Source: Vulcanimicrobiia bacterium (GTDB lineage: Bacteria; Vulcanimicrobiota; Vulcanimicrobiia; Vulcanimicrobiales; Vulcanimicrobiaceae). From it: a DNA stretch of 64,000 bases. Shown here piece after piece: positions 1 through 64,000 of the stretch (its first letter is position 1; each line of letters opens with the position of its first letter). The translations under genes were made by a program, and so were the position numbers. The notes under the pieces are model-generated. The model ran no database searches and had not been told where the DNA came from. It was given only the letters and a program-made list of their open reading frames with translations. The stretch lies in NCBI GenBank assembly GCA_025934645.1, contig JAICWY010000001.1:1-64000 (forward strand). Reading direction: 5' to 3'.

Positions 1-47
1 CCTCGGTTCTTTGCGCCGCCCCAGAAGGACGGCAATCTCATGCTCCA

Positions 48-53
48 TATACT
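48..53 (+). promoter_or_regulatory. possible -10 box ahead of the first gene
   Basis: TATACT matches the sigma-70 -10 consensus at five of six bases and lies 36 bp before the chosen TTG start of the HEAT-cyclophilin gene. No convincing -35 box is seen at 16-18 bp spacing. An interrupted dyad (CTAGAAC ... GTTC ... CTAG, 52-73) directly follows and could be an operator. Both are weak, unaided readings. Confidence 0.3.
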
Positions 54-88
54 AGAACGCAAGTTCGGTCTAGAAAGTTGGTACAGAT

Positions 89-1570
89 TTGTTTAAGCGC
101 GTCGTCGGGATGCTGACAATCCTTCTTGCGCTGACCCTTACGCTCGGTAGCGTCCGTGCGGCGGCACCAAATCCATACGTGCAGATCGTGCAGCTCGAGC
201 AGTCGCGTTCTTTAGGTAACGGCCGCCTCGCGCAGTTATTGAGCTCGAAGGATCGGCTGCTTGCCCTCCGGGCGGCACTGGCAATCGGTAGGACCAAACA
301 GCCTGCGGGCGTTCCCTTACTGTTGCCGCACGCGAAAGATCGCGATCCGGCGATGCGCGCTATGGCGGTGTACGGACTGGGCCTCATCGCATCGCCGGGC
401 GGAGCCTCCGGCGTGCTGTCTGCATTGAGGGATAGCAGCGACGTGGTGCGTGTGTCCGCGTTGGACGCGACCGACCGCTTTGTGAACGGACATGTCTTTA
501 CTTCCACGCAAGCCGATTCGGCAGAACGATGGGTCGCAGTACTGTTGCACGGCAAAAACCCGGCCGTGCGTGCGCGCGCAGCAATGACGCTGGAAGGTTT
601 TAGCGGACAGCCGCAAGCAACGGCGGCGCTCAAAGCGCTCGACTCCGCATTTTTGACGGAACGCAACCCGTTCGTCCGGTGGCACGTCATGTGGACGCTT
701 TTCCGCGGGTACGCAAAAGAAGCACCGCCTTCGATTCTCGCGGCCGGACTCTCGGACAAAGATGAAACGGTCCGGATTGAAGCGGTGCGCGCGCTCGGAC
801 GGCGCGGCGATACGAGCGCTCTCACCGAGTTGAAACCGCTGCTGGGCGATCGTTCATGGCGCGTGCAAGAGCAAACGCTCGAGTCGATGAAAGTGCTGCA
901 GGGCGGCACGATGACCGATCATCTTACCGCGGTTCCGCAAGGCGTGCGAACGCCGGCGCCTCAACCCGATCGCTTCGCAAATTTGCGCGCGCTCCCGCGC
1001 ACGCCCGTCACGGGCAATCCCTCGAAACCTACGGCTGAAAATGCGATCCGGCAGCCGAAACTCTATCCCGATACAGTGCCGCTCTTCACGGGGCCGGCGC
1101 ACGGCGACCACCCCCGCTTGCGTCTGGTCACGACGAAAGGCAACGTGTACGTCGAACTGTATCCGGAATGGGCGCCGCTCACGGTCGAAAACTTCTTGAA
1201 TCTGGTCAACCGCGGATATTACGATGACAACCGGTGGTTCCGCATCGTGCCGGATTTCGTCGTGCAGACCGGCGACAAAACGAACACGGGCAATGGCGAT
1301 GCCGGGTACATGATTCCCGCGGAAGAGAATCCGATCGAACAAGACAGCTACGTGATTTCGATGGGCCTCAATTACACCAATCCGCCCGACGCGCACGCCA
1401 TCCGCGATTCGGCCGGCACGCAGTTCTACATCACGCTCTCGCCGCAGCTGCACTTGGATCGCGACTTCACGGTATTCGGCCGTGTGGTGGGCGGGACGGA
1501 CGTACTGGGACGTTTGATTGAATCGGACAAAATCGTGCGCGTAGAACGTCTGCCGGACATCAAAGAGTGA
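89..1570 (+). CDS. secreted HEAT-repeat / cyclophilin-type peptidyl-prolyl isomerase
   Basis: The first 25 or so residues form a signal peptide (MFKR, then a Leu/Thr-rich core ending before AAAPN). Residues about 40-275 are HEAT/PBS-lyase-like helical repeats (for example RDPAMRAMAVYGLG and KDETVRIEAVRALG). Residues about 340-493 are a cyclophilin domain recognised by TVENFLNLV, a YYDDNRWFRIVPDFVVQTGD stretch, FYITLSPQLHLD and FTVFGRVVGG. The predicted role is prolyl isomerisation outside the cytoplasm, with the HEAT part as a scaffold. The start is TTG; an in-frame ATG at 110 would shorten the signal peptide. The stop overlaps the next GTG start by 4 nt, so the two are probably co-transcribed. 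Confidence 0.85.
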   Translation: MFKRVVGMLTILLALTLTLGSVRAAAPNPYVQIVQLEQSRSLGNGRLAQLLSSKDRLLALRAALAIGRTKQPAGVPLLLPHAKDRDPAMRAMAVYGLGLIASPGGASGVLSALRDSSDVVRVSALDATDRFVNGHVFTSTQADSAERWVAVLLHGKNPAVRARAAMTLEGFSGQPQATAALKALDSAFLTERNPFVRWHVMWTLFRGYAKEAPPSILAAGLSDKDETVRIEAVRALGRRGDTSALTELKPLLGDRSWRVQEQTLESMKVLQGGTMTDHLTAVPQGVRTPAPQPDRFANLRALPRTPVTGNPSKPTAENAIRQPKLYPDTVPLFTGPAHGDHPRLRLVTTKGNVYVELYPEWAPLTVENFLNLVNRGYYDDNRWFRIVPDFVVQTGDKTNTGNGDAGYMIPAEENPIEQDSYVISMGLNYTNPPDAHAIRDSAGTQFYITLSPQLHLDRDFTVFGRVVGGTDVLGRLIESDKIVRVERLPDIKE

Positions 1571-1947
1571 ACCGTCTGACACCGGCTGCGCTCGCGCTGG
1601 CGCTGGCAGCGTGCGGCGGAAACGCGCAGCAACTACCAGTGAAGATCACATCGTGCAAAGCTGTGCCATCGGCGCAGGGCGCCGATCTGCGCGCCATGGT
1701 TGAAAACAAGGCGTATAAGCCGATCTCGGAACTAGATTTTTCGGCGGCGTTCTATGGCGATTTCCGCTACCGCAAATTCGCCGGCGCGGCTACGCTGCCG
1801 CAAGAGTTCGATCCGGGACAAAAACGCGAGATCGTCGCCCCGCTTGCCGGCGCCACGCCGGATCTGCACGGCCCGGCGATGGTGTGCCTCGTTACGCGCA
1901 TCCGGTATCTCGACGGCACCGTCGATGTGGCGCCGGCGCAAGAGTAG
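1567..1947 (+). CDS. small predicted lipoprotein of unknown function
   Basis: The protein has 126 residues and a GTG start overlapping the previous stop (GTGA). Its N-terminus carries a short hydrophobic stretch and a lipobox, LALAAC, with Cys16 as the likely lipidated residue. The remainder (residues 25-126) is beta-rich and resembles small FxLYD-like secreted domains (NKAYKPISELDFSAAFYGDF), but I do not recognise a named family. It ends five bases before the oppositely oriented dtd stop. Translational coupling to the HEAT-cyclophilin gene suggests a shared envelope role. Function unknown. Confidence 0.7.
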   Translation: MNRLTPAALALALAACGGNAQQLPVKITSCKAVPSAQGADLRAMVENKAYKPISELDFSAAFYGDFRYRKFAGAATLPQEFDPGQKREIVAPLAGATPDLHGPAMVCLVTRIRYLDGTVDVAPAQE

Positions 1948-1951
1948 CGCC

Positions 1952-2401
1952 TTAAAAGAGCCGTTTGCTATCGAGCAAAATCGTGACGGGCCCGTCGTTT
2001 ACGAGCTCGACGTCCATGTGCGCGCCGAACTCGCCGTAGCCGACGTTTAAGCCTTCGCGTTCCAGCAGCATACCGACCCGCTCGTAGAGCGGACGGGCCA
2101 ATTCTTCGCGCGCCGCGGTAATGAACGACGGACGCCGCCCTTTGCGCGCGTCACCGTGCAGTGTGAACTGCGAGACGAGCAGCACGCCGCCGCCCATCTC
2201 GTGCACGCTGCGGTTCATCAAGCCGGCATCGTCCTGAAAGATGCGCAGGCCGGCAATCTTCGATGCGATCTGCTCCGCGTCGGGTTCCGCATCGTTTACG
2301 GCGACGCCCAGCAGCACCATTAAGCCCGCGCCGATCTCACCGGTGACGCGGCCGTCGACGCGCACCTGCGCGCGTGAGACGCGCTGCACGACGGCGCGCA
2401 T
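1952..2401 (-). CDS. dtd: D-aminoacyl-tRNA deacylase
   Basis: This is a full-length (149 aa) DTD family protein that hydrolyses D-amino acids, and glycine mischarged on tRNA-Ala, from tRNA. Family hallmarks are the start MRAVVQRVSRAQVRVDG, the SQFTLHGDARKGRRPSF catalytic segment near residues 76-92, and the C-terminal NDGPVTI motif corresponding to the Gly-cisPro element. ATG start. It is the last gene of a minus-strand run behind proline dehydrogenase, three bases downstream of that gene's stop. It is a housekeeping quality-control enzyme, with no obvious functional link to proline oxidation. Confidence 0.95.
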   Translation of the reverse strand: MRAVVQRVSRAQVRVDGRVTGEIGAGLMVLLGVAVNDAEPDAEQIASKIAGLRIFQDDAGLMNRSVHEMGGGVLLVSQFTLHGDARKGRRPSFITAAREELARPLYERVGMLLEREGLNVGYGEFGAHMDVELVNDGPVTILLDSKRLF

Positions 2402-2404
2402 TCG

Positions 2405-3301
2405 CTACTTCGAGAAGATCGACGAAAGCGCGAAGAGCGCGTTCTCTTTGCGTTCCGCGACGCGGCGGTAGAAATAGCCGGCCCAGTGCGTGCCGAACGG
2501 CACGTACACGCGCAGCCGGAAGCCTTCGTCGACGATCTGTTTCTGCAGCGCGGGACGCACGCCGTACAGCATTTGAAACTCGAACTTCTCGCTGGAGATG
2601 CCGTTATTGTGAGCGAAAGCTTTGATTGCATCGATCAGATCCGGGTCGTGCGTCGCAATACCCGGATAATTGCCGCGCGTAAGGAGCGCCTGCGCGCATG
2701 CCAGGTACTGCTTGCGGATCTGCGGCATCTCTTTGTAAGCAAGCTCCGGCGGCTCGTTGTAAGCGCCTTTGCAAATGCGCACGCGCGCGCCGAGCTCGAT
2801 CGCGCGTTCGACGTCTTGCGGCGTGCGCTTGAGATACGCTTGCAGGACCGGACCGACGTTTTTACGATTCGCCCAAGCCCGTTCGAAGACGCGCAGCGTC
2901 GCCTCGAGGACCGGCGTACCTTCCATGTCGATACGCACGAAGGGATCGGCATTGTTGGCTTGCGCGTAATCTAGAATCGCGTTCAGGTTCTCGACTGCGA
3001 AATCTTCGCCGGCGAGCAGGCCCATCGCGGTTAACTTCACCGAAACGTTGCTTTGCACGCCGGCGGCTTGGATCGCGTCAATCATCCGGAAGTACGCGTC
3101 GCGCGTTTTTATCGCCGCGTCGCGTTCCGTGACGTCTTCTCCAAGGAAGTCGAGCGTCGCGGTGATGCCGGCAGCGTTGAGTTGGCGGACGGCAGCGATA
3201 GCGGACTCGATCGTCTCACCCGCTACGAAGCGCTTTGCCAAGAAGAAAAACCGCCTCGAGAAAAGCGAGTCGGGCGCGAACATCCGGTCCAGAATGGCCA
3301 T
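2405..3301 (-). CDS. proline dehydrogenase (monofunctional PRODH)
   Basis: A single-domain FAD enzyme of 298 residues oxidising L-proline to pyrroline-5-carboxylate and passing electrons to quinone. The beta/alpha barrel is seen in segments such as NVSVKLTAMGL, FVRIDMEGTPVLEATL, VRICKGAYNEP and IATHDP. The conserved substrate-binding YFYRRVAERKEN lies near the C-terminus. I chose the ATG at 3301 (MAILDRMF) over an upstream in-frame start at 3340, because the latter would run 28 nt into the permease gene. No P5C dehydrogenase is in the window, so the PutA-type second step must be encoded elsewhere. Dtd follows with a 3-nt gap. Confidence 0.93.
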   Translation of the reverse strand: MAILDRMFAPDSLFSRRFFFLAKRFVAGETIESAIAAVRQLNAAGITATLDFLGEDVTERDAAIKTRDAYFRMIDAIQAAGVQSNVSVKLTAMGLLAGEDFAVENLNAILDYAQANNADPFVRIDMEGTPVLEATLRVFERAWANRKNVGPVLQAYLKRTPQDVERAIELGARVRICKGAYNEPPELAYKEMPQIRKQYLACAQALLTRGNYPGIATHDPDLIDAIKAFAHNNGISSEKFEFQMLYGVRPALQKQIVDEGFRLRVYVPFGTHWAGYFYRRVAERKENALFALSSIFSK

Positions 3302-3312
3302 AACGGCCTGCC

Positions 3313-4086
3313 TTATACGACGCGGCGGCGCAAAGCCCATTGTGCCGCGACGACGATTGCCGCCAGCACGACGAAACCGTATGAGAGCGCGAGTGCGGCG
3401 CCGACGCCCTGCGCCGAAAGAGCGACGTAGAGCTGCACGGGCAGCGCCGTGGGATGATATGCGACGATCGACGTAGCGCCGTATTCACCGATAGCGCGCA
3501 TCCATGCCAGCACCATCCCGGCGACGACGTTCGGTGCGGCGAGCGGCAGCGCGACGCGCGCGAAGACGCGCGCGGGGCTCGCGCCGAGCGTGCGTGCCGA
3601 TTCTTCGTACGCGGCGTCGAGCGAACCGAACGCCGCCGCCGCGGTGATCGCGACGAACGAACCCGCGACGAAAAACTCGGCGAGCGCTACGCCCCAAAGC
3701 GAATCGACGAACACGATGCCGCGCGCCGCGAGCGCGCTTCCGAGCATGGTGCGCGAGCCCACAGTTTGCAACAGCATGATGCCCGATGCGACCGGCGGGA
3801 AAGCCAGCGGAAGCGCGAGCAGCGAGAGCGCAAGGCTGCGAACGGCGCGCGGCGTGTGCGCGAGCGAGTACCCGGCTGGAACGCCGAGCACCGACGCCGC
3901 CGCGACGGCGATGCACGATGCAACGAGCGAAACCCGCAGCGCGTCTTGCGCGGCCGGCTGCGCGAACGCGTGTACGACGCCGGCGGGCGGCACCGCCGCC
4001 AACATGGCGATCACCGGACCCAACATTACGAGCACCAGCAGCGCTGCAGCAAGATTGAAGACGGCGCCGCCGCCGGAAGATTTCAT
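3313..4086 (-). CDS. ABC transporter permease, molybdate/tungstate (ModB/WtpB)-like
   Basis: A 257-residue inner-membrane permease with about five or six hydrophobic segments. It carries the binding-protein-dependent transport EAA loop: EESARTLGASPARVFARVALPLA around residues 160-182, followed by GMVLAWMRAIGEYGA. The IGEYGATSIVAY stretch is typical of ModB, CysT and WtpB-type oxyanion permeases. No periplasmic binding protein or ATPase is adjacent, so substrate assignment is family-level only. It is the first gene of a minus-strand run with proline dehydrogenase and dtd (12-nt gap) and is divergent from the receiver gene across a 69-bp interval. Confidence 0.8.
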   Translation of the reverse strand: MKSSGGGAVFNLAAALLVLVMLGPVIAMLAAVPPAGVVHAFAQPAAQDALRVSLVASCIAVAAASVLGVPAGYSLAHTPRAVRSLALSLLALPLAFPPVASGIMLLQTVGSRTMLGSALAARGIVFVDSLWGVALAEFFVAGSFVAITAAAAFGSLDAAYEESARTLGASPARVFARVALPLAAPNVVAGMVLAWMRAIGEYGATSIVAYHPTALPVQLYVALSAQGVGAALALSYGFVVLAAIVVAAQWALRRRVV

Positions 4087-4155
4087 ACAGTTACTTTACC
4101 AAATAAGCAATCGGAGGCGAGGCGCGAAGACGCCCGGGGCGAATGGACCAGCGAC

Positions 4156-4554
4156 ATGACCCAACGCACGTGGCGCGTGCTCATCGCGGACGACGATCCG
4201 GCAATCTGCACGCTTATCGAAACGGTGCTCCGTAAGGGCCCGTACGAGATCGTAACGCGCAACGATGCTGAGAGCGCGCTGGTCGCGTTGGATCGCGAAG
4301 GCCGGTTCGACATCATCATCTCCGATTTTATGTTGCCCGGCATTTCCGGCATCGATCTGATCGAACGCCTGCGAGCGGACGAACGCACGCGCTCGGTGCC
4401 GATCCTCATGATCTCCGGGCACACGAACTATGCGATGGACGGCCGCGCGAAAACAGCGGGTGCAAACCTCTTCCTAAACAAGCCGTTCACCATTTCGCAG
4501 CTGCGTACCGCTGTCAACAGCCTGCTCGCGCAACCCAAAGTCAACTCGCTCTAA
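4156..4554 (+). CDS. stand-alone response-regulator receiver protein
   Basis: A CheY-like single receiver domain of 132 residues with no output domain. The acidic cluster is at residues 9-11 (IADDDP), the predicted phosphoacceptor is Asp57 in IISDFMLPG, the conserved Thr/Ser is in LMISGH, and the Lys is in NKPF. The upstream reading frame is open but has shadow composition; ATG 4156 (MTQRTWRVLIADDD) gives the canonical N-terminus. No histidine kinase is nearby, so its partner is unknown. A 4-bp GNRA-capped hairpin directly follows the stop codon (4555-4566). Confidence 0.85.
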   Translation: MTQRTWRVLIADDDPAICTLIETVLRKGPYEIVTRNDAESALVALDREGRFDIIISDFMLPGISGIDLIERLRADERTRSVPILMISGHTNYAMDGRAKTAGANLFLNKPFTISQLRTAVNSLLAQPKVNSL

Positions 4555-4602
4555 GCCCGTAAGGGCAGGACGCTCGCGCCGCGGGCTCGCAAAACCCCCG
4601 TC

Positions 4603-5163
4603 TTGCATCTCCTAAAGATTCTCGTCGTCGCGCTCTCGCTCGGCCTCGACGTTTTCGCAGTCGGCATCGGCGTCGGCATGCGCGGCACGCCGCGCGCCGT
4701 TAAAATCCGCATTGGCGCGGCGTTTGCGAGCGCCGAAGTCATTATGAATTTGCTGGGCGTCGGTCTAGGCAAGCTCGCGGGCTCGTTTTTGGGCGACGTC
4801 GCGGGATACATCGGCTTTGCCGCGCTCATCGGCGTGGGCGGCTACATGATGTTCGAAGCGATCCGCGAGTCCGAAGAGAAGGAGCCGCTCGACATGTCCC
4901 GCGGGTGGGGGCTGTTCATCGCCTCGCTTTCCATCAGTCTGGACTCGCTGGGCATCGGCTTCTCGATTTTATACATCGGCGTGCCGCTCGCGATCTCGCT
5001 TGGCGTCATCTTCATCGTCTCGATCTGCGCGACGGTGTTGGGGCTGACGTTAGGCCGCGTGCTCGGACGGCGGGTCGAAGAAGGCGCAGAGCTCTGGGCC
5101 GGCATCGTCCTCGTGCTCACCGGCGTCGGATTCATTCTGGCAAAAGTCTTTCACGTCGGATAG
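4603..5163 (+). CDS. mntP: manganese efflux pump MntP
   Basis: An integral membrane protein of 186 residues with six hydrophobic helices, the usual MntP/YebN length and topology (two repeats of three helices). The conserved membrane aspartates appear as Asp16 in LGLDVFAVG and Asp114 in SLSISLDSLGIGF, matching the metal-pathway residues known for the family. It exports Mn2+ to prevent toxicity. The start is TTG at 4603 (MHLLKILVV). The 48-bp leader is too short for a yybP-ykoY Mn riboswitch and shows no match to one. It may be co-transcribed with the receiver gene. Confidence 0.92.
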   Translation: MHLLKILVVALSLGLDVFAVGIGVGMRGTPRAVKIRIGAAFASAEVIMNLLGVGLGKLAGSFLGDVAGYIGFAALIGVGGYMMFEAIRESEEKEPLDMSRGWGLFIASLSISLDSLGIGFSILYIGVPLAISLGVIFIVSICATVLGLTLGRVLGRRVEEGAELWAGIVLVLTGVGFILAKVFHVG

Positions 5164-5176
5164 CGAAGCGCACCGC

Positions 5177-6076
5177 ATGCGCACCGGCGAGACGCTCCTG
5201 GAATTGGTTCGCGGCGGCGGCGCGCGATCGCTCTTCGTGGTGGGCACCGGCAAGAACGTCGGTAAGACCGTCGCGATGCGCGCGATCGCTGCGGCGGCGT
5301 CGGCGCGCGGCCTCACAGTGGGGCTGACCTCGACCGGCCGTGACGGCGAAGCGATCGACGCGGCGGACTCCCTCGCAAAGCCGCGTTTGTTTTTACAGCC
5401 CGGATGTGTCGTCGCCACGGCGCGCAATCTCTTGCCCGAACATCCCGCGAGCGAGATGCTCGACGTCACCGGCTGGCCCAGCGCGTCGGGAAGCATTTGC
5501 TTCGCGCGCGTGCGGCGCGCCGGTTATTTCGAGATCGCAGGGCCGCCGACGGCGTCGGCGATCCGCGAATGCGTGGATCGCTTTTTCTCGTACGGGTGCG
5601 ATCAGGCGATCGTAGACGGCGCGCAAGATCGCGTCGCGGCGCTCGCCGGCGGCGGCGATGCGGTGATCGTCGCGACGGGCGCAGCGTCCGCTCGCACCAT
5701 CGAGGATGCGGTCGACGATATCCGCGCGTTAGTGCTGCGGTTGGGTGTGCCGGCGTGCGATCCGCAGAAGCCGATGCTCAAGATCACCGGTGCGCTGACC
5801 GCCTCACGTGCCGCACAGCTGGTTTCCGCGCGTGAAGAACGGCAGATCGTCGTGCGCGACCCCACGCAGATCGCAATGCACGGTAAAGCGCTGCTCGGGA
5901 TGCGCGGACGGCTCGACGTTCGCTGCGAACGGCCGTTGCGCGTCGTCGCAGCGACCATTGCGTCGATCGGGCGCGACCGCTATTTCGAACCGCGCGCGTT
6001 TGCGGACGCCGTCGCGCAAGCGACAGGTCTGCCGACATTTGACGTGTATGCCGGCACGATGGTGCGCGCCGCGTGA
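5177..6076 (+). CDS. P-loop protein resembling KamB, lysine 5,6-aminomutase reactivase subunit
   Basis: A 299-residue protein with a clear Walker A at residues 23-31 (GTGKNVGKT) in an NTPase or amino-acid-kinase-like N-terminal fold (SLFVVGTGKNVGKTVAMRAI). The remainder is unfamiliar. The assignment rests mainly on context: its stop overlaps the next ORF by 4 nt, that ORF is a MutS-family ATPase of the KamC type, and kce follows. In lysine-fermentation clusters kamB and kamC encode the factors thought to reactivate the B12-dependent lysine 5,6-aminomutase. No aminomutase gene (kamD/kamE) is visible here. A generic P-loop NTPase remains possible. Confidence 0.5.
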   Translation: MRTGETLLELVRGGGARSLFVVGTGKNVGKTVAMRAIAAAASARGLTVGLTSTGRDGEAIDAADSLAKPRLFLQPGCVVATARNLLPEHPASEMLDVTGWPSASGSICFARVRRAGYFEIAGPPTASAIRECVDRFFSYGCDQAIVDGAQDRVAALAGGGDAVIVATGAASARTIEDAVDDIRALVLRLGVPACDPQKPMLKITGALTASRAAQLVSAREERQIVVRDPTQIAMHGKALLGMRGRLDVRCERPLRVVAATIASIGRDRYFEPRAFADAVAQATGLPTFDVYAGTMVRAA

Positions 6077-7689
6077 AGTTCGCAGGACTTATCGACGCGG
6101 TGACCGCCGGCGCGCTGCAGGCGGCGTGGATGAATGCTGCGCTTTCGCCCGTGAGTGAGCCCGGGCGCCGCGCCGCAGATCTGCTGCGGCCTTTCGTTCG
6201 CGGCGAGGAAAGCGATGCAAACGATCGGGCGCAGCTCGTCATGCGTTTTGCCGGGCGCATCGATGCGAAGCGCGTGGACGCCATGCGCGACGCGCTGCGC
6301 GGATCGCCGGATCCGCTGCCGGCCATTTCACGCGCGGCGATGGGAGACGTGCTTGACGACGCGCAATTCCTGGAACTGCAGCGTTTTTTGGACGCCGCGG
6401 CGCGCATCGACGCGTTGCTCGACGGTGAAGAGGCGCCGCTCGTCGACGAGGCTTGCGCAGCCCTTGCGCGCACACTCGAGCGCGGGCGCGCCGGAAAATT
6501 CGGATTTTACCTTGCCGACAACTTCGATGCTTCGCTGAGCGCGGCTCGCGCCGATGCCGATCGCGCGCAAGCCGAGTACGACAGCGCGCGCGGGCGCTTG
6601 GCCCAACGCGTCGCGCAGGCGCTGGGACGCGACGAGCCGCCGGCCGGGGAGTTCATCGTCATGCGCGAGAGCGTCCCGCAATTGCCGCAAGGCGTTCGCG
6701 CGATCCGCGAAGCGCCCACGTATTATTTGTGCGAACTGGAGCTCGATGCGCCGGCGGTGGAAGCGCTCGGGAAACGCGACGCGGCGAACGCGCGCGTTGC
6801 AGCCGCCGAGCAAAGCGCGCGCGTAATGCTTTCGAAAAACGTGCGCGATGCGGTGCAGGCATTGGAAACGCTGACCGTGCGTGCCGGGCAACTGGACTTA
6901 CTGCTGGCGCACGCGCGTTTCGCGCAGCGGTACGATTGCGTGGCGGCAACGATAGAACCGGGCGCGGGCATCGCGTTCGCGCAAGCGCGCTACCTGCCGC
7001 TCAAGGCCGAGCTCGACGCGCAGGGCCGCCGCTACGAAGCAATATCGATAGAACTGCGCGACGTCGCGGTGCTCACAGGGCCGAATATGGGTGGAAAAAG
7101 CGTCGCGTTGCGCACCTGCGGATTTATCGCGCTGCTCGCAGCGTTCGGCGTTCCGGTTCCGGCGCAATCGGCGGCGCTGTGTTTGTTCGACGAGATCGCG
7201 TGGCTCGGCATCGGCGCGTCGGAAGACGGCGGCGGATTGCTCTCGTCGTTCGCACGCGAGGTCGTGCGCTTGCAAGAGATTCTCTCGCGCGATTCCACGC
7301 GCATGCTCGTGCTCGTGGACGAATTCGCGCGCACAACCACTCCGTACGAAGGAAAGGCGCTGCTCGTCGCGCTTATCCGCGTGCTGCGCCGGCGCGGACG
7401 CGTGGCTTTTATCGCAACGCACTTGGCCGGGATCGCGCGCGACGCTCGCGTGCGTCATTTCGCGGTCCGAGGTTTACGCAATATCCCGCGCGCCCGCTCG
7501 GGCGATCTGGACGCCGCACTGGCCGCGCTTGCCGACTCGATGGACTACGCCGTGGTGGAGGTCGGCGAGAGCGCCGAGCGCCACGCGGACGCGATTGCCC
7601 TGGCACACTTACTGGGCTTAGACGAAGAGATCGTCGCAGAGGCCGGCACCGTCCTCGCTGAAGAAACAGGCATGTCATGGATCCGCTGA
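6073..7689 (+). CDS. MutS-family ATPase resembling KamC (aminomutase reactivase ATPase)
   Basis: A 538-residue protein with the MutS ATPase domain in its C-terminal half. Walker A is at about 336-343 (GPNMGGKS), the signature region is LLSSFAREVVRLQEIL, Walker B with catalytic acid is at Asp416/Glu417 (LVLVDEFARTTT), and the switch His is in ATHLAGIA. The mismatch-recognition domain I of true MutS is absent, and the length is far short of the 850 or so residues of MutS. It starts inside the KamB-like gene (4-nt overlap) and ends 13 nt inside kce, so the three are tightly coupled. Known KamC proteins are MutS-like. The substrate enzyme is inferred, not seen. Confidence 0.6.
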   Translation: MKFAGLIDAVTAGALQAAWMNAALSPVSEPGRRAADLLRPFVRGEESDANDRAQLVMRFAGRIDAKRVDAMRDALRGSPDPLPAISRAAMGDVLDDAQFLELQRFLDAAARIDALLDGEEAPLVDEACAALARTLERGRAGKFGFYLADNFDASLSAARADADRAQAEYDSARGRLAQRVAQALGRDEPPAGEFIVMRESVPQLPQGVRAIREAPTYYLCELELDAPAVEALGKRDAANARVAAAEQSARVMLSKNVRDAVQALETLTVRAGQLDLLLAHARFAQRYDCVAATIEPGAGIAFAQARYLPLKAELDAQGRRYEAISIELRDVAVLTGPNMGGKSVALRTCGFIALLAAFGVPVPAQSAALCLFDEIAWLGIGASEDGGGLLSSFAREVVRLQEILSRDSTRMLVLVDEFARTTTPYEGKALLVALIRVLRRRGRVAFIATHLAGIARDARVRHFAVRGLRNIPRARSGDLDAALAALADSMDYAVVEVGESAERHADAIALAHLLGLDEEIVAEAGTVLAEETGMSWIR

Positions 7690-8525
7690 TCGTCACCGTA
7701 GCGCCCGTTGGCGCGGAGCTCACGCCCGAACAGACGCCGCACTTGGCGGTTACGCCCAAAGCCTTGGGTGAGGTCGCGCGCACCATACGCGAGGCCGGCG
7801 CGTCCATGATCCACGTGCACTGCCGCAACGACGACGGCAGCAACACGCACGAAGTCGGCCGCTTCAAGCAAGCGTACGAAGCGATCCGCAGCCAGAGCGA
7901 CCTGATCGTGCAGTTCTCGACCGGCGGCGCGATCGGCATGTCGCCCGAGGAGCGTGCCTCGGTGCTGCAGCTGCGCCCCGAAATGGCGACGCTAACCTGC
8001 GGCACCGTGAACTTCGGAGACGACGTCTTCGAAAACAGCTTCCCAATCATGCGCGGCATCTTGAAGAAGATGCACGAGCATGGCGTGAAGCCCGAACTCG
8101 AAATTTTCGACAAAGGCCATCTAACGAACGCGCGCCGCTTGGAGAAGGAAGGCCTGCTGGAATTCCCGGCCCACGTAGATTTCGTGCTGGGCGTGCCCGG
8201 CGGGCTAGACGCCACCGTGCAAAACCTCTGCGATTTAGTCGACGCGCTGCCGCCGGGGTGCACGTGGTCGGTCGCGGGTATCGGACGTATGCAGCTGCCC
8301 ATGGCCATGGCGGCGCTCGCGATGGGCGGCCACGTGCGCGTCGGCTTGGAAGACAACATCTATTATTCGAAGGGGCGGCTTGCGACGAACGCGGAGCTGG
8401 TCGCGCGCGTTGTCCGGTTGGCGGAGGAGCTCGGACGGCCCGTCGCCACGCCGGATCAGGCGCGCGAGCTGCTTGGGCTGGCAAGGAAAAGCCCGGGCAT
8501 TGAAGCAACTATGGCGGCGCCCTAA
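7677..8525 (+). CDS. kce: 3-keto-5-aminohexanoate cleavage enzyme (BKACE / DUF849 family)
   Basis: A 282-residue TIM-barrel enzyme of the beta-keto acid cleavage family, which condenses a beta-keto acid with acetyl-CoA to release acetoacetate and a CoA ester. Zinc ligands are visible as His46 and His48 (MIHVHCRND) and Glu225 in VRVGLEDN. Glu14, at the position used by characterised Kce for the substrate amino group, is present. QFSTGG and GVPGGLDA are further family motifs. Together with the Kam-like genes this favours the lysine-derived substrate 3-keto-5-aminohexanoate, though BKACE members vary widely. ATG start, overlapping the KamC-like gene by 13 nt. Confidence 0.82.
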   Translation: MDPLIVTVAPVGAELTPEQTPHLAVTPKALGEVARTIREAGASMIHVHCRNDDGSNTHEVGRFKQAYEAIRSQSDLIVQFSTGGAIGMSPEERASVLQLRPEMATLTCGTVNFGDDVFENSFPIMRGILKKMHEHGVKPELEIFDKGHLTNARRLEKEGLLEFPAHVDFVLGVPGGLDATVQNLCDLVDALPPGCTWSVAGIGRMQLPMAMAALAMGGHVRVGLEDNIYYSKGRLATNAELVARVVRLAEELGRPVATPDQARELLGLARKSPGIEATMAAP

Positions 8526-8532
8526 GGGAGGA
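8526..8532 (+). promoter_or_regulatory. Shine-Dalgarno that decides a CTG start for the DppB gene
   Basis: GGGAGGA begins directly after the kce stop codon. It ends 9 nt before the CTG codon at 8542; from GGAGG (8527-8531) the spacer is 10 nt. No ATG, GTG or TTG exists in frame near the expected N-terminus except GTG 8557, which lies 25 nt from this site. The upstream part of the open frame lies inside kce. Confidence 0.6.
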
Positions 8533-8541
8533 CCTAGGCCC

Positions 8542-9516
8542 CTGTTTACCTACGTCGTGCGGCGGACGCTTCAGGCGATCCCGCTGCTCATTCTGATCTC
8601 GCTGATCCTTTTTGTGATCTTGCACAACGCCCCGGGCGGCGGGCTTGGTCCTTATCTGCAAAACCCTCACATTACGGCAGCAGACATCGCGCGTCTCAAA
8701 CACAACTTGGGCTACGACAAGCCCATCGTGGTGCAGTATTTCCTGTGGCTGGGTCACGTGATCACCGGCGATTTCGGCTACTCGACCAGCAACTCGGAGC
8801 CGGTCTTCAACGCGATCGTCGAACGTTTGCCGGCCACGCTTGAACTGATGATCAGTTCGTTCGTGCTCGCGTTCATCATCGGCGTCTCGGCCGGTCTGTT
8901 CGCGGCGGTGCGTCCGTACTCGATCTGGGATTACTTCATCACCACGTTCGCGTTCTTCGGGCAATCCATGCCGGTGTTCTGGTTCGCTCTGATGATGCAG
9001 CTGGCGTTCGCGGTGCACGGCATCCCGCTTCCCGGCGGCTACATGATCCAGTTGCCGTCCGCCGGCATCTCCAGTTCGGACACGTTCGCGTTCGGGGACC
9101 GTGCGACGCATTTGATTCTGCCCGCGATCGTGCTCGCGCTGTTGCAAGTCGCGCTCTATAGCCGCTTCATGCGCAGTTCGATGCTGGAAGTCATCAAGAC
9201 GGATTACATGCGAACCGCGTGGGCCAAGGGCCTGAACTTCCGCACCGTGCTCTTCAAGCACGGATTGAAGAATGCGCTGATTCCGCTCGTGACCGTCACG
9301 GCGCTCACGCTGCCCGGCTTGTTCGGCGGCGCGATCGTCACCGAGACGATCTTCGCGTGGCCCGGCGAAGGCCGGCTGTTCTTCAACGCGCTCGGCCAGC
9401 AAGACATTGCTTTGATGATGGGCTACCTCGTCTTCAACGCGTTCCTGGTCGTCTTTTTCAATCTATTTGCAGACGTCGCATACGCGTGGCTCGATCCTCG
9501 CGTCAAATATGATTAG
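8542..9516 (+). CDS. dipeptide/oligopeptide ABC transporter permease, DppB/OppB family
   Basis: The predicted protein (324 aa) begins FTYVVRRTLQAIPLLILIS, the classic DppB N-terminus with cytoplasmic Arg pair and first helix. A periplasmic loop and five further membrane segments follow, and the EAA loop is at about 210-235 (YMRTAWAKGLNFRTVLFKHGLKNALIPLVT). The start codon is read as CTG with a strong Shine-Dalgarno; GTG 8557 would give a protein five residues shorter. It forms the inner-membrane channel with the following DppC-like gene. No solute-binding protein or ATPases are in this window. Linkage to kce suggests uptake of an amino acid or small peptide, by inference only. Confidence 0.9.
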   Translation: MFTYVVRRTLQAIPLLILISLILFVILHNAPGGGLGPYLQNPHITAADIARLKHNLGYDKPIVVQYFLWLGHVITGDFGYSTSNSEPVFNAIVERLPATLELMISSFVLAFIIGVSAGLFAAVRPYSIWDYFITTFAFFGQSMPVFWFALMMQLAFAVHGIPLPGGYMIQLPSAGISSSDTFAFGDRATHLILPAIVLALLQVALYSRFMRSSMLEVIKTDYMRTAWAKGLNFRTVLFKHGLKNALIPLVTVTALTLPGLFGGAIVTETIFAWPGEGRLFFNALGQQDIALMMGYLVFNAFLVVFFNLFADVAYAWLDPRVKYD

Positions 9517-9529
9517 CGAGGCGTAAGCC

Positions 9530-10468
9530 ATGGCCATTACCGCACCCATCAATCAACAAGCCGTCGACGAAGACGCGTTCGTCTACAGTAAAAACACTGT
9601 CTGGCGCCGCTTCCGCAAGCACAAGCTCGCGATGGCCGGGGCCATCGTGCTGCTGTGCATGATCGTCATCGCCGTCTTCGCATGGAAGTTCGCGCCGTTC
9701 GATCCGAACGCGATCGACAACGTGCATTGGCAGGGCAATCCGCTGCCGCCGTGCTTCCAAGACGCCGGCCAATGCGGCGGCCATCTGCTCGGGAGCGATG
9801 AGAACGGGCGCGACCTGCTCTCGCGCCTGATGTACGGCGCGCAGATTTCGCTCACGGTCGGCGTTGCCGCGGTCGTCATGGAACTCATCATCGGCACGCT
9901 GCTGGGCGCGGTCGCCGGCTACTACGGCGGCTGGGTCGATTACGTCATGATGCGCATCACCGACGTCTTCTTGTCGATTCCGCTGCTGCCGTTGCTGCTG
10001 ACCCTTACCGCCATCGTGGCTGCGAGCAGCAGTAAGGCCTCGTTGGGCTTCGGGGTCATCGTCGTCATCATCGGCGCCCTATCGTGGCCGGGCGTAGCGC
10101 GTTTGGTCCGGGCTTCGTACCTTTCGCTGCGCGAACGCGAATATACCGAAGCGGCAAAGGCGCTGGGCAACGGCGACACCCGCATCATGCTGCGGCATCT
10201 GCTCCCGAACGCCATCGCGCCGATCATCGTGCAGGCGACTTTGGACGTCGCCAACGTTATCGTCCTTGAATCCACGCTCTCGTTCTTGGGCTTCGGCATT
10301 CAGCCGCCGACCGCGTCATGGGGCAACATGCTCGCCAATGCCGAGAGCAACCTCGAGGTCGCATGGTGGGCGGCCGTCTTCCCCGGTCTCTGCATCCTGA
10401 TCACGGTGCTGGCCATCAACTATATCGGCGACGGCCTGCGAGACGCCCTCGATCCGAACATGCGCTAA
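9530..10468 (+). CDS. dipeptide/oligopeptide ABC transporter permease, DppC/OppC family
   Basis: This 312-residue partner permease has the OppC_N region (VWRRFRKHKLAMAGAIVLL) and a periplasmic segment carrying HLLGSDENGRDLLSRLMYGAQISL, typical of DppC. An EAA loop follows (EREYTEAAKALGNGDTRIMLRHLLPNAIAPIIV), with TLSFLGFGIQPPTASWGNML near the C-terminus. About six membrane helices are expected. It starts 13 nt after the DppB gene at an ATG. The operon ends here: a separate promoter and tRNA follow. The DppD/F ATPases and the binding protein must be supplied from elsewhere. Confidence 0.93.
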   Translation: MAITAPINQQAVDEDAFVYSKNTVWRRFRKHKLAMAGAIVLLCMIVIAVFAWKFAPFDPNAIDNVHWQGNPLPPCFQDAGQCGGHLLGSDENGRDLLSRLMYGAQISLTVGVAAVVMELIIGTLLGAVAGYYGGWVDYVMMRITDVFLSIPLLPLLLTLTAIVAASSSKASLGFGVIVVIIGALSWPGVARLVRASYLSLREREYTEAAKALGNGDTRIMLRHLLPNAIAPIIVQATLDVANVIVLESTLSFLGFGIQPPTASWGNMLANAESNLEVAWWAAVFPGLCILITVLAINYIGDGLRDALDPNMR

Positions 10469-10474
10469 TGCCGC

Positions 10475-10503
10475 TTGACCGGGACCCGCCCAACGTGTAG
10501 AGT
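10475..10503 (+). promoter_or_regulatory. sigma-70-like promoter for tRNA-Leu
   Basis: TTGACC (10475-10480) is separated by exactly 17 bp from TAGAGT (10498-10503). This matches the -35 box at five of six positions and the -10 box at four of six. Transcription would begin near 10510, about 46 nt before the tRNA 5' end. It sits directly downstream of the DppC stop in otherwise non-coding sequence. Confidence 0.5.
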
Positions 10504-10555
10504 TTTCGAGTTGCCGATTTTCGTCAAGGAGATCGGCTGGTGGTTTAGCCCCCGT

Positions 10556-10642
10556 GCGCGAGTGGCGGAATTGGTAGACGCACTAGCTTGAGGGGCTAGC
10601 GCCCGCAAGGGCGTGCTGGTTCGAGTCCAGTCTCGCGCACCA
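10556..10642 (+). tRNA. tRNA-Leu (anticodon GAG)
   Basis: An 87-nt class II tRNA. The acceptor stem GCGCGAG (10556-10562) pairs with CTCGCGC (10632-10638), followed by discriminator A and an encoded CCA (10640-10642). The anticodon arm is CTAGC-TTGAGGG-GCTAG with GAG at 10590-10592, reading CUC/CUU. The long variable arm (GCCCGCAAGGGC) and T-arm (CTGGTTCGAGTCCAG) are intact. It has its own promoter upstream and a strong terminator downstream, so it is probably a monocistronic unit. Confidence 0.97.
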
Positions 10643-10649
10643 AGTAAAC

Positions 10650-10680
10650 AACGGCGCCTAACCAGGCGCCGTTTTCTTTA
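10650..10680 (+). terminator. intrinsic terminator after tRNA-Leu
   Basis: A perfect 10-bp inverted repeat, AACGGCGCCT / AGGCGCCGTT with an AACC loop (10650-10673), runs into TTCTTTA. It lies 7 nt after the tRNA CCA end. This is the clearest Rho-independent terminator in the window. Confidence 0.88.
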
Positions 10681-10833
10681 CTTGGACCGCGAGACTCGGA
10701 CTCGTCATCGTGAGCGAAGTCGAACGCCGCCCGGGCCTTAATATCATTCGGGCACGGAATTGTGTCATAGCTGAAACTCGTCCGGCGTTTGCGCCGTAGA
10801 GTAGGGCAAAAGCCCGTCTAGGAGCCTTCTATC
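10681..10833 (+). other. leader of the RND gene
   Basis: This 153-bp non-coding interval holds two small hairpins, CGGCG-TTTG-CGCCG (10783-10796) and GGGC-AAAA-GCCC (10804-10815). A TAGGAG Shine-Dalgarno lies about 10 nt before the GTG start. I see no convincing promoter hexamer pair and no known riboswitch. With the tRNA unit it makes up the longest stretch in the window without a protein gene. Confidence 0.4.
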
Positions 10834-13800
10834 GTGTGGTTAACCCGGTTCGCGATTAGCCGCCCCGTCATCACCGCCATGGTCTTCGTGGCGTTGGTCA
10901 TCTTCGGTTTTATCTCGTTCTTGCAACTTGGGCGCAGCTCCAATCCGCCGAACACGGATTTTCCCGTCGTCGTCGTGAGCGCGTTCTACCCCGGCGCGTC
11001 GCCGCAAGACATGGAACGCATGGTCATCAAACCGATCGAAGACCAGATGCAGGGCATCGACAATCTTGATCAGATGACCGCAACCGCGCAAGAAGGCACG
11101 GCCAGCGTCGTCGTACAGTTCAAACTCGGCACCGATCTGAATCTCGCCGCGGTCGACGTGCAGCGCCGCACCGATACTGCGCGCATCTACATGCCCAGCG
11201 ACCTCGATCCGCCTTCGGTCGATAAAGCCGGCCAATCCGAACCTCCGCTGCTCAACATCGCCGTCAGCTCGAAAAAACTCTCGCAGCCCGAGATTGCGGA
11301 TCTGGTCAACAACCAGGTCTCGCCGCTGATAAAGCAGATTCAGAACGTGCAGTCCGTCGATGTGCGCGGCGCGGCCGATCGCGAGTTCCACGTCGTCGCC
11401 GATCCGAACCGGCTGGTGGGCGTGAATGCTACGCTGCCCGATCTCTTCAATGCGATTGCGAGCAATAATCTCAACGTGCCGGGCGGCATCATGACGCAGC
11501 CGACGCAGGAAGCGACCGTAGCGGTTCACTCGTACATCGAGAACGTCAACGACATTCTGGGCATTCCGCTCACCGTTCCGGGCTCGGCCGACAAAAATTT
11601 AAAAGTCGGCGATGTGGCGAATGCTTACGATAGCCACATCGAGATGCGCACCATCTCGCATTACAACGGCAAACCGCGGGTCTATCTGAGCATCAATCCG
11701 GTCCTCGGCGCAGACCAGATCAAAGCTACGCAAACGGCGCGCGCGCAAATGGCCAAGATCGAAGCGCAGTTTCCGCAACTGACGTTTACGGATATCGACG
11801 CGCCCGGCGACTACACGTCCAAGATGCTTTGGGGCGTGTGGCAGTCACTAATCGAAGGGATCTTCCTTACGGCGATCGTCATGATGCTCTTTCTGCACGC
11901 GTGGCGCAACGCTGCCGTGGTCATGATCGCGATTCCGACGTCGATTCTGGCGACGTTCATCGTGATGAAGATCATGAACTTCCACATCGACGGTCTCTCG
12001 ATGATGGGATTAGCGCTTATTATCGGCATTCTCGTGGACGACTCGATCGTCGTTTTGGAGAATATTACGCGCCATAGGGATATGGGTCAGGATGCGGTGA
12101 GTGCCGCAATCAACGGCCGTAGCGAAATCGGCGGCGCCGCGATCGCGATTACGATGGTCGACGTGGTGGTGTTCCTGCCGATCGCGTTCCTCCCGGGCAT
12201 CGTCGGCGCATACCTGAAAGAATACGGCATGGTCGTCGTAACGGCGACGCTGTTCTCGCTCTTCGTCTCGTTCACGCTCACGCCGCTGCTCGCCGCGCGC
12301 TGGAGTTTGAAGAAGCGTTCCGCTGAGCCGAAGTGGCTTGGAATGCTCGACAACCGCGCGCTGGACGCCGTGTTGATTACAGCCGCCGTGGTGATGTTCG
12401 TAGCGGGCAACGCAACGGGCTGGTTCCTGCTCAACGTGCTCGGCGTATTCGTCTTCGCGCTGCTCTTGCTGAACGCGATCGTGCACCGCTACGATGCGAT
12501 CTTGAACGTGTATCACAAGAAACTGCTGCCGTTTGCGCTCGCGCATGGTGCCTTCGTCGTGTACGTCTGCGTCTTGCTGCTCGTCAACGCGCTCATGCTC
12601 GCCGGCCCCAAAGGCGGTCAAAGCGCGATTTGGGTGGATCTCGCGTTTATCGCAGGCTGCGCCGTGGTCTACTTCGTCGCGTGGCTGCTCCGCTTCAACC
12701 GCGGCGGGAAACGGCCGCGCGGCTTCGCGAGCATGGGTGCGTATCGTCCGCTTACGATCGCAACGTTCGTGCTGCCTTTGATCGTCGGCGCCGGCGCGTG
12801 GGCTCTCGGCGGCGTGAGCACGGACTTCATGCCGCAGCAGCAAGACGGCGCGATCAACATGACCGTCAGCTATCCGCCGGGAACGCCGATCGCTACGACC
12901 GACAAATACGTCGTCTCGCTGGAAGACGCAATCATGAAGATCCCGGGCGTCAAGTCGGTCAGTTCCAACGTTGGTCTGAAGCGCTCGGGCTACGGCATGT
13001 CGCGTGGCGGAAACTACGCGATGCTCAACGCGCAGATGGAAGACGCACACATCAAAGACACGAACAAAGCGGCCGCGCAAATCCGCAAACTCACGTATTT
13101 GGTCCCCGGCGGCGAATTGCAAGTCGCAGGCGATAACGGCGGCGGGTCGGCGATCTTCTACGCGCTCACCGGTCCCGAAGACGAACTCGGGCCGGCCGCC
13201 GAAAAAGTCGCGAAATTTTTGCGCGGCATTCCGGGTTCGGTGAACGTGCAAACATCCGCTGAGGTGGCCGCGCCCCGCTTGAACGTCGACGTAGATCCCG
13301 GCAAAGCGTCGCTGCTCGGCGTTTCGCCGACGGCCGCAGCCAACGTCGCGCGCATCGCGGTCGACGGCGCCGTTGCAACGAAAGTCCGCACGGCGAACGG
13401 TCTGGTCGACGTGCGCGTGCAGTTCCCGCAAGCCGATCGCAACACCGTCGAAGCGCTCAAGAACGTGCGCGTCCGCGCGCAAGACGGCACGCTCGTGCCG
13501 CTCGGCAGCGTGGCAAACTTCACGTGGACGAAAGCGCCGACGAAGATCGAGCGTTTGAACCGCGAGCGCGTCATCAACGTGCTCGGCGACGTGCTGCCCG
13601 GATACTCGCTCGGTCAAGTCACGGGACCGCTGCAAGCCAAACTGCGGCAGCCCGGCTTCCTGCCGCCCGGCGTCGGACTTACCGCGCAAGGCGACTCGCA
13701 GTTTATGCAAGAGACGTTCACCAACATGGGCATTGCGCTCATCATGTCCGCAATGCTCATCTACATGCTGATGGTCGTGCTCTACGGATCGTTCCTCGAG

Positions 13801-14286
13801 CCGCTGATCGTCATGTTCTCGGTGCCGCTCGCGATCATCGGCGCCTTGGTGTTGCTTGCGTTCATGGGCAAAGTTCAACCGGAACACGGGCAGTCGCTCA
13901 ACATCATCTCCATGTTGGGCATCATCATGCTCTTCGGATTGGTGGCGAAGAACGGTATTCTGCTCGTCGATTATTCGAACACGCTCGTGAAGCGCGGCAT
14001 GCGCGTTCGCGAAGCGGTGCTCGAAGCAGCCTCGACGCGTTTCCGTCCGATCATCATGACGACGGCCGCGATGATCTTCGGCATGCTGCCGCTCGCCCTG
14101 GGTTATGCCGAAGGCGGAGAGTGGCGCCAGGCGATGGGCACGGTCATTATCGGCGGCTTGATGAGCTCGCTCATCCTCACGCTCTTCCTCGTGCCGATGG
14201 TGTACAACACGTGGATGGGCTGGTTCGAACGGCGCGCCGATGCGCGCGCGCTCAAAGAGGAGATGCGCGAAACCGTCACCGCCTAA
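10834..14286 (+). CDS. RND efflux transporter, AcrB/MdtB (HAE1)-like, with extra membrane segment
   Basis: An inner-membrane proton-driven pump of 1150 residues. Family features are the N-terminal FAISRPVITAMVFVALVIFG, the TM4 proton-relay pair Asp402/Asp403 (GILVDDSIVVLEN), and the TM10 lysine Lys1039 (GLVAKNGILLVDYSN). Compared with AcrB (Asp407/408, Lys940) the second relay residue lies about 104 residues later. The surplus falls at about residues 510-655, where four extra hydrophobic segments appear between TM6 and the TDFMPQQQDG start of the second periplasmic domain. GTG start. No membrane-fusion protein or outer-membrane channel is adjacent, so substrate and partners are unknown. Confidence 0.92.
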   Translation: MWLTRFAISRPVITAMVFVALVIFGFISFLQLGRSSNPPNTDFPVVVVSAFYPGASPQDMERMVIKPIEDQMQGIDNLDQMTATAQEGTASVVVQFKLGTDLNLAAVDVQRRTDTARIYMPSDLDPPSVDKAGQSEPPLLNIAVSSKKLSQPEIADLVNNQVSPLIKQIQNVQSVDVRGAADREFHVVADPNRLVGVNATLPDLFNAIASNNLNVPGGIMTQPTQEATVAVHSYIENVNDILGIPLTVPGSADKNLKVGDVANAYDSHIEMRTISHYNGKPRVYLSINPVLGADQIKATQTARAQMAKIEAQFPQLTFTDIDAPGDYTSKMLWGVWQSLIEGIFLTAIVMMLFLHAWRNAAVVMIAIPTSILATFIVMKIMNFHIDGLSMMGLALIIGILVDDSIVVLENITRHRDMGQDAVSAAINGRSEIGGAAIAITMVDVVVFLPIAFLPGIVGAYLKEYGMVVVTATLFSLFVSFTLTPLLAARWSLKKRSAEPKWLGMLDNRALDAVLITAAVVMFVAGNATGWFLLNVLGVFVFALLLLNAIVHRYDAILNVYHKKLLPFALAHGAFVVYVCVLLLVNALMLAGPKGGQSAIWVDLAFIAGCAVVYFVAWLLRFNRGGKRPRGFASMGAYRPLTIATFVLPLIVGAGAWALGGVSTDFMPQQQDGAINMTVSYPPGTPIATTDKYVVSLEDAIMKIPGVKSVSSNVGLKRSGYGMSRGGNYAMLNAQMEDAHIKDTNKAAAQIRKLTYLVPGGELQVAGDNGGGSAIFYALTGPEDELGPAAEKVAKFLRGIPGSVNVQTSAEVAAPRLNVDVDPGKASLLGVSPTAAANVARIAVDGAVATKVRTANGLVDVRVQFPQADRNTVEALKNVRVRAQDGTLVPLGSVANFTWTKAPTKIERLNRERVINVLGDVLPGYSLGQVTGPLQAKLRQPGFLPPGVGLTAQGDSQFMQETFTNMGIALIMSAMLIYMLMVVLYGSFLEPLIVMFSVPLAIIGALVLLAFMGKVQPEHGQSLNIISMLGIIMLFGLVAKNGILLVDYSNTLVKRGMRVREAVLEAASTRFRPIIMTTAAMIFGMLPLALGYAEGGEWRQAMGTVIIGGLMSSLILTLFLVPMVYNTWMGWFERRADARALKEEMRETVTA

Positions 14287-14351
14287 CCGGAGCAAGCGTG
14301 CAATCTCTTACGCTTGTGGTGGGTAAGCTCGGGCGCGGAGGAGTTTTGCAC

Positions 14352-15416
14352 ATGGATCTATTCAAACGGGTCGCGTCGGCAGCGGCCGCCGTGGCCTTGC
14401 TTGCTGCCGTTTCTGCACCCGCGCTCGCGGCGAACGTAAACGTCGTCGTGAACGGCCAAGTGATGTCGTTCGATCAGCCGCCGGTGATGCGCAGCAACCG
14501 CGTCTTCGTGCCGATGCGCGCCATCTTCGAACGCTTGGGTTCGACGGTCGTGTATTCCAACGGTACTATCAACGCGCAAGGCAACGGCCACGCCGTTCAT
14601 CTGCACATCGGATCGACGGAAGCATCGGTAAACGGCAATAATTTCGCGATGGACGTCGCGCCGTTCACCGTTGCGGGCCGCACCGAAGTGCCGTTGCGTT
14701 TCGTCGCGCAAGCGCTAGGCGCGGGCGTCAGCTGGAACAGCAACACATCGACGGTCTATATCAATACGTCCGGCGGCAATAATTCGCCGAACCAGAACTA
14801 CACGCCGCAGCCCTCGACGAACGCCTCGTTCCACGTAACGGACGAGTCGCCGGCGAACGGCGCGACGGCGTCTTCCACGCATCCGGCGATTCATGCCTCG
14901 TTCAGCGAAGCGGTCAATCGCGATTCGCTCAGAGTGAGCATCGACGGTCATGACGTGACCACGCTCGTCTATGCGAATACGAATGGGTTCGACGTAACGC
15001 CGAACTTCGAACTCGCACCGGGCACGCATAAGGTCACGCTGACCGGCACGACCGCGGCAGGAGCGGCATTCAATACCGGTTGGTCGTTCGTGACGTCGGC
15101 GCGAGCGGCGGCGAACTATATCAACAACCTCAGTCCGGGGCCGGGCGCCAAAGTTGCCAGCACGTTCACCGTGCGCGGCCACACGATCCCGGGTTCCAAG
15201 GTACACGTCGTTGCCACCGGCACAGCGGCCGCGTTAGGCGGATTGCTGCAGATCGGCACCGGCACGTTCCAGAACGACGTGACGGCCGACGGCAACGGCA
15301 ACTTCAGCGTCTCGATCGGTCTCAACGCCGTCTCGGGCGGTCAAGTGCGCGTCATCCTGACGTCCACCTCGCCCAGCGGCGCGTCTATCGAACGCCAAGT
15401 GGTCTACAGCAGCTAA
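14352..15416 (+). CDS. secreted protein with copper-amine-oxidase-N stalk domain and Ig-like repeats
   Basis: The protein has 354 residues. A signal peptide (MDLFKRVASAAAAVALLAAV, cleaved near ALAANV) is followed by a stalk domain at about residues 30-135 (VVVNGQVMSFDQPPVMRSNR, RAIFERLGSTV and EVPLRFVAQALGAGVSWN). This is the Copper_amine_oxidN1 fold, which does not by itself mean an oxidase. After a Ser/Asn/Pro linker come two beta-sandwich modules: Big_5-like (SPANGATASSTHPAIHASFS) and a second from about 255 to the end. ATG 14352 is preceded by GGAGGAG. It is probably a cell-wall or surface protein. The reading frame is open far upstream, but that part is antisense or shadow to the RND gene. 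Confidence 0.82.
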   Translation: MDLFKRVASAAAAVALLAAVSAPALAANVNVVVNGQVMSFDQPPVMRSNRVFVPMRAIFERLGSTVVYSNGTINAQGNGHAVHLHIGSTEASVNGNNFAMDVAPFTVAGRTEVPLRFVAQALGAGVSWNSNTSTVYINTSGGNNSPNQNYTPQPSTNASFHVTDESPANGATASSTHPAIHASFSEAVNRDSLRVSIDGHDVTTLVYANTNGFDVTPNFELAPGTHKVTLTGTTAAGAAFNTGWSFVTSARAAANYINNLSPGPGAKVASTFTVRGHTIPGSKVHVVATGTAAALGGLLQIGTGTFQNDVTADGNGNFSVSIGLNAVSGGQVRVILTSTSPSGASIERQVVYSS

Positions 15417-15430
15417 GGTCTGCAAGCAAG

Positions 15431-15470
15431 CGCGGCGCCGGGAAACCGGCGCCGCGTGCGCGAAACGCGC
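15431..15470. terminator. twin GC-rich hairpins between the stalk protein and M1 peptidase genes
   Basis: The first hairpin is a perfect 11-bp stem (15431-15441 with 15446-15456) closed by a GAAA tetraloop. The second is GCGCG-AAA-CGCGC at 15458-15470. There is no U-tract, so this is either a factor-dependent terminator or a processing/mRNA-stabilising element. It ends 7 nt before the next ATG and overlaps the region where a Shine-Dalgarno would be expected. Confidence 0.5.
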
Positions 15471-15477
15471 CCCTTCC

Positions 15478-18000
15478 ATGACTTTGGAAGAAACCACAGG
15501 GCACCGCGCTTTCGCTCTGCCCGGGTCCTCGCTGCGCTACGGGCCCGATAAACTCGTCGACGTTCTGCACATCGATCTGCACCTGACGCCCGATTTAGAG
15601 AAGGCGTCTCTGCAGGGCGTTTGCACGACGACGGTCCGCGCACTGGACGAACCGGTGGACGCGTTGGAACTCGACGCGGTAGATTTGCAGATCGCCTCGG
15701 TAACGCGCGGCGGCAAGCCGCAAAATTTCGAGAGCCGCTCCCACCGTTTACGCATTACCTTCGATCCGCCGATCGCACCGGAAGAAGAGGCGACGTTTAC
15801 TGTCGAGTACGGCGTCTCGCATCCGCGTCATGGATTGTTCTTCATCGAGCCGGACCGGGACCATCCGGACAAAGTGCGCCACGCGTGGACCCAGAGCCAG
15901 GACGAAAACGCGCGCTATTGGTTTCCGTGCTTGGACTATCCGCACGAAAAGCAAACGACCTCGGCGACGATCGCCGTTCCGAAAGGTGCGTTCGCACTTT
16001 CTAACGGCGCGCTGGTGGAACGCCGCGACGAAGGAGATCGCACGATCTTCCGCTACGAGCAAAAGGTTCCCCATTCAACGTACCTGACCACGATGGTGGC
16101 CGGGCCGTTCTCCGAGATCGAACAGCGCAAAGCCGGCAGCGCACAAACGCCGGTTTTTTACTACGTGCTCCCGGGGCGCGAGGCCGACGGCGAGCGCGCA
16201 TTCGGCAACACGCCGAAAATGATCGACGTCTTCGAAGAGCGTTTGGGCACGCCGTATCCCTACGAGCGTTACTCGCAGATCGCGGTGACGGATTTTATTT
16301 TCGGCGGCATGGAGAACACGTCGGCGACCACGCAAACGGACCGCACGCTGCACGACGACCGCGCGCATCTGGACTTCTCGAGCGATCCGCTCGTTTCGCA
16401 CGAGCTCGCGCATCAGTGGTTCGGCGATCTGCTCACGTGCCGCGATTGGTCGCACGCGTGGCTGAACGAAGGTTTCGCGACGTATTTCGAAGCGGTGTTC
16501 CGCGAAGCCGACCTCGGCTACGACGAGTACTTGTACGACATCTTCGGCTGCGTCGAGCGCTATCTGGACGAAGACAGCGACCGGTACCGCCGTCCGATCG
16601 TCTGTAACCGGTTCAAGGATCCGATCGAGCTCTTCGACCGGCATCTCTACGAAAAAGGCGGCGCGGTGCTCCACATGCTGCGCGGCGAGCTGGGAGAGGC
16701 GCGGTTTTGGCGGGCGATCCGCCGCTACGTCCGTGACAACGCGCAGCGCAACGTTGAGACGATCGACTTCATTCGCGCCATCGAACACGCCACCGGCCGG
16801 AATATGCGCGGCTTCTTCGATCAGTGGGTATTCCGCAGCGGCCACCCCGCGCTGCACGTCGCATGTTCGTACGACTCGAAACGCCGCACTGCAACGCTGA
16901 CCATCGATCAGAAGCAGCACGTGGATGCGCAGCATCCCGCATATGTCTTCGACGTGGACGTGGTTCTTGCGCCGGCGGACGGAAAAGGCGGGCGCCGCAT
17001 CCGCGCGCACGTCGAGCGCGCGCATGAAACCATTACCGTGCCGCTGGATTTCGAACCGGCGATCGTGCATTTCGACCCGGGCGCATCGATTTTGGGTGAC
17101 GTGCGTTACGCGCTCGGCGCCGATTACGCTGCGAATCTGCTTGCCGGCAACGTCGACGTAGTCGCGAAGATTCGCGCTGCAAGGGAACTCGCAAAAGACG
17201 GCTCGGCTGCCGCGCGCGACGCGCTCAAAGCTGCGTTCTCGCGCGACGAGTTCTGGGGCGTGCTCGCAGAGAGCGCAAGTGCGCTCGGGCGCACGCGTGC
17301 TCCGTGGGCGCGCGACATTTTACTTGGCGCGCTAGGACACCGGCATCCCAAAGTCCGGCGCGCCGTCGCCGCAGCGCTCGGCAACTTTCGCGAGAGCGCG
17401 GTTGCAGAGGCGCTGCTCGGACCCGCGCAAAACGACGAATCGTATTTCGTGCAAAGCGCGGCGTTGCACGCACTGGGGCGCACGCGCGATTCGCGCGCAT
17501 ATGACGTGCTTGCCCGCTTCATTGGCGGCTCGTCGTGGAACGGCGTCGTGGAATCCGGTGCTGCGCACGGACTCGGCGAACTTGCGGATCCGCGCGCGAT
17601 CCCTTTGCTGATCGAAGCCGTCCGCCCGGCCAAAGAAGAAGCGTTACGCCGCAGTGCGCTCTCCGCCATCGCGCGCGCCGGCGAATTGCTCGAGCCGGAG
17701 CGCCGCGCGTGCCTCGATGCCATCGCACGCTTCCTGGACGACCCGATGTTCATGGTGCAGCGCGCAGCGATCCACGCCGCCGAGATGCTCGCCGATCCGC
17801 ACTTCTTGGGCGCGCTCGACCGCTTGAGCCGCAGCGCGTTCGACGGGCGGATTCGCCGCGACGCTACCGAAGCTGCCATCCGGATACGTGAATCACAGAA
17901 AGTACCAGCGCAGGTAACCGGACTGCGCGCCGATCTCGATGCCTTACGTGAAGAACAACACAAACTACAGGAAAAGATCGAAGCGCTCTCGCGGACGTAA
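15478..18000 (+). CDS. M1-family aminopeptidase with C-terminal HEAT repeats
   Basis: A zinc aminopeptidase of 840 residues. The GAMEN-like exopeptidase loop is GGMENTSA, and the zinc site is HELAHQWFG at residues 308-316, followed by WLNEGFATYFE supplying the third ligand Glu. The N-terminal beta-saddle (about 25-210) and catalytic domain (about 215-460) are typical. Instead of the usual ERAP1-like helical domain, residues about 560-810 form HEAT-type repeats (HPKVRRAVAAALGNF, LADPRAIPLLIEAV). The last 25 residues are a short coiled coil (LREEQHKLQEKIEAL). No signal peptide is seen, so it is probably cytoplasmic. The last 62 nt overlap the start of the PBP4 gene in another frame. Confidence 0.93.
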   Translation: MTLEETTGHRAFALPGSSLRYGPDKLVDVLHIDLHLTPDLEKASLQGVCTTTVRALDEPVDALELDAVDLQIASVTRGGKPQNFESRSHRLRITFDPPIAPEEEATFTVEYGVSHPRHGLFFIEPDRDHPDKVRHAWTQSQDENARYWFPCLDYPHEKQTTSATIAVPKGAFALSNGALVERRDEGDRTIFRYEQKVPHSTYLTTMVAGPFSEIEQRKAGSAQTPVFYYVLPGREADGERAFGNTPKMIDVFEERLGTPYPYERYSQIAVTDFIFGGMENTSATTQTDRTLHDDRAHLDFSSDPLVSHELAHQWFGDLLTCRDWSHAWLNEGFATYFEAVFREADLGYDEYLYDIFGCVERYLDEDSDRYRRPIVCNRFKDPIELFDRHLYEKGGAVLHMLRGELGEARFWRAIRRYVRDNAQRNVETIDFIRAIEHATGRNMRGFFDQWVFRSGHPALHVACSYDSKRRTATLTIDQKQHVDAQHPAYVFDVDVVLAPADGKGGRRIRAHVERAHETITVPLDFEPAIVHFDPGASILGDVRYALGADYAANLLAGNVDVVAKIRAARELAKDGSAAARDALKAAFSRDEFWGVLAESASALGRTRAPWARDILLGALGHRHPKVRRAVAAALGNFRESAVAEALLGPAQNDESYFVQSAALHALGRTRDSRAYDVLARFIGGSSWNGVVESGAAHGLGELADPRAIPLLIEAVRPAKEEALRRSALSAIARAGELLEPERRACLDAIARFLDDPMFMVQRAAIHAAEMLADPHFLGALDRLSRSAFDGRIRRDATEAAIRIRESQKVPAQVTGLRADLDALREEQHKLQEKIEALSRT

Positions 18001-19477
18001 ACGCGCCGCCGCGCTTGGAATCCTCTGCCTCCTCGCCGTCATTCTGGCGCTAGCGCTCCGCCCGCACAGTCATGCTGCGGGCGTTGCCGCGTTCCGTCCG
18101 GAAACTGCCAGCGCTGCCGTGGTGCACCGCGTGCACGCCGCGCCATGGAGCCCTGCTGCGCGTGAAGATTTGCGAAAGCAGATCCGCAGCGCGCTCGCAG
18201 GCGGCACCGACGGCGCGCGCGAGTGGAGCTGCATCGTCATCGCACAGGACGGAACGGTGCTCTACGACGATCGCGCCTCGCACGCCGTTTCACCGGCCTC
18301 GGCGCAAAAGCTCATCGTCGCGGACGCCACGCTCACCGCGCGCGGAACCGGCTACCGCTTCGACACGCTCTTCGCAGCAACGCAACCGCCCTCGGGCGGC
18401 ACGCTGCAAGGCAATCTGTACGTCGCCGGGTCCGGCGATCCGTCGCTGCGCAGCGACGATTTAAAGCAAGGCGTCGCAGCACTGCGCGCAGCCGGCGTCT
18501 CGACGATTGGCGGGCGTGTCGTCATCGATCCGTCGGCGCTCGCGGGCGAAGAGATCAATCCGCTGTGGAATGCCGATGACGCGAACGAAGATTTCATGAC
18601 GGCAACCAGCGGGATCTCGCTCGACGGCGATACGGCGGAATTTCACGTCATCGGCGAGAGCGCGGGAGCGCCCGCAGAAGTCACCGTTTATCCGAAGAGC
18701 AGTGCGCTGCACGTGTACGGAAGCGTGGCGAGCGGCGGCGGCGACGACGTGATCATCGCGGCGACGGAAACGCCGAACGAGTTCCGTCTCGCCGGCAGCA
18801 TTCCGCCGGGCGTCGAGGAGAAGTACTGGCTGCCCGTACACGGCATTCCGCAATACGCCGGCTCGGTCATGGACGCGATGCTGCGCGGCGGAGGCATCGT
18901 CACGGATCATCCCGCGACGACCGGCGAGGCGCCCGTGGACGCGTCCATCTTGTGGACGCACCGCTCGAAACCGCTCGCGGATCTCATCAAGCACATGCTG
19001 ATCTTCTCCGACAACCACTACGCCGAACAATTGATGCGCGGCCTGGGTGGAATGAACGGCGGCATCGCAACCGATGCGACGGGACTTGCCGAAGAACGTC
19101 ATATTTTGCAAACCGAAGGCATTCCGGTCCCCGGTTTGCACATCGTGGACGGCAGCGGCCTGGCCCATGCGAACCGCGTTTCGGCGCTCACGCTCGGAAA
19201 GATCCTGGCTCATTTCGACGCTGCAGAAGGCGGAAACTCGCTCTATCCGCTCCTGCCGCGCGGCGGAAAAGACGGGACGCTTCGCATGTATCACTTTACG
19301 AGCGCGGCCGGCCGCGTGCGCGCGAAGAGCGGGCACTTGGACGATGCGGCGTCGCTCGCCGGGTATGTGAATACGCAAAAACACGGGCGCGTCGTTTTCG
19401 CGTTTTTGATCAACGGCTCGCCGGGCGATCCCGACGGCGCCATCGTCACCGCGGTCGATCGCATCGCGGAGCGCTAA
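17939..19477 (+). CDS. dacB: D-alanyl-D-alanine carboxypeptidase/endopeptidase (PBP4 / DacB, family S13)
   Basis: A 512-residue penicillin-binding protein that trims or cleaves peptidoglycan cross-links. Catalytic motifs are SxxK at Ser121-Lys124 (SAQK), SxN in FSDNHYAE, and KSG (the KTG equivalent) in RAKSGHLDD. The N-terminus is very basic (KRSKRSRGRKR) and followed by one hydrophobic helix, so it may be a membrane anchor or long signal peptide. The annotated ATG at 17939 overlaps the M1 gene by 62 nt; GTG at 17948 is an alternative. It is periplasmic or anchored to the inner membrane. Its presence implies a peptidoglycan wall. Confidence 0.92.
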   Translation: MPYVKNNTNYRKRSKRSRGRKRAAALGILCLLAVILALALRPHSHAAGVAAFRPETASAAVVHRVHAAPWSPAAREDLRKQIRSALAGGTDGAREWSCIVIAQDGTVLYDDRASHAVSPASAQKLIVADATLTARGTGYRFDTLFAATQPPSGGTLQGNLYVAGSGDPSLRSDDLKQGVAALRAAGVSTIGGRVVIDPSALAGEEINPLWNADDANEDFMTATSGISLDGDTAEFHVIGESAGAPAEVTVYPKSSALHVYGSVASGGGDDVIIAATETPNEFRLAGSIPPGVEEKYWLPVHGIPQYAGSVMDAMLRGGGIVTDHPATTGEAPVDASILWTHRSKPLADLIKHMLIFSDNHYAEQLMRGLGGMNGGIATDATGLAEERHILQTEGIPVPGLHIVDGSGLAHANRVSALTLGKILAHFDAAEGGNSLYPLLPRGGKDGTLRMYHFTSAAGRVRAKSGHLDDAASLAGYVNTQKHGRVVFAFLINGSPGDPDGAIVTAVDRIAER

Positions 19478-19486
19478 AGGAGAACT

Positions 19487-20878
19487 ATGCTCGACCCCGC
19501 CGACGTAAACCGGATCCTCTCCACGGCGCTCGAACGCGGCGGCGATTACGCCGACGTGTTTTGCGAGCGACGCTTGGCGACGTCGTTCCGGTTGCAGTCC
19601 GGACAGATTCACGAAAGCGGCCTGTCGGTCACGCAAGGCGTAGGCATTCGCGTTATCGTCGGCGAGTCCGCGGGATATGCGTACTCCGACGATCTCTCAT
19701 TCGAAGCGCTGCAACGCGCGGCGCGCATCGCCTCGCTGATCGCGCGCGGCAACAGCCAAGAGCGCAGCGTGCGCGTGCGCGACACCGGCGTCACGCCCTA
19801 CTATGACGCCTCGCGGACGGCGCACGCGGATTCGGCGGCGTACGTGAAACTGCTCGAGCGGGCGCAGATCGCAGCGCGCGAATTCGATCCGCGCGTGAGC
19901 GCGGTGAATGCGACCGTGACCGATGAATTGCAAGACGTGTGGATCGGAACCAGCGACGGACGCTGGCTGCACGATCACCGTCCGCTGATCTCACTCGGCG
20001 TGCAAGTCGTTTGCTCGCGAAACGGCGATCGGGCGCAAGGCTTCGTCGGCGACGGCGGCCGCACGTCGATAGCATTCTACGAGACGCGTACGCCGGAATC
20101 GATCGCGCTCGAAGCGGCGCGCATCGCCGCGTCCAACGTCGAGGCGGTGCCCGCGCCGGCCGGCGAGATGGAGATGGTCGTCGGTTCGGGCGGCGGCGGC
20201 GTGCTGCTGCACGAAGCCGTGGGCCACGGACTCGAGAGCGATTTCAACCGTCAAGGCGTTTCGCTGTACAGCGGGCGCATCGGCGAACGCGTGGCGAGCG
20301 ATCTCGTAACGATCTACGACGACGGCAATCTGGAAGGCGAACGCGGAAGCATCTCGATCGATGACGAGGGAAATCCCGGCGCGCACAAAGTGCTGGTCGA
20401 GAACGGCGTGCTGCGCGGCTACATGCAAGACCATTTGAACGGTACGCTGATGGGCGTCGGATCGACCGGCAGCGGGCGGCGGCAATCGTTTCGCGTGATG
20501 CCGCAGCCGCGTATGTGCAACACGTACATGCCTAACGGCGATTCCGCCGTAGAAGAGATCATCGCATCGACCAAGCGCGGGATCTACGCGAAGTCGTTCT
20601 CCGGCGGACAAGTCGAGATCAGCCGCGGCGATTTCGTCTTCATGGTTGCCGAAGGCTATCTCATCGAAAACGGCAAGGTGACCGCGCCCGTGAAAAACGC
20701 CACGATCGTCGGCAACGGCCCCGAGGTCATGACCAAGGTCGTCGCAGTCGGGAACGACAGCCGCCTTGCGAACCGGCATTATACCTGCGGCAAAGGCGGG
20801 CAGTACGTACCGGTCGGCGTCGGCATGCCGACCGTGAAGATTTCGTCGGTGACCGTTGGAGGCTCGAATGTCGGTTGA
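19487..20878 (+). CDS. tldD: TldD-family metalloprotease
   Basis: A 463-residue protein with the diagnostic HExxxH zinc motif at residues 242-247 (LLHEAVGHGLESD), GSTGSGRRQSFRVMPQPRMCNTY and C-terminal GQYVPVGVGMPTVKI. TldD forms a heterodimeric protease with TldE/PmbA that degrades or matures unstructured peptides. AAAGGAG precedes the ATG. The TldE-like partner follows immediately with an 11-nt overlap, so stoichiometric expression is expected. No modified-peptide precursor is seen nearby. Confidence 0.95.
   Translation: MLDPADVNRILSTALERGGDYADVFCERRLATSFRLQSGQIHESGLSVTQGVGIRVIVGESAGYAYSDDLSFEALQRAARIASLIARGNSQERSVRVRDTGVTPYYDASRTAHADSAAYVKLLERAQIAAREFDPRVSAVNATVTDELQDVWIGTSDGRWLHDHRPLISLGVQVVCSRNGDRAQGFVGDGGRTSIAFYETRTPESIALEAARIAASNVEAVPAPAGEMEMVVGSGGGGVLLHEAVGHGLESDFNRQGVSLYSGRIGERVASDLVTIYDDGNLEGERGSISIDDEGNPGAHKVLVENGVLRGYMQDHLNGTLMGVGSTGSGRRQSFRVMPQPRMCNTYMPNGDSAVEEIIASTKRGIYAKSFSGGQVEISRGDFVFMVAEGYLIENGKVTAPVKNATIVGNGPEVMTKVVAVGNDSRLANRHYTCGKGGQYVPVGVGMPTVKISSVTVGGSNVG
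20858..20862 (+). promoter_or_regulatory. Shine-Dalgarno setting the TldE/PmbA start
   Basis: GGAGG lies inside the end of tldD, 5 nt before ATG 20868. It favours that ATG over the in-frame TTG at 20856, which would overlap the site. Confidence 0.6.
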
Positions 20879-22217
20879 GATCACGCCGGACAACGCGGTG
20901 GATTACGCGCAGGCCGCGGTCGATGCCGCGCTCGCATCCGGCGCATCCCAAGCGGAAGCAACGCTCTCGATCGCCGATCGTTTTTCCGCAGAAGCGCGCG
21001 ACAAAGCGGTCACAAAGCTCGAACAGTCCACGGGGCGCTCGCTGCACGTGCGCGTTTTCGTGGATGGACGAAAAGCGGCGCTCGCGACATCCGATTTCGA
21101 TCGCGGCCATCTGAAAGACGCGATTGCCGCTGCGGTCGCGCAAGCGCGCCACGTCGCATCGGATCCGTATACGGTGCTGCCGGAGATGAACGGAGCGCCG
21201 CGCAATGCCGATGGGCTCTCGCTTTTTGCGAGCGACGTGGCCAATCGCGATGCTCAATCCAAAATCGACGAAGCGCTGCAGATCGAACGCCGCATGCGCG
21301 AGATCGATCCGCGCATCACGAACAGCAACGGTTCGCACGTCGGGGATAGCGTCTCGACGATCGCGCTCGTGAATTCCAACGGCTTTGCGGGTTCCTACCG
21401 GTCGACGCGAGTGCATCGATCGGGCAGTCCCGTCGCGCTCGACGGCGAGGCGAAACGTACCGGCTCCTACGGTTCGGCGTCGCGCAGTCTCGGCGAAATG
21501 GAAAGCGCGAACGCCGTAGCGGAAAAAGCCGTGCGCCGCACGGTCGAGCTTTTCGGCGCGCGCAAACCGGCGACGATGCGCGTTCCGGTGATCTTCGAAC
21601 GCGACGTCGCCGCTTCGGTCCTCTCGGATCTCTTTGCGGCGCTCAGCGCGTCGAATGTTTCGGTCGGCAATTCGTGGCTGGCCGGGCGCACCGGTGAAAA
21701 AATCGGCAGCGATATCGTCACGATAGACGATGACGGCACGCTGCCGGGTTTGCTCGGCACTTCGCCGTTCGACGGCGAAGGCGTGCCGACGCAACGAACC
21801 GCCGTTTTCGAGCGAGGCATTCTGAAAACGTTTCTGTACGACACGTATTACGCGCTCAAACTTGGCGCGCGCAGCACCGGAAATTCCACCGGCGGAGGCG
21901 TGGGCCCGAACAATTTTTATCTGCACGCGGGCGATCGCTCGTTGGACGAGCTCATCGCGGGTACGCAGCGCGGGGTGCTCGTCCTCGACACGATCGGGTT
22001 TGCGACCGAACATGCCAGCGGCACCTATAGCCGCGGCGCGCGCGGCTTCTACATCGAGAACGGCGAAATCGCGTATCCAATCGAGGAATTTACCATTGCC
22101 GGCAGTTTTCCCGAGATGCTGGGCGGCATCGACGCCGTCGCGGACGATTTGCGCTTCGACGGCGGCGTCGTCTCGCCGTCGTTCCGGGTGCGGGAAATGA
22201 CTATTTCAGGAGACTAA
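20868..22217 (+). CDS. pmbA: TldE/PmbA-family protease subunit
   Basis: A 449-residue homologue of TldD that lacks the HExxxH motif, as is usual for the TldE subunit. Family features are the N-terminal half with YAQAAVDAALASGASQAEAT, the central DGTLPGLLGTSPFDGEGVPT and GNSTGGGVGPNNFYL, and the C-terminal GFATEHASGTYSRGARGFYI. It partners TldD to form the barrel-shaped protease. The start is ATG 20868 on the basis of the GGAGG site, giving an 11-nt overlap with tldD. Confidence 0.93.
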   Translation: MSVEITPDNAVDYAQAAVDAALASGASQAEATLSIADRFSAEARDKAVTKLEQSTGRSLHVRVFVDGRKAALATSDFDRGHLKDAIAAAVAQARHVASDPYTVLPEMNGAPRNADGLSLFASDVANRDAQSKIDEALQIERRMREIDPRITNSNGSHVGDSVSTIALVNSNGFAGSYRSTRVHRSGSPVALDGEAKRTGSYGSASRSLGEMESANAVAEKAVRRTVELFGARKPATMRVPVIFERDVAASVLSDLFAALSASNVSVGNSWLAGRTGEKIGSDIVTIDDDGTLPGLLGTSPFDGEGVPTQRTAVFERGILKTFLYDTYYALKLGARSTGNSTGGGVGPNNFYLHAGDRSLDELIAGTQRGVLVLDTIGFATEHASGTYSRGARGFYIENGEIAYPIEEFTIAGSFPEMLGGIDAVADDLRFDGGVVSPSFRVREMTISGD

Positions 22218-22235
22218 CTAACTCAAGGGTTTTAC

Positions 22236-23675
22236 ATGGCAGTTGCAATCAGTTTCACGCTCATCATGCGCGTCGAGATGCCGAACAGCCCGGGCGCCTT
22301 CAACGCACTCGCGGCGGCAATCGGGGACGCCGGCGGCGTGATAGCCGCCGTGGACATGCGCTCCGTAAGCAAAGCCGCGGTCGTGCGCGACGTGACGGTG
22401 AACGTCAGTTCCGACGTCATAGGTAAAGCGGTGCGTGCCGCAGTCGAAGCGCTCGACGGCGTCACGATGATCAGCATCTCCGACAGCACGTTCCTCGCGC
22501 ACCTCGGCGGCAAGATTCAAGTGGAACCCAAGATTCCGGTGAAGACTCGCCAGGATCTCTCCACCGTCTACACGCCGGGCGTCGCGCGCGTCTCGATGGC
22601 GATTGCTGCGGATCCGTCCAAAGCCTTTAATCTTACGATCAAGCGCAACACTGTCGCGGTCGTATCCGATGGCACTGCGGTGTTGGGCTTAGGCGATATC
22701 GGCCCGCTCGGCGCGCTGCCCGTGATGGAAGGCAAGGCGATGCTCTTCAAGCAGTTCGCCGGCATCGACGCGTTCCCGATCTGCTTGGATACCAAAGACG
22801 TCGACGAGATCGTCGAGACGGTCGTGCGGCTGGCGCCCGTGTTCGGCGGCATCAATCTCGAAGACATCGCCGCGCCGCGCTGCTTTGAAGTCGAACGCCG
22901 GCTCATCGAGGCCCTTGATATTCCGGTGATGCACGACGACCAGCATGGCACGGCCGTCGTGATCTTGGCCGCGCTGATCAACGCCGCGAAAGTCGTCGGC
23001 AAAGAGCTTTCCGATCTGCAGATCGTCGTGGCGGGCAGCGGCGCTGCGGGCACGGCGACGATCAAAATGCTGCTGGGAGCCGGGGTGCGCGACGTTATTC
23101 CGGTCGACCGGGCGGGCGCCATCAACCGCACCGACCGCTACGAAAATTCGCACTGGCGCTGGCTGGCCGAGCACACGAACCGGGAGAACCGGCGCGGCGG
23201 CCTGGCCGACGTACTCAAAGGCGCAGACGTCTTCATCGGCGTGTCCGCGCCGGGGATTCTTCAGCCCGAGAACATTCAGCAGATGGCCCGGGATCCGATC
23301 GTCTTCGCGATGGCGAATCCGACACCGGAGATCATGCCGGACGTCGCGGCGCCCTATGTGGGCGTCATCGCGACGGGCCGCTCGGATTTCCCGAACCAGG
23401 TGAACAACCTGCTGGCCTTCCCCGGCATTTTCCGGGGTGCCCTGGACGCCCGCGCAAGCCGCATCACGGAGAAGATGAAGCTGGCCGCCGCGCACGCGAT
23501 CGCATCGATCGTGGCGGACGACGAGCGGAGCCCCGAATACATCATTCCGAGCGTCTTCGACGTGCGGGTCGTCGAGGCGGTCGCAAAGGCAGTGGCTGCC
23601 GCGGCCGTGGACGAGGGAGTCGCCCGGCGGCAGTTGGTACTGTCCGAAGGGGAAGATATCACCGCGAGCACCTAA
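22236..23675 (+). CDS. NAD(P)-dependent malic enzyme with N-terminal ACT domain
   Basis: A 479-residue enzyme converting malate to pyruvate and CO2. Residues 1-85 form an ACT-type regulatory domain (MRVEMPNSPGAFNALAAAIG), suggesting allosteric control by an amino acid. The catalytic part starts at about 95 and shows VYTPGVARVSMAI, VVSDGTAVLGLGDIGPLGALPVMEGK, DIPVMHDDQHGTAVV (metal and substrate site) and the Rossmann motif VVAGSGAAGTA. The C-terminal NPTPEIMP and GRSDFPNQVNN are canonical. The gene stands 18 nt behind pmbA. It feeds pyruvate from the TCA cycle. Confidence 0.95.
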   Translation: MAVAISFTLIMRVEMPNSPGAFNALAAAIGDAGGVIAAVDMRSVSKAAVVRDVTVNVSSDVIGKAVRAAVEALDGVTMISISDSTFLAHLGGKIQVEPKIPVKTRQDLSTVYTPGVARVSMAIAADPSKAFNLTIKRNTVAVVSDGTAVLGLGDIGPLGALPVMEGKAMLFKQFAGIDAFPICLDTKDVDEIVETVVRLAPVFGGINLEDIAAPRCFEVERRLIEALDIPVMHDDQHGTAVVILAALINAAKVVGKELSDLQIVVAGSGAAGTATIKMLLGAGVRDVIPVDRAGAINRTDRYENSHWRWLAEHTNRENRRGGLADVLKGADVFIGVSAPGILQPENIQQMARDPIVFAMANPTPEIMPDVAAPYVGVIATGRSDFPNQVNNLLAFPGIFRGALDARASRITEKMKLAAAHAIASIVADDERSPEYIIPSVFDVRVVEAVAKAVAAAAVDEGVARRQLVLSEGEDITAST

Positions 23676-23692
23676 AATAGCCCCCAACAGCT

Positions 23693-23699
23693 AAGGAGG
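23693..23699 (+). promoter_or_regulatory. Shine-Dalgarno setting a GTG start
   Basis: AAGGAGG lies 6 nt before GTG 23706. An ATG at 23702 is nearer the usual codon choice but is out of frame with the OmpR-type regulator, so the site decides for GTG. Confidence 0.6.
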
Positions 23700-23705
23700 C
23701 AATGA

Positions 23706-24398
23706 GTGGCGCAGGCCAAGATCCTAGTTATCGAGGACGACGAAGACATCGCAAAACTCGAGCAGACGGTGCTCGAGCGCGCCGACTATGAGGTGAAGGT
23801 CACCGGCAACGGCGCCGAAGGTCTGGAACTTGCGGATACCTACAAACCCGACGTGGTGATTCTCGACATCGGCCTGCCGGATATCTCGGGCCTGGACGTT
23901 TGCACCTCGCTCTCGAATTCGAACAACGCGTTCGTGCTGATGGTCAGCGGCCACTCGCGCGAACAGGACGTGCTGCTCGGTCTCGGCCTCGGCGCCGACG
24001 ACTACATTACTAAGCCGTTCTCGGGCAATGAGCTCGTGGCGCGCGTGGCGTCGTTCTTGCGCCGCCGCGAGAAGTACAACCAGAAAAAAGAGGAAGCCGG
24101 CGTTCTGCAGGTCGGCACCGCGAAATTGGTGCGCGACTTCCATACGCTCGGTAACGACGGCAAGACCGTCTCGCTGACCGCGCTCGAGTTCCGCCTGTTG
24201 TGGTTTTTGGCCGAAGCCGAGGGCCGGCTGCTCACGCGCGCGCAGATCCTGGAGCATGTCTGGAACGACACGTCCGGCGTGCCGACCCGCGTAGTAGACG
24301 TGCATATCGCCGCGCTTCGCAAGAAACTCGCCGAGGTCGGCGCGCCCGTCGAAATAGCGAGCGTGCGCGGCATTGGCTACCGGCTCGATACGAAGTAA
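23706..24398 (+). CDS. OmpR/PhoB-family response regulator
   Basis: A 230-residue two-domain regulator. The receiver (1-120) has the acidic pocket IEDDED, phosphoacceptor Asp54 in VVILDIGLPD, MVSGHS, and ITKPF. The winged-helix Trans_reg_C domain (about 130-228) is typical: VSLTALEFRLLWFLAEAEGRLLTRAQILEHVW, DVHIAALRKKL and VRGIGYRLD. No kinase gene is adjacent; the following MocR-type gene overlaps its end by 26 nt. The target is unknown, possibly including the adjacent genes. Confidence 0.94.
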   Translation: MAQAKILVIEDDEDIAKLEQTVLERADYEVKVTGNGAEGLELADTYKPDVVILDIGLPDISGLDVCTSLSNSNNAFVLMVSGHSREQDVLLGLGLGADDYITKPFSGNELVARVASFLRRREKYNQKKEEAGVLQVGTAKLVRDFHTLGNDGKTVSLTALEFRLLWFLAEAEGRLLTRAQILEHVWNDTSGVPTRVVDVHIAALRKKLAEVGAPVEIASVRGIGYRLDTK

Positions 24399-25848
24399 CG
24401 CGCTCGGGCTCGTTCTCGAGCCGTCCGATCCGCGGCCGCTCTACGTGCAGATCGCGGATCAGCTCGTCGAGACGATCGAAGAAGGGCGGCTCAAACCCGG
24501 CGATCGTTTGCCGGCCATGCGCGAACTTGCGCGCGATCTGGATTGCGCGCTCGTTACCGTTTCGCAAGCCTACGAACTGCTGACCGCGCGCGGTCGCGCG
24601 ACTTCCCGTGTCGGCAAAGGCACGTTCATCTCGGAAACACGCGATCGCGGCGAGCCGTTCGCGCGCCGCTGGGAACCGGATCTCGGACGGCTGGCACGCG
24701 CGGAACGCATGGAAGGCGTGATGGAACAGCTCACGCGCGCGACGGCGCCCGGAGCGATTAATCTGGCGAACGGGCATCCCGCTCCCGAAACGTTTCCGCT
24801 GCAAGACTTCGCGCGCGCGTTTCATCGCACGCTCGTTGAAGATCCCCCGGAACTCATGCAATACCGCGGCGCGAGCGGCGATCCCGATCTCTGCGAAACG
24901 CTCAGCGGGCTGCTCCGCGGCCGCGGCTGTCAGGCGACTGCGGCCGATATCATCGTGTGCTCGGGCGCGCAGCAGGCGGCCGATCTCGTCGCAACCGTGC
25001 TGCTCGACGTGCGCAACGTCGTCGCGTCCGAATCGCCGACGTATTCCGGCACGCTCGGCGTGTTCGACGCGCGCGGCGTGACGTACGTGGAAGTGGAAAG
25101 CGACGGCGACGGGATCCGTCCCGACGACGCGGAGCGCGTTTTCGCGGAATACCGCCCGCGATTGCTGTACGTGAATCCGATCGCGCAGAACCCGACCGGC
25201 GCCGTGCTGCCGCAGCGCCGCGCGAAACAACTGGTCGCGCTCGCGCGCCGCTACGATGTCGTGATTTTGGAAGATCAAACCGGCTGGCAGCTCACGTACG
25301 ATGCCGCCGCCCGGCCGCCGCTTGCGGCGTTCGATACCGACGGCCGCGTGATCGTCATGGAATCGCTTTCCAAATCGATCTTTCCGGCGCTGCGCATCGG
25401 GTATCTCTATTGCAAAGGCGCGCTTGCCGACGCGCTGGAGCTGGCCAAAGCCCGGACGGACGTCTTTACCTCGACGCTCACGCAGCGCGCGCTCTGGCGC
25501 TTCATGAACGGGCCCGGATACGCGCGCCATCTGCGCTCCGCGCGCGCCTTGTACATCGAACGGCGCAACGCATTCGTCGAAGCGCTCGCGCGGCATGTGC
25601 CGTGGGCCGACGTGCGTCCTCCGGCAGCGGGGCTCAACGTGTGGCTTCCGCTGCCGCCGCGCATCTCCACGCAAGCTGCATTCGACGCGTGCGCGCGCCA
25701 AGGCGTGCTCGTCATGCCGTCCGAGCCGTTCTATCCCACGCGTCAGGGGCCGCCCGCGCTCCGCCTCTCCTTCGGCCATCTGACTCCCGAAGCCGCAGCG
25801 GCCGGCGTGGAGCGTGTGGGGACGGCGCTCTCGAAACTCATCGAGTAG
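24373..25848 (+). CDS. MocR/PdxR-type regulator: GntR winged helix fused to aminotransferase domain
   Basis: A 491-residue fusion. Residues about 20-90 are a GntR DNA-binding domain (PLYVQIADQLVETIEEGRLK, GDRLPAMRELARDL, GRATSRVGKGTFIS). Residues about 125-490 are a fold-type I PLP domain, with the PLP lysine Lys334 in SLSKSIFPALRIGYL and NPIAQNPTGAVLP. Members use a PLP or amino-acid ligand to control vitamin B6 or amino-acid genes; some are plain aminotransferases. The only usable start is TTG 24373, overlapping the response regulator by 26 nt. Whether it acts as regulator or enzyme here is undecided. Confidence 0.88.
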   Translation: MATGSIRSNALGLVLEPSDPRPLYVQIADQLVETIEEGRLKPGDRLPAMRELARDLDCALVTVSQAYELLTARGRATSRVGKGTFISETRDRGEPFARRWEPDLGRLARAERMEGVMEQLTRATAPGAINLANGHPAPETFPLQDFARAFHRTLVEDPPELMQYRGASGDPDLCETLSGLLRGRGCQATAADIIVCSGAQQAADLVATVLLDVRNVVASESPTYSGTLGVFDARGVTYVEVESDGDGIRPDDAERVFAEYRPRLLYVNPIAQNPTGAVLPQRRAKQLVALARRYDVVILEDQTGWQLTYDAAARPPLAAFDTDGRVIVMESLSKSIFPALRIGYLYCKGALADALELAKARTDVFTSTLTQRALWRFMNGPGYARHLRSARALYIERRNAFVEALARHVPWADVRPPAAGLNVWLPLPPRISTQAAFDACARQGVLVMPSEPFYPTRQGPPALRLSFGHLTPEAAAAGVERVGTALSKLIE

Positions 25849-25865
25849 GGTATATAGGGCGCACG

Positions 25866-26219
25866 ATGGAGTTCGTCTCAAAGCAGCAGACTTACGATGC
25901 TACGCGCAAACTCGTGCTCGAATGGGCCGCGCAGTTCCAGGACGCCAATCTCGAGGGTTTGGCCCGCGACATGCAAATGGACGGCGACCACTCGCAGAAC
26001 CCCGAGTTGTATAAGAAATTCCTGGACGGCCTGACGGCGGACCCGCTGGAGCCCCAGGACGCGCTGGACGCTGCCGCCCAGTTCTTCGAGGAGAACGTGC
26101 CGGCCGGCGGCAACGGCCAGGTCGCGCAGCTCGTGCGTACCTCGCGGGCAACCGCAGAGAACCCCGAGGATAACGCGGCCTTCTGGAATCACTGGATCGA
26201 GGTCCTCGACTCGGTCTAG
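25866..26219 (+). CDS. hypothetical protein, 117 aa
   Basis: A soluble, acidic, mostly helical protein starting at ATG 25866 (MEFVSKQQTYDATRKLVLEW). It lies 17 nt after the MocR-type gene and so is probably in the same transcript. It has no signal peptide, membrane helix or metal motif. Codon usage agrees with neighbours and the stop is followed by a 52-bp gap. I do not recognise the family. Confidence 0.6.
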   Translation: MEFVSKQQTYDATRKLVLEWAAQFQDANLEGLARDMQMDGDHSQNPELYKKFLDGLTADPLEPQDALDAAAQFFEENVPAGGNGQVAQLVRTSRATAENPEDNAAFWNHWIEVLDSV

Positions 26220-26271
26220 GCGCAGGCAGTCCTTCAAGGGGCGGCGGCGCGCCCGGACGTAAGCCCATCGG

Positions 26272-29067
26272 GTGAACTTGCGAGGTGTTACCTTAGCCGC
26301 CATGGCGCTTGCTCTGCTCGGAGCCGCGCCGGCACCCACCGTCTATAGCGCTCCGGCCGGATCGCGTGTGGCGGGCGCTCCCGATCCCGGCCGTCCCTAC
26401 AATGTTATTCTTCCGAACGGACGCATCGTCGCGCCCGTCGGGAAGAACGTGGTCGTCGGCATGAACGCACTCGGCGTAGCGCTCTCGCCGGACGGCAAGT
26501 ATGCGATCGTCACGAACGACGACGAACGGCAGGGTCAGGCGGTCAGCAAGGTCGTCCCTAATGCCCGCGGCGGGTATTCGCTTGCGGTGGTCAACACCGC
26601 GACGATGCGACTCGTCGACGTGTACCGCGCGGAAAACGAAACGTTTTTCCTGGGCGTGACGGCGCTGAAAGATCCGGCGAATCCGTCCAAGACGCTGGTG
26701 ATCGCGCCGGGCGGCGCCAGCAACACCGTGCACTTTCTGCAACTCGACGCGCAAGGGCAACTGCACGAAATCGCAAACGTCACGCCGCCTCCGCCGCTGG
26801 ATCGGCGTTTTGCAAACGACAATCACACGTTTCCGGGTTTTGTGACGTTGTCACCCAATCACCGCGTGGCCTACGTCGTGAACAATTTGGGCAACAGCGT
26901 CACGGCAATCGACGTCGCAACGCGTTCGCTCATGCACACCGCGCCCGTCGGCTATTTCCCATATGCGGCTGCCGTCGCCGGACACCGGTTGTACGTCACG
27001 GATCCCGGCCTCATGACATACGCGGATCTGCCGCAGCCCGCGCGCTATCCGGCCTTTGCGAACGTGCCGTTCGCACCGCAGTCGGCATCCGCATTGACCA
27101 CTATTCCAATCGCCGGCGACGGCGATCTCGCGGTAAGCGGCATCACCGCGACGGCGATGGACAGCGCGCCGGACGGCTTGGAGAACGTCGGCGGCGCCGC
27201 ACCGACGTCGATTGCGGTTTCGAAGGACGGACGCTACGCGTACGTTTGCATGACGAATGTGGACCGCATCGCGACCGTCGATCTCTTCGGCATTCCGCGC
27301 GTCGTGGGCGGTTTGCAGCTGCGCTTGTTCGACCGCTCGCCGTACGGCACGCAGCCGAATGCGATCGTGCGCAGTCCCGACGGCAAACGTTTGTACGTCG
27401 CGCTCGCGGGGATGAACGCCGTCGCCGTGCTCGATGCGCACAATCCGCGCAAACTGCACCGCTTGGGATTGATTCCGACAGGATGGTATCCCACTGCGAT
27501 CGCCGTCTCGCCGACCGGCCGGTATCTCTACGTCGCGAACGCGAAAGGCTTCGGGCAAGAACCCGGTTTCGAAGGCGGTCCGCCGTACCGCATGGATGCG
27601 GCCGGGCACGTGCTGCAGTCGCTCGGCGACAGCAACACGATTTGGGCGACGCTGCAGCGGATCGACTTACACAAGCTTCCGCTCCAAAAAACGACGCTTT
27701 CCACGCTGCGCTATACGCGCACCGCGCGCCGCGGAGAGCCGAACTCGATCGTTCCGCCGTTGCGCTCCGGCTTCCGCAGCAGCGCCATCCGGCACGTCGT
27801 CTTCATCCTGGAAGAAAATAAAACGTACGACTCCATGCTCGGCGATCTCACCGACGCGCAAGGGCGCCCGTACGGCAAGGGCGATCCGTCGCTGGTCTCG
27901 TTCGGGCAAACCGTCACGCCGAATCTGCACGCACTCGCGCGCGAATACGGGTTGGCCACGAACATGTACGCGGACGGCGATGAATCCGACGCCGGCCATC
28001 AGTTCGCGACCGCCGGCGTTGCCAGCGCGTATAGCGAGAAGACGCTGCTCGTAAAGACGGGCCGATCGCCGCTGGTGAACAAAAACGAGGATCCGGAAGA
28101 TTATCCGCGCGCGGGATATATTTTTAACGCTGCCGCGCGCTCGGGGCTCACGTATCGCGATTACGGCGATCTGGTTCGCCTTTCCGGATACGATGAAGGG
28201 CGCGCCACCGATCCGAAAGACGACGATCCGTATTACGCAGGAATGCAAGACGAGAATGCGCCGACCAGCGGACTTGGCGGCCTGTACTCGCTCGACGTTC
28301 CGGCGCTCGCGGCGCTCAAAGACCGGATCGACCCGAACTATCCCGGCTGGAATCTGCGCATCCGCGACGTGCGGCGTGCAAAAGAGTTCATTCGCGAATT
28401 CTCGCAGCTCGAATCGCAAAATGCGGTGCCGGATTTCACGTACATCTGGCTGCCGTCGGATCACGGCGGCGCGGGTCCGGGCATTCCGCCGCTTCCGGAA
28501 GAGGTTGCGGACGGCGATCGCGCACTCGGGATGATCGTCGATTTCCTCACGCATCAGCCGGCGTGGAGCTCCACCGCGATCTTCATCACGCCGGACGACG
28601 CGCAAAGCTCGCGCGATCACGTGAACGAACACCGTACCTACGCCGTCGTCGTCTCGCCCTACGCCAAACGGCATTATGTGGGCGGCGAGCATCTCTCGAC
28701 GGTGAGCATTCTAAAAACCGAAGAGGAACTGCTCGGGCTCCCGGCGCTCTCGCTGGGCGATCTGCTGGCGACCGATCTCTCCGGTTTCTTCACGGCTACG
28801 CCGGATGCTACGCCGTTCAGCGCCATTCCGGTGCCCACGCAAACCGCCAGCGTCGAGGGCCGGCGGATCGCCGCACTCCTGGAACAAACCGATCAAAGTG
28901 CTGCGGACGCGGACGTCGAACGTTCCGCCCGGATCATCGACCTCTCGCGGCAGGCCGACGCTCTGGCCGCACGGCGCTTCGCGCTGACGCCGCAGCTCTA
29001 TGCCGCCAAGCAGAACGCGCTCTACCGCGCGGCGCTGCACGCCATGAAAATGAACGACGACGACTGA
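26272..29067 (+). CDS. secreted YncE-type beta-propeller fused to alkaline-phosphatase-like phosphoesterase
   Basis: A 931-residue protein from GTG 26272 with a signal peptide (MNLRGVTLAAMALALLGAAP). Residues about 60-470 are a seven-bladed YncE/YVTN-type propeller with repeated SPDGKYAIVTN, SPNHRVAYVVNNLGNSVTAID and SPTGRYLYVANAKG units. Residues about 500-850 are a phosphoesterase of the alkaline phosphatase/phospholipase C superfamily: FILEENKTYDSMLGD, DGDESDAGHQFATAG, IWLPSDHGG and FITPDDAQSSRDHVNEHRT. The substrate is probably a phosphate or sulfate ester outside the cell. The stop shares one base with the next ATG (TGATG). Confidence 0.9.
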   Translation: MNLRGVTLAAMALALLGAAPAPTVYSAPAGSRVAGAPDPGRPYNVILPNGRIVAPVGKNVVVGMNALGVALSPDGKYAIVTNDDERQGQAVSKVVPNARGGYSLAVVNTATMRLVDVYRAENETFFLGVTALKDPANPSKTLVIAPGGASNTVHFLQLDAQGQLHEIANVTPPPPLDRRFANDNHTFPGFVTLSPNHRVAYVVNNLGNSVTAIDVATRSLMHTAPVGYFPYAAAVAGHRLYVTDPGLMTYADLPQPARYPAFANVPFAPQSASALTTIPIAGDGDLAVSGITATAMDSAPDGLENVGGAAPTSIAVSKDGRYAYVCMTNVDRIATVDLFGIPRVVGGLQLRLFDRSPYGTQPNAIVRSPDGKRLYVALAGMNAVAVLDAHNPRKLHRLGLIPTGWYPTAIAVSPTGRYLYVANAKGFGQEPGFEGGPPYRMDAAGHVLQSLGDSNTIWATLQRIDLHKLPLQKTTLSTLRYTRTARRGEPNSIVPPLRSGFRSSAIRHVVFILEENKTYDSMLGDLTDAQGRPYGKGDPSLVSFGQTVTPNLHALAREYGLATNMYADGDESDAGHQFATAGVASAYSEKTLLVKTGRSPLVNKNEDPEDYPRAGYIFNAAARSGLTYRDYGDLVRLSGYDEGRATDPKDDDPYYAGMQDENAPTSGLGGLYSLDVPALAALKDRIDPNYPGWNLRIRDVRRAKEFIREFSQLESQNAVPDFTYIWLPSDHGGAGPGIPPLPEEVADGDRALGMIVDFLTHQPAWSSTAIFITPDDAQSSRDHVNEHRTYAVVVSPYAKRHYVGGEHLSTVSILKTEEELLGLPALSLGDLLATDLSGFFTATPDATPFSAIPVPTQTASVEGRRIAALLEQTDQSAADADVERSARIIDLSRQADALAARRFALTPQLYAAKQNALYRAALHAMKMNDDD

Positions 29068-29903
29068 TGCAAACCACGAATACTTCTTGGGGTCCGCGCC
29101 TTGCGGCCAATCCGACCGGAGCGCTCCGCGCCGCGGTACTCGTTGCTCCGCCGCCCGCAATCGAAAGCGCGCGTCCGCTTCCGGGCGAGCCGAATTCGCT
29201 GCAGCCGCGCGCGCTCGCCCAGCAAGCGATTCTCATAAAGACGCTGCGTTATTTCAACTGCGAGACGACGCTGCTCGAAGCGCACACCGCCGATCCCTAC
29301 GCCAGCGCCATTGCGGATGCTGCGGTAATGTTCGAGAACGGCGCGGTGATGCTGCGTCCCTCGTCCATGCCGCGCCGCCCGGAAGTCGCATGGCTCGAGG
29401 GCCAATTCGTGAAGATCGACGTGCCGATTGCCGGGCACATCGCGGCACCGGGATTGCTGGACGGCAGTGACGTGCTGATGGCCGGCAACACCGCGTTCGT
29501 CGGTTTGAGCCGCCGTTCCAACGCGCTCGGACGTAACGGGTTCGCGCAGATCGCGCGCGCTCACGGGTTCAAGGTGGTGGAAGTCCCGCTGACGGACGCG
29601 GTGCCGAGTTTGCGCTCCGCGGCCGGCGTGCTTTCCGCCGATAGCGTCGTGCTCGCCGCGCCGCATCTGGTCGATCACAACGCCTTTTCGGGATTCAAAA
29701 TCGTCACCGCGCCGGTCTCCGACGAGCTGGGCGCGGGCGTGTTGAACCTGGGCGAGCATCACGTTCTTGCGGATGTGCGCTATCCGCGCGTAATCGACGC
29801 TATCCGGAAAACGGGCGTCGTAGTGGAAGCGATCGATTTGCACGACTTCGGCCGCGTCGGCATCACGCCGTCCATGCTGGTGTTGGATTTGAAGCGCGTT
29901 TAA
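29067..29903 (+). CDS. DDAH/amidinotransferase-fold protein lacking catalytic Cys
   Basis: A 278-residue protein resembling dimethylarginine dimethylaminohydrolase-type guanidino-modifying enzymes. Seen are VMFENGAVMLRPSSMPRRPE, LLDGSDVLMAGNTAFVGLSRRSNALG, and the hydrophobic C-terminal strand. In active DDAHs a Cys lies just before the last strand; here the segment is GITPSMLVLDLKRV with no Cys. The usual LHLKS histidine position reads PSLRS. The only Cys (FNCETT) is in the N-terminal third. This suggests a non-catalytic or altered member. Translation is coupled to the preceding YncE-phosphoesterase, and a metallophosphoesterase follows after 7 nt. Confidence 0.72.
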   Translation: MQTTNTSWGPRLAANPTGALRAAVLVAPPPAIESARPLPGEPNSLQPRALAQQAILIKTLRYFNCETTLLEAHTADPYASAIADAAVMFENGAVMLRPSSMPRRPEVAWLEGQFVKIDVPIAGHIAAPGLLDGSDVLMAGNTAFVGLSRRSNALGRNGFAQIARAHGFKVVEVPLTDAVPSLRSAAGVLSADSVVLAAPHLVDHNAFSGFKIVTAPVSDELGAGVLNLGEHHVLADVRYPRVIDAIRKTGVVVEAIDLHDFGRVGITPSMLVLDLKRV

Positions 29904-29910
29904 CATCCGC

Positions 29911-30648
29911 ATGCGTATCGCGATCTTTTCAGATATTCACGGGAACCTGGTCGGCCTGGACGCGTGCTTGTCCGACTTGCAGAACCAAGGCGGCGCGGAC
30001 GTCATCGTCGGCGCCGGCGATTTCTGCATGGACGGGCCCAAGCCGAAAAAAGTGCTGCAGCGCCTGCAAGAGATCGGCGCTCAATGTTTGCGCGGCAACA
30101 CCGACCGCTACATCTGCGCGCAGAGCGACGAGGAACTGGCCGGCAGCGACGAGGGCGATCGGAAGCAGGCGGCGTGGCAGCGCGAGGAGATCGGTGAGAA
30201 GCAGCTGGGATGGCTGCGGGATCTGCCGTTCGCGCTGCGTTTCGGCGAACCCGGGAACGAGCTGCTGGTCGTCCATGCAAATCCGGCGTCCGACGACGAA
30301 CATCTGTGGCCCGACGCCGACGACGCCACGCTGGAGCGCTTGATTGGCAGCGAGCGCGCAGCCGCGATCGCCTTCGGCCATCTACACATTCCGTACGCGC
30401 GCATTTGGCGCGGCAAGCTGCTCGTGAACGTCGCGTCCGCGGGGCTCCCCAAGGACGGCGATCCGAGAGCGGGCTATGCGCTGCTCACCGAGCGCAGCGG
30501 CGGTTGGGAAGTCAAACACCGGCGCGTTGCGTTCGACGTGAAAAAAGTTGCAACCCAATTGGCCGATTGCGGGATTCCGGAGAGTGCAGAATTAATTTCC
30601 ACCCTTCGCCGCCACCGGTACAAACGATTAAAAACATTGATCCCTTAA
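29911..30648 (+). CDS. calcineurin-like metallophosphoesterase (YfcE/MJ0936 type)
   Basis: A 245-residue protein with the full metal-site series: FSDIHGN (residues 7-13), GAGDFCMDGPKP, RGNTDRYI, VVHANPASDDE and FGHLHIPY. The compact fold and GNxD variant fit the YfcE/MJ0936 phosphodiesterase group, probably acting on cyclic nucleotides or other phosphodiesters in the cytoplasm. The extra helical insert at about 70-100 and a basic tail (RRHRYKRLKTL) are unassigned. ATG start, 7 nt after the DDAH-like gene. It overlaps the ABC ATPase gene if the TTG start of the latter is used. Confidence 0.88.
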   Translation: MRIAIFSDIHGNLVGLDACLSDLQNQGGADVIVGAGDFCMDGPKPKKVLQRLQEIGAQCLRGNTDRYICAQSDEELAGSDEGDRKQAAWQREEIGEKQLGWLRDLPFALRFGEPGNELLVVHANPASDDEHLWPDADDATLERLIGSERAAAIAFGHLHIPYARIWRGKLLVNVASAGLPKDGDPRAGYALLTERSGGWEVKHRRVAFDVKKVATQLADCGIPESAELISTLRRHRYKRLKTLIP

Positions 30649-31370
30649 ACGGCGCGCCGGCTCTCGAAATTTCCGGGGTCGTCAAGAAGTACGGAGACTT
30701 CACCGCGGTCGACGGCGTTTCGCTCCGCGTCGAAGCGGGCGATTTTTTCGGTTTTCTGGGCCCCAACGGCGCCGGGAAGACGACGACGATCAACGCGATA
30801 GTCGGCCTTGCGCGCATGACGGCCGGCAGCATCCGCATTTACGGCTACGACAACGTCACGCAGTGGCGGCAGGCGCGCCGCCTGATCGGTCTCGCGCCGC
30901 AGGAGTACAATTTCGACCGGTACCTCTCGATCCGCGATATCCTGATTTATCAGGCGGGATATTTCGGGCTCAAGCCGGTCGACGTCACCGAACGCGCGGA
31001 CATGCTGCTCGAGCGTTTCGGCCTTGCCTCGAAGGCAAAACAAGATTACATGAAACTTTCCGGCGGCATGAAACGCCGGTTGACGCTTGCGCGCGCGCTG
31101 ATTCATTCGCCGAAACTGCTGATTCTGGACGAACCGACTGCAGGCGTGGATGTTGAGTTGCGCCTCGAACTGTGGGATCTTTTGCGCGAATTGAACGGTG
31201 ACGGCATGACGGTGGTGCTGACGACGCACTATCTGGAAGAAGCCGAAGCATTGTGCCGCAACATCGGCATCATCCGCGCCGGAAAACTGGTCGCCCTCGA
31301 ACCGACGCGCGATCTGCTCGACCGCGAAGGGAAGCGCCTTCAGGACGTCTTCTTGGAGCTCACGCGATGA
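30567..31370 (+). CDS. ABC exporter ATPase (DrrA/NodI-like)
   Basis: An ATP-binding subunit with Walker A GPNGAGKTT, the Q-loop in IGLAPQEYNF, signature LSGGMKRRL, Walker B LLILDEPTAGVD and the switch His in LTTHYLEEAEALC. The C-terminal tail is short. The start is uncertain. TTG 30567 gives 267 residues but overlaps the phosphoesterase by 82 nt. An ATT at 30636 would begin just before the domain and overlap by 13 nt. No ATG or GTG lies in frame between. The gene is coupled to the permease gene by an ATGA overlap. It powers export of an unknown lipid, polysaccharide or drug. Confidence 0.88.
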   Translation: MRDSGECRINFHPSPPPVQTIKNIDPLNGAPALEISGVVKKYGDFTAVDGVSLRVEAGDFFGFLGPNGAGKTTTINAIVGLARMTAGSIRIYGYDNVTQWRQARRLIGLAPQEYNFDRYLSIRDILIYQAGYFGLKPVDVTERADMLLERFGLASKAKQDYMKLSGGMKRRLTLARALIHSPKLLILDEPTAGVDVELRLELWDLLRELNGDGMTVVLTTHYLEEAEALCRNIGIIRAGKLVALEPTRDLLDREGKRLQDVFLELTR

Positions 31371-32128
31371 ATTCGGTCGCCATGTTCACGCTGATGAAGC
31401 GAGAGATGGTCCGCAGCTTGAAGATCATCAATCAGGTGATCTGGCCGCCCGTGATCACCACGCTGCTCTACGTTTCCATCTTCGGCCTCGCGCTCGGCAC
31501 GCGCATCAAGAGCGTGCAGGGCGTCTCGTACGCCGAGTTCCTGATTCCCGGCCTCATCATGCTGCAGGTGATCGATTCATCCTACGGCGAGTGCAGCAGC
31601 TCGGTGTTTCAGGGCCGCTTCATGAACTCGATTCAAGAGATGCTGATCGCTCCGATGTCGGCCGGCGAAATGGTGTTCGGCTATATTCTGGGCAGCCTCG
31701 CGCGCGCGGTGTTGATAGCCAACATGATTATGGCGCTCGGCTTTTTCCTCGTGCACACGCTTCCGTCGAATTGGCCGCTGTACTTCGGCGTAATGACGAT
31801 GGTCTCGATATTGTTCTCAGCACTGGGTCTGATATTCGGATTGATGGCAGAGAAGTTCGATCATCTGGCCGTCCTCACGACGTTCGCGATCACGCCTCTG
31901 GTCTTCGTGGGCGGCGTATTCACTTCGGCTCAGCAGCTGCCGCCTCCGCTGCGGCACGCCGAACTCGCAAATCCGATGTTTTATACCATCGACGCATTCC
32001 GGTACAGCTATACCGGACAGAGCTATCTGCCGCTCTGGCTCTCCGTGACCGCTATTGCCGCGCTGATGCTGCTGGCAATGGGCATCGCCTTGCGCATGGC
32101 GCTCGCGGGTTATAAACTACGCACATGA
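31367..32128 (+). CDS. ABC-2 type exporter permease
   Basis: A 253-residue inner-membrane protein with six hydrophobic segments and the ABC2 membrane domain. Characteristic is FLIPGLIMLQVIDSSYGECSSSVFQGRF followed by EMLIAPMSAGEMVFGYILG and a late LANPMFYTIDAFRY. It matches the NodJ/DrrB/KpsM-like family. The start ATGA overlaps the ATPase stop by 4 nt. The pair forms a minimal exporter. Nothing in the neighbourhood defines the cargo. Confidence 0.9.
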   Translation: MNSVAMFTLMKREMVRSLKIINQVIWPPVITTLLYVSIFGLALGTRIKSVQGVSYAEFLIPGLIMLQVIDSSYGECSSSVFQGRFMNSIQEMLIAPMSAGEMVFGYILGSLARAVLIANMIMALGFFLVHTLPSNWPLYFGVMTMVSILFSALGLIFGLMAEKFDHLAVLTTFAITPLVFVGGVFTSAQQLPPPLRHAELANPMFYTIDAFRYSYTGQSYLPLWLSVTAIAALMLLAMGIALRMALAGYKLRT

Positions 32129-32466
32129 TGACGCTCGCGCTTATCACATTGCTCGCGGGTCCGTGGAAGGGGCCGTCGCTTCCGACGGTTACGCCCGGAT
32201 CGCAAAAATACAAACTCACGCTGCGCGGTCCCGCCTCCGCAGACGTCGATTTACGGGCGCAGGGATTGCCGAAAGGCTGGATCGCTTCGTTCTGCACGGA
32301 GCGCTCGTGTTCGCCGTTTCACTACACGTTGGAGCTGAACGATCGAGGCCACGGCGAGATCGAGTTCGCGGCCATTCGCACCGATGCGGCGGCTCCGGTC
32401 CACGTGCACGTCACCATCACCGCAGACGGCAAAACGCATAAAGAACTCGACGTAACGGCGCACTAG
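32125..32466 (+). CDS. hypothetical small protein, 113 aa
   Basis: It starts at ATG 32125 inside the stop of the exporter permease (ATGATG; an adjacent ATG at 32128 is equally possible). The first 12 residues are hydrophobic but short for a signal peptide. The remainder is beta-rich with two cysteines (SFCTERSCSPF) and a repeated beta-strand pattern, perhaps an Ig-like fold. It may be an extracytoplasmic accessory to the exporter by position, which is inference. Its stop overlaps that of the convergent HTH-MBL gene by 4 nt. Confidence 0.6.
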   Translation: MMTLALITLLAGPWKGPSLPTVTPGSQKYKLTLRGPASADVDLRAQGLPKGWIASFCTERSCSPFHYTLELNDRGHGEIEFAAIRTDAAAPVHVHVTITADGKTHKELDVTAH

Positions 32467-33299
32467 AAAAAAGGGTTGTGCTCGCGTTCCCAGAGCACTT
32501 TGCTCGGCGGGCCGTGGCCCGGCATCACGACCGTGTCGTCCGGAAGCGTGAAGATTTTCGAACGCACGCTGTTCAAGATGTCTTCGTAGGTGCTGGCGTC
32601 ACCGTATGCGCCGCCCACGCTTCCGGCAAATAACGTGTCGCCGGTAAAGATCGTCGATTTGAACAGATACGAAGACGACCCGTCGGTGTGTCCGGGCGTG
32701 TGCAGCATGCGGATTCGCACGTCGCCGAACGGAAGTTCCTCGCCGTCCTTCACTTTGAGCGCCGTATCCCCCAAACTGCCCAGCGCGTGTACGTCCGCCG
32801 CGTGCATCACGATCTTCGCACGCGGAAAATTCATCGCGACGTCCGCCGTCGCATCGCAATGATCGGCATGCTTGTGCGTGACCAAAATATACTCTAGGTG
32901 ATACTGGCCGGCGGTGAGCACGCGCAGAAGATTCTGCGGAATGCCCGCGGGATCGACGAGCGCGGCGCGCTTGCCGCCGTCCAAAAAAAAGACGTAGCCG
33001 TTGCTCGGATGCGGGTCTTGCGGATGATGACGCACGTCGGGTAGGCGGATCTCGTCCGGGTGCCAGCGCTGTGCTGCGGCGTCCGCAAGCTTGCCGGGAT
33101 CCATGCCCAGCACGGGCGCAATAGCGCGCGCTTCATCTTCACGCGGCGCGGCCTTCCCGCCCGCCCACGCGCCGACCGATTCGAGCGGAAGCCCGGTTGC
33201 CCGGGCCAGCGATGCGACGCTCGTGCGCGTGCCGCGCATTGCCTTTGTGAGTACGTCGGAGAATTCATCTTCAAGCGCCACGCACTGCTCCTCATGCAA
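32463..33299 (-). CDS. metallo-beta-lactamase-fold hydrolase with N-terminal HTH domain
   Basis: A 278-residue fusion. Residues about 8-72 form an XRE-like helix-turn-helix (TSVASLARATGLPLESVGAWAGGK). Residues about 85-278 are an MBL domain with the metal motif THKHADHCD, the third His in HTPGHTDGSS, Asp in FTGDTLF, and the last His in VMPGHGP, as in glyoxalase II and persulfide dioxygenase relatives. The HTH may bind DNA or serve only in assembly. ATG start. It is divergent from trxB across 35 bp, so a shared redox-responsive control region is possible. Confidence 0.85.
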   Translation of the reverse strand: MHEEQCVALEDEFSDVLTKAMRGTRTSVASLARATGLPLESVGAWAGGKAAPREDEARAIAPVLGMDPGKLADAAAQRWHPDEIRLPDVRHHPQDPHPSNGYVFFLDGGKRAALVDPAGIPQNLLRVLTAGQYHLEYILVTHKHADHCDATADVAMNFPRAKIVMHAADVHALGSLGDTALKVKDGEELPFGDVRIRMLHTPGHTDGSSSYLFKSTIFTGDTLFAGSVGGAYGDASTYEDILNSVRSKIFTLPDDTVVMPGHGPPSKVLWEREHNPFF

Positions 33300-33334
33300 C
33301 CGGAAGCCAGAACCGCACGGTCGAAGGGTCCGGT

Positions 33335-34273
33335 ATGGAACGCCTCATCATCATCGGGTCAGGTCCGGCCGGTCTGACCGCAGCCGTTTACGCCGCCCGC
33401 GCAAATCTCGCTCCCCTCGTTCTTGCCGGCGGAATGTACGGCGGTCAGCTCATGCTTACGACCGAAGTGGAAAACTTCCCGGGTTTCCCCGACGGCATCA
33501 TGGGCCCCGATCTGATGATCAAGTTCCGCGAGCAAGCGGAACGCTTCGGCGCGCGCATTGAAAACGTCGATGCAACGGGCGTCGATTTTTCCAAGCGGCC
33601 GCTCGTCGTCAGCACCGGCGATACGGAGTATGAAGCCAAAAGCGTTATTGTGGCGACCGGTGCGAGCGCGCGCTGGCTCGGCATCCCCGGCGAGGAACGG
33701 CTGCGCGGACGCGGCGTCTCAACGTGCGCCACGTGCGATGGCGCGTTCTTCCGCGACCGTCATATCGTGGTGGTCGGCGGCGGCGATTCGGCGATGGAAG
33801 AAGCGCTCTTTCTGACGCGGTTCGGCAGCAAAGTCACAGTCATCCATCGACGGGAGGGCTTGCGCGCAAGCAAGATCATGGCCGACCGCGCGCTCGCGCA
33901 CCAGAAGATCTCATTTATCTGGAACACCGTGGTCGAAGAAGCGATCGGCGGCGACACGCTGCAGGCACTCAAGTTGCGCAACATCGAGAGCGGCGAGGAA
34001 TCGGAGCTCGCGGCCGATGCGCTGTTCATCGCGATCGGGCACGATCCGAACACGGCGATCTTCCGCGGACAGCTGGATCTGGATCCGGCGGGCTACATTC
34101 TTTCGCCCGATGGAACCGCCACCAACGTTGAAGGCGTTTTCGTAGCGGGAGACGTGTTCGATATTCGTTACAAACAAGCCATTACCGCGGCGGGCTCGGG
34201 GTGCCGCGCTGCCATGGATGCCGAAAAATACCTGGAGGCTATGGAGTTTCCGGTCGAGGAGGCTATCGCTTAG
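33335..34273 (+). CDS. trxB: thioredoxin-disulfide reductase
   Basis: A 312-residue flavoprotein with FAD motif GSGPAGLTAAVYAARA at the N-terminus, the redox-active CATC at Cys131/Cys134, the NADPH motif VVGGGDSAMEEA, and C-terminal GVFVAGDVFDIRYKQAITAAGSGCRAA. It reduces thioredoxin with NADPH in the cytoplasm. The length and motif order are those of the low-molecular-weight bacterial TrxB. ATG start. A secreted protein gene begins one base after its stop codon. Confidence 0.97.
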   Translation: MERLIIIGSGPAGLTAAVYAARANLAPLVLAGGMYGGQLMLTTEVENFPGFPDGIMGPDLMIKFREQAERFGARIENVDATGVDFSKRPLVVSTGDTEYEAKSVIVATGASARWLGIPGEERLRGRGVSTCATCDGAFFRDRHIVVVGGGDSAMEEALFLTRFGSKVTVIHRREGLRASKIMADRALAHQKISFIWNTVVEEAIGGDTLQALKLRNIESGEESELAADALFIAIGHDPNTAIFRGQLDLDPAGYILSPDGTATNVEGVFVAGDVFDIRYKQAITAAGSGCRAAMDAEKYLEAMEFPVEEAIA

Positions 34274-34274
34274 C

Positions 34275-34697
34275 ATGCGTTTTGCGCGCTCCGCGGCGGC
34301 ACTGCTGCTCGCGCTGGCAAGCACGGCCACAGTCTCGCTGGCCGACGGAAATACCGGTGCGGTCTACATTAAGGTGACCGACGGGCGCAGCAGCAAGCCG
34401 TCTCCGGGTTGGACCGTACAGTTGACGGCCCGCGACGGAGACCAGCAGCGTATTAGCGACCACAACGGCGACGCGACGTTTTTAAGCGTCATGCCGGGAA
34501 TGGCGCGGGTAGACGTGCTGCAAAAGGGCGAACTCGCCGTTTGCCCGGCGGTCATCATGGTGAGCGCGAATCAGGAAACGGTCGTGCGCGTGCACGCGCA
34601 CCCGATGCGAGGACATCACATCTCGGATTGCACGCCTTCGCATTCGCAGACGATGGTCAAACCCGGCGTTACCGCCGACGTGTACGATATCTACTGA
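34275..34697 (+). CDS. small secreted protein with CarboxypepD_reg/Ig-like domain
   Basis: A 140-residue protein with a signal peptide (MRFARSAAALLLALASTATV) and one beta-sandwich domain. The TGAVYIKVTDGRSSKPSPGW segment, then ISDHNGDATFLSVMPGMARV, resembles carboxypeptidase-regulatory-like folds. Two Cys residues (CPAVIM and SDCTPS) could form a disulfide, which fits linkage to thioredoxin reductase only loosely. ATG 34275 is one base after the trxB stop. It converges with a GNAT gene with a 7-nt overlap. Confidence 0.68.
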   Translation: MRFARSAAALLLALASTATVSLADGNTGAVYIKVTDGRSSKPSPGWTVQLTARDGDQQRISDHNGDATFLSVMPGMARVDVLQKGELAVCPAVIMVSANQETVVRVHAHPMRGHHISDCTPSHSQTMVKPGVTADVYDIY

Positions 34698-35212
34698 AGT
34701 GTAAGCTCGTAGACGAATTCATTTGAAACCACGCCCTGGCCGTGCTTCACGGCCTCGTGCGTTTCTCTTTGCTCGAACCGCAGCGACTCGATGAGCGCGA
34801 TGGATCGCTCGTTTTTCGTGTCGATCTCCGCCCAAAAGCGGCGAATGGCGTAGGTCTGTGCGACGTGATCGATCAGCGCTCGCACGGCCTCCCGGCCGTA
34901 ACCTTTGCCTTGCTGTTTCGTGAAAACGCCGTACGCGACGTACGACGCCTGCGCCGCCGGCACGATCGTTGCCTGCACCTCGCCCACGAGTTCGCCGCTA
35001 TCGCGACAGCGGCATACGAAGTTCAGCCAGATCTCCGATTCATCGGCCGAGCCTTGCGCGCGCCGCTCGTAGATCGTGCGAAGATGTTCCAGGGATCGCG
35101 GCCGCAACTCCGGATAGAACGTCCACATGCGCTCGTCGTCGAGCCCGGCCCAGGATTCATCGGCGTGTGCGGCCGTGACCGGTTCTAAGATCAGGCGCGC
35201 CGTTTCAAGCAA
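34691..35212 (-). CDS. GNAT-family N-acetyltransferase (RimJ/RimL-like)
   Basis: A 173-residue Acetyltransf_3-type protein. It begins MLETARLILEPVTAAHADESW and has the acetyl-CoA loop GKGYGREAVRALIDHVAQTY and NERSIALIESLRFEQR. Such enzymes acetylate N-termini or small amines; the substrate is not predictable. It is the last gene of an SDR-pepP-GNAT run on the minus strand, overlapping the pepP stop by 8 nt. Confidence 0.88.
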   Translation of the reverse strand: MLETARLILEPVTAAHADESWAGLDDERMWTFYPELRPRSLEHLRTIYERRAQGSADESEIWLNFVCRCRDSGELVGEVQATIVPAAQASYVAYGVFTKQQGKGYGREAVRALIDHVAQTYAIRRFWAEIDTKNERSIALIESLRFEQRETHEAVKHGQGVVSNEFVYELTLQ

Positions 35213-36512
35213 GCGCAGCTGCGCCGGTAATGGCTTCCACTTCGTCGATGCGCTTCGGAATCGAACCCGTCAGATTCTCGTTGCCCGATGCCGTTACGAA
35301 AATGTCGTCTTCTATGCGGACGCCGATGCCTTTGAAGCGTTCGTCGCAATCGAGATCGCGGTGCACGTAAATCCCCGGCTCGACCGTCGTCACCATCCCC
35401 GGCTCGAGCGCGCGGTAAGCATCGTCGTCGTTGCGGTAGCGGCCAAGATCGTGAACGTCCAGGCCGAGCCAATGCCCCGCGCCATGCATGTAGTAATCGC
35501 GGTAGCGCTCTTTCTCGAGGTTCTCCTCGACGCTGCCCTTCAGCAGCCCGATATCGACGAGGCCTTCCGTAATGACGCGCGTGCACGCGTTATGAAACGC
35601 CCGGCACGAATTGCCGGGTTGAACTTGCTCGATGCCGGCTTCTTGTGCTGCGAGCACGATCTCGTAGATCGCGCGTTGCTCCGGCGTAAAGCGGCCGTTC
35701 ACCGGCCACGTACGCGTAACATCGCACGTGTAGAGTTCGAATTCCGCGCCGCTATCCACGAGCAGCAAATCGCCGTCGCGAAGTTCGTCGCGATTGCTCG
35801 TATAGTGCAGGATCGTGGCGTTCTCCCCGGCGGCGACGATCGAAGGATAGGCGTACGTTGCGCCGGCGCGCAGATATTCGTATTCGATGAGCGCTTCAAT
35901 CTCGAATTCGCGCATACCCGGCCGCGTGCCGCGCATGCCTGCAAGGTGACCGGCCTGCGTGATCTGCGCCGCACGGCGCATCTTCGCGATCTCGTCGGGA
36001 TCTTTTAGCAGGCGCATCTCGTGCAGCACCGCGCCGGGGTCCGCCGTTTCATCGGGTGCGCGGCCGGCGCGGCGCGCTTTCGCATGTGCGGCTGCAAGTG
36101 CATCGCGCATGCGGCGATCGAACGCCTCGTCATGACCGAAGGCATAATAGAGTTTGCGCGCGCCGTAGAGCAGCTCCGGAAGCTTTGTGTCGAGTTCGTC
36201 GATCGCGTAGGCGGCATCTACGCCCAGCCGTTCGGGCGCCGCCTGCACGCCCATGCGCCGTCCGGTCCAGATTTCTTTCGAGCGATCGCGCGGACGCACG
36301 AAGGCTACCATCCGTTCGCGTTCGTTATGCGGCGCTATGACGAGCACCGCATCCGGTTCCTCGAACCCGGTTAAATAGTAGAAGTCTGAATGTTGGCGGA
36401 ACTCGTAATCGGTATCGTTGCTGCGCAAGCGTTCGCGCGCGGCCGGAATGACGGCGACGCCGTCTCCGATTGCGGCGGCAACGCGCGTGCGCCGGCCGTG
36501 GTAGGCATCCAT
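35205..36512 (-). CDS. pepP: Xaa-Pro aminopeptidase (aminopeptidase P, M24B)
   Basis: A 435-residue enzyme. The N-terminal AMP_N domain has NDTDYEFRQHSDFYYLTGF at about residues 31-49. The pita-bread catalytic domain provides the metal ligands: Asp in LLVDSGAEF, Asp in TCDVTRTW, His in HGAGHWLGLDVHD, Glu in VTTVEPGIY and Glu in GVRIEDDIF. It removes N-terminal residues preceding proline. ATG start, 2 nt after the SDR stop. It pairs functionally with the other peptidases of the window and with proline dehydrogenase. Confidence 0.95.
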   Translation of the reverse strand: MDAYHGRRTRVAAAIGDGVAVIPAARERLRSNDTDYEFRQHSDFYYLTGFEEPDAVLVIAPHNERERMVAFVRPRDRSKEIWTGRRMGVQAAPERLGVDAAYAIDELDTKLPELLYGARKLYYAFGHDEAFDRRMRDALAAAHAKARRAGRAPDETADPGAVLHEMRLLKDPDEIAKMRRAAQITQAGHLAGMRGTRPGMREFEIEALIEYEYLRAGATYAYPSIVAAGENATILHYTSNRDELRDGDLLLVDSGAEFELYTCDVTRTWPVNGRFTPEQRAIYEIVLAAQEAGIEQVQPGNSCRAFHNACTRVITEGLVDIGLLKGSVEENLEKERYRDYYMHGAGHWLGLDVHDLGRYRNDDDAYRALEPGMVTTVEPGIYVHRDLDCDERFKGIGVRIEDDIFVTASGNENLTGSIPKRIDEVEAITGAAALA

Positions 36513-36514
36513 GC

Positions 36515-37534
36515 CTAACCTATTTGGTTATACTGGCGTTCCGCCTTCTTGCCCAGCGCCGTCAGCGGCGACTCCGTCGCTGCCGTCGAGCTTTCGTGAC
36601 CGCGCATGCGCTGTTGCTCCACGCCGCCCGGTCCGGGCAAAAGGGAAGCGCTTAGGCGCATAAGGTTCGAGACGAACGCCGGCGCGATGCCATGCAGCAG
36701 CGCGATGCTTTGTGCCGGCAGCGAAAGAACCACTTCGGCCTGATTGCGCAGCGCGGCGTCCAAGACCGCCCGCGCTGCAGCGCGCGCGCCGATAGAGAGT
36801 CCTGGCAACGTGTCCGAGAGCGTGAACCACGTATACTCTTTGCGATGCTGTCCTTTGAAGAAAGCATTCCGCGGGCTTCCTGTGCGCATCAAGCCCGGGC
36901 ACACCGTCGTCACGCTTATGCGTTTCGGAGCTAACTCGGCGCGCAGTCCCTCGGAGTAACCGACTGCGGCGAATTTGCTCGCGCTATATGCAAGCAGATG
37001 CGGGACGCTCACTTTTCCGCCGATCGACGTAATGTTGGCAATGCGTCCGCCGCCCTGGTGCTGCATGATCGGACGCGCCGCTTCAACGGCGTTGTACATC
37101 CCCCAGAAGTGCGTGTTCATGGCGTCTTCGTAATCTTGCCGCGTTAACGACTCGAGCGGTCCAACCGAAATCGTGCCGGCATTATTGACGAGCATGTCGA
37201 TCCGGCCGAACTGCTCGAATGCCGCACGTACCGCTGCAGTGACGGACGCGCTTTCGCGCACGTCGCAAGTAAGCCCAAGCACTTCCGCTCCGCGTTCGCG
37301 CAACCGCTCGACCGCGCGTTCGACCGTATCCTGTTCTCGGCCGCACAGGACGATGCGCGCGCCTCGCGACGCTGCCTCGAGCGCAATAGCAAACCCGAGA
37401 CCGCGCGAGCCTCCGGTAATAAAAACCACATGGCCGTTCATACGGCGCGGGGAAAACCCGCGCGCGATTGCACGAATTGCAAGCGTCCCGGCCAACACGG
37501 CGCCTGCCGCCCGAAGTATTCTGCGAGTACGCAT
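36515..37534 (-). CDS. short-chain dehydrogenase/reductase
   Basis: A 339-residue SDR with an N-terminal hydrophobic segment (ILRAAGAVLAGTLAIRAIA), the NAD(P) motif TGGSRGLGFA, NNAGTI, and catalytic Ser-Tyr-Lys in ITSIGGKVSVPHLLAYSASK. The C-terminal extension of about 75 residues is hydrophobic. This resembles membrane-associated SDRs acting on lipids or retinoid-like substrates. Starting at the internal Met (MNGHVVFITGG) would remove the anchor; the upstream ATG is preferred because the hydrophobic start looks real. Confidence 0.88.
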   Translation of the reverse strand: MRTRRILRAAGAVLAGTLAIRAIARGFSPRRMNGHVVFITGGSRGLGFAIALEAASRGARIVLCGREQDTVERAVERLRERGAEVLGLTCDVRESASVTAAVRAAFEQFGRIDMLVNNAGTISVGPLESLTRQDYEDAMNTHFWGMYNAVEAARPIMQHQGGGRIANITSIGGKVSVPHLLAYSASKFAAVGYSEGLRAELAPKRISVTTVCPGLMRTGSPRNAFFKGQHRKEYTWFTLSDTLPGLSIGARAAARAVLDAALRNQAEVVLSLPAQSIALLHGIAPAFVSNLMRLSASLLPGPGGVEQQRMRGHESSTAATESPLTALGKKAERQYNQIG

Positions 37535-37571
37535 GGCGTGGGATTACCCTTTTCCTGGGAAAACATGGCGC

Positions 37572-37943
37572 ATGGATAAGCGAAGCACCGCGGTGTCGTT
37601 GTTTGCTGCCGGCGCGGCTGCCGGATTGACGCTTACATACGTCGCGAGAAACGCACGTGCGCGCATGCGCAAGCCGATCGTTCAAGCGATGACCGTGCTC
37701 GTTCCCCGCGATCGCGTGATGGCGTTCGTTCAAGACCGGCAGCTGATGGCGCAGGCCGTCGGATCGAAGAAAATGCTCGGCACCATTCAACATTTAGAGC
37801 TGTGCGACGCGCCCGACGGGCGCGGAACCGAGATGTATCTCTCGATGCGCGGACTCGGAAAATACTCCATCAAAGAAGTGCTGCGCCGGTTGAAGGCGCT
37901 GCTTGAGGCGGGCGAGATCCCGACGGGAAGGCGGTACGCATGA
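37572..37943 (+). CDS. small protein resembling the end of an SRPBCC/cyclase domain
   Basis: A 123-residue protein, divergent from the SDR gene. The N-terminus has one hydrophobic helix (TAVSLFAAGAAAGLTLTYVA). Residues about 40-123 begin with VLVPRDRVMAFVQ and end GKYSIKEVLRRLKALLEAGEIP, resembling the tail of SRPBCC/START proteins that often accompany alcohol dehydrogenases. It is shorter than a complete SRPBCC domain, so it may be a reduced form. ATG 37572 was chosen. The stop overlaps the alcohol dehydrogenase start (ATGA). Confidence 0.6.
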   Translation: MDKRSTAVSLFAAGAAAGLTLTYVARNARARMRKPIVQAMTVLVPRDRVMAFVQDRQLMAQAVGSKKMLGTIQHLELCDAPDGRGTEMYLSMRGLGKYSIKEVLRRLKALLEAGEIPTGRRYA

Positions 37944-39175
37944 AAGCGGTGGTCTGGCACGGCAAGCAAGACGTGCGCGTGGAGCGTGTGAAAGATCCGG
38001 AGATCCTCAACCCGCGCGATGCGATCGTGCGCGTGACCGCGACGGCGATTTGCGGATCCGACATGCACTTATACAACGGCTACATGCCGACGATGAAGCC
38101 GGGCGATATACTCGGGCATGAGTTCATGGGCATTGTCGAAGAGGTGGGGCCGGAAGTCCGCAATCTGAGCAAAGGCGACCGGGTCGTCGTGCCGTTCACC
38201 ATTGCGTGCGGAAACTGCGAGCCGTGCACCCGCGAACAATGGTCGCTGTGCGATAACTCGAATCCCAACGCCGGAATGGCGGAGCGGTTGTACGGATATT
38301 CGTGCAGCGGATTATTCGGTTACACGCACCTCTTCGGCGGCTACGCCGGCGGACAATCCGAGTACGTGCGCGTACCGTTCGCCGACATCGGCCCGTTGGT
38401 CGTGCCCGACGAGATCGATGACGAGCGCGCGTTGTATCTCACCGATATCTTCCCGACGGGCTACATGGCTGCCGAGAACTGCGACATCAAGCAGGGCGAC
38501 GTGATCGCCGTGTGGGGCTGCGGACCCGTCGGACAATTCGCGATTCGCAGCGCACTGCTGATCGGCGCAGCCGACGTCATTGCGATCGACCGCATTCCCG
38601 AACGCTTGGAAATGGCTGCCGCTGCCGGCGCGCGTGTCGTGAACTTCGATGACGTCAACGTGCTCGAAGCCTTGAACGAGATGACCGGCGGACGCGGTCC
38701 CGACGCGTGCATCGACTGCGTCGGCATGGAGGCGCACGGCGTCGCGCCCGACGCGGTGCTCGACAAAGCCAAACAAGCGATGCGGTTGGAAATGGACCGG
38801 GCGCACGTGCTGCGCTTGGCGATCCAAGCGATCGGTAAAGGCGGCACGCTCTCGGTGCCCGGCGTCTACGGCGGCTTCATCGACAAGATGCCGGTCGGCG
38901 CGATGTTCGAAAAAGGTATTCAAATGCGCGGTGGTCAGACGCACATGCACCGGTATCTGCGTCCGCTCATGGAGAAGGTGCGGCGTGGCGACATCGACCC
39001 GTCGTTCATCATCACGCATCGCGGCACGCTGGACGACGCGCCGCAGTACTACGATTTTATGGCGAATCACAAAGCGGACATGGTGAAGTCGTTCTTGCGG
39101 CCCAACGCCATGATGCAGGGCGAGGTGTCGCGCTACGAACGCTCGCGCGAGGAGATGACGGCCGCCTCCAGGTAA
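37940..39175 (+). CDS. zinc-dependent alcohol/formaldehyde dehydrogenase-like protein
   Basis: A 411-residue MDR-superfamily protein. The catalytic zinc site shows ICGSDMHLYNG and GHEFMGIVEEV. The structural zinc cysteines are CGNCEPCTREQWSLC. The cofactor motif is VWGCGPVGQFA, followed by IDRIPERLEMA. The length and the GFSC-type loops resemble glutathione-independent formaldehyde dehydrogenase relatives (the YdjJ-like or FDH-like group). The physiological substrate is uncertain. It is coupled to the SRPBCC-like gene by ATGA and is followed after 9 nt by an Fsr-type carrier. Confidence 0.9.
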   Translation: MKAVVWHGKQDVRVERVKDPEILNPRDAIVRVTATAICGSDMHLYNGYMPTMKPGDILGHEFMGIVEEVGPEVRNLSKGDRVVVPFTIACGNCEPCTREQWSLCDNSNPNAGMAERLYGYSCSGLFGYTHLFGGYAGGQSEYVRVPFADIGPLVVPDEIDDERALYLTDIFPTGYMAAENCDIKQGDVIAVWGCGPVGQFAIRSALLIGAADVIAIDRIPERLEMAAAAGARVVNFDDVNVLEALNEMTGGRGPDACIDCVGMEAHGVAPDAVLDKAKQAMRLEMDRAHVLRLAIQAIGKGGTLSVPGVYGGFIDKMPVGAMFEKGIQMRGGQTHMHRYLRPLMEKVRRGDIDPSFIITHRGTLDDAPQYYDFMANHKADMVKSFLRPNAMMQGEVSRYERSREEMTAASR

Positions 39176-39184
39176 GTTCCGGCC

Positions 39185-40387
39185 ATGCGCCGGTCCTGGA
39201 ATCTTAAAGCCCTTGCCGTCATGGGCTTCGCGCACGGCGCGAGCGATTATTTTTCGGGGATGGTGCCGCTGCTGATCTTTACGATCGTCAGCGCACACCA
39301 TCTTCCGCCGTTGTATCAGGGCGCGATCGGGTTCCTGTGGTATCTCACCAGTTCGATCGTGCAGCCGTTGTTCGGCGCATACTCCGATCGTGCCGGGCGC
39401 TGGTGGTTTTTGCCCGCATCCGTCGCGCTCACTGTCGCGGCCGTCTCCCTTATCGGCGTCGCCGGCGGCTTGGCGATGCTCGCGGTGCTGGTCGTGATCG
39501 GCGGTCTAGGCTCGGCCGTCATGCATCCGGAAGCGGGAAAATATGCCGCTTTGCTGAGCGGCGAGCGCAAATCGGGGGGTATTTCGATCTTCCAGATCGG
39601 CGGCGCCGTCGGCTACGCGTTCGGTCCCGTCACGATCTCGCTGTTGTTGCAGCATTACGGCAATTCCGGTTCGCTGTGGATGCTGTTGCCTGGCGCGCTC
39701 GCGGTCATCGCGCTTTTCGCCTGGATGCGCGGCATCGACGCGCACGCGCAGCGCGAACAGGAAGCGCACCGTGCAAAACTCGACGCTTCCGGCATCGCGG
39801 ACGTCGACAAGACCGGCGTCGGCTTGCTGGTCGCCGCAACGGCGCTGAAATATTTGGCGGCCGCCGCATTCATGACGTACCTGCCGAACCTCGTCGTCGC
39901 GCGCGGTGGAACGATTGCAGAAGCGGGCGTAATCGTCACGGCGTTTCTGGCCGCGGGTGTTGTCGGATTGTATGCCGGCGGATGGCTCGGCGATCGTTTC
40001 GGTCCGGTGCCGATTGCTGCGGGAAGCTTGGCCGCGGCCGCGCCGGCGTTGTACGGATTTTTCGTGCTCGGCGGCGGTGCGGGCATCGGGTCGCTGTTGC
40101 TGGCGAGCGCGCTGCTCAACGTGCAGAGCGCCCCGAGCGTCGCAATCGTGCAGCGGATGCTGCCCCGCAACCTGGGCATGGCGCTCGGCTTGATGAACGG
40201 CGTGGCGTTCGGCGCGGGCTCCGCGCTCGTGACGGCGGTGGGTTTCGGCGTCGCGCGGGTCGGCGCTGCAAACGCGCTTTCGGATGTCAGCGTTTTGCCG
40301 CTTGCGTGCGCAGCCGCGTATTGGATTGCGGGGCGCCGGGGCGGCCTAATTCAGACCAGCGCGTCGAGCAGTGCGACCGCTTCCTGA
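39185..40387 (+). CDS. MFS transporter, fosmidomycin-resistance (Fsr) family
   Basis: A 400-residue inner-membrane carrier of about 12 helices. The N-terminal FAHGASDYFSGMVPLLIF, GAYSDRAGRWWFLP and VMHPEAGKYAALLSGERKSGGISIF are Fsr-type signatures. It probably exports small toxic organic compounds by proton antiport. The start, ATG 39185, is 9 nt after the alcohol dehydrogenase, suggesting co-expression with aldehyde or alcohol handling. The last 37 nt overlap the convergent terpene synthase gene. Confidence 0.88.
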   Translation: MRRSWNLKALAVMGFAHGASDYFSGMVPLLIFTIVSAHHLPPLYQGAIGFLWYLTSSIVQPLFGAYSDRAGRWWFLPASVALTVAAVSLIGVAGGLAMLAVLVVIGGLGSAVMHPEAGKYAALLSGERKSGGISIFQIGGAVGYAFGPVTISLLLQHYGNSGSLWMLLPGALAVIALFAWMRGIDAHAQREQEAHRAKLDASGIADVDKTGVGLLVAATALKYLAAAAFMTYLPNLVVARGGTIAEAGVIVTAFLAAGVVGLYAGGWLGDRFGPVPIAAGSLAAAAPALYGFFVLGGGAGIGSLLLASALLNVQSAPSVAIVQRMLPRNLGMALGLMNGVAFGAGSALVTAVGFGVARVGAANALSDVSVLPLACAAAYWIAGRRGGLIQTSASSSATAS

Positions 40388-41418
40388 TTCAGATTCTGCT
40401 GCGCTATTTTTGGATGGCTCAGATAGAACAGCGCCATGATCCGCAGCGCGAAGCGGTGCGCCCGCGGCATGCCGAGCGTTGCGAAACCCGCTTGGGCTTG
40501 ACCGGCTAAGGCGGCCGCGCGCGTTTTGAAGGTCAGGAAACCGTCGTAACAAGCGATCCAGTTCAGGTCCCCGTGCTCGCGATCTTCCCGCTGGTCGATG
40601 AATGAGTCGAGCAGCACGTGAAGTGCCGAGAACGCCGGAAAGTACGCGTCGTACGAGCGTCCGATGCGGTCAAAATCGCTGCAGAACGCCGCGTACAACG
40701 GCGCGTACACTTGAAACTGCGAACCGGCTGCCGCAGCAAATTCCCACCAGGCCAGTCCCGGATAGCGCGCCCCTTCCTTCGCGTGCCACTCAATACACGC
40801 GCGAGCGCGATCGCCGTCCGGGAGATGTGCGTAGGTTTGCACGTCGGCGTAGAGCCGCGCCGCCTCGCTGAAATACGGCACGAGCAGCTCGTGATCGCCC
40901 AGGCGCCCCAGCGCCGTCCGCACGCGCTTCACGAGCGTGCGCAGGTAATCGCCGTCGTCGCCGGGCGGCCCGTGCAGGTAGTACTCATGCAGCGGGCGCG
41001 CGGGATCGAGCGCGTCGGCAAGCGCCAAATGCAGGTGGCGGAACGCTTCGGGCGGCGTTTCCGGATGACGATCGCAAAGGCAGTCCAGAAAATCGTAGAT
41101 CGTCTCGAGCGGCGCGACGATGTCGACGTAGTGCTCGCGAGCCGCGCTCGGCAGAAACGTCGCTAAAATGCATGCGCCTGCGACGTGATATGCCTTGTCG
41201 CGCAAACTGGATTGCGCCTGCGCGCGAAGTTCCGCGTCGGGAATGCGCTCCGCCAGCCGTTCCAAACGTGCGAGCGCTTTGCGCGCCAGCGGGACCACGT
41301 GCACCAAGAACGTACGCAGATCGAACGCGTCGTCCAGACCGCCGCGAAGCAGAAATGCGAGGCGGCGCGGGCCGAACAATACGCGCTTGACGGCCCAGTC
41401 GATCTCTTGCGAGAGCAC
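40351..41418 (-). CDS. tetraprenyl-beta-curcumene synthase-like (DUF2600 / YtpB) protein
   Basis: A 355-residue all-helical protein of the class IB terpene synthase family typified by Bacillus YtpB, which cyclises a C35 prenyl diphosphate. The Asp-rich motif appears as IYDFLDCLCDRHPE. Further family segments are YPGLAWWEFAAAAGSQFQVY and LLDSFIDQREDREHGDLN. GTG start, 4 nt after the glcE-like stop, so it is co-transcribed with glcD and glcE. A product would be a sesquarterpene precursor or related membrane lipid. No prenyltransferase or hopene-type cyclase is adjacent. Confidence 0.85.
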   Translation of the reverse strand: MLSQEIDWAVKRVLFGPRRLAFLLRGGLDDAFDLRTFLVHVVPLARKALARLERLAERIPDAELRAQAQSSLRDKAYHVAGACILATFLPSAAREHYVDIVAPLETIYDFLDCLCDRHPETPPEAFRHLHLALADALDPARPLHEYYLHGPPGDDGDYLRTLVKRVRTALGRLGDHELLVPYFSEAARLYADVQTYAHLPDGDRARACIEWHAKEGARYPGLAWWEFAAAAGSQFQVYAPLYAAFCSDFDRIGRSYDAYFPAFSALHVLLDSFIDQREDREHGDLNWIACYDGFLTFKTRAAALAGQAQAGFATLGMPRAHRFALRIMALFYLSHPKIAQQNLNQEAVALLDALV

Positions 41419-41422
41419 CGCT

Positions 41423-42640
41423 CTAAATGCCGCCGACGAAGCGCCCGGGATTCAAGATGCCGCGAGGATCGAAGCGCTCTTTCATGCGCCGCATTGTCTC
41501 GATCGCGGCCGGCGGTTCGCCCCACGCGTCCAACGCGCTGCGGATCGGCGCGGCGCCGGCGACGATGGCGCGCTTGGGCTCCAATTCACGCAGGATGTCG
41601 TCGTAGCGTTCGATCTTTTCCGCGAAGGCGCGGCTGTCGCGATCGCTCACCCGAAGGTGGGCGTCGCCGTTCATGATGTCGAGCAGCACGTCGGTGAACA
41701 ATTCGCGAGCGTTCGCCGCATCGCGGATCGCCGTTGCACGCTCTTCGACGGCGCCGGGCGTGGTGAGGACGCGATAGGTGATCGAACGCTCGCCCAAATT
41801 CTCCACGTGCGCATCGAGCACGCGATCGAAGCTCTCGCCTGCGCCCGCATCGACGATCAGCGTTTCAGGAACGCCCGCGCGTCCCAGAGCCGAACGCGCG
41901 TCGCGCGTCGCGCGATCCACCAGCGCTTCGGAGCCTTCGAGCAATACGTACAAGCGGCCGTCGATCCCATCTTCACCATCGATGCTCTTGCGGAAACCTT
42001 CGATGCAGAACGCGGCGGCGGGCGTGATGGCCATGCCCGCAATCTGCGCGACGGCACGCGAGCGCGTCCGCTCCGGTAATTTGGCGAGCAGTACCCGCCG
42101 GCGCGGTGGTAAGGGAATCGTTTTGAGATTGAGCTGCGTGATGATGCCCAGCGTTCCGAGCGAGCCGATGTACAGCTTGCTCATATCGTAGCCGCTGACG
42201 TTTTTTACCACCATGCCGCCGGCATTTGCCAGCGTTCCGTCGGCGAGCACGACCTGCGATCCGATCACATAATCGCGCGCGCGGCCGTACAGATGGCGGC
42301 GCGGGCCGAGCCATCCTGCTGCGAGCGTGCCGCCGGCGGTAGCTTTGCGGCGAAGCGGCGCGTCGAGTGGAATGAACTGCCCGCGCTGCGCGAGGGACTC
42401 CGCCAAATCGCCGAGGCGGATTCCGGCTTGCACCGCGCACGTGAGATCGTGGTACTCGTGCGTGATGAGCGCGCTCAAGCCGAGCGTTGAAATGGAGAGA
42501 TCCGCCCGTGACGGCGCGTTGCCGAGTCCGTTCAAGGTTTGTCCGCCCTCGATCGAAAGCGCGCGGCCGTCGCGTTCGCACCCGGCGACCGCGGCGCGCA
42601 GTTCATCGAGGCTGCTCGGCGAGATGCGTTCGGCGATCAT
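41423..42640 (-). CDS. glcE: glycolate oxidase FAD-binding subunit (GlcE-like)
   Basis: A 405-residue FAD_binding_4 protein of the PCMH fold. Features are the [14 protein letters not shown] nucleotide loop, [21 protein letters not shown] and [23 protein letters not shown]. It lacks the long C-terminal domain of GlcD and ends with [16 protein letters not shown]. The start at 42640 overlaps the GlcD stop (ATGA); the open frame extends further upstream but only in shadow of glcD. It forms a glycolate/D-lactate oxidising complex with GlcD. Confidence 0.9.
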
Positions 42641-44022
42641 CGCTGCCGTACTTCGCCGCAGCCGACGCCTGCCGGAAAGATCTTTTCGGGATTCAAGCGG
42701 CGTTTCGGATCGAAGACGTCGCGCACGCGCGCCATCGTCGCGAGATCGTCCGTGCTGAAGATCCGCGTGAGCGTGCCGCGCTTTTCGAAGCCGATGCCGT
42801 GTTCGCCGCTGATCGTTCCGCCGAGCTCGACCGCCGCTTGCAGAATGTCGTTGCCGGCGTCGATGACGGCGGCGACTTGCTGTTTGTCGCTGCGATCGTA
42901 CATCAGCAGCGGATGCAGATTTCCGTCGCCCGCGTGAAACACGTTTGCCACACGGATGCTGCGCTCGGAGCACGCATGTTCGACGGCGCTCAGCGCTTGC
43001 GGAAGTTTCGTCCGCGGCACGACGACGTCTTGAATATAGTAGTTCGGCGCGAAACGGCCCGTCGCGCCGAGCGCGCCTTTGCGACCGGCCCAAAGCGCGT
43101 CACGCTCGGCTGCCGATCGCGCGGAACGCCACGACGTTGCGCCCGCCGCACGAACGATCGGCGCCATGAGCGCTTCGTACGCGTTCAAATCGTCTTCGAA
43201 TCCGGCGCTCTCGATCAGCAGCACCGCGCCCGCGTCGGTGGGATATCCGCTGTGAAACGCAGCCTCGACCATCTGCAGCGCGAGCCCGTCCATCATCTCG
43301 AGCGCCGTCGGCACGATGCCCGCGCCGATGATCGCGGAGACGCCCTCCGAAGCACTCTCGACGTCGGGAAATCCGGCAAGCCACACGCGCACGGCTTCGG
43401 GCTGACGCATCAGCCGCACCCAGGCGGACGTGACGACGCCGAGCGTCCCTTCGCTGCCGACGAGCGCGCCGGTGAGATCGTATCCGTCCTCTTCAACCCA
43501 CGTGTGCTGCACGTCGCCGTTCTCGTCGACGATCTCAAGGCCGAGCACGTGATTGACGGTCGTACCGTAAGAAAGGCAATGCGGGCCGCCGGCATTTGTG
43601 CCGATGTTGCCGCCAATTGTCGAAGCTTTCTGCGATGACGGATCCGGCGCGTAAAATAATCCGGCATGCGCGACCTTTTTGGAGAGGTCGAGATTGATCA
43701 GGCCGGGCTGCACGCGCGCGCGGCGGTTCGGCGCATCCAATTCCAGAATCCGGTTCATCCGCGCGAAGGAGAAGACGACGCCGCCTTCCGCGGGAACCGC
43801 ACCGCCGCACAGGCCCGTGCCTGCGCCTCGCGGCACGATCGGTTCGTCGCACGCCTTGGCGATCTTCACGGCGGCCGCGACGTCGATAGCCGACGCCGGC
43901 AATACCACCGCTGATGGCATGCGCCCTTGCGTGTAAGCATCGAAGGCGTACACGGAAAGGTCTTCCGGAGCGGTTTTAACCGCGTCGGGACCGAGTGCTT
44001 CGATGAGCCGTTCGACAACCAC
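42637..44022 (-). CDS. glcD: glycolate oxidase subunit GlcD (FAD-linked)
   Basis: A 461-residue FAD-linked oxidase. Residues about 35-215 bind FAD ([42 protein letters not shown]). The C-terminal FAD-oxidase domain ends with [27 protein letters not shown] and [14 protein letters not shown]. It oxidises glycolate or D-2-hydroxyacids and passes electrons towards quinone. GTG start. GlcF, the usual Fe-S subunit with cysteine-rich repeats, is not next to it; a terpene synthase takes that place. It is divergent from the PilZ gene. Confidence 0.94.
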
Positions 44023-44075
44023 ACCGCATCTTTAGAAGGAACCGCGCCGACTGCCTTTTAACGGCTCATCCCAGC

Positions 44076-44585
44076 GTGTTCTTTTTCAAAAAAAAGAAAC
44101 CGGCGAGCCGTCCCAAAGCCGCGGCTCCCAGCTCGACGCAAAAACGATCGTCGTTTCGAATGCCGGTCGAGTTCGACTTGCTCTATACGCTGGAGGGCCG
44201 GCGCGGCCGCCGCAGCGGCAAGGCAAACGACCTGAGCGCGGGCGGACTGCGTCTCTCGTGCGACGAGGACTTGGTCAAGGGCTCGGTGCTCTTGCTCGAC
44301 TTCAGATTACCGGACGAGTTTCTTGCCTCGATGACTATCGAGAAAGAAGTCTTCGAACAAAGCCCGTTCGGCTTACGCCCCGAGTCGATTAAGACGGCGC
44401 CGCCCGGATTTGCCCCGATGAGCGTGCACGCGAAAGTGCTCGTCACGTTCTTCAGCATAGAGCAGAAGAAATTCGCTCACGGCATGTCGTTTGTCGACAT
44501 CGACGAGAAAACGCAAGAGGAGCTGCAGCGCTTCATCCACCTCTGGCAGCTCAACTACATCCGCACCCACCGCAGCGAACTGTAG
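44076..44585 (+). CDS. PilZ-domain c-di-GMP binding protein
   Basis: A 169-residue protein from a GTG start (MFFFKKKKPASRPK). The PilZ c-di-GMP motif shows an Arg-rich entry, SSFRMPVEFDLLY (RxxxR is replaced by a shorter Arg set), and DLSAGGLRLSC corresponding to the D/NxSxxG signature. The N-terminal basic stretch is probably disordered. The likely role is sensing c-di-GMP, for example that made by the cyclase at 49083-50066. The gene ends next to the NamZ gene in convergent orientation. Confidence 0.85.
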   Translation: MFFFKKKKPASRPKAAAPSSTQKRSSFRMPVEFDLLYTLEGRRGRRSGKANDLSAGGLRLSCDEDLVKGSVLLLDFRLPDEFLASMTIEKEVFEQSPFGLRPESIKTAPPGFAPMSVHAKVLVTFFSIEQKKFAHGMSFVDIDEKTQEELQRFIHLWQLNYIRTHRSEL

Positions 44586-45815
44586 CTAGTACAAGAGATA
44601 CTTCGCGCGGATTGCTTTGAAGCGCGTGAGCGCCGGTTCCCATTGCGCGAGAATTTGCGGCGCGCTGAGGCCTTCGGTCAGGCCCGATGCGAGCGTGCCG
44701 GTGCCCCAATCCGTCGCCAGAGGTTTTTCCGATATCGAAATTGTGCGTGGTGAAACGCTGCGCACCGCGGTAATGAGTTCGACCGCCGTGCGTACCGCCT
44801 GGAACTGGTACGGATCGAAGACGTCGAGTTCTACGCCGCCGATCTGTTGATCTTTGAGAGCGCCGAAGAACGGCGACCAATATGCGGGCCGGAAATACAC
44901 GCCCGGAAGGTTCCGGGCGTTAAGTACCGCCGCCACGCGGTATGCGTCGAGTCCGACGGCACCGGCGTATTTGAACGGTTTTGTAGTGCCGATGCCGGCG
45001 TTCAATCCGACGTTGTCGATCAGGCCCGTGCACGGATAGACTATCGCGGTGTTCCACTCGGGAATGTTCGGCGAAGTCTGCACCCATTGCAGGCCCGTGT
45101 CCGGCCACAGCATCGAGCGCCGCCAGCCTTCCATTTTGATCACGCGCAGCTTCGCGCCGATGCCGAATTGGACGTTGAACATCTGCGCGAGTTCGCCCAC
45201 CGTCATGCCGTGGCGCATTGCGATCGGATACAGCCCGATGAACGATTTGAAGCGCGGGTCGAGAACCGGACCCTCGACTTGCACGCCGCCGATCGGATTG
45301 GGGCGATCGAGCACCCAAATCTCTTTGTCGAATTCCTTTGCTGCCTCCATCGCGTACGCCATCGTGGAGACATAGGTGTACGGGCGCGCGCCAACATCTT
45401 GAATGTCGAACAACAGGACGTCGACGCCCGCGAGCATCTGTGCCGTCGGATGCCGCTGCTTGCCGTACAAGCTGTACACGGGAAGACCCGTACGCTCGTC
45501 GGTGTACGAGGAGACGTACGCGCCGGCGGCACGGTCGCCGCGCAATCCGTGCTCCGGCGAGTAGATCGCCTTGATGCAGATGCGCGGGTCCGCTTTGATT
45601 GCATCGACGATGCTGACCAAACGCGACGTCACGCCGGTTTGGTTTGTAATTACACCGACGCACCGTCCGTGGAGATCGCGTTCCGCAGTACGCAGGAAAA
45701 CCTCATCGCCGAGTACGACGCGCGCCGCGGGCAGCGGGGCGGCCGCAGCCGTGCTAAAAAAAGCCGCCGCGCAAACCGCGGCGGCGAGCAGCATCGGTAG
45801 TGTGCGCTTAAACAA
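44586..45815 (-). CDS. namZ: DUF1343 / exo-beta-N-acetylmuramidase NamZ-like protein
   Basis: A 409-residue secreted protein. TTG 45815 gives a clean signal peptide (LFKRTLPMLLAAAVCAAAFF); the open frame reaches 45899 but would overlap mqnD by 92 nt. The DUF1343 fold shows VGVITNQTGV, YSPEHGLRGDRAAGA, LLFDIQDVGARPYTYVSTM, LDRPNPIGG and GLIDNVGLNAGIGTTKPF. NamZ removes terminal MurNAc from peptidoglycan fragments in Bacillus. Eight nucleotides overlap mqnD, so it is the last gene of the queuosine/menaquinone operon. Confidence 0.88.
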   Translation of the reverse strand: MFKRTLPMLLAAAVCAAAFFSTAAAAPLPAARVVLGDEVFLRTAERDLHGRCVGVITNQTGVTSRLVSIVDAIKADPRICIKAIYSPEHGLRGDRAAGAYVSSYTDERTGLPVYSLYGKQRHPTAQMLAGVDVLLFDIQDVGARPYTYVSTMAYAMEAAKEFDKEIWVLDRPNPIGGVQVEGPVLDPRFKSFIGLYPIAMRHGMTVGELAQMFNVQFGIGAKLRVIKMEGWRRSMLWPDTGLQWVQTSPNIPEWNTAIVYPCTGLIDNVGLNAGIGTTKPFKYAGAVGLDAYRVAAVLNARNLPGVYFRPAYWSPFFGALKDQQIGGVELDVFDPYQFQAVRTAVELITAVRSVSPRTISISEKPLATDWGTGTLASGLTEGLSAPQILAQWEPALTRFKAIRAKYLLY

Positions 45816-46644
45816 ATTCGGCCTCCGTGCTTTCGGGAATGATGCGCGCTTCGTGCGCGCGGCGAAAGAGCTCGTTAACGGCAGCGATTCCGGCATCACC
45901 TACGTCATCGGTATATTCGTTAACGTAGAGCGCGATATGCTTTCGCATCACGTCTTCGCTCATCTCGGTTGCGTGCTCGCGTACGTACGCGGCGATCGCG
46001 CGCTCGTTTTCGCGCGCAAGCGCGAGGCTGCGGCGTATCGCGTCGTTGACCGTCGCCGCTTCATCGTCCTCGAGATCGCGGCGCGCCAGAATCGCGCCGA
46101 GCGGAATCGGCATGCCGGTCTCGCCTTCCCACCATTCGCCGAGGTCGGCCACTTTCGCTAGACCGCGTTCTTGATAGGTAAAACGCGACTCGTGGATGAT
46201 GAGCCCGGCATCAACCGCGCCGCTCGCGACCGCATCCACGATCTTATCGAAGCGCATTTGAATAGTTTGCGGGCGCGCGCCCATCGCCAAACGCAGCAGC
46301 ATGAACGCCGTCGTCATCTCGCCCGGAATCGCGACGATGGCGTCTTTCAAATCGTCCAGCGTCTTCGGGCCGTTCTCGCGCGCGACGACGAGCGGTCCGC
46401 ACCCGCGCCCCAGCGCGCCGCCCGAGCGCAAAATGCGGTAATTTTCCATCAGCAGCGGAATCGCGCCGTAGCTGACCTTCGTCAGGCAATAGTCTGCTTT
46501 TAAAGCCGAGGTATTGAGACTTTCGACGTCTTCCAACTGCACGCGCACGTCGGGCGCGCCGTCGATGAGGCCGTTTGTCCACGCCGCGAAAATATACGTG
46601 TCGTTCGGGCAGGGCGAGTATGCAAGGGTGATCGGTCTATCCAA
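45808..46644 (-). CDS. mqnD: 1,4-dihydroxy-6-naphthoate synthase MqnD
   Basis: A 278-residue periplasmic-binding-protein-like enzyme of the futalosine pathway, converting cyclic dehypoxanthine futalosine to 1,4-dihydroxy-6-naphthoate. The N-terminal AYSPCPNDTYIFAAW is the MqnD signature (MqnA lacks it). LKADYCLTKVSYGAIPLLMENY and GLIIHESRFTYQERGLAKV follow. ATG start. The first 8 nt overlap the mqnB end. With MqnB this shows menaquinone as the respiratory quinone. Confidence 0.95.
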   Translation of the reverse strand: MDRPITLAYSPCPNDTYIFAAWTNGLIDGAPDVRVQLEDVESLNTSALKADYCLTKVSYGAIPLLMENYRILRSGGALGRGCGPLVVARENGPKTLDDLKDAIVAIPGEMTTAFMLLRLAMGARPQTIQMRFDKIVDAVASGAVDAGLIIHESRFTYQERGLAKVADLGEWWEGETGMPIPLGAILARRDLEDDEAATVNDAIRRSLALARENERAIAAYVREHATEMSEDVMRKHIALYVNEYTDDVGDAGIAAVNELFRRAHEARIIPESTEAEFV

Positions 46645-47248
46645 CGGATACGCTTCCTAAAATCGAGAGTACGGCGTCCAAAATGCGCTCCGCGCCGCGA
46701 ACGCCTGCGGCGAAGTCCCAGCGGCTGCGAGAACGTTCGCAGACGACGTTCGAGATGCCCCGCACCTCGACTGCCGGAACGCCCGCGATCTCCGCGGCTC
46801 GCAGCACCGCGAAACCTTCCATGCTCTCGACACCCGCGCCAAGCGCAGCGAGTTTTGCGGCCGTTTCATCGGTCGCGGTGACGCGCGGTACCGTAATGCC
46901 GCGCACGCTGCGGAAACCCAGTTCGACCAAGCGATCGACGAGCACGAGATCAGACGACGCACGATCGATCACACGCAGACCGTCCGGCAACGCGATAGCG
47001 GCGCCGGTTTCAAGATCGAGTTGCAAAAAATCGTCGCTGACCACAACCGCATCGCCGACATCTGCGGTTCCATCGAACGCTCCGGCGATGCCCGCGTTGA
47101 TTACGTAGTCGTACGAACCTTGCGCGAGTGCGCGGGAAACCGCGGCCGCCGCTTCGACCGGCCCAATGCCCGTGACGAGCAGTTCCACGTGCGGGCGCGG
47201 ACGGAAAAATTCGAGTTCTTTACCGGCTGCGCAAGCGATCAGGATCAC
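46637..47248 (-). CDS. mqnB: futalosine hydrolase MqnB
   Basis: A 203-residue nucleosidase-fold protein that removes hypoxanthine from futalosine. GTG start (MILIACAAGKELEFF). Features are LLVTGIGPVEAAAAVSRAL, VINAGIAGAFDG, the catalytic ESMEGFAVLRAAEIAGVPAVEVRGISN region and the late WDFAAGVRGAERILDAVL. It is longer and more divergent than MTA/SAH nucleosidase, which fits MqnB. Its start shares one base with the queE stop (TAGTG). Confidence 0.93.
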   Translation of the reverse strand: MILIACAAGKELEFFRPRPHVELLVTGIGPVEAAAAVSRALAQGSYDYVINAGIAGAFDGTADVGDAVVVSDDFLQLDLETGAAIALPDGLRVIDRASSDLVLVDRLVELGFRSVRGITVPRVTATDETAAKLAALGAGVESMEGFAVLRAAEIAGVPAVEVRGISNVVCERSRSRWDFAAGVRGAERILDAVLSILGSVSVG

Positions 47249-47823
47249 TAGCGGACGCCGATCAATTTATGCGTTTGCAGCGAGAGGCGGAAACGATCCG
47301 GATGCGCCATCGCATACTCCAGCGCGAGCTCGACGTTCTTGCGCTTATTGCCCTCGGGCTGCAGCAGAAGCAACGGCTTATCCGAGAAGAGTTGCAGCCA
47401 TTCTTCGGGCACGCGTTCGTCGACGATCAGTTTGACTTCGTTCGCGCGCTGCGCCATGCGCGGATCCACACGCTCTTTCGGAGAGACGCACAGCCACACG
47501 TCTTGCGGGAGCTCGGTATATATCGTGCCGTTCGACTCGATGTGCACGCGGCGCCCGTCGCTCCGCAGCGCATCGATCAATGCAAGCGTTTCGCGCTGCG
47601 CGAGCGGTTCGCCGCCGGTGAGAATCACCATCGGGCAATCGCCGCCCAGTTCCCGCACCTTCGCCACAACCTCCGCCACGCCGGCAAAAAATTTCAACGA
47701 ATAATCCGTGTCGCAAAAGTCGCACGACAAATTACACCCGGCAAGGCGCACGAAAACCGCGGGCGTGCCGCTGAAGGCGCCTTCGCCTTGGATGCTATAG
47801 AAAATCTCTGCAAGTTGGAGCAT
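47248..47823 (-). CDS. queE: 7-carboxy-7-deazaguanine synthase QueE
   Basis: A 191-residue radical-SAM enzyme. The iron-sulfur cysteines are Cys30, Cys34 and Cys37 (CNLSCDFC, CX3CX2C), preceded by EIFYSIQGEGAFSGTPAVFVR. VILTGGEPL and HIESNGTI are conserved. It makes the deazaguanine core of queuosine from carboxytetrahydropterin. ATG 47823 overlaps the queD stop (TAATG); the longer open frame lies within queD. QueC is not in the window. Confidence 0.95.
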   Translation of the reverse strand: MLQLAEIFYSIQGEGAFSGTPAVFVRLAGCNLSCDFCDTDYSLKFFAGVAEVVAKVRELGGDCPMVILTGGEPLAQRETLALIDALRSDGRRVHIESNGTIYTELPQDVWLCVSPKERVDPRMAQRANEVKLIVDERVPEEWLQLFSDKPLLLLQPEGNKRKNVELALEYAMAHPDRFRLSLQTHKLIGVR

Positions 47824-48197
47824 TAGTGAAAGTCGGAGGCTCGTAACACGGCGCACGAGGTCGCCGTTTCCCACAGCACCAGTTCGTCGAGGCCGGGGAG
47901 TTCGGGAAGCAATCGTTCCCAGATCCACGCGATGATGTGCTCGCACGTCGGATTTTCGATCGTGTCGTTGAGGGAGGTATGGTCCAAAACGTCCAGGATG
48001 GTATGGTGCACGACCGCGCGGACGTGGTCGAAGTCCTCGATCATGCCGCGGGCGGGCCCTTCCTGGCGAAGCGGCCCGCGGATGGCCACTTCCAGCCGGT
48101 ACGAGTGCCCGTGGGGCCTCGCGCACTTCCCCAAATGGTAAGGGAGAACGTGCGCCGCCTCGAACCGGAAATGCTTACGAATCTGCACTTCGTTCAT
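47823..48197 (-). CDS. queD: 6-carboxytetrahydropterin synthase QueD
   Basis: A 124-residue PTPS-family enzyme. Zinc ligands are His16, His29 and His31 (FEAAHVLPYH; ARPHGHSYRLEV), with Cys25 as the catalytic cysteine, then CEHIIAWIWERL near the end. ATG 48197 (MNEVQIRKHF) gives the usual N-terminus; an upstream start at 48290 would run into the divergent DUF4438 gene. It heads the queD-queE-mqnB-mqnD-namZ operon. Confidence 0.93.
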   Translation of the reverse strand: MNEVQIRKHFRFEAAHVLPYHLGKCARPHGHSYRLEVAIRGPLRQEGPARGMIEDFDHVRAVVHHTILDVLDHTSLNDTIENPTCEHIIAWIWERLLPELPGLDELVLWETATSCAVLRASDFH

Positions 48198-48216
48198 TTT
48201 CGAGGTAGGCCGTATA

Positions 48217-49083
48217 GTGAGCCTTCGCATTAATCGTTCCGAGCTCGTCGTGACCGCCGTGTCCGGGGAGGCAGCGCCGCCGCTGCTCAACTCCGGGCTC
48301 TACGACGTCAGCTTCGACGGGCAGCCGCTGATCGTGCCGAGCGTGGGCGGGATCAATCCCAACGTTCGCGTGGGCGACGGCGCGTTCGACTTTTGGGCCG
48401 ACCATATCGAGCCCGCAGTCAGCGTGCGGCACCCGGACGATCGCATTAACGCCGGCCTCAACGTGATGGCTTGCATCGGCAACGAAGCCGTGGTGATCTC
48501 CGGCGATGCGAAAGGCGCTACCGGGCGCGTAACCGGTAAGCACGGCGGCATCGAGCATGTCATGGTCGACTTTACGCCCGAGATAATGCGCAAGATGGCT
48601 ATCGGCGACAAGATCCAAATCTGGGGCTGCGGCCTGGGGATGCGCTTGCTGGACGCGCCGGAGATCAAAATTTTCAATGCCGATCCGGATTTTGTCGAAG
48701 CGTGGGACCCCCAGCTGCGCGACGGCAAGCTGCACGTGCGCGTCGCGAAGCTCATTCCTGCGGCGGTCATGGGCTCCGGCCTCGGCCGGGCCACGGTCGT
48801 GCGCGGTGATTACGACATTCAAACCTTCGACGACGCGACCGCCGAGCGGTACGGGCTGCGTGACTTGCGGCTCGGCGACATCGTCGCGATCGTCGACGCC
48901 GATCATTCGTATGGCCGCATTTACCGCACGGGCGCAATATCGGTCGGCGTCGTCGTGCACGGGCGATCGTTCGTGGCCGGACATGGGCCGGGAGTCACAT
49001 CGTTGCTCACTTCGTCCGCCGGAAACATCGAAGCGGCGGTCGATTCCAGCGCGAATCTCGCGCAGATCTTGAGGTTACGCTGA
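48217..49083 (+). CDS. DUF4438-domain protein
   Basis: A 288-residue soluble protein, GTG start, matching the DUF4438 family in its N-terminal GGINPNVRVGDGAFDFWADHIEPAVSV region, the DKIQIWGCGLGMRLLD region and the C-terminal HGRSFVAGHGPGVTSLLTS. No function is established. Several buried His and Asp residues suggest metal or ligand binding, but no motif is known to me. The stop TGATG overlaps the following diguanylate cyclase start, so the two proteins are made together. Confidence 0.8.
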   Translation: MSLRINRSELVVTAVSGEAAPPLLNSGLYDVSFDGQPLIVPSVGGINPNVRVGDGAFDFWADHIEPAVSVRHPDDRINAGLNVMACIGNEAVVISGDAKGATGRVTGKHGGIEHVMVDFTPEIMRKMAIGDKIQIWGCGLGMRLLDAPEIKIFNADPDFVEAWDPQLRDGKLHVRVAKLIPAAVMGSGLGRATVVRGDYDIQTFDDATAERYGLRDLRLGDIVAIVDADHSYGRIYRTGAISVGVVVHGRSFVAGHGPGVTSLLTSSAGNIEAAVDSSANLAQILRLR

Positions 49084-50066
49084 TGGATGCCGAATTGCGC
49101 CGTGCCAACGCGCTGCTTGCCGCCACGCGGCGTCTCCATGCAGCGACGAATGCGATTTTAAACGCGCAAAGCATTGAAGATCTGGATCGCACGATCGTCG
49201 ACGTGCTTCCGGGCGCTATCGGCTTCGAGCGCGTGGCATTGCTGGCGCCGCCGACGTTGTACGGTGAAGCGCGCATCGTGCAAGAGCTGGGATATCCGGC
49301 GCTCGACCTCGCGACGGTTCCGAAAAACTCCCCGCTTGCGCCCCAAGCTATGTTGGACGCAGCGCGCAGCGGAAGCGAAGACGACGACGATCTGCCGCAT
49401 GGCGACGTCCGCGGCGCGTACGTGCTTGCGCCGCTGCGCGTGCGCGATCGCACGGTCGCGATGCTCTATGCCGATTCGCTGCGCGAGGATGTCGAGCCGC
49501 CGGATGCCGTTTCCGGTGTTGCGTACGCGCTCGACATCGCCGGCATCGTGCGCGCGAATCTGTCCCTCAGCGCCGAACTCGCGCAGCTCGCGCGCATGGA
49601 CGGTATGACTGGGCTTGCGAACCGGCGCGTGTTCGACGAGCGGCTGGAAGACGAGCTGCAGCGCAGCGCGCGCAGCCGCCGGCCATTCGCGCTTGTAATG
49701 CTAGACGTGGATCGCTTCAAGCAGATCAACGATGCGTACGGACACCGCACCGGCGACGAAGCGCTCCGCGCCTTGGCGGAGATTCTTCGCACGCACGCGC
49801 GAAACGTCGATCTGGCGGCGCGGTTTGCGGGTGACGAATTCGCGATGATCTTAATCGACGTCACTCCTACGGATGCGCGTAGCATCGTGGACCGCATTCT
49901 TACGGCTATTCGCTCGTGCGACTCGGTGCGTGGCGTGCGCCTCTCGTCGTCCGCAGGAATTGCCCTGAGTTATCCTATCGATACCGCCGAAAGCATCCTC
50001 GAGCGCGCGGATGCCGCATTATACCAATCCAAGCAGGCCGGGCGCGACCAGGCGACCCTGGGATAA
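49083..50066 (+). CDS. GAF-like sensor diguanylate cyclase
   Basis: A 327-residue c-di-GMP synthase. Residues about 15-160 form a GAF-like sensory domain. The GGDEF domain (about 170-327) starts with the DGMTGLANRRVF signature. The active site is AGDEF at residues 249-253, an accepted active variant. The inhibitory I-site RxxD is intact at 240-243 (RNVD), exactly five residues before AGDEF, so product inhibition is expected. It is translationally coupled to DUF4438 and to a small membrane protein. Confidence 0.93.
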   Translation: MDAELRRANALLAATRRLHAATNAILNAQSIEDLDRTIVDVLPGAIGFERVALLAPPTLYGEARIVQELGYPALDLATVPKNSPLAPQAMLDAARSGSEDDDDLPHGDVRGAYVLAPLRVRDRTVAMLYADSLREDVEPPDAVSGVAYALDIAGIVRANLSLSAELAQLARMDGMTGLANRRVFDERLEDELQRSARSRRPFALVMLDVDRFKQINDAYGHRTGDEALRALAEILRTHARNVDLAARFAGDEFAMILIDVTPTDARSIVDRILTAIRSCDSVRGVRLSSSAGIALSYPIDTAESILERADAALYQSKQAGRDQATLG

Positions 50067-50308
50067 TGTCAGATATCGGACGCCGCCTGCTCGCCCTTGC
50101 CGGAATTGGGAATAACCAAAGGGTGAAGCACCTGTACTCTCAAACCGCGGTCGACCTGCTGCCGCGCGATCTGCCGCTCCGTAAGAGCTCGCGCGTGCGC
50201 GAGCGCGCCGAATCCATCGCTCTTTTGGCGGGGATAGCGGCGTTTTGGGTCTTCGTCTTCGTTTTGAACTTTTTCGTCGGCCAGTTTTCAACGCCGCTTA
50301 TCCGGTAA
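50066..50308 (+). CDS. small single-pass membrane protein, 80 aa
   Basis: It starts at ATG 50066 sharing a base with the cyclase stop (TAATG). The first 48 residues are polar and basic (RRLLALAGIGNNQRVKHLYS, then LPLRKSSRVRERAES). One hydrophobic helix follows (IALLAGIAAFWVFVFVLNFF) with a short tail outside. The family is unknown. Its position suggests it may anchor or be controlled by the c-di-GMP module, as inference. Confidence 0.65.
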   Translation: MSDIGRRLLALAGIGNNQRVKHLYSQTAVDLLPRDLPLRKSSRVRERAESIALLAGIAAFWVFVFVLNFFVGQFSTPLIR

Positions 50309-50322
50309 CTACGCAGAGTTAC
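50305..50322. repeat. inverted repeat across two convergent stops
   Basis: A perfect 6-bp palindromic stem, GTAACT / AGTTAC with a six-base loop, lies across the stop of the small membrane protein and that of the convergent E2 gene. It is short and AT-rich with no T-run, so it may be only a weak bidirectional terminator. Confidence 0.35.
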
Positions 50323-51752
50323 AGAACGCCCGAGGGCCCCATCCCTTCGAGGCGTTTCTTTAAATCCGCAAGGAAGCCGCTGGCGACGTAGCCGTCGACC
50401 ACGCGGTGATCCAGCGAGAGACAGACGTTCATCATGTGCCGGATCGCAATCGCATCGTCTGCGGTAACGACCGGCTTTTTCACGACCGTTTCCATCGTTA
50501 CGATTCCGGCCTGACCGCCGTTGATGATCGGCGCCGACGCGTACGATCCGTTCGCGCCGTTGTTGTTTACCGTGAACGTGCCGCTTTGCAGATCGTCCGC
50601 CGAGAGTTTGCTGCGCCGCGCCTTGTCGATCAGCTCGCCCGAGGCGATCGCGATGCCTTTGATCGAAAGTTTGTCCGCGTTCTTCACGACCGGAACCACA
50701 AGATTCGTCGGCAGGCCGATCGCGATGCCGATGTTCACGTTTTTCTCAACGGCGATGCCTTCCGCCGTAAACTTCGCGTTCATCAACGGAAACACGGCCA
50801 GCGACTCGACGACCGCGCGGATGAAGAAGGGCAGCAGCGTGAGCTTATAGCCGGTGTCGCGTTCAAATTTGTCTTTTTCGCGCGCGCGCCACTTCCACAC
50901 GTTCGAGACGTCGACTTCGACCATGGACCACGCGTGCGGCGCGGTGTGCTTGCTCTCCACCATGCGTTCGGCGATGATGCGCCGCGCAGAATTCAGCGGA
51001 ATGAGCGTTCCCGGAATAGGCTCGCCGTACGTGCTCGTGCCGCCGGGTCCCGGCGTCGCGGGCGCTTTGGGCGGCGTCGCGGCCGGCGGCGGCATTGCCG
51101 CCGGCGCACCGGTTGCGCCGAAATTCGTGCCGACGCTGATTGCCTGGCCGACGGCGGCTGCCGGGCCCATGCGCGCGGCGGTGAGCACGTCGTCCGCAGT
51201 CACGCGCCCGTTCGCGCCGGTTCCCCGGATCGCGCGGATGTCGATGTGATGTTCGCGCGCGAGCTTGCGCACCGCCGGCGAAGCGCCGCGCAGCGCGGAC
51301 TCTGCCGCCGCGCCGTTGCCTTGATGCACGACTGCGTGACCGTTGGAAACGGGCTGCGCCGACCCGACGTGCTTGACCGGCATCTCGGGAATGTTGAAGC
51401 CCGGAACCGGTTCGAAATTCGCGCTTTGCGCCATGCTCTCGCGTGACTCGGGCGCCGCGTTCGCAACCTGCTGCGTGGGCTCGGTGCCCGGCGCGTTCGT
51501 TCCGGTAGCCGCTCCGACTTCGTCGATCACGGCAATCGGCGTCCCGGTCGGCACGGTAGTGCCTTCCTGAACGAGAATTTCGCGAAGCGTTCCGGTCACC
51601 GGCGCGGGTACTTCGGAGTTGACCTTGTCGGTCGAAACTTCGACGAACGACTCGTATTTCTCAACGGAATCGCCGGCTTTTTTCAGCCACCGCTCGACGG
51701 TGCCTTCGGTCACCGTTTCGCCGAGCTGCGGCATCGTGATCGTGGTCGCCAC
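50319..51752 (-). CDS. 2-oxoacid dehydrogenase E2 (dihydrolipoamide acyltransferase, branched-chain type)
   Basis: A 477-residue E2. One lipoyl domain has Lys43 in STDKVNSE as the lipoyl site. A Pro/Ala-rich linker and the E3/E1-binding domain follow (VRKLAREHHIDIRAIRGTG, GRVTADDVL), then an Ala/Pro linker with many Gly. The catalytic domain (about 245-477) ends with the active-site motif DHRVVDG. It transfers the acyl group to CoA. Start GTG 51752. Order on the minus strand is E1-alpha, E1-alpha, E1-beta, E2; no E3 gene is in the window. Confidence 0.95.
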   Translation of the reverse strand: MATTITMPQLGETVTEGTVERWLKKAGDSVEKYESFVEVSTDKVNSEVPAPVTGTLREILVQEGTTVPTGTPIAVIDEVGAATGTNAPGTEPTQQVANAAPESRESMAQSANFEPVPGFNIPEMPVKHVGSAQPVSNGHAVVHQGNGAAAESALRGASPAVRKLAREHHIDIRAIRGTGANGRVTADDVLTAARMGPAAAVGQAISVGTNFGATGAPAAMPPPAATPPKAPATPGPGGTSTYGEPIPGTLIPLNSARRIIAERMVESKHTAPHAWSMVEVDVSNVWKWRAREKDKFERDTGYKLTLLPFFIRAVVESLAVFPLMNAKFTAEGIAVEKNVNIGIAIGLPTNLVVPVVKNADKLSIKGIAIASGELIDKARRSKLSADDLQSGTFTVNNNGANGSYASAPIINGGQAGIVTMETVVKKPVVTADDAIAIRHMMNVCLSLDHRVVDGYVASGFLADLKKRLEGMGPSGVL

Positions 51753-51754
51753 CG

Positions 51755-52759
51755 TTAGAACCTCACCATTTCGCGCATCGCATCGGCCATTTCAGCCGGC
51801 GAACTCATGTACTCTTCCTCGAGCGGAAGCGCGTAGCCCATCGCTGGAACGTCCGGCGCGCATAGGCGGCGGATCGGCGCATCGAGTTCGAAGAGCGCTT
51901 CCTCGGCAACCATCGCGCTAATCTCCGCGCCGATGCCGCCGAACTTATTGTCTTCGTGAACGATCAGCAGTTTGCGCGTTTTGCGCACGCTTTCCAGAAT
52001 CGCGCCGCGATCCATCGGACGGATCGAACGCAGGTCGATGACTTCGACGGATAGGCCTTCTTGTTCGAGCGCGTTCGCCGCTTCCAACGCCCAGTGCACG
52101 TACAGTCCGTACGATACGACCGTGAGCTGATTACCTTGCTTCTTCACGTCGGCTTTGCCGATCGGAATCGTGTAATGACCGTCCGGTACTTCGCCCTTGA
52201 TCAGGCGGTACGTTTTCTTGTGTTCCAGGAACAGCACCGGATCGGGATCGTCGATCGCCGCGTTGAGCAAGCCCTTGACGTCGGCCGGGAAAGCCGGCGC
52301 GACAATCTTCAAGCCGGGAACGTGATAGAACAGCGCTTCGATGGACACCGAGTGCGAGAGCGCGCCGCGCACGCCGCCGCCGTAGGGCGTGCGGATGACC
52401 AGCGGACACGTGTATTCACCGTTGCTGCGGTAGCGCGTCTTCGCGGCTTCGCCGACGATCTGGTTGAACGCCGGATAGATGAAATCCGCGAATTGAATCT
52501 CGGCGATAGGGCGCAGGCCTTCCATCGCCATGCCGACCGCGATGCCGACGATCGACGCTTCCGCGATCGGCGTGTCGATCACGCGCTCCTCACCGAACTC
52601 TTTGACGAAGTCTTTGGTGATCAGGAACACGTTGCCGCGATTGCCGACGTCTTCACCCAGGATGACGGTGCGGTCGTCGCTCTTCATCGCTTCGTACAAC
52701 GTCTCGCGCACGGCCTCGACGTTGTTGAGAATTTTGCTGGTGCTTGCCGCTACTGCCAC
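51755..52759 (-). CDS. 2-oxoacid dehydrogenase E1-beta
   Basis: A 334-residue TPP-dependent decarboxylase beta subunit with VILGEDVGNRGNVF, TPIAEASIVGIAVGMAMEGL, the PYGGGVRGALSHSVSIEALF stretch and EDNKFGGIGAEISAM. It heterotetramerises with E1-alpha and decarboxylates 2-oxoacids, probably the branched-chain ones. GTG start, 10-nt overlap with the nearer E1-alpha gene. E2 follows 2 nt after its stop. Confidence 0.95.
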   Translation of the reverse strand: MAVAASTSKILNNVEAVRETLYEAMKSDDRTVILGEDVGNRGNVFLITKDFVKEFGEERVIDTPIAEASIVGIAVGMAMEGLRPIAEIQFADFIYPAFNQIVGEAAKTRYRSNGEYTCPLVIRTPYGGGVRGALSHSVSIEALFYHVPGLKIVAPAFPADVKGLLNAAIDDPDPVLFLEHKKTYRLIKGEVPDGHYTIPIGKADVKKQGNQLTVVSYGLYVHWALEAANALEQEGLSVEVIDLRSIRPMDRGAILESVRKTRKLLIVHEDNKFGGIGAEISAMVAEEALFELDAPIRRLCAPDVPAMGYALPLEEEYMSSPAEMADAMREMVRF

Positions 52760-53778
52760 GGTTCCCAGGCTCCTTCGTAGAGATGTTTGTACAGGTCGGA
52801 CGCCTCGGGATAGGGCATCGCCTCGGCTTTGTCGGTCGCTTCGTTCGTCTCGCGCAGCACCGATTTTTTCATCGCGTCGATCTCGTCGGCCGTCATGACG
52901 CCGCTCTCGAGCAGCACGCTTTCGAAACGCGGCACGGGATCGTGCTTGCGGTTCTCGGTGACCTCGTCTTTACTGCGGTAGGTCATGTCGTTGTCGTCGG
53001 TGGAGTGCGCCAAGAACCGGTAGCACACGCCCTCGATGATGCTCGGACCGCCGCCGGTGCGCGCGCGCTCCATGGCGCGGTGCACGGCGTCGTAGGTCTT
53101 GACCGGATCGAATCCGTCGAACTGCTCGCCCGGCATGCCGTACCCGGCGGCGCGCTTATAGATGTTGGGCTCGGCCATCTGGCGGTTGAGCGGCGTCGAG
53201 ATCGCCCACTGATTGTTCTCGACGAGCATCACCAGCGGCAGCTTGTGCACGGCCGCAAAGTTCATGGATTCGTGCCACTCGCCTTCGCTCGTCGTGCCGT
53301 CGCCGCAGGTTACCAGGACCGCGCGGCCGGCTTCGTTGCGGTATTTCATCGCATATGCCGCGCCGACCGCGTGCGGAATATGCGCGGCCAAGATCGACGA
53401 GAACGACATCAAACCGGCTTGTTTGGACGAGTAGTGATTCGGAAACTGACGGCCGCCGTTGTGATCCTCGGCGCGCGCGAAAATCGAGAGCATGATCTCG
53501 TACGGCGTGAGGCCGATGCCGATCGCCAATCCGAGATCGCGGTAATACGGCGCGAGAATATCTTTGCCGCGGTTGAACGCCATCGCCGCGCCGGCTTGCA
53601 GCGCCTCGTGGCCTTCGCTTCCGAGCGCGAACGGCACTTTGCCTTGCCGGTTCAACTGGAAGCCGCGGTTGTCGAGCTGACGCTGGAGCAGCATGGTGCG
53701 GAAGATCGCCTTGAGCTGCTCGTCGGACAGCCCGTGCCGCTCGAGTGTCTTGCGCACTTGAGGTTCGGTTTTTGCCAT
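52750..53778 (-). CDS. 2-oxoacid dehydrogenase E1-alpha, copy adjacent to E1-beta
   Basis: A 342-residue TPP enzyme subunit. The cofactor motif starts GDGTTSEGEWHESMNFAAVH and ends ENNQWAIS. The phosphorylatable-loop region reads RFLAHSTDDNDMTYRS, the branched-chain type rather than the pyruvate type. ATG start. It is collinear with, and of the same length as, the upstream E1-alpha. The gene overlaps E1-beta by 10 nt, so this copy is probably the main partner. Confidence 0.94.
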   Translation of the reverse strand: MAKTEPQVRKTLERHGLSDEQLKAIFRTMLLQRQLDNRGFQLNRQGKVPFALGSEGHEALQAGAAMAFNRGKDILAPYYRDLGLAIGIGLTPYEIMLSIFARAEDHNGGRQFPNHYSSKQAGLMSFSSILAAHIPHAVGAAYAMKYRNEAGRAVLVTCGDGTTSEGEWHESMNFAAVHKLPLVMLVENNQWAISTPLNRQMAEPNIYKRAAGYGMPGEQFDGFDPVKTYDAVHRAMERARTGGGPSIIEGVCYRFLAHSTDDNDMTYRSKDEVTENRKHDPVPRFESVLLESGVMTADEIDAMKKSVLRETNEATDKAEAMPYPEASDLYKHLYEGAWEPWQ

Positions 53779-53806
53779 CAGAGTAGTGGTCCTTAGGTGT
53801 AAGTTG

Positions 53807-54835
53807 TTACTGCCATGGTTCCCACGGCCCGGCGTACACTTGCGAGTACAAATCCGAGGGCTGCGGGTACGGCATGGCTTCGGCCCTATCGGTGGCTTCG
53901 TTCGCCTCGGCCAGCACGGATGACTTCATCTGCTCGGCCGCTTCGGCCGTCAGAACGCCGTGTTCGATAAGGAAGCGCTCGAAGTTGGGAACGGGGTCGT
54001 CCTTGCGCCGCGCGTTGACTTCGTCGCGGCTGCGGTAAGTGCGATCGTCGTCGTCGGTCGTGTGCGAGAGGAAGCGGTAGCACTTGCCCTCGACTAAAGT
54101 CGGACCTCCGCCGCGTCGGGCGCGGTCCATAGCCTGCTTCACTGCGCCGTAGACGGCGATCGGGTCGAAGCCGTCCACGAGAACGCCCGGCATGCCGTAG
54201 CCTTCCGCGCGCTTATAGACGTTCGGCTGTCCCATCTGACCGGAGAGCGGCGTGCTGATCGCCCATTCGTTGTTCTCGCACAAAAAGACGATGGGCAGCT
54301 TATGAACCGAGGCGAAGTTGAGGGCCTCGTGCCATTCGCCTTCACTCGTCGCGCCGTCGCCGAACGTCGTGAGTACTGCGCGGCCCTGTTCTTTACGAAG
54401 TTTCACCGCGTAGGCGGCGCCGACGGCGTGCGAGGTCTGCGCCGCGATGATCGAGCTGATTGTATACAGCCCCAGCTGTTTGCTGGCGTAGTGGTGTGGG
54501 AATTGCCGCCCGCCGCTGTGGTCGGCCGCGCGGCCGAAAAGCGAGAGCAGTACCTCATACGGCGTCAGGCCGATGCCTAGATCTAAACCCAGGTCACGGT
54601 AATACGGAACGAGGATGTCTTTGCCGCGCTCGAACGCCATCGCGGCGCCGGCTTGAACGGCTTCGTGCCCTTCGCCGGCGGATGCAAACGGAATCTTACC
54701 TTGACGGTTGAGTTCGAAGCCGCGCGCCTCCAGGCGCCGGTGCACGAGCATCGTCCGCCAGATCGCGATCAGCTGTTCGTCGGTCAATCCGTGCCGCTCG
54801 AAGGCGGCTTTGGCGGTCTTGGTTTTGGCGGCCAC
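53807..54835 (-). CDS. 2-oxoacid dehydrogenase E1-alpha, tandem paralogue
   Basis: A second 342-residue E1-alpha with the same motif set: GDGATSEGEWHEALNFASVH, ENNEWAIS, and RFLSHTTDDDDRTYRS. Both end EPWQ and share most invariant positions, so they look like a tandem duplication with divergence. GTG start, 28 nt before the next copy. All catalytic residues appear intact. The two subunits may allow different substrates or alternate assembly. Confidence 0.93.
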   Translation of the reverse strand: MAAKTKTAKAAFERHGLTDEQLIAIWRTMLVHRRLEARGFELNRQGKIPFASAGEGHEAVQAGAAMAFERGKDILVPYYRDLGLDLGIGLTPYEVLLSLFGRAADHSGGRQFPHHYASKQLGLYTISSIIAAQTSHAVGAAYAVKLRKEQGRAVLTTFGDGATSEGEWHEALNFASVHKLPIVFLCENNEWAISTPLSGQMGQPNVYKRAEGYGMPGVLVDGFDPIAVYGAVKQAMDRARRGGGPTLVEGKCYRFLSHTTDDDDRTYRSRDEVNARRKDDPVPNFERFLIEHGVLTAEAAEQMKSSVLAEANEATDRAEAMPYPQPSDLYSQVYAGPWEPWQ

Positions 54836-54894
54836 AGTTCCGCCTAGTCACCCGCCGCTAGGCCGAAATCCTGCGCCGCTCGAACTCGCCATGC

Positions 54895-55731
54895 GTGAAG
54901 CGCTCGAACCTCGGTAACCTCGTTGCGGCCGCCCTTTTCGCGGCCGTCCTTTGTTTCTGCGCCGGCGGTAAGGCGCAAGCGGCGGCGGAGTTTTGCCCGG
55001 CGGCCATTATCGGCGGCGTTGCCAAAGTGGACGCGGTTTCGTACCGCTTCCGGCTGGGGGCGATCAGCGAACGGACGCTCAGCGGATTCGCGCGCTTTCA
55101 AACGGATAAGGGTTGGTTCAACGCGCCGTTCTCCGGCGTTACGCTGCACCAATTTTCCGCGCAGCATAACGACGAAGGTTTTGCATTCAGCCACGAAGAC
55201 TATCTTTCCGACGACATCATCGTGAAATTTCCGCAGGCCGTCAACGTGCTGTACGGATACGTCAGCCAAGCGCAGACCAAGGGCGAAACGCTGCTGGATT
55301 GGGATAAAGAAGGCTCGGTGACGTGTTTGCCGACGCCCGTTTCGAACAAACCGCCGCGCGCGGCACCGGCGCTTCCACCGATGACGAAAAACGCGATGAC
55401 GCTGACCGCGCGCGGGATCGATCCGCCGTTTGATTCGAAGTGCCCGGACCCGAGCGCGGACGTGCAACTGAGCAAAGCGGAGCCGCTCCATATTCCAGCG
55501 CTGTTCTCGCACGACAATTTCACGCAGGTTCCGTCGGGAACCGCGGCAGTCGTCGTTGCGGTGGAGCGCGACGGAAGTGTGGTCGACGCGTGGCTGTGGG
55601 AGAGCAGCGGCACGCCGATTCTCGATCAGGCCGCGATGGATCAAGCACGCAAGAGCACGTTTACGCCGGGGCGCGCATTTTGCCGCAACGTGCCCGGGTA
55701 TTTCTTGATGCGGTCCGAGTTTAAAGGGTAA
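54895..55731 (+). CDS. secreted protein with TonB-C-like domain
   Basis: A 278-residue protein from GTG 54895 with a signal peptide (MKRSNLGNLVAAALFAAVLC). The middle region (about 35-160) is unknown. The C-terminal 75 residues resemble the TonB C-terminal fold: VPSGTAAVVVAVERDGSVVDAWLW, then SSGTPILDQAAMDQARKSTF. It has no proline-rich energy-coupling linker or membrane anchor, so it is not a true TonB; it may be a periplasmic adaptor. It converges with the retropepsin-like gene. Confidence 0.7.
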   Translation: MKRSNLGNLVAAALFAAVLCFCAGGKAQAAAEFCPAAIIGGVAKVDAVSYRFRLGAISERTLSGFARFQTDKGWFNAPFSGVTLHQFSAQHNDEGFAFSHEDYLSDDIIVKFPQAVNVLYGYVSQAQTKGETLLDWDKEGSVTCLPTPVSNKPPRAAPALPPMTKNAMTLTARGIDPPFDSKCPDPSADVQLSKAEPLHIPALFSHDNFTQVPSGTAAVVVAVERDGSVVDAWLWESSGTPILDQAAMDQARKSTFTPGRAFCRNVPGYFLMRSEFKG

Positions 55732-55743
55732 CGGTTAAAACGA

Positions 55744-57273
55744 TTACTGGACCAGCGACTCCACGTACAGTTTTTGATTCGGGTAATCGAAGATGAGATT
55801 GAAGTCCGAGAGAATGTTGCGGCCGAGCAGTCCGTCATAATCCAAGTCTTCAAATTTTGCGCCTTGCGCCACGATCGCGCTTGCATCGGCGAAGGCGAGA
55901 TCGCCTAAATCGAAGCGGCTGAACGTGTAGCGGTGAAAATCCACCGCTTCGCGGCCGATGCCGACAACTTGTCCCATCACGTCGCCCGCGCGGTTCGGGT
56001 GAAATTGCCGGAAGAAGTGCGGGTAGAGCATGGTTTCGTCCGCGCCTAAATCGACGATGAACGCGCCGTCGACGGCGTTGAACTTCGCATGCGCGCGCGG
56101 AACGCGATCGTCGACTTGAATCGGCACGCTGACCCAAGGCGAGGCCGGCGCCTCTTTCGCGGGCGGCATAACCGTCAGCGTTTGATCTTTGAAATTGACC
56201 GCGACGCGCTGCGTAGCGAAGAAGTCGCCTCCGAGCAACCCGACCACTTTGCGATCGCCGACGTTCTCGTCGAACGGTATCGATTCAATCGTTACGTTAC
56301 GCGCATGCAGATCGCCGAGCCCGAGATCGGCGACTTGCGTGCGGCCGTGTGTAAAGTCGCCGCCGAAGTCCGAGCGGTGCACGTCGCTAACCGTGAGGCC
56401 GAGTTGCCGCGCGACGGCGGCGTCGAGTACTAGCGTTGATGCGCCGGAGTCGAGTTCGAAATCCAAGCCGCGGCCGGCGATCGTGAGACGGACGATGATG
56501 CCGTGCTCAGTAAATTCGGCCGGAATGCGCACCGATGTGCGTCCCCCGAGATCGAAGAGCGGCTTGTTGGCGGGCGGTGCGGCGTGGACGAGCGAGGGAG
56601 AGACCCGCTCGAACGCGAGCACGCGCGTGCGCGCGGTGTTTTCCGGATGTGAATCGCTGAACGAGATCGATTGCGCGTACGTCAGACCGTAAGCGGTCCT
56701 GAAGTCATCGTAGGTGTATGTCGTCGTCTGCCCCGCGTAATCGGTCGTATCGATGCGCCGGAGCAAGAACGATTTTGCATCGTAGTACCGGTGCTGTACC
56801 AAGCCTTTTTCCGGCGTGACCTCCACGACTACGCATGCAGGGTCGCCGGTCGTGATACCGAGCACTTTAACCGGTGAATCGGCAACCGTCTTCGGCTTGG
56901 CGCTCAGCGCGGCGTTGAACGGATCGTCGCTGACGTGAAATCCGCTGACGAAGGTTACGGCTCCGTTCTCGTCCTGCTCCCATTCGGTATCGCCGTCGGC
57001 GCCGTACGCGATTGTGAATGGTCCTTCGCGCTGCGTTTCGACGTATTGGTCCGCACCTTCGTAAGCATCGATGTGCACCGTTCCGCCGGAGCGCGTCGTC
57101 TCTTCGACGCGGTGATAGGCGCCGTGTTTCAACCGCCCGCGTGCGGCGACGGCTTTCGCAAAGACCGCTTCCGCCGTAAGGTTCGTCGGCGCGTACGTTT
57201 CCGCAGCGTGTGCTGCGGGCGGTAAGGCGGCGGCCAATGCAAAAATCAGCAGACCCGTAACTGAAGGACGCAT
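55744..57273 (-). CDS. secreted retropepsin-like aspartyl protease family protein (two half-domains)
   Basis: A 509-residue protein with a signal peptide (MRPSVTGLLIFALAAALPPA). Residues about 30-240 resemble a lipoprotein-sorting or LolA-like fold (YYDAKSFLLRRIDTTDYAGQ). Two retropepsin-like halves follow: Asp275 in FELDSGASTLVLD and Asp408 in FIVDLGADETMLYP. The second half reads DLG instead of DSG/DTG. The family is gag-polyprotein-type aspartyl protease. Whether it is an active protease is not clear. Divergent from the M20 gene. Confidence 0.78.
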   Translation of the reverse strand: MRPSVTGLLIFALAAALPPAAHAAETYAPTNLTAEAVFAKAVAARGRLKHGAYHRVEETTRSGGTVHIDAYEGADQYVETQREGPFTIAYGADGDTEWEQDENGAVTFVSGFHVSDDPFNAALSAKPKTVADSPVKVLGITTGDPACVVVEVTPEKGLVQHRYYDAKSFLLRRIDTTDYAGQTTTYTYDDFRTAYGLTYAQSISFSDSHPENTARTRVLAFERVSPSLVHAAPPANKPLFDLGGRTSVRIPAEFTEHGIIVRLTIAGRGLDFELDSGASTLVLDAAVARQLGLTVSDVHRSDFGGDFTHGRTQVADLGLGDLHARNVTIESIPFDENVGDRKVVGLLGGDFFATQRVAVNFKDQTLTVMPPAKEAPASPWVSVPIQVDDRVPRAHAKFNAVDGAFIVDLGADETMLYPHFFRQFHPNRAGDVMGQVVGIGREAVDFHRYTFSRFDLGDLAFADASAIVAQGAKFEDLDYDGLLGRNILSDFNLIFDYPNQKLYVESLVQ

Positions 57274-57301
57274 GGCATAGAGTTGGGCAGGGAGCCGCCG
57301 C

Positions 57302-58480
57302 GTGCCTGCGCAAGCGCACAGAATGACCGCTGCGCTACATGTTCCGATGGACGAACTCGTCCGCCACCGCCGCCACTTTCACATGCACCCCGAACTCTCG
57401 CTCAAAGAGTTCGAGACGGCCGCGTACATCGAACGCGAATTGCGCGCGCTCGGCCTGGACGACGTTCGGGCGAAGATCGGCGGAACGGGCGTACTCGGAA
57501 CGCTCAAAGGCGGCAAACCCGGTCCGGTAACGCTGCTGCGGGCCGATATCGATGCGCTGCCTGTTAGCGAGACGGCCGACGTGCCGTACAAGTCGCAAAA
57601 CAGCGGCGTGATGCACGCGTGCGGGCACGATGCGCACATCGCGATTCTGCTCTGCGCGGCGAAAGAATTGGCGCGCCGCCGCGGCGAGATCGCCGGCACG
57701 CTCGTGTTCTGCTTTCAGCCGGGTGAAGAAGGGTATGCGGGCAACAAGCTGATGATCGACGACGGTGCTCTGGAGAACCCGCACGTGGACCGCTGCTTCG
57801 CGTTGCACGTCTTCAGCGGACTGGAAGCCGGTAAGATCGGCGTGCGCGACGGCCCGTTCTTTGCGTCGTCGGATGAGTTTCACTTGACGATCACCGGCAA
57901 AGGCGGTCATGGCGCGATGCCCGAGCGCGCGATCGATCCCATCGTTGCCGGCGCGCATTTCGTTACCATGCTGCAGACGATCGTCAGCCGTGAGATTGCG
58001 CCGAAAGATCCGGCGGTGTTCACCGTGGGGAAATTCCATGCCGGCTCGACGTTTAACGTGATTCCGAGTGAGGCGCACATGGAAGGCACGGTGCGCAGCT
58101 TCGACCGCGACGTGCGCAAATCGATGCCCGAGCGCATGGAGCGTATCTTACGCGGCTTGTCCGAAGCGATGCGCGTGGAACACGAAATGAAGTACCGGTA
58201 CGGCTATCCGCCGACCGTCAATGACCCGAAGATGAACGAGATCGTGCGGCGCGTCGGCGCGGAAGTGCTCGGCGAGCAGAACGTCGTCTTTCCGCACGAC
58301 ATCGTCATGTGGGCGGAAGACATGTCGTACATGCTGGAAGAGCGTCCGGGCGCGTATTTCATCGTTGGCGCGCGCGGGCCGGAACTGGGCGTGTATCCGC
58401 AGCACAGCGCGCAATACGACATTGACGAGCGCGCCCTGGAAACCGGCTTTAAGATGATGGTGGGACTGGGCTTGGCATAA
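57302..58480 (+). CDS. M20-family amidohydrolase (hippurate/N-acyl-amino acid type)
   Basis: A 392-residue metal-dependent amidohydrolase: RHFHMHPELSLKEFET, LLRADIDALPVSE, HACGHDAHIAILL (metal ligands His and Asp), FQPGEEGYAGNKLMIDDG, the dimerisation-domain GKGGHGAMPE and AEDMSYMLEERPGAYF. It probably deacylates N-acyl amino acids or indole-acetyl or hippuryl amides. Start GTG 57302, with ATG 57323 an alternative. Divergent from the retropepsin gene across 28 bp. Confidence 0.93.
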   Translation: MPAQAHRMTAALHVPMDELVRHRRHFHMHPELSLKEFETAAYIERELRALGLDDVRAKIGGTGVLGTLKGGKPGPVTLLRADIDALPVSETADVPYKSQNSGVMHACGHDAHIAILLCAAKELARRRGEIAGTLVFCFQPGEEGYAGNKLMIDDGALENPHVDRCFALHVFSGLEAGKIGVRDGPFFASSDEFHLTITGKGGHGAMPERAIDPIVAGAHFVTMLQTIVSREIAPKDPAVFTVGKFHAGSTFNVIPSEAHMEGTVRSFDRDVRKSMPERMERILRGLSEAMRVEHEMKYRYGYPPTVNDPKMNEIVRRVGAEVLGEQNVVFPHDIVMWAEDMSYMLEERPGAYFIVGARGPELGVYPQHSAQYDIDERALETGFKMMVGLGLA

Positions 58481-58483
58481 CGC

Positions 58484-58669
58484 CTAGGGCCGGCGGTTGA
58501 GGTCCTCGCGTATCGCCTGCGCGGCGATATCGGCGGCCTTCTTCAGTTGCTCCGCGCCCTTGCGGAAGAGTCCCCCTAGTTGCACGGCGGCGTCCTCGGT
58601 TTGTTCCTGCGTTTGGCGCAGCGCCTCTTGCATGCGCGCCTTGGCTTGTTCCAACATCTCGTCGTTCAT
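58484..58669 (-). CDS. small helical protein, 61 aa
   Basis: A short amphipathic helical protein from ATG 58669 (MNDEMLEQAKARMQEALRQT) with many Gln, Glu and Ala and a basic end (IREDLNRRP). The pattern is that of a coiled-coil or phasin-like fragment. The start overlaps the stop of the preceding gene by 4 nt (ATGA), so it is made with the 111-residue hypothetical protein. Function unknown. Confidence 0.6.
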   Translation of the reverse strand: MNDEMLEQAKARMQEALRQTQEQTEDAAVQLGGLFRKGAEQLKKAADIAAQAIREDLNRRP

Positions 58670-59001
58670 TTTTCCGTCACCGTGAGCACCCACCGGATCG
58701 CCCGCGCGTACTGGTCCAGCTCCTGAACCGTGCGCGCAACCCAACCGGCGGCGGTGTCCTCCTGTAGGCCCGTACCCTCGCCGTCCGGCAAGTGTTTCGC
58801 GAAGCGGCGGGCAGCTTCGAGCTGCGCCTCGATCGAGGGCCAGCGCTCGCGCAGCGTCTGCTCGGAGGCATCGGGCGGACGGTCGATGACTGGCGCCGCG
58901 GGCTCCCCCGGGCGTTTTATCGAGAATTCGAGGCGCGCAAGCGCGTAGTCGCCGCTCACGCGGATGAACGAGGCCAAAAGCTGCACCAGCCGCACGTCCA
59001 T
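58666..59001 (-). CDS. hypothetical protein, 111 aa
   Basis: Starts ATG 59001 (MDVRLVQLLASFIRVSGDYA). It is helical with an acidic and alanine-rich centre; no signal peptide or membrane helix is seen. Start and stop codons and the ATGA coupling to the 61-residue protein support a real gene. Divergent from the flavoprotein gene across 41 bp. I do not recognise the family. Confidence 0.55.
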   Translation of the reverse strand: MDVRLVQLLASFIRVSGDYALARLEFSIKRPGEPAAPVIDRPPDASEQTLRERWPSIEAQLEAARRFAKHLPDGEGTGLQEDTAAGWVARTVQELDQYARAIRWVLTVTEK

Positions 59002-59042
59002 GCTACCGGGAGCGCTTTTACGGGCCGCCGAACGGGGCCTTC

Positions 59043-60284
59043 GTGAATCGAGCGGGAGATTTCCGGCGCTATGTGATCGTCGGCAACGGGTTTGCCGGCA
59101 CGACGGCAGCCGAGCAAATCCGCAAGCACGATCCCTCGTGCACCATCACGCTCTTCACGGACGAGCCCTACACGCTCTACAACCGGATCGCGCTCCCGCC
59201 ACTGCTGCGCAAACAGGTCACGAAAGAGAAAGTGATCATGCGCGACGTCGAGTGGCACGTCAAGCAGAACATCGATCTGCATTTGGAGACGCGCATCGAA
59301 CGCGTGATTCCCGAAGAAAAGATCGTCACGGCCAACGGCGCATCGTATCCTTACGATGCGTTGCTGATAGCGACCGGCGGACGCCCCAACCCGCACCCCG
59401 CAGCGGGCTCCGACGGTGCAAACGTCTACAACTTCCAATACATGAACGACACGCTGTCGATTTCGGAGCAGTTGGAGAGCGCGAAGGCCGGCGTTTCCAT
59501 CGGTGGATCGTTCATCGCGTACGAACTCGCCGAAGCGTTCGTCTCGCGCAAAGTCGAGACGCATTGGGTTATGCGCGGACCGCGGGTGCTGCACCGGATG
59601 CTGGACCAGATTGCCGGCGAGCTCATCGATGAGGCGGCAAAGACCGACGGCGTGCACATGCACTACGGCGACGAGATCGTCGAGTTCGTGCGCGACAACG
59701 GCGTCGTGAGCAAGATCCGGCTCAAGAGCGGCGTCGACATCGAAGCGCAGTGCTACGGCGTCGGTTTAGGCCTCACCATGAACACCGATTTGCTGAGCGG
59801 CAGCGGTATCGAAACGAGCAAGAGCGGCATTCTTTGCGACGACGAATTGCAGACGAATATCCGCGGCATCTATGCAGCGGGCGACATCGCGGACTTCTAC
59901 GATCCGATTTTGGAGATGCGCTATCGCATGGGCACGTGGAACAACGCGGGCGCACATGGCAAAGTCGTCGCGCAAAACATGATGGGCGGCAACGCGAAGT
60001 ACGACGACGTGCCGGAGTACTCGAGTCTGCTCTTCAAAGGGCAAACTATCACGCAGTTCGGCCTGTCGCCCGAATACCGCGACGATATCGAGACCGTGTT
60101 CATGGTGGACCGCGAGAAGAAGTGGTACCGCGCGCTCTACTTTTGGGAGAACCGTCTCGTCGGCGGCTGCTTCATGGGCAAAGGCAACCGCAGCGGCAAA
60201 CGCAAGTACGTAGACGCCATCAAGTCCAAACAGCGCTATCCCAAGGGCGAATGGAACTCCATGCTGGAGTGGACGAAGGATTAA
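59043..60284 (+). CDS. FAD-dependent NAD(P)H oxidoreductase (NirB-N/rubredoxin-reductase type)
   Basis: A 413-residue two-dinucleotide-binding-domain flavoprotein. FAD binding is GNGFAGTTAAEQIRKHDP at about residues 14-31 and YNRIALPPLLR. The NAD motif is VSIGGSFIAYELAEAFVS, and the C-terminal FAD loop is GIYAAGDIADFYDP. The LPPLLRKQ motif resembles NirB and ferredoxin or rubredoxin reductases. The electron acceptor is unknown. GTG start. It converges with the beta-CASP gene. Confidence 0.88.
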   Translation: MNRAGDFRRYVIVGNGFAGTTAAEQIRKHDPSCTITLFTDEPYTLYNRIALPPLLRKQVTKEKVIMRDVEWHVKQNIDLHLETRIERVIPEEKIVTANGASYPYDALLIATGGRPNPHPAAGSDGANVYNFQYMNDTLSISEQLESAKAGVSIGGSFIAYELAEAFVSRKVETHWVMRGPRVLHRMLDQIAGELIDEAAKTDGVHMHYGDEIVEFVRDNGVVSKIRLKSGVDIEAQCYGVGLGLTMNTDLLSGSGIETSKSGILCDDELQTNIRGIYAAGDIADFYDPILEMRYRMGTWNNAGAHGKVVAQNMMGGNAKYDDVPEYSSLLFKGQTITQFGLSPEYRDDIETVFMVDREKKWYRALYFWENRLVGGCFMGKGNRSGKRKYVDAIKSKQRYPKGEWNSMLEWTKD

Positions 60285-60318
60285 CGAGTTTAGACAGACT
60301 CGAATCGCGCCGCCGGCA

Positions 60319-61671
60319 TTAGATCGTCACCGTCGTGCCGCGCGCTGCGGCCATCGCTTTCCACGTATATTTGTTGCGGACTAAATCGCAGAGCGCCTGA
60401 GCGGCCACGGGATCTCCGTGAACGGCGTAAAACGCCGGTTTGGTCGTGCATGTATCGAACCACCGCTGAATTTCGTTGCGATCCGCGTGCGCGCTGTAGC
60501 CGGTGATTTGCCCAATGTGCGCCGCTACCGGCAACGTGTCGCCGTAAATCTTGATCGTGCGCGCGCCGTGCGTCAAGAAAAAGCCCAGGCTGCCGGCGCT
60601 TTGATAGCCTACGAAGAGAATCGTCGCGCGCTCGTCCCCGATGTGATTGTAGAGATGGTGCAGCACGCGGCCGCCCGTCGCCATGCCGCTGGCCGAGACG
60701 ATGATGTGCGGGCCCTGCACGTGATTGATTGCTTTGGATTGCTCGGTTTCGATGGCGACGGTAAGATGTTCGCAGCCGAACGGCGTGCCGTTCGTGTCGA
60801 ACTGGATCGGCTTGTGCGCATCGGGAAAATGCTCGAAGAGATCGTCCACGTGCGCCGCCATCGGGCTGTCCAGGTACACGGGAATGTTCGCAAGATCCGG
60901 GTTCCTACGCTGCAACTGGCCGATCGAGAGAAGAATTTCTTGCGAGCGTTCGACCGCGAACGCGGGAATGACGACCGCCCCGCCTCGCTTTACTGCCTCG
61001 ACAAGGGTCTTTTCGAGATCGCCGAGCGCATCGGGCGGGTGAACGCGATCACCGTACGTTGATTCGCAGACGAGTGTGTCGGCCCGGCCGATCGGCTGCG
61101 GATCGTAGAGCAACGTCCGGTTGTAACGCCCGAGATCGCCGGAAAAGACGATGCTGTGTCCGTCGATGGAGAATTCCACGAATGCCGATCCGATAATGTG
61201 CGCGGCGTTTCGGTACGTGGCTTTTAGTCCCGCCGCTTCGAACGGCGTTTCCAGCGGCGTGGGTTTGGTTTGCTGAATCGTCTCTTGCACGTTCGCTTCG
61301 TCGTAAAACGTCGGCGCTGCGTAGGACTCTTCGTGCAATCCGCGCGCGTGCAGGTGCGCCTGCAGATTCGCCGCGTCTTCGAGTACGATGCGCATGAGGG
61401 CGCGCGTCGCCGGCGTTGCGTAGATGGGGCCGCGGAATCCGTCGCGCACGAGCTTGGGTAAATACCCGACGTGATCGATGTGCCCGTGCGTAATCACGAC
61501 GGCGTCCACATCTTTCGGCGCGATCGGCAGCGGGATGCTGTTCAGCGAAACGATGTCGCGCGTGCCTTGAAAAAGCCCGCAATCGACCAATACGTGCCGG
61601 CCGTTGTTCGTGAGCAGATGTTTGCTGCCGGTCACCGTTCCGGCAGCGCCGATAAACGTCAGTTCAGCCAC
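60319..61671 (-). CDS. MBL-fold beta-CASP ribonuclease (CPSF73/YsH1-like)
   Basis: A 450-residue metallo-beta-lactamase with the metal motif THGHIDHVGYLPKLV, FSGDLGRYN, and the beta-CASP elements ASGMATGGRVLHHL and the late GYSAHADRNEIQRW. GTG 61671 (AELTFIGAAGTVTGSKHLL) was chosen over the extended open frame at 61818, which lies in the next gene. The family includes single-stranded RNA nucleases without a known bacterial partner. Its start overlaps the LOG-family gene by 8 nt. Confidence 0.92.
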   Translation of the reverse strand: MAELTFIGAAGTVTGSKHLLTNNGRHVLVDCGLFQGTRDIVSLNSIPLPIAPKDVDAVVITHGHIDHVGYLPKLVRDGFRGPIYATPATRALMRIVLEDAANLQAHLHARGLHEESYAAPTFYDEANVQETIQQTKPTPLETPFEAAGLKATYRNAAHIIGSAFVEFSIDGHSIVFSGDLGRYNRTLLYDPQPIGRADTLVCESTYGDRVHPPDALGDLEKTLVEAVKRGGAVVIPAFAVERSQEILLSIGQLQRRNPDLANIPVYLDSPMAAHVDDLFEHFPDAHKPIQFDTNGTPFGCEHLTVAIETEQSKAINHVQGPHIIVSASGMATGGRVLHHLYNHIGDERATILFVGYQSAGSLGFFLTHGARTIKIYGDTLPVAAHIGQITGYSAHADRNEIQRWFDTCTTKPAFYAVHGDPVAAQALCDLVRNKYTWKAMAAARGTTVTI

Positions 61672-62293
61672 GGGTCTCCTGTACGATGCGCGGACGCGGC
61701 CGCGACGGCGGAAGCGATTGCTGCGCGTCCCGGTCGAACGCTTTGGAGCTGGGGATGGGCTCGGTCTTGTATTTGTCCAAGCACCAATCGACGAGATCTT
61801 CGGGACTCTCGGTCGCAACGATGATCGATCCGGTCGTTTTCTTTACGAGATCGGCGATGCGTTCGAACTCATTGGAGATGCCGCCGGAGTTGCGCAGGAT
61901 GCCGATGAGTTTGCCTTCGTCGTAAGCGATGCAAAACTCGCCGAGCGTGCCGCTGCGGCCGCCCAGAAACAGCACGAAATCCGAGCTGTGAATGTTGTGC
62001 GTCTCGCGGCCCATCAATCCCGAGCCGGTGAAGACCATCGTCGTGTACGGCTGCAGTGGGGAGCCGTAGACATTCACGTGCTCTTCCGGTGAGAGCGCAG
62101 GCGAAACGCCCATGCTGATGCCGCCGGCCTCATGCGCGCCGAGTACGGCCGCGTGCGGCAGGCCGGGACAGGCGCCCGTGACGATGGTGCAATCGCGCTC
62201 CGCGATGCGGCGTCCGACCCGGCGCGCCAGCGCAAGCTCTTCCTCCGAGATGGATCCGCCCGCCGAACCCATGAGACCAATCTGAATCTTCAA
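61664..62293 (-). CDS. LOG/SLOG-family Rossmann protein
   Basis: A 209-residue Rossmann protein: LMGSAGGSISEEELALARRVG, IVTGACPGLPHAAVLGAHEAG, and the LOG-type GGRSGTLGE motif at about 110-118, corresponding to PGGxGTxxE. LOG proteins split phosphoribosyl from nucleotides; TIGR00725-like members are uncharacterised. The start is TTG 62293 preceded by AGGAG. It overlaps the beta-CASP gene by 8 nt, so translation is coupled. Only 18 bp separate it from the divergent M14 gene. Confidence 0.82.
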   Translation of the reverse strand: MKIQIGLMGSAGGSISEEELALARRVGRRIAERDCTIVTGACPGLPHAAVLGAHEAGGISMGVSPALSPEEHVNVYGSPLQPYTTMVFTGSGLMGRETHNIHSSDFVLFLGGRSGTLGEFCIAYDEGKLIGILRNSGGISNEFERIADLVKKTTGSIIVATESPEDLVDWCLDKYKTEPIPSSKAFDRDAQQSLPPSRPRPRIVQETRG

Positions 62294-62311
62294 AATGAAA
62301 GACTCCTATGA

Positions 62312-63094
62312 ATGGCGCAGGTAGTTCAAGTGAACGCTTACGCTGACCTGGAAACGCGCTGGAAAGCCTTGCGCCGCCGCGGCGATGCCGCCGTCCGTGA
62401 AGTCGCATGCGCGGGCGCGCCGCGAACGCTGCTCTGCGCCGAGATCGGCGAGGCGCATCTGCCCGCGATCGCCTTTGCATCGGGCGTGCACGGCGACGAG
62501 CCGGCGGCGCCGTGGGCGTTATTGCAGCTCGTTGAAGATCGCGAACTCGATTCGCGGTATTCATATCGGATCTGGCCGTGCACGAATCCTAGCGGTTACG
62601 CGTTAGGCACCCGCGAGAGCATCGACGGCATAGACGTCAACCGCAGCTTCGGGCGCGGCGGGCAGACGCCCGAAGCGCGCGCGATCGTCATGGCCAACCG
62701 CAACCGCAAATTCGCGATATCGTTCGACTTGCACGAAGATGTGGATGCCGCCGGTTTCTACTGCTACGAATACGGCACGCCGCAGCTCGGGCACGCCATG
62801 GTGGACGCCGTCCGCGAAGCGGGCTTTCGCGTTCAGGATCTCGGGCAGTGCGATCTCGGCGCGCCGTTCACCGCGGCGCAACTCGACGACGGCGTGGTGC
62901 GCCCGAGTCCGGCGAGCGAGATCGACGCAATCGGAGGACTCTCCTACAATCTATCGCTTGCGCGGCACGCCGCCCAATGCGCGCTCACGCTGGAGACGCC
63001 GGCGCGCTTGCCGTGGGACGACCGCCTTAGCATTCACAGGATTGCGGTAAAGGCGGCAATCGCAGCGTTTGCGAAGCAGAAAAATCATGGCTGA
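62312..63094 (+). CDS. M14/AstE-AspA-family zinc hydrolase
   Basis: A 260-residue metallopeptidase-like protein: HGDEPAAPWALLQ (zinc HxxE), NPSGYALGTRESIDGIDVNRSFG, and DLHEDVDAAGFYCYEYG with the third ligand His. It fits the succinylglutamate desuccinylase/aspartoacylase branch or a small M14 carboxypeptidase. Substrate uncertain: a peptide or acyl-amino acid is likely. ATG start. Its end overlaps the ETF-QO start by 8 nt. Confidence 0.85.
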   Translation: MAQVVQVNAYADLETRWKALRRRGDAAVREVACAGAPRTLLCAEIGEAHLPAIAFASGVHGDEPAAPWALLQLVEDRELDSRYSYRIWPCTNPSGYALGTRESIDGIDVNRSFGRGGQTPEARAIVMANRNRKFAISFDLHEDVDAAGFYCYEYGTPQLGHAMVDAVREAGFRVQDLGQCDLGAPFTAAQLDDGVVRPSPASEIDAIGGLSYNLSLARHAAQCALTLETPARLPWDDRLSIHRIAVKAAIAAFAKQKNHG

Positions 63095-64000
63095 ACGCGA
63101 TTCTCTGGAAGTAGACGTCCTTTTCGTCGGCGCGGGTCCGGCAAGCTTGGCAGGCGCTATCCGTCTGATGCAGCTGGCCAAGGCGGCGGGCAAAGAATTG
63201 GAAGTGCTCGTCATCGACAAAGCGGGCGAGATTGGCAATCACGGGCTTTCGGGCGCCGTCATGGATCCGAAGGCGCTTGATGAATTGCTTCCCGGCTGGC
63301 GTGACGAAGCGCCGGTTGAGTCGCCGGTAACGGGCGATCAACTCTGGCTGCTCACCGAGAACGGCAAGATTAAAGCGCCGATCGTTCCGCCGATGATGAA
63401 CAATCAGGGCAAGTACGTGGCGTCGTTGCAGAAGATCGTGAAGTGGCTGGCCGGCAAAGCCGAAGAGGCCGGCGCGCAAGTTTTCGGCGAGTTTCCGGGG
63501 CAAGAGCTGCTGTGGGAAGGCGATCGCGTCATCGGCGTGCGCACCGGCGACAAAGGCCTGGACAAGCACGGCAATCCCAAACCGAATTACGAACCCGGCG
63601 CCGACATCTTCGCGAAGATTGTCGTGCTAGGTGAAGGCCCGCGCGGAACGCTCGTAAAGCAGGCGGAACCGCGCCTGAATTTGACCGATGGACGCGAGCC
63701 GCAAGTGTATGCGGCCGGTGTGAAAGAGCTGTGGCAGTGTGCGCCGGGCAGCGTGCAAGCCGGCAGCGTGATTCACACGATGGGCTATCCGCTTCCCAAC
63801 GACACGTTCGGCGGCGGCTTCATCTACGGCATGGCGAACGACATTCTCGACATCGGATTCGTCACCGGCCTCGATTACAAAGACCCCACGACGGATCCGC
63901 ACAACACATTCCAACTGTTTAAAGCGCAGCCGGCGGTACGCAAATTGCTCGAAGGCGCAAAATTGCTGCGCTACGGCGCGAAAGCGATTCCCGAGGGCGG
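63087..64000 (+). CDS. electron-transfer flavoprotein-ubiquinone oxidoreductase, 5' part
   Basis: Only the first 304 codons are in the window; the gene continues beyond 64000. The N-terminal FAD motif is VGAGPASLAGAIRLMQLA. HGLSGAVMDPKALDELLPGW, LGEGPRGTLVKQ and HTMGYPLPNDTFGGGFIY are highly typical of ETF-QO, which passes electrons from acyl-CoA and amino-acid dehydrogenases through ETF to quinone. ATG 63087 overlaps the M14 stop. It fits the many oxidative dehydrogenases in the window. Confidence 0.93.
   Translation, partial: MAERDSLEVDVLFVGAGPASLAGAIRLMQLAKAAGKELEVLVIDKAGEIGNHGLSGAVMDPKALDELLPGWRDEAPVESPVTGDQLWLLTENGKIKAPIVPPMMNNQGKYVASLQKIVKWLAGKAEEAGAQVFGEFPGQELLWEGDRVIGVRTGDKGLDKHGNPKPNYEPGADIFAKIVVLGEGPRGTLVKQAEPRLNLTDGREPQVYAAGVKELWQCAPGSVQAGSVIHTMGYPLPNDTFGGGFIYGMANDILDIGFVTGLDYKDPTTDPHNTFQLFKAQPAVRKLLEGAKLLRYGAKAIPEG

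Follow-up and report, generated by a model that had tools for sequence, protein, structure and literature searches.

An AcrB-type RND efflux pump of Ca. Eremiobacterota with 16 predicted transmembrane helices and two insertions around the interfacial helix Ialpha

The window, i.e., the whole stretch of 64,000 nucleotides from a Vulcanimicrobiia bacterium that was analysed here, carries the gene of an AcrB-type pump, P0001, whose membrane domain is predicted to hold 16 helices. HAE1 RND permeases have 12 helices, and we take them to be class 2.A.6.2 of TCDB; the 16-helix pump is a variant within this known kind, and the lineage of uncultured bacteria carrying its gene belongs to Ca. Eremiobacterota. 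By analogy with AcrB and its small partner AcrZ, we regard P0001 as rather probably a proton-driven AcrB-type RND efflux permease, in which two helix pairs, inserted into the cytoplasmic-side linker between the halves, have enlarged the membrane domain from 12 helices to 16 and act as an attached AcrZ-like accessory. The gene and the residues of its conserved core are located as follows.

10834..14286, + strand: HAE1-type RND permease P0001, 1150 aa, GTG start (Pfam ACR_tran, NCBIfam, PDB fold match)
12037..12042, + strand: proton-relay D402-D403, equivalent to AcrB D407/D408 (alignment with AcrB)
13948..13950, + strand: K1039, equivalent to AcrB K940 (alignment with AcrB)
14038..14040, + strand: R1069, equivalent to AcrB R971 (alignment with AcrB)
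14059..14061, + strand: T1076, equivalent to AcrB T978 (alignment with AcrB)

P0001 matches the HAE1 RND profile over its full length; the match to Pfam ACR_tran reaches 730 bits (cut-off 28) and is split into two stretches that flank the insert. The NCBIfam models of RND permease subfamilies match as well, all below their own cut-offs, with RND_permease_2 at 652 bits against a model cut-off of 1250. The finding is relevant to annotation, since profile searches break these proteins into two pieces. Alignment with AcrB recovers all five of the residues D407, D408, K940, R971 and T978, which we take to be the proton relay, and the Asp pair and the lysine fall where the earlier note had placed them. 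An AlphaFold2 model of P0001 built on 51 sequences (mean pLDDT 87, pTM 0.81) has the AcrB fold, including the periplasmic domains. In a PDB fold search, the model matched AdeB 7b8p with a Z of 49.1 (991 residues aligned, rmsd 2.6), and the best matches listed, on AdeB, AcrD and AcrB, gave Z 48-49 over 968-1002 residues and left the insert unmatched. Among the PDB sequence matches listed (60 of 83), all proteins are 1031-1069 aa long. P0001 departs from the family in its helix number, 16 predicted instead of 12; because 12-helix orthologs occupy the same chromosomal address, it is filed as an atypical HAE1 variant and kept in the family.

The linker from TM6 to the second periplasmic domain (residues 488-662) measures 175 aa in P0001 versus 66 in 12-helix orthologs, an excess of 109 residues that is distributed in two blocks around Y560 of Ialpha: 72 versus 29 residues before it (+43) and 103 versus 37 after it (+66). 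The spacing between the relay Asp and Lys is 636 residues versus 532 in AcrB, and this difference of +104 agrees with the roughly 104 extra residues counted in the earlier note. The same note had assigned them to a single insert at about residues 510-655; the extra hydrophobic stretches do lie there, but they form two insertions flanking Ialpha and not one block. The two insertions are independent, as orthologs with the second alone exist. A scattering of the extra residues over loops was rejected, since the excess forms two blocks. In 76 rows, the distance between Y560 and P667 separates cleanly into two peaks, at 39-51 or 86-176 residues. The parts of the linker are given below.

12355..12483, + strand: insertion 1, extra helix pair, residues ~508-550 (helix 508-528 and N-terminal half of helix 531-570; +43 aa before Y560, model, hydropathy)
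12484..12546, + strand: interfacial helix Ialpha, residues ~551-571, with conserved Y560 (aligns with AcrB 520-538; C-terminal half of model helix 531-570)
12547..12600, + strand: helix H3, residues 572-589, by sequence continuing the ancestral TM7 (C579 in 7/7 insertless f1 orthologs; model)
12613..12696, + strand: helix H4, residues 594-621 (model, hydropathy)
12697..12744, + strand: basic cytoplasmic linker, residues ~622-637 (charge of 620-641, net +6.6 per row in 22 rows)
12745..12807, + strand: helix H5, residues 638-658, running into the second periplasmic domain (model, hydropathy)

AlphaFold2 places helices of the linker at 508-528, 531-570 (the second extra helix together with Ialpha), 572-589, 594-621 and 638-658, with a moderate pLDDT of 76-86 in blocks of ten for the first helix pair; the linker modelled by itself was poor (pLDDT 63, pTM 0.40). 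Linker hydropathy shows five peaks in the window protein and in 20 of the 22 rows with both insertions (four peaks in one row, six in another), and a single peak in all seven insertless orthologs of the window's family, hereafter f1. Over the 22 rows, the net charge per row is +3.7 (488-510), +1.3 (551-572) and +6.6 (620-641) in the pieces predicted to be cytoplasmic, and -0.2 (528-531) and +0.2 (592-599) in the loops predicted to be periplasmic, a pattern with which membrane-crossing helices fit. Hydropathy and charge bias, together with the homologues and the confident model, thus support the prediction of four extra helices, 16 instead of 12 with the in-out topology kept. Judged by sequence, H4 and H5 appear to be the newcomers, and H3 the continuation of the ancestral TM7. 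A simple free-energy scan was not used for helix counts because it misses helices even in 12-helix pumps, finding merely 7-10 in four rows of these. Searches with the insert gave no match in the PDB sequences at E up to 5 and nothing over the cut-off in Pfam (best E 0.37).

Orthologs with the same extra stretch share 55-74% identity with P0001. RND relatives turned up in all 60 related genomes searched; among the matches listed, full or split orthologs with frames of ~1150-1245 codons occur in many genera of f1, and shorter ortholog frames (e.g., 1042-1104 codons) in other genera. The insert region was matched in 67 of 149 genomes of the phylum, all 67 in f1. Because these include matches to Ialpha-TM7 only, e.g., in genome G005 with its insertless gene, the same insertion is given for about 60 genomes of this family, which is the outcome of the homologue search that the earlier note had suggested. 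The position of the pump gene is marked by a tRNA gene.

10556..10642, + strand: tRNA-Leu(gag), just upstream of the pump and after the oligopeptide permease pair; marks positional orthologs

The tRNA-Leu(gag) is present in all 20 ortholog loci scanned, 12- and 14-helix versions included, and the genes met repeatedly around the pump are those of an oligopeptide permease, an SDR and an M1 peptidase. The shared tRNA and the recurring neighbours identify these genes as positional orthologs, and the same address in f1 holds 12-, 14- and 16-helix versions. A gene for BKACE (beta-keto acid cleavage enzyme; window 7677-8525) stands directly before the oligopeptide permease genes, an order that recurs in orthologous loci.

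The two insertions were followed within f1 on trees made without the linker columns. Alignment excluded 8 of 70 relatives (1000 aa or shorter) and 8 of 88 proteins of a named set; 12 of the 62 usable rows in that set did not enter the alignment for modelling, in 8 cases because their linkers were divergent or long. Both insertions are present in 22 of 34 f1 orthologs, the second alone in 5 and neither in 7, i.e., the helix pairs were gained or lost as separate pieces. The window's own clade of 23 rows carries both in 22, with L044 devoid of the first. The first insertion changes twice and the second five times on the 38-row tree (four and seven times on the 76-row tree), counts that do not separate gain from loss. 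The AU test rejected a tree that unites all carriers of the second insertion in one clade, at p 2e-43 (1e-5 without L053; the groups were named after the tree had been seen). A profile of H3-H4 nevertheless recognised the hairpin clearly in L044 (28.1 bits), L248 (23.5), L064 (17.7) and L047 (15.2), with 0 of 200 shuffles scoring as high, and more weakly in L048 (8.9) and L249 (8.5; 1 and 0 of 200 shuffles as high, respectively); L053 and L247 reached 2.4 and 2.0 bits, with 8 and 12 of 200 shuffles as high. As the hairpin is recognisably the same despite the AU rejection, it probably has one origin in f1, followed by several losses or by transfer through recombination. One RND ortholog, L064 (7233-10769, genome G008), has five linker peaks and two helix pairs after Ialpha with none before it, and so appears to have reached 16 helices by another path.

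Beyond the lineage, the named set (80 rows including the window) contains 71 outside rows fetched regardless of their linker. A linker of at least 110 residues was found in 10 of the 71, and at least three hydrophobic linker peaks in 7 (L101 and L113 are near copies). The helix-pair-like insertion lies after Ialpha in L101, L113, L105 and L164, which form the Armatimonadota/Abditibacteriota group of the tree, and before it in L103 (Chloroflexota) and others; these have no clear sequence likeness to the hairpins of P0001. In f3, another family of the window's phylum, genomes G043, G051 and G054 have an insertion only before Ialpha. Tandem RND pairs were observed in this family (L070 12609-19206, L075 10544-17169, L080 10427-17084), where the second gene alone carries the pre-Ialpha helix pair; RND pairs in other phyla (L118, L116, L156) have a long, partly hydrophobic linker before Ialpha in the first gene.

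The H3-H4 profile, a short one that makes for a weak test, showed no clear likeness in eight rows of other phyla, all at 0.6 bits or less; shuffles scored as high in 4 of 200 cases for L156, 9 of 200 for L118 and at least 45 of 200 for the other six. A profile of the first insertion, likewise short and used without a positive control, showed no likeness in L070, L075 and L080 of f3, nor in L067, L156, L116 and L118, and was marginal in L103 and L124 (5 and 4 of 200 shuffles as high). A single origin of the hairpin over all phyla was accordingly set aside, and the sequences are read most simply if both junctions received insertions repeatedly and independently. A broader idea, which we put forward only tentatively, is that the RND linker may be a general docking port at which lineages in several phyla independently installed built-in accessories. 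The helix number would have risen in steps, first to 14 and then to 16, and the accessories would act in cis on the pump, a tuning for which AcrB has AcrZ in trans. Under the docking-port idea, the Eremiobacterota series, with all three forms at one address, would be a ready natural experiment.

In the second hairpin, two polar residues covary.

12586..12588, + strand: N585, first residue of the covarying polar pair, in H3 (68-row table)
12637..12639, + strand: D602, second residue of the polar pair, in H4 (68-row table)

Over 68 rows with the second insertion (four duplicate loci, L209, L228, L232 and L241, were excluded), positions 585/602 read N/D in 53, N/N in 10, swapped D/N in 2 and S/N in 1, and both polar sides are gone together in 2 (L/G and M/G); the H4 alignment is less certain for L053 and L247, and since related rows share changes, independent events are fewer than these counts. 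Position 585 is Ala, Thr, Ser, Gly, Leu or Val in 11 aligned insertless rows. The pattern fits a contact between H3 and H4 near their periplasmic ends.

We hypothesize that the pump would run the usual three-step rotation, driven by protons, with the extra helices facing the lipid next to TM7 and Ialpha, and the hairpins clamped by the N585/D602 pair. The attached helices would stabilise the membrane domain, shape its lipid contacts and tune substrate entry, as AcrZ does for AcrB. Several orthologs live without the insertions, which are therefore dispensable for the pump's task in those species. The strongest competing explanation, to which we assign a minor share of the probability, is that the added helices are passengers without structural effect: hydrophobic hairpins would be tolerated in the cytoplasmic-side linker, where they drift in and out and leave the pump unchanged. 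Such drift is consistent with the variable presence among orthologs (five changes of the second insertion on the 38-row tree) and with the wide length range of insert-bearing rows, 86-176 residues between Y560 and P667, as well as with the insertions found elsewhere at these two junctions, which show no clear likeness. On the other hand, Asn/Asp stand on both sides of the pair in 65 of 68 rows, with joint loss in 2, and 22 of 23 members of the window's clade have kept the first insertion, which suggests selection on the hairpins.

A second alternative concerns the missing partners of the pump. No MFP or OMF was recognised beside the pump in 41 loci (cluster representatives judged by eye, the window by Pfam), so that the tripartite arrangement with both encoded alongside was not found, in line with the earlier note's description of a gene that stands without adaptor or outer-membrane channel. 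It is conceivable, though unlikely, that the extra helices make up for the missing adaptor, with the pump alone moving substrate from the membrane to the periplasm and the wider domain replacing adaptor support. The absence of MFP and OMF at all 41 loci is in its favour; however, insertless orthologs and relatives equally have no adjoining adaptor, which is thus not special to the 16-helix form. Moreover, a check of the genome (~85% complete), which the earlier note had proposed, located MFPs away from the pump locus, by MacB-like permeases (C118) and MFS exporters (C135, C143), together with an MFP-OMF gene pair on C123 (L195 5574-8298). This pair lies beside oligopeptide-binding proteins, with no pump recognised among the tested neighbours, and no adaptor was found by eye among the ORFs of the short stretches around the other two RND genes (C117, C118). 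If the accessory-bearing pump uses an adaptor, it would come from elsewhere in the genome. Vulcanimicrobium alpinus, a cultured relative, has an outer membrane with LPS (PMC9758169). Downstream of the pump lies another candidate.

14352..15416, + strand: secreted PF07833 (Cu_amine_oxidN1) protein, also with an Ig-like domain, downstream of the pump (Pfam)

Of 30 loci, 28 had more than 1 kb of sequence 3' of the pump (2 were too short), and a PF07833 relative was detected there in 18 of the 28. By group, these are 12 of 18 loci from the window's clade, 3 of 4 that have the second insertion only and 3 of 6 insertless ones. The protein is a possible periplasmic partner of the pump.

It is very improbable that N585/D602 forms a second protonatable site that lets the enlarged domain couple additional protons or a different ion: an acidic residue is present in 55 of 68 rows (53 N/D and 2 D/N), but 10 rows have N/N, one has S/N and two have lost the pair, and near the predicted periplasmic end of the hairpin a structural hydrogen bond suffices. 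An assembly artefact or partial gene duplication, for which nothing was found in favour, is practically ruled out, since the same stretch recurs with graded divergence in dozens of separately assembled genomes, in orthologs at 55-74% identity.

P0001 shares with AcrB, AcrD, AdeB, MexB and MdtB the HAE1 fold, the two periplasmic loops, the D-D-K-R-T relay and the single-gene pump, and differs from these 12-helix pumps in its 16 predicted helices and the lack of an adjoining adaptor gene. Measured between matching boundaries, its linker comes to 176 aa, whereas the other two RND genes of the genome have 63-73 aa there and most relatives 66-73 aa. According to PMC7267776, AcrZ binds the membrane part of AcrB and alters resistance to a subset of AcrB substrates; AcrZ-AcrB thus resembles P0001 in having extra helix material beside the membrane domain, but AcrZ is a separate small protein, whereas the four helices of P0001 are in-chain, and the functional likeness is one that we infer. 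The EmrB-type 14-helix MFS exporters (PMC8277102) are secondary transporters with one helix pair beyond their 12-helix relatives; EmrB belongs to another superfamily than P0001, and the analogy is architectural only. In the open-licence PMC literature, as far as its text was available, no RND pump with extra helices was found, a scope that does not prove such a pump to be unpublished. RND pumps have been treated as an invariant 12-helix machine; the 16-helix pump shows a membrane domain open to modular additions, and with orthologs of 12 and 14 helices at its address, what these additions do can be tested directly.
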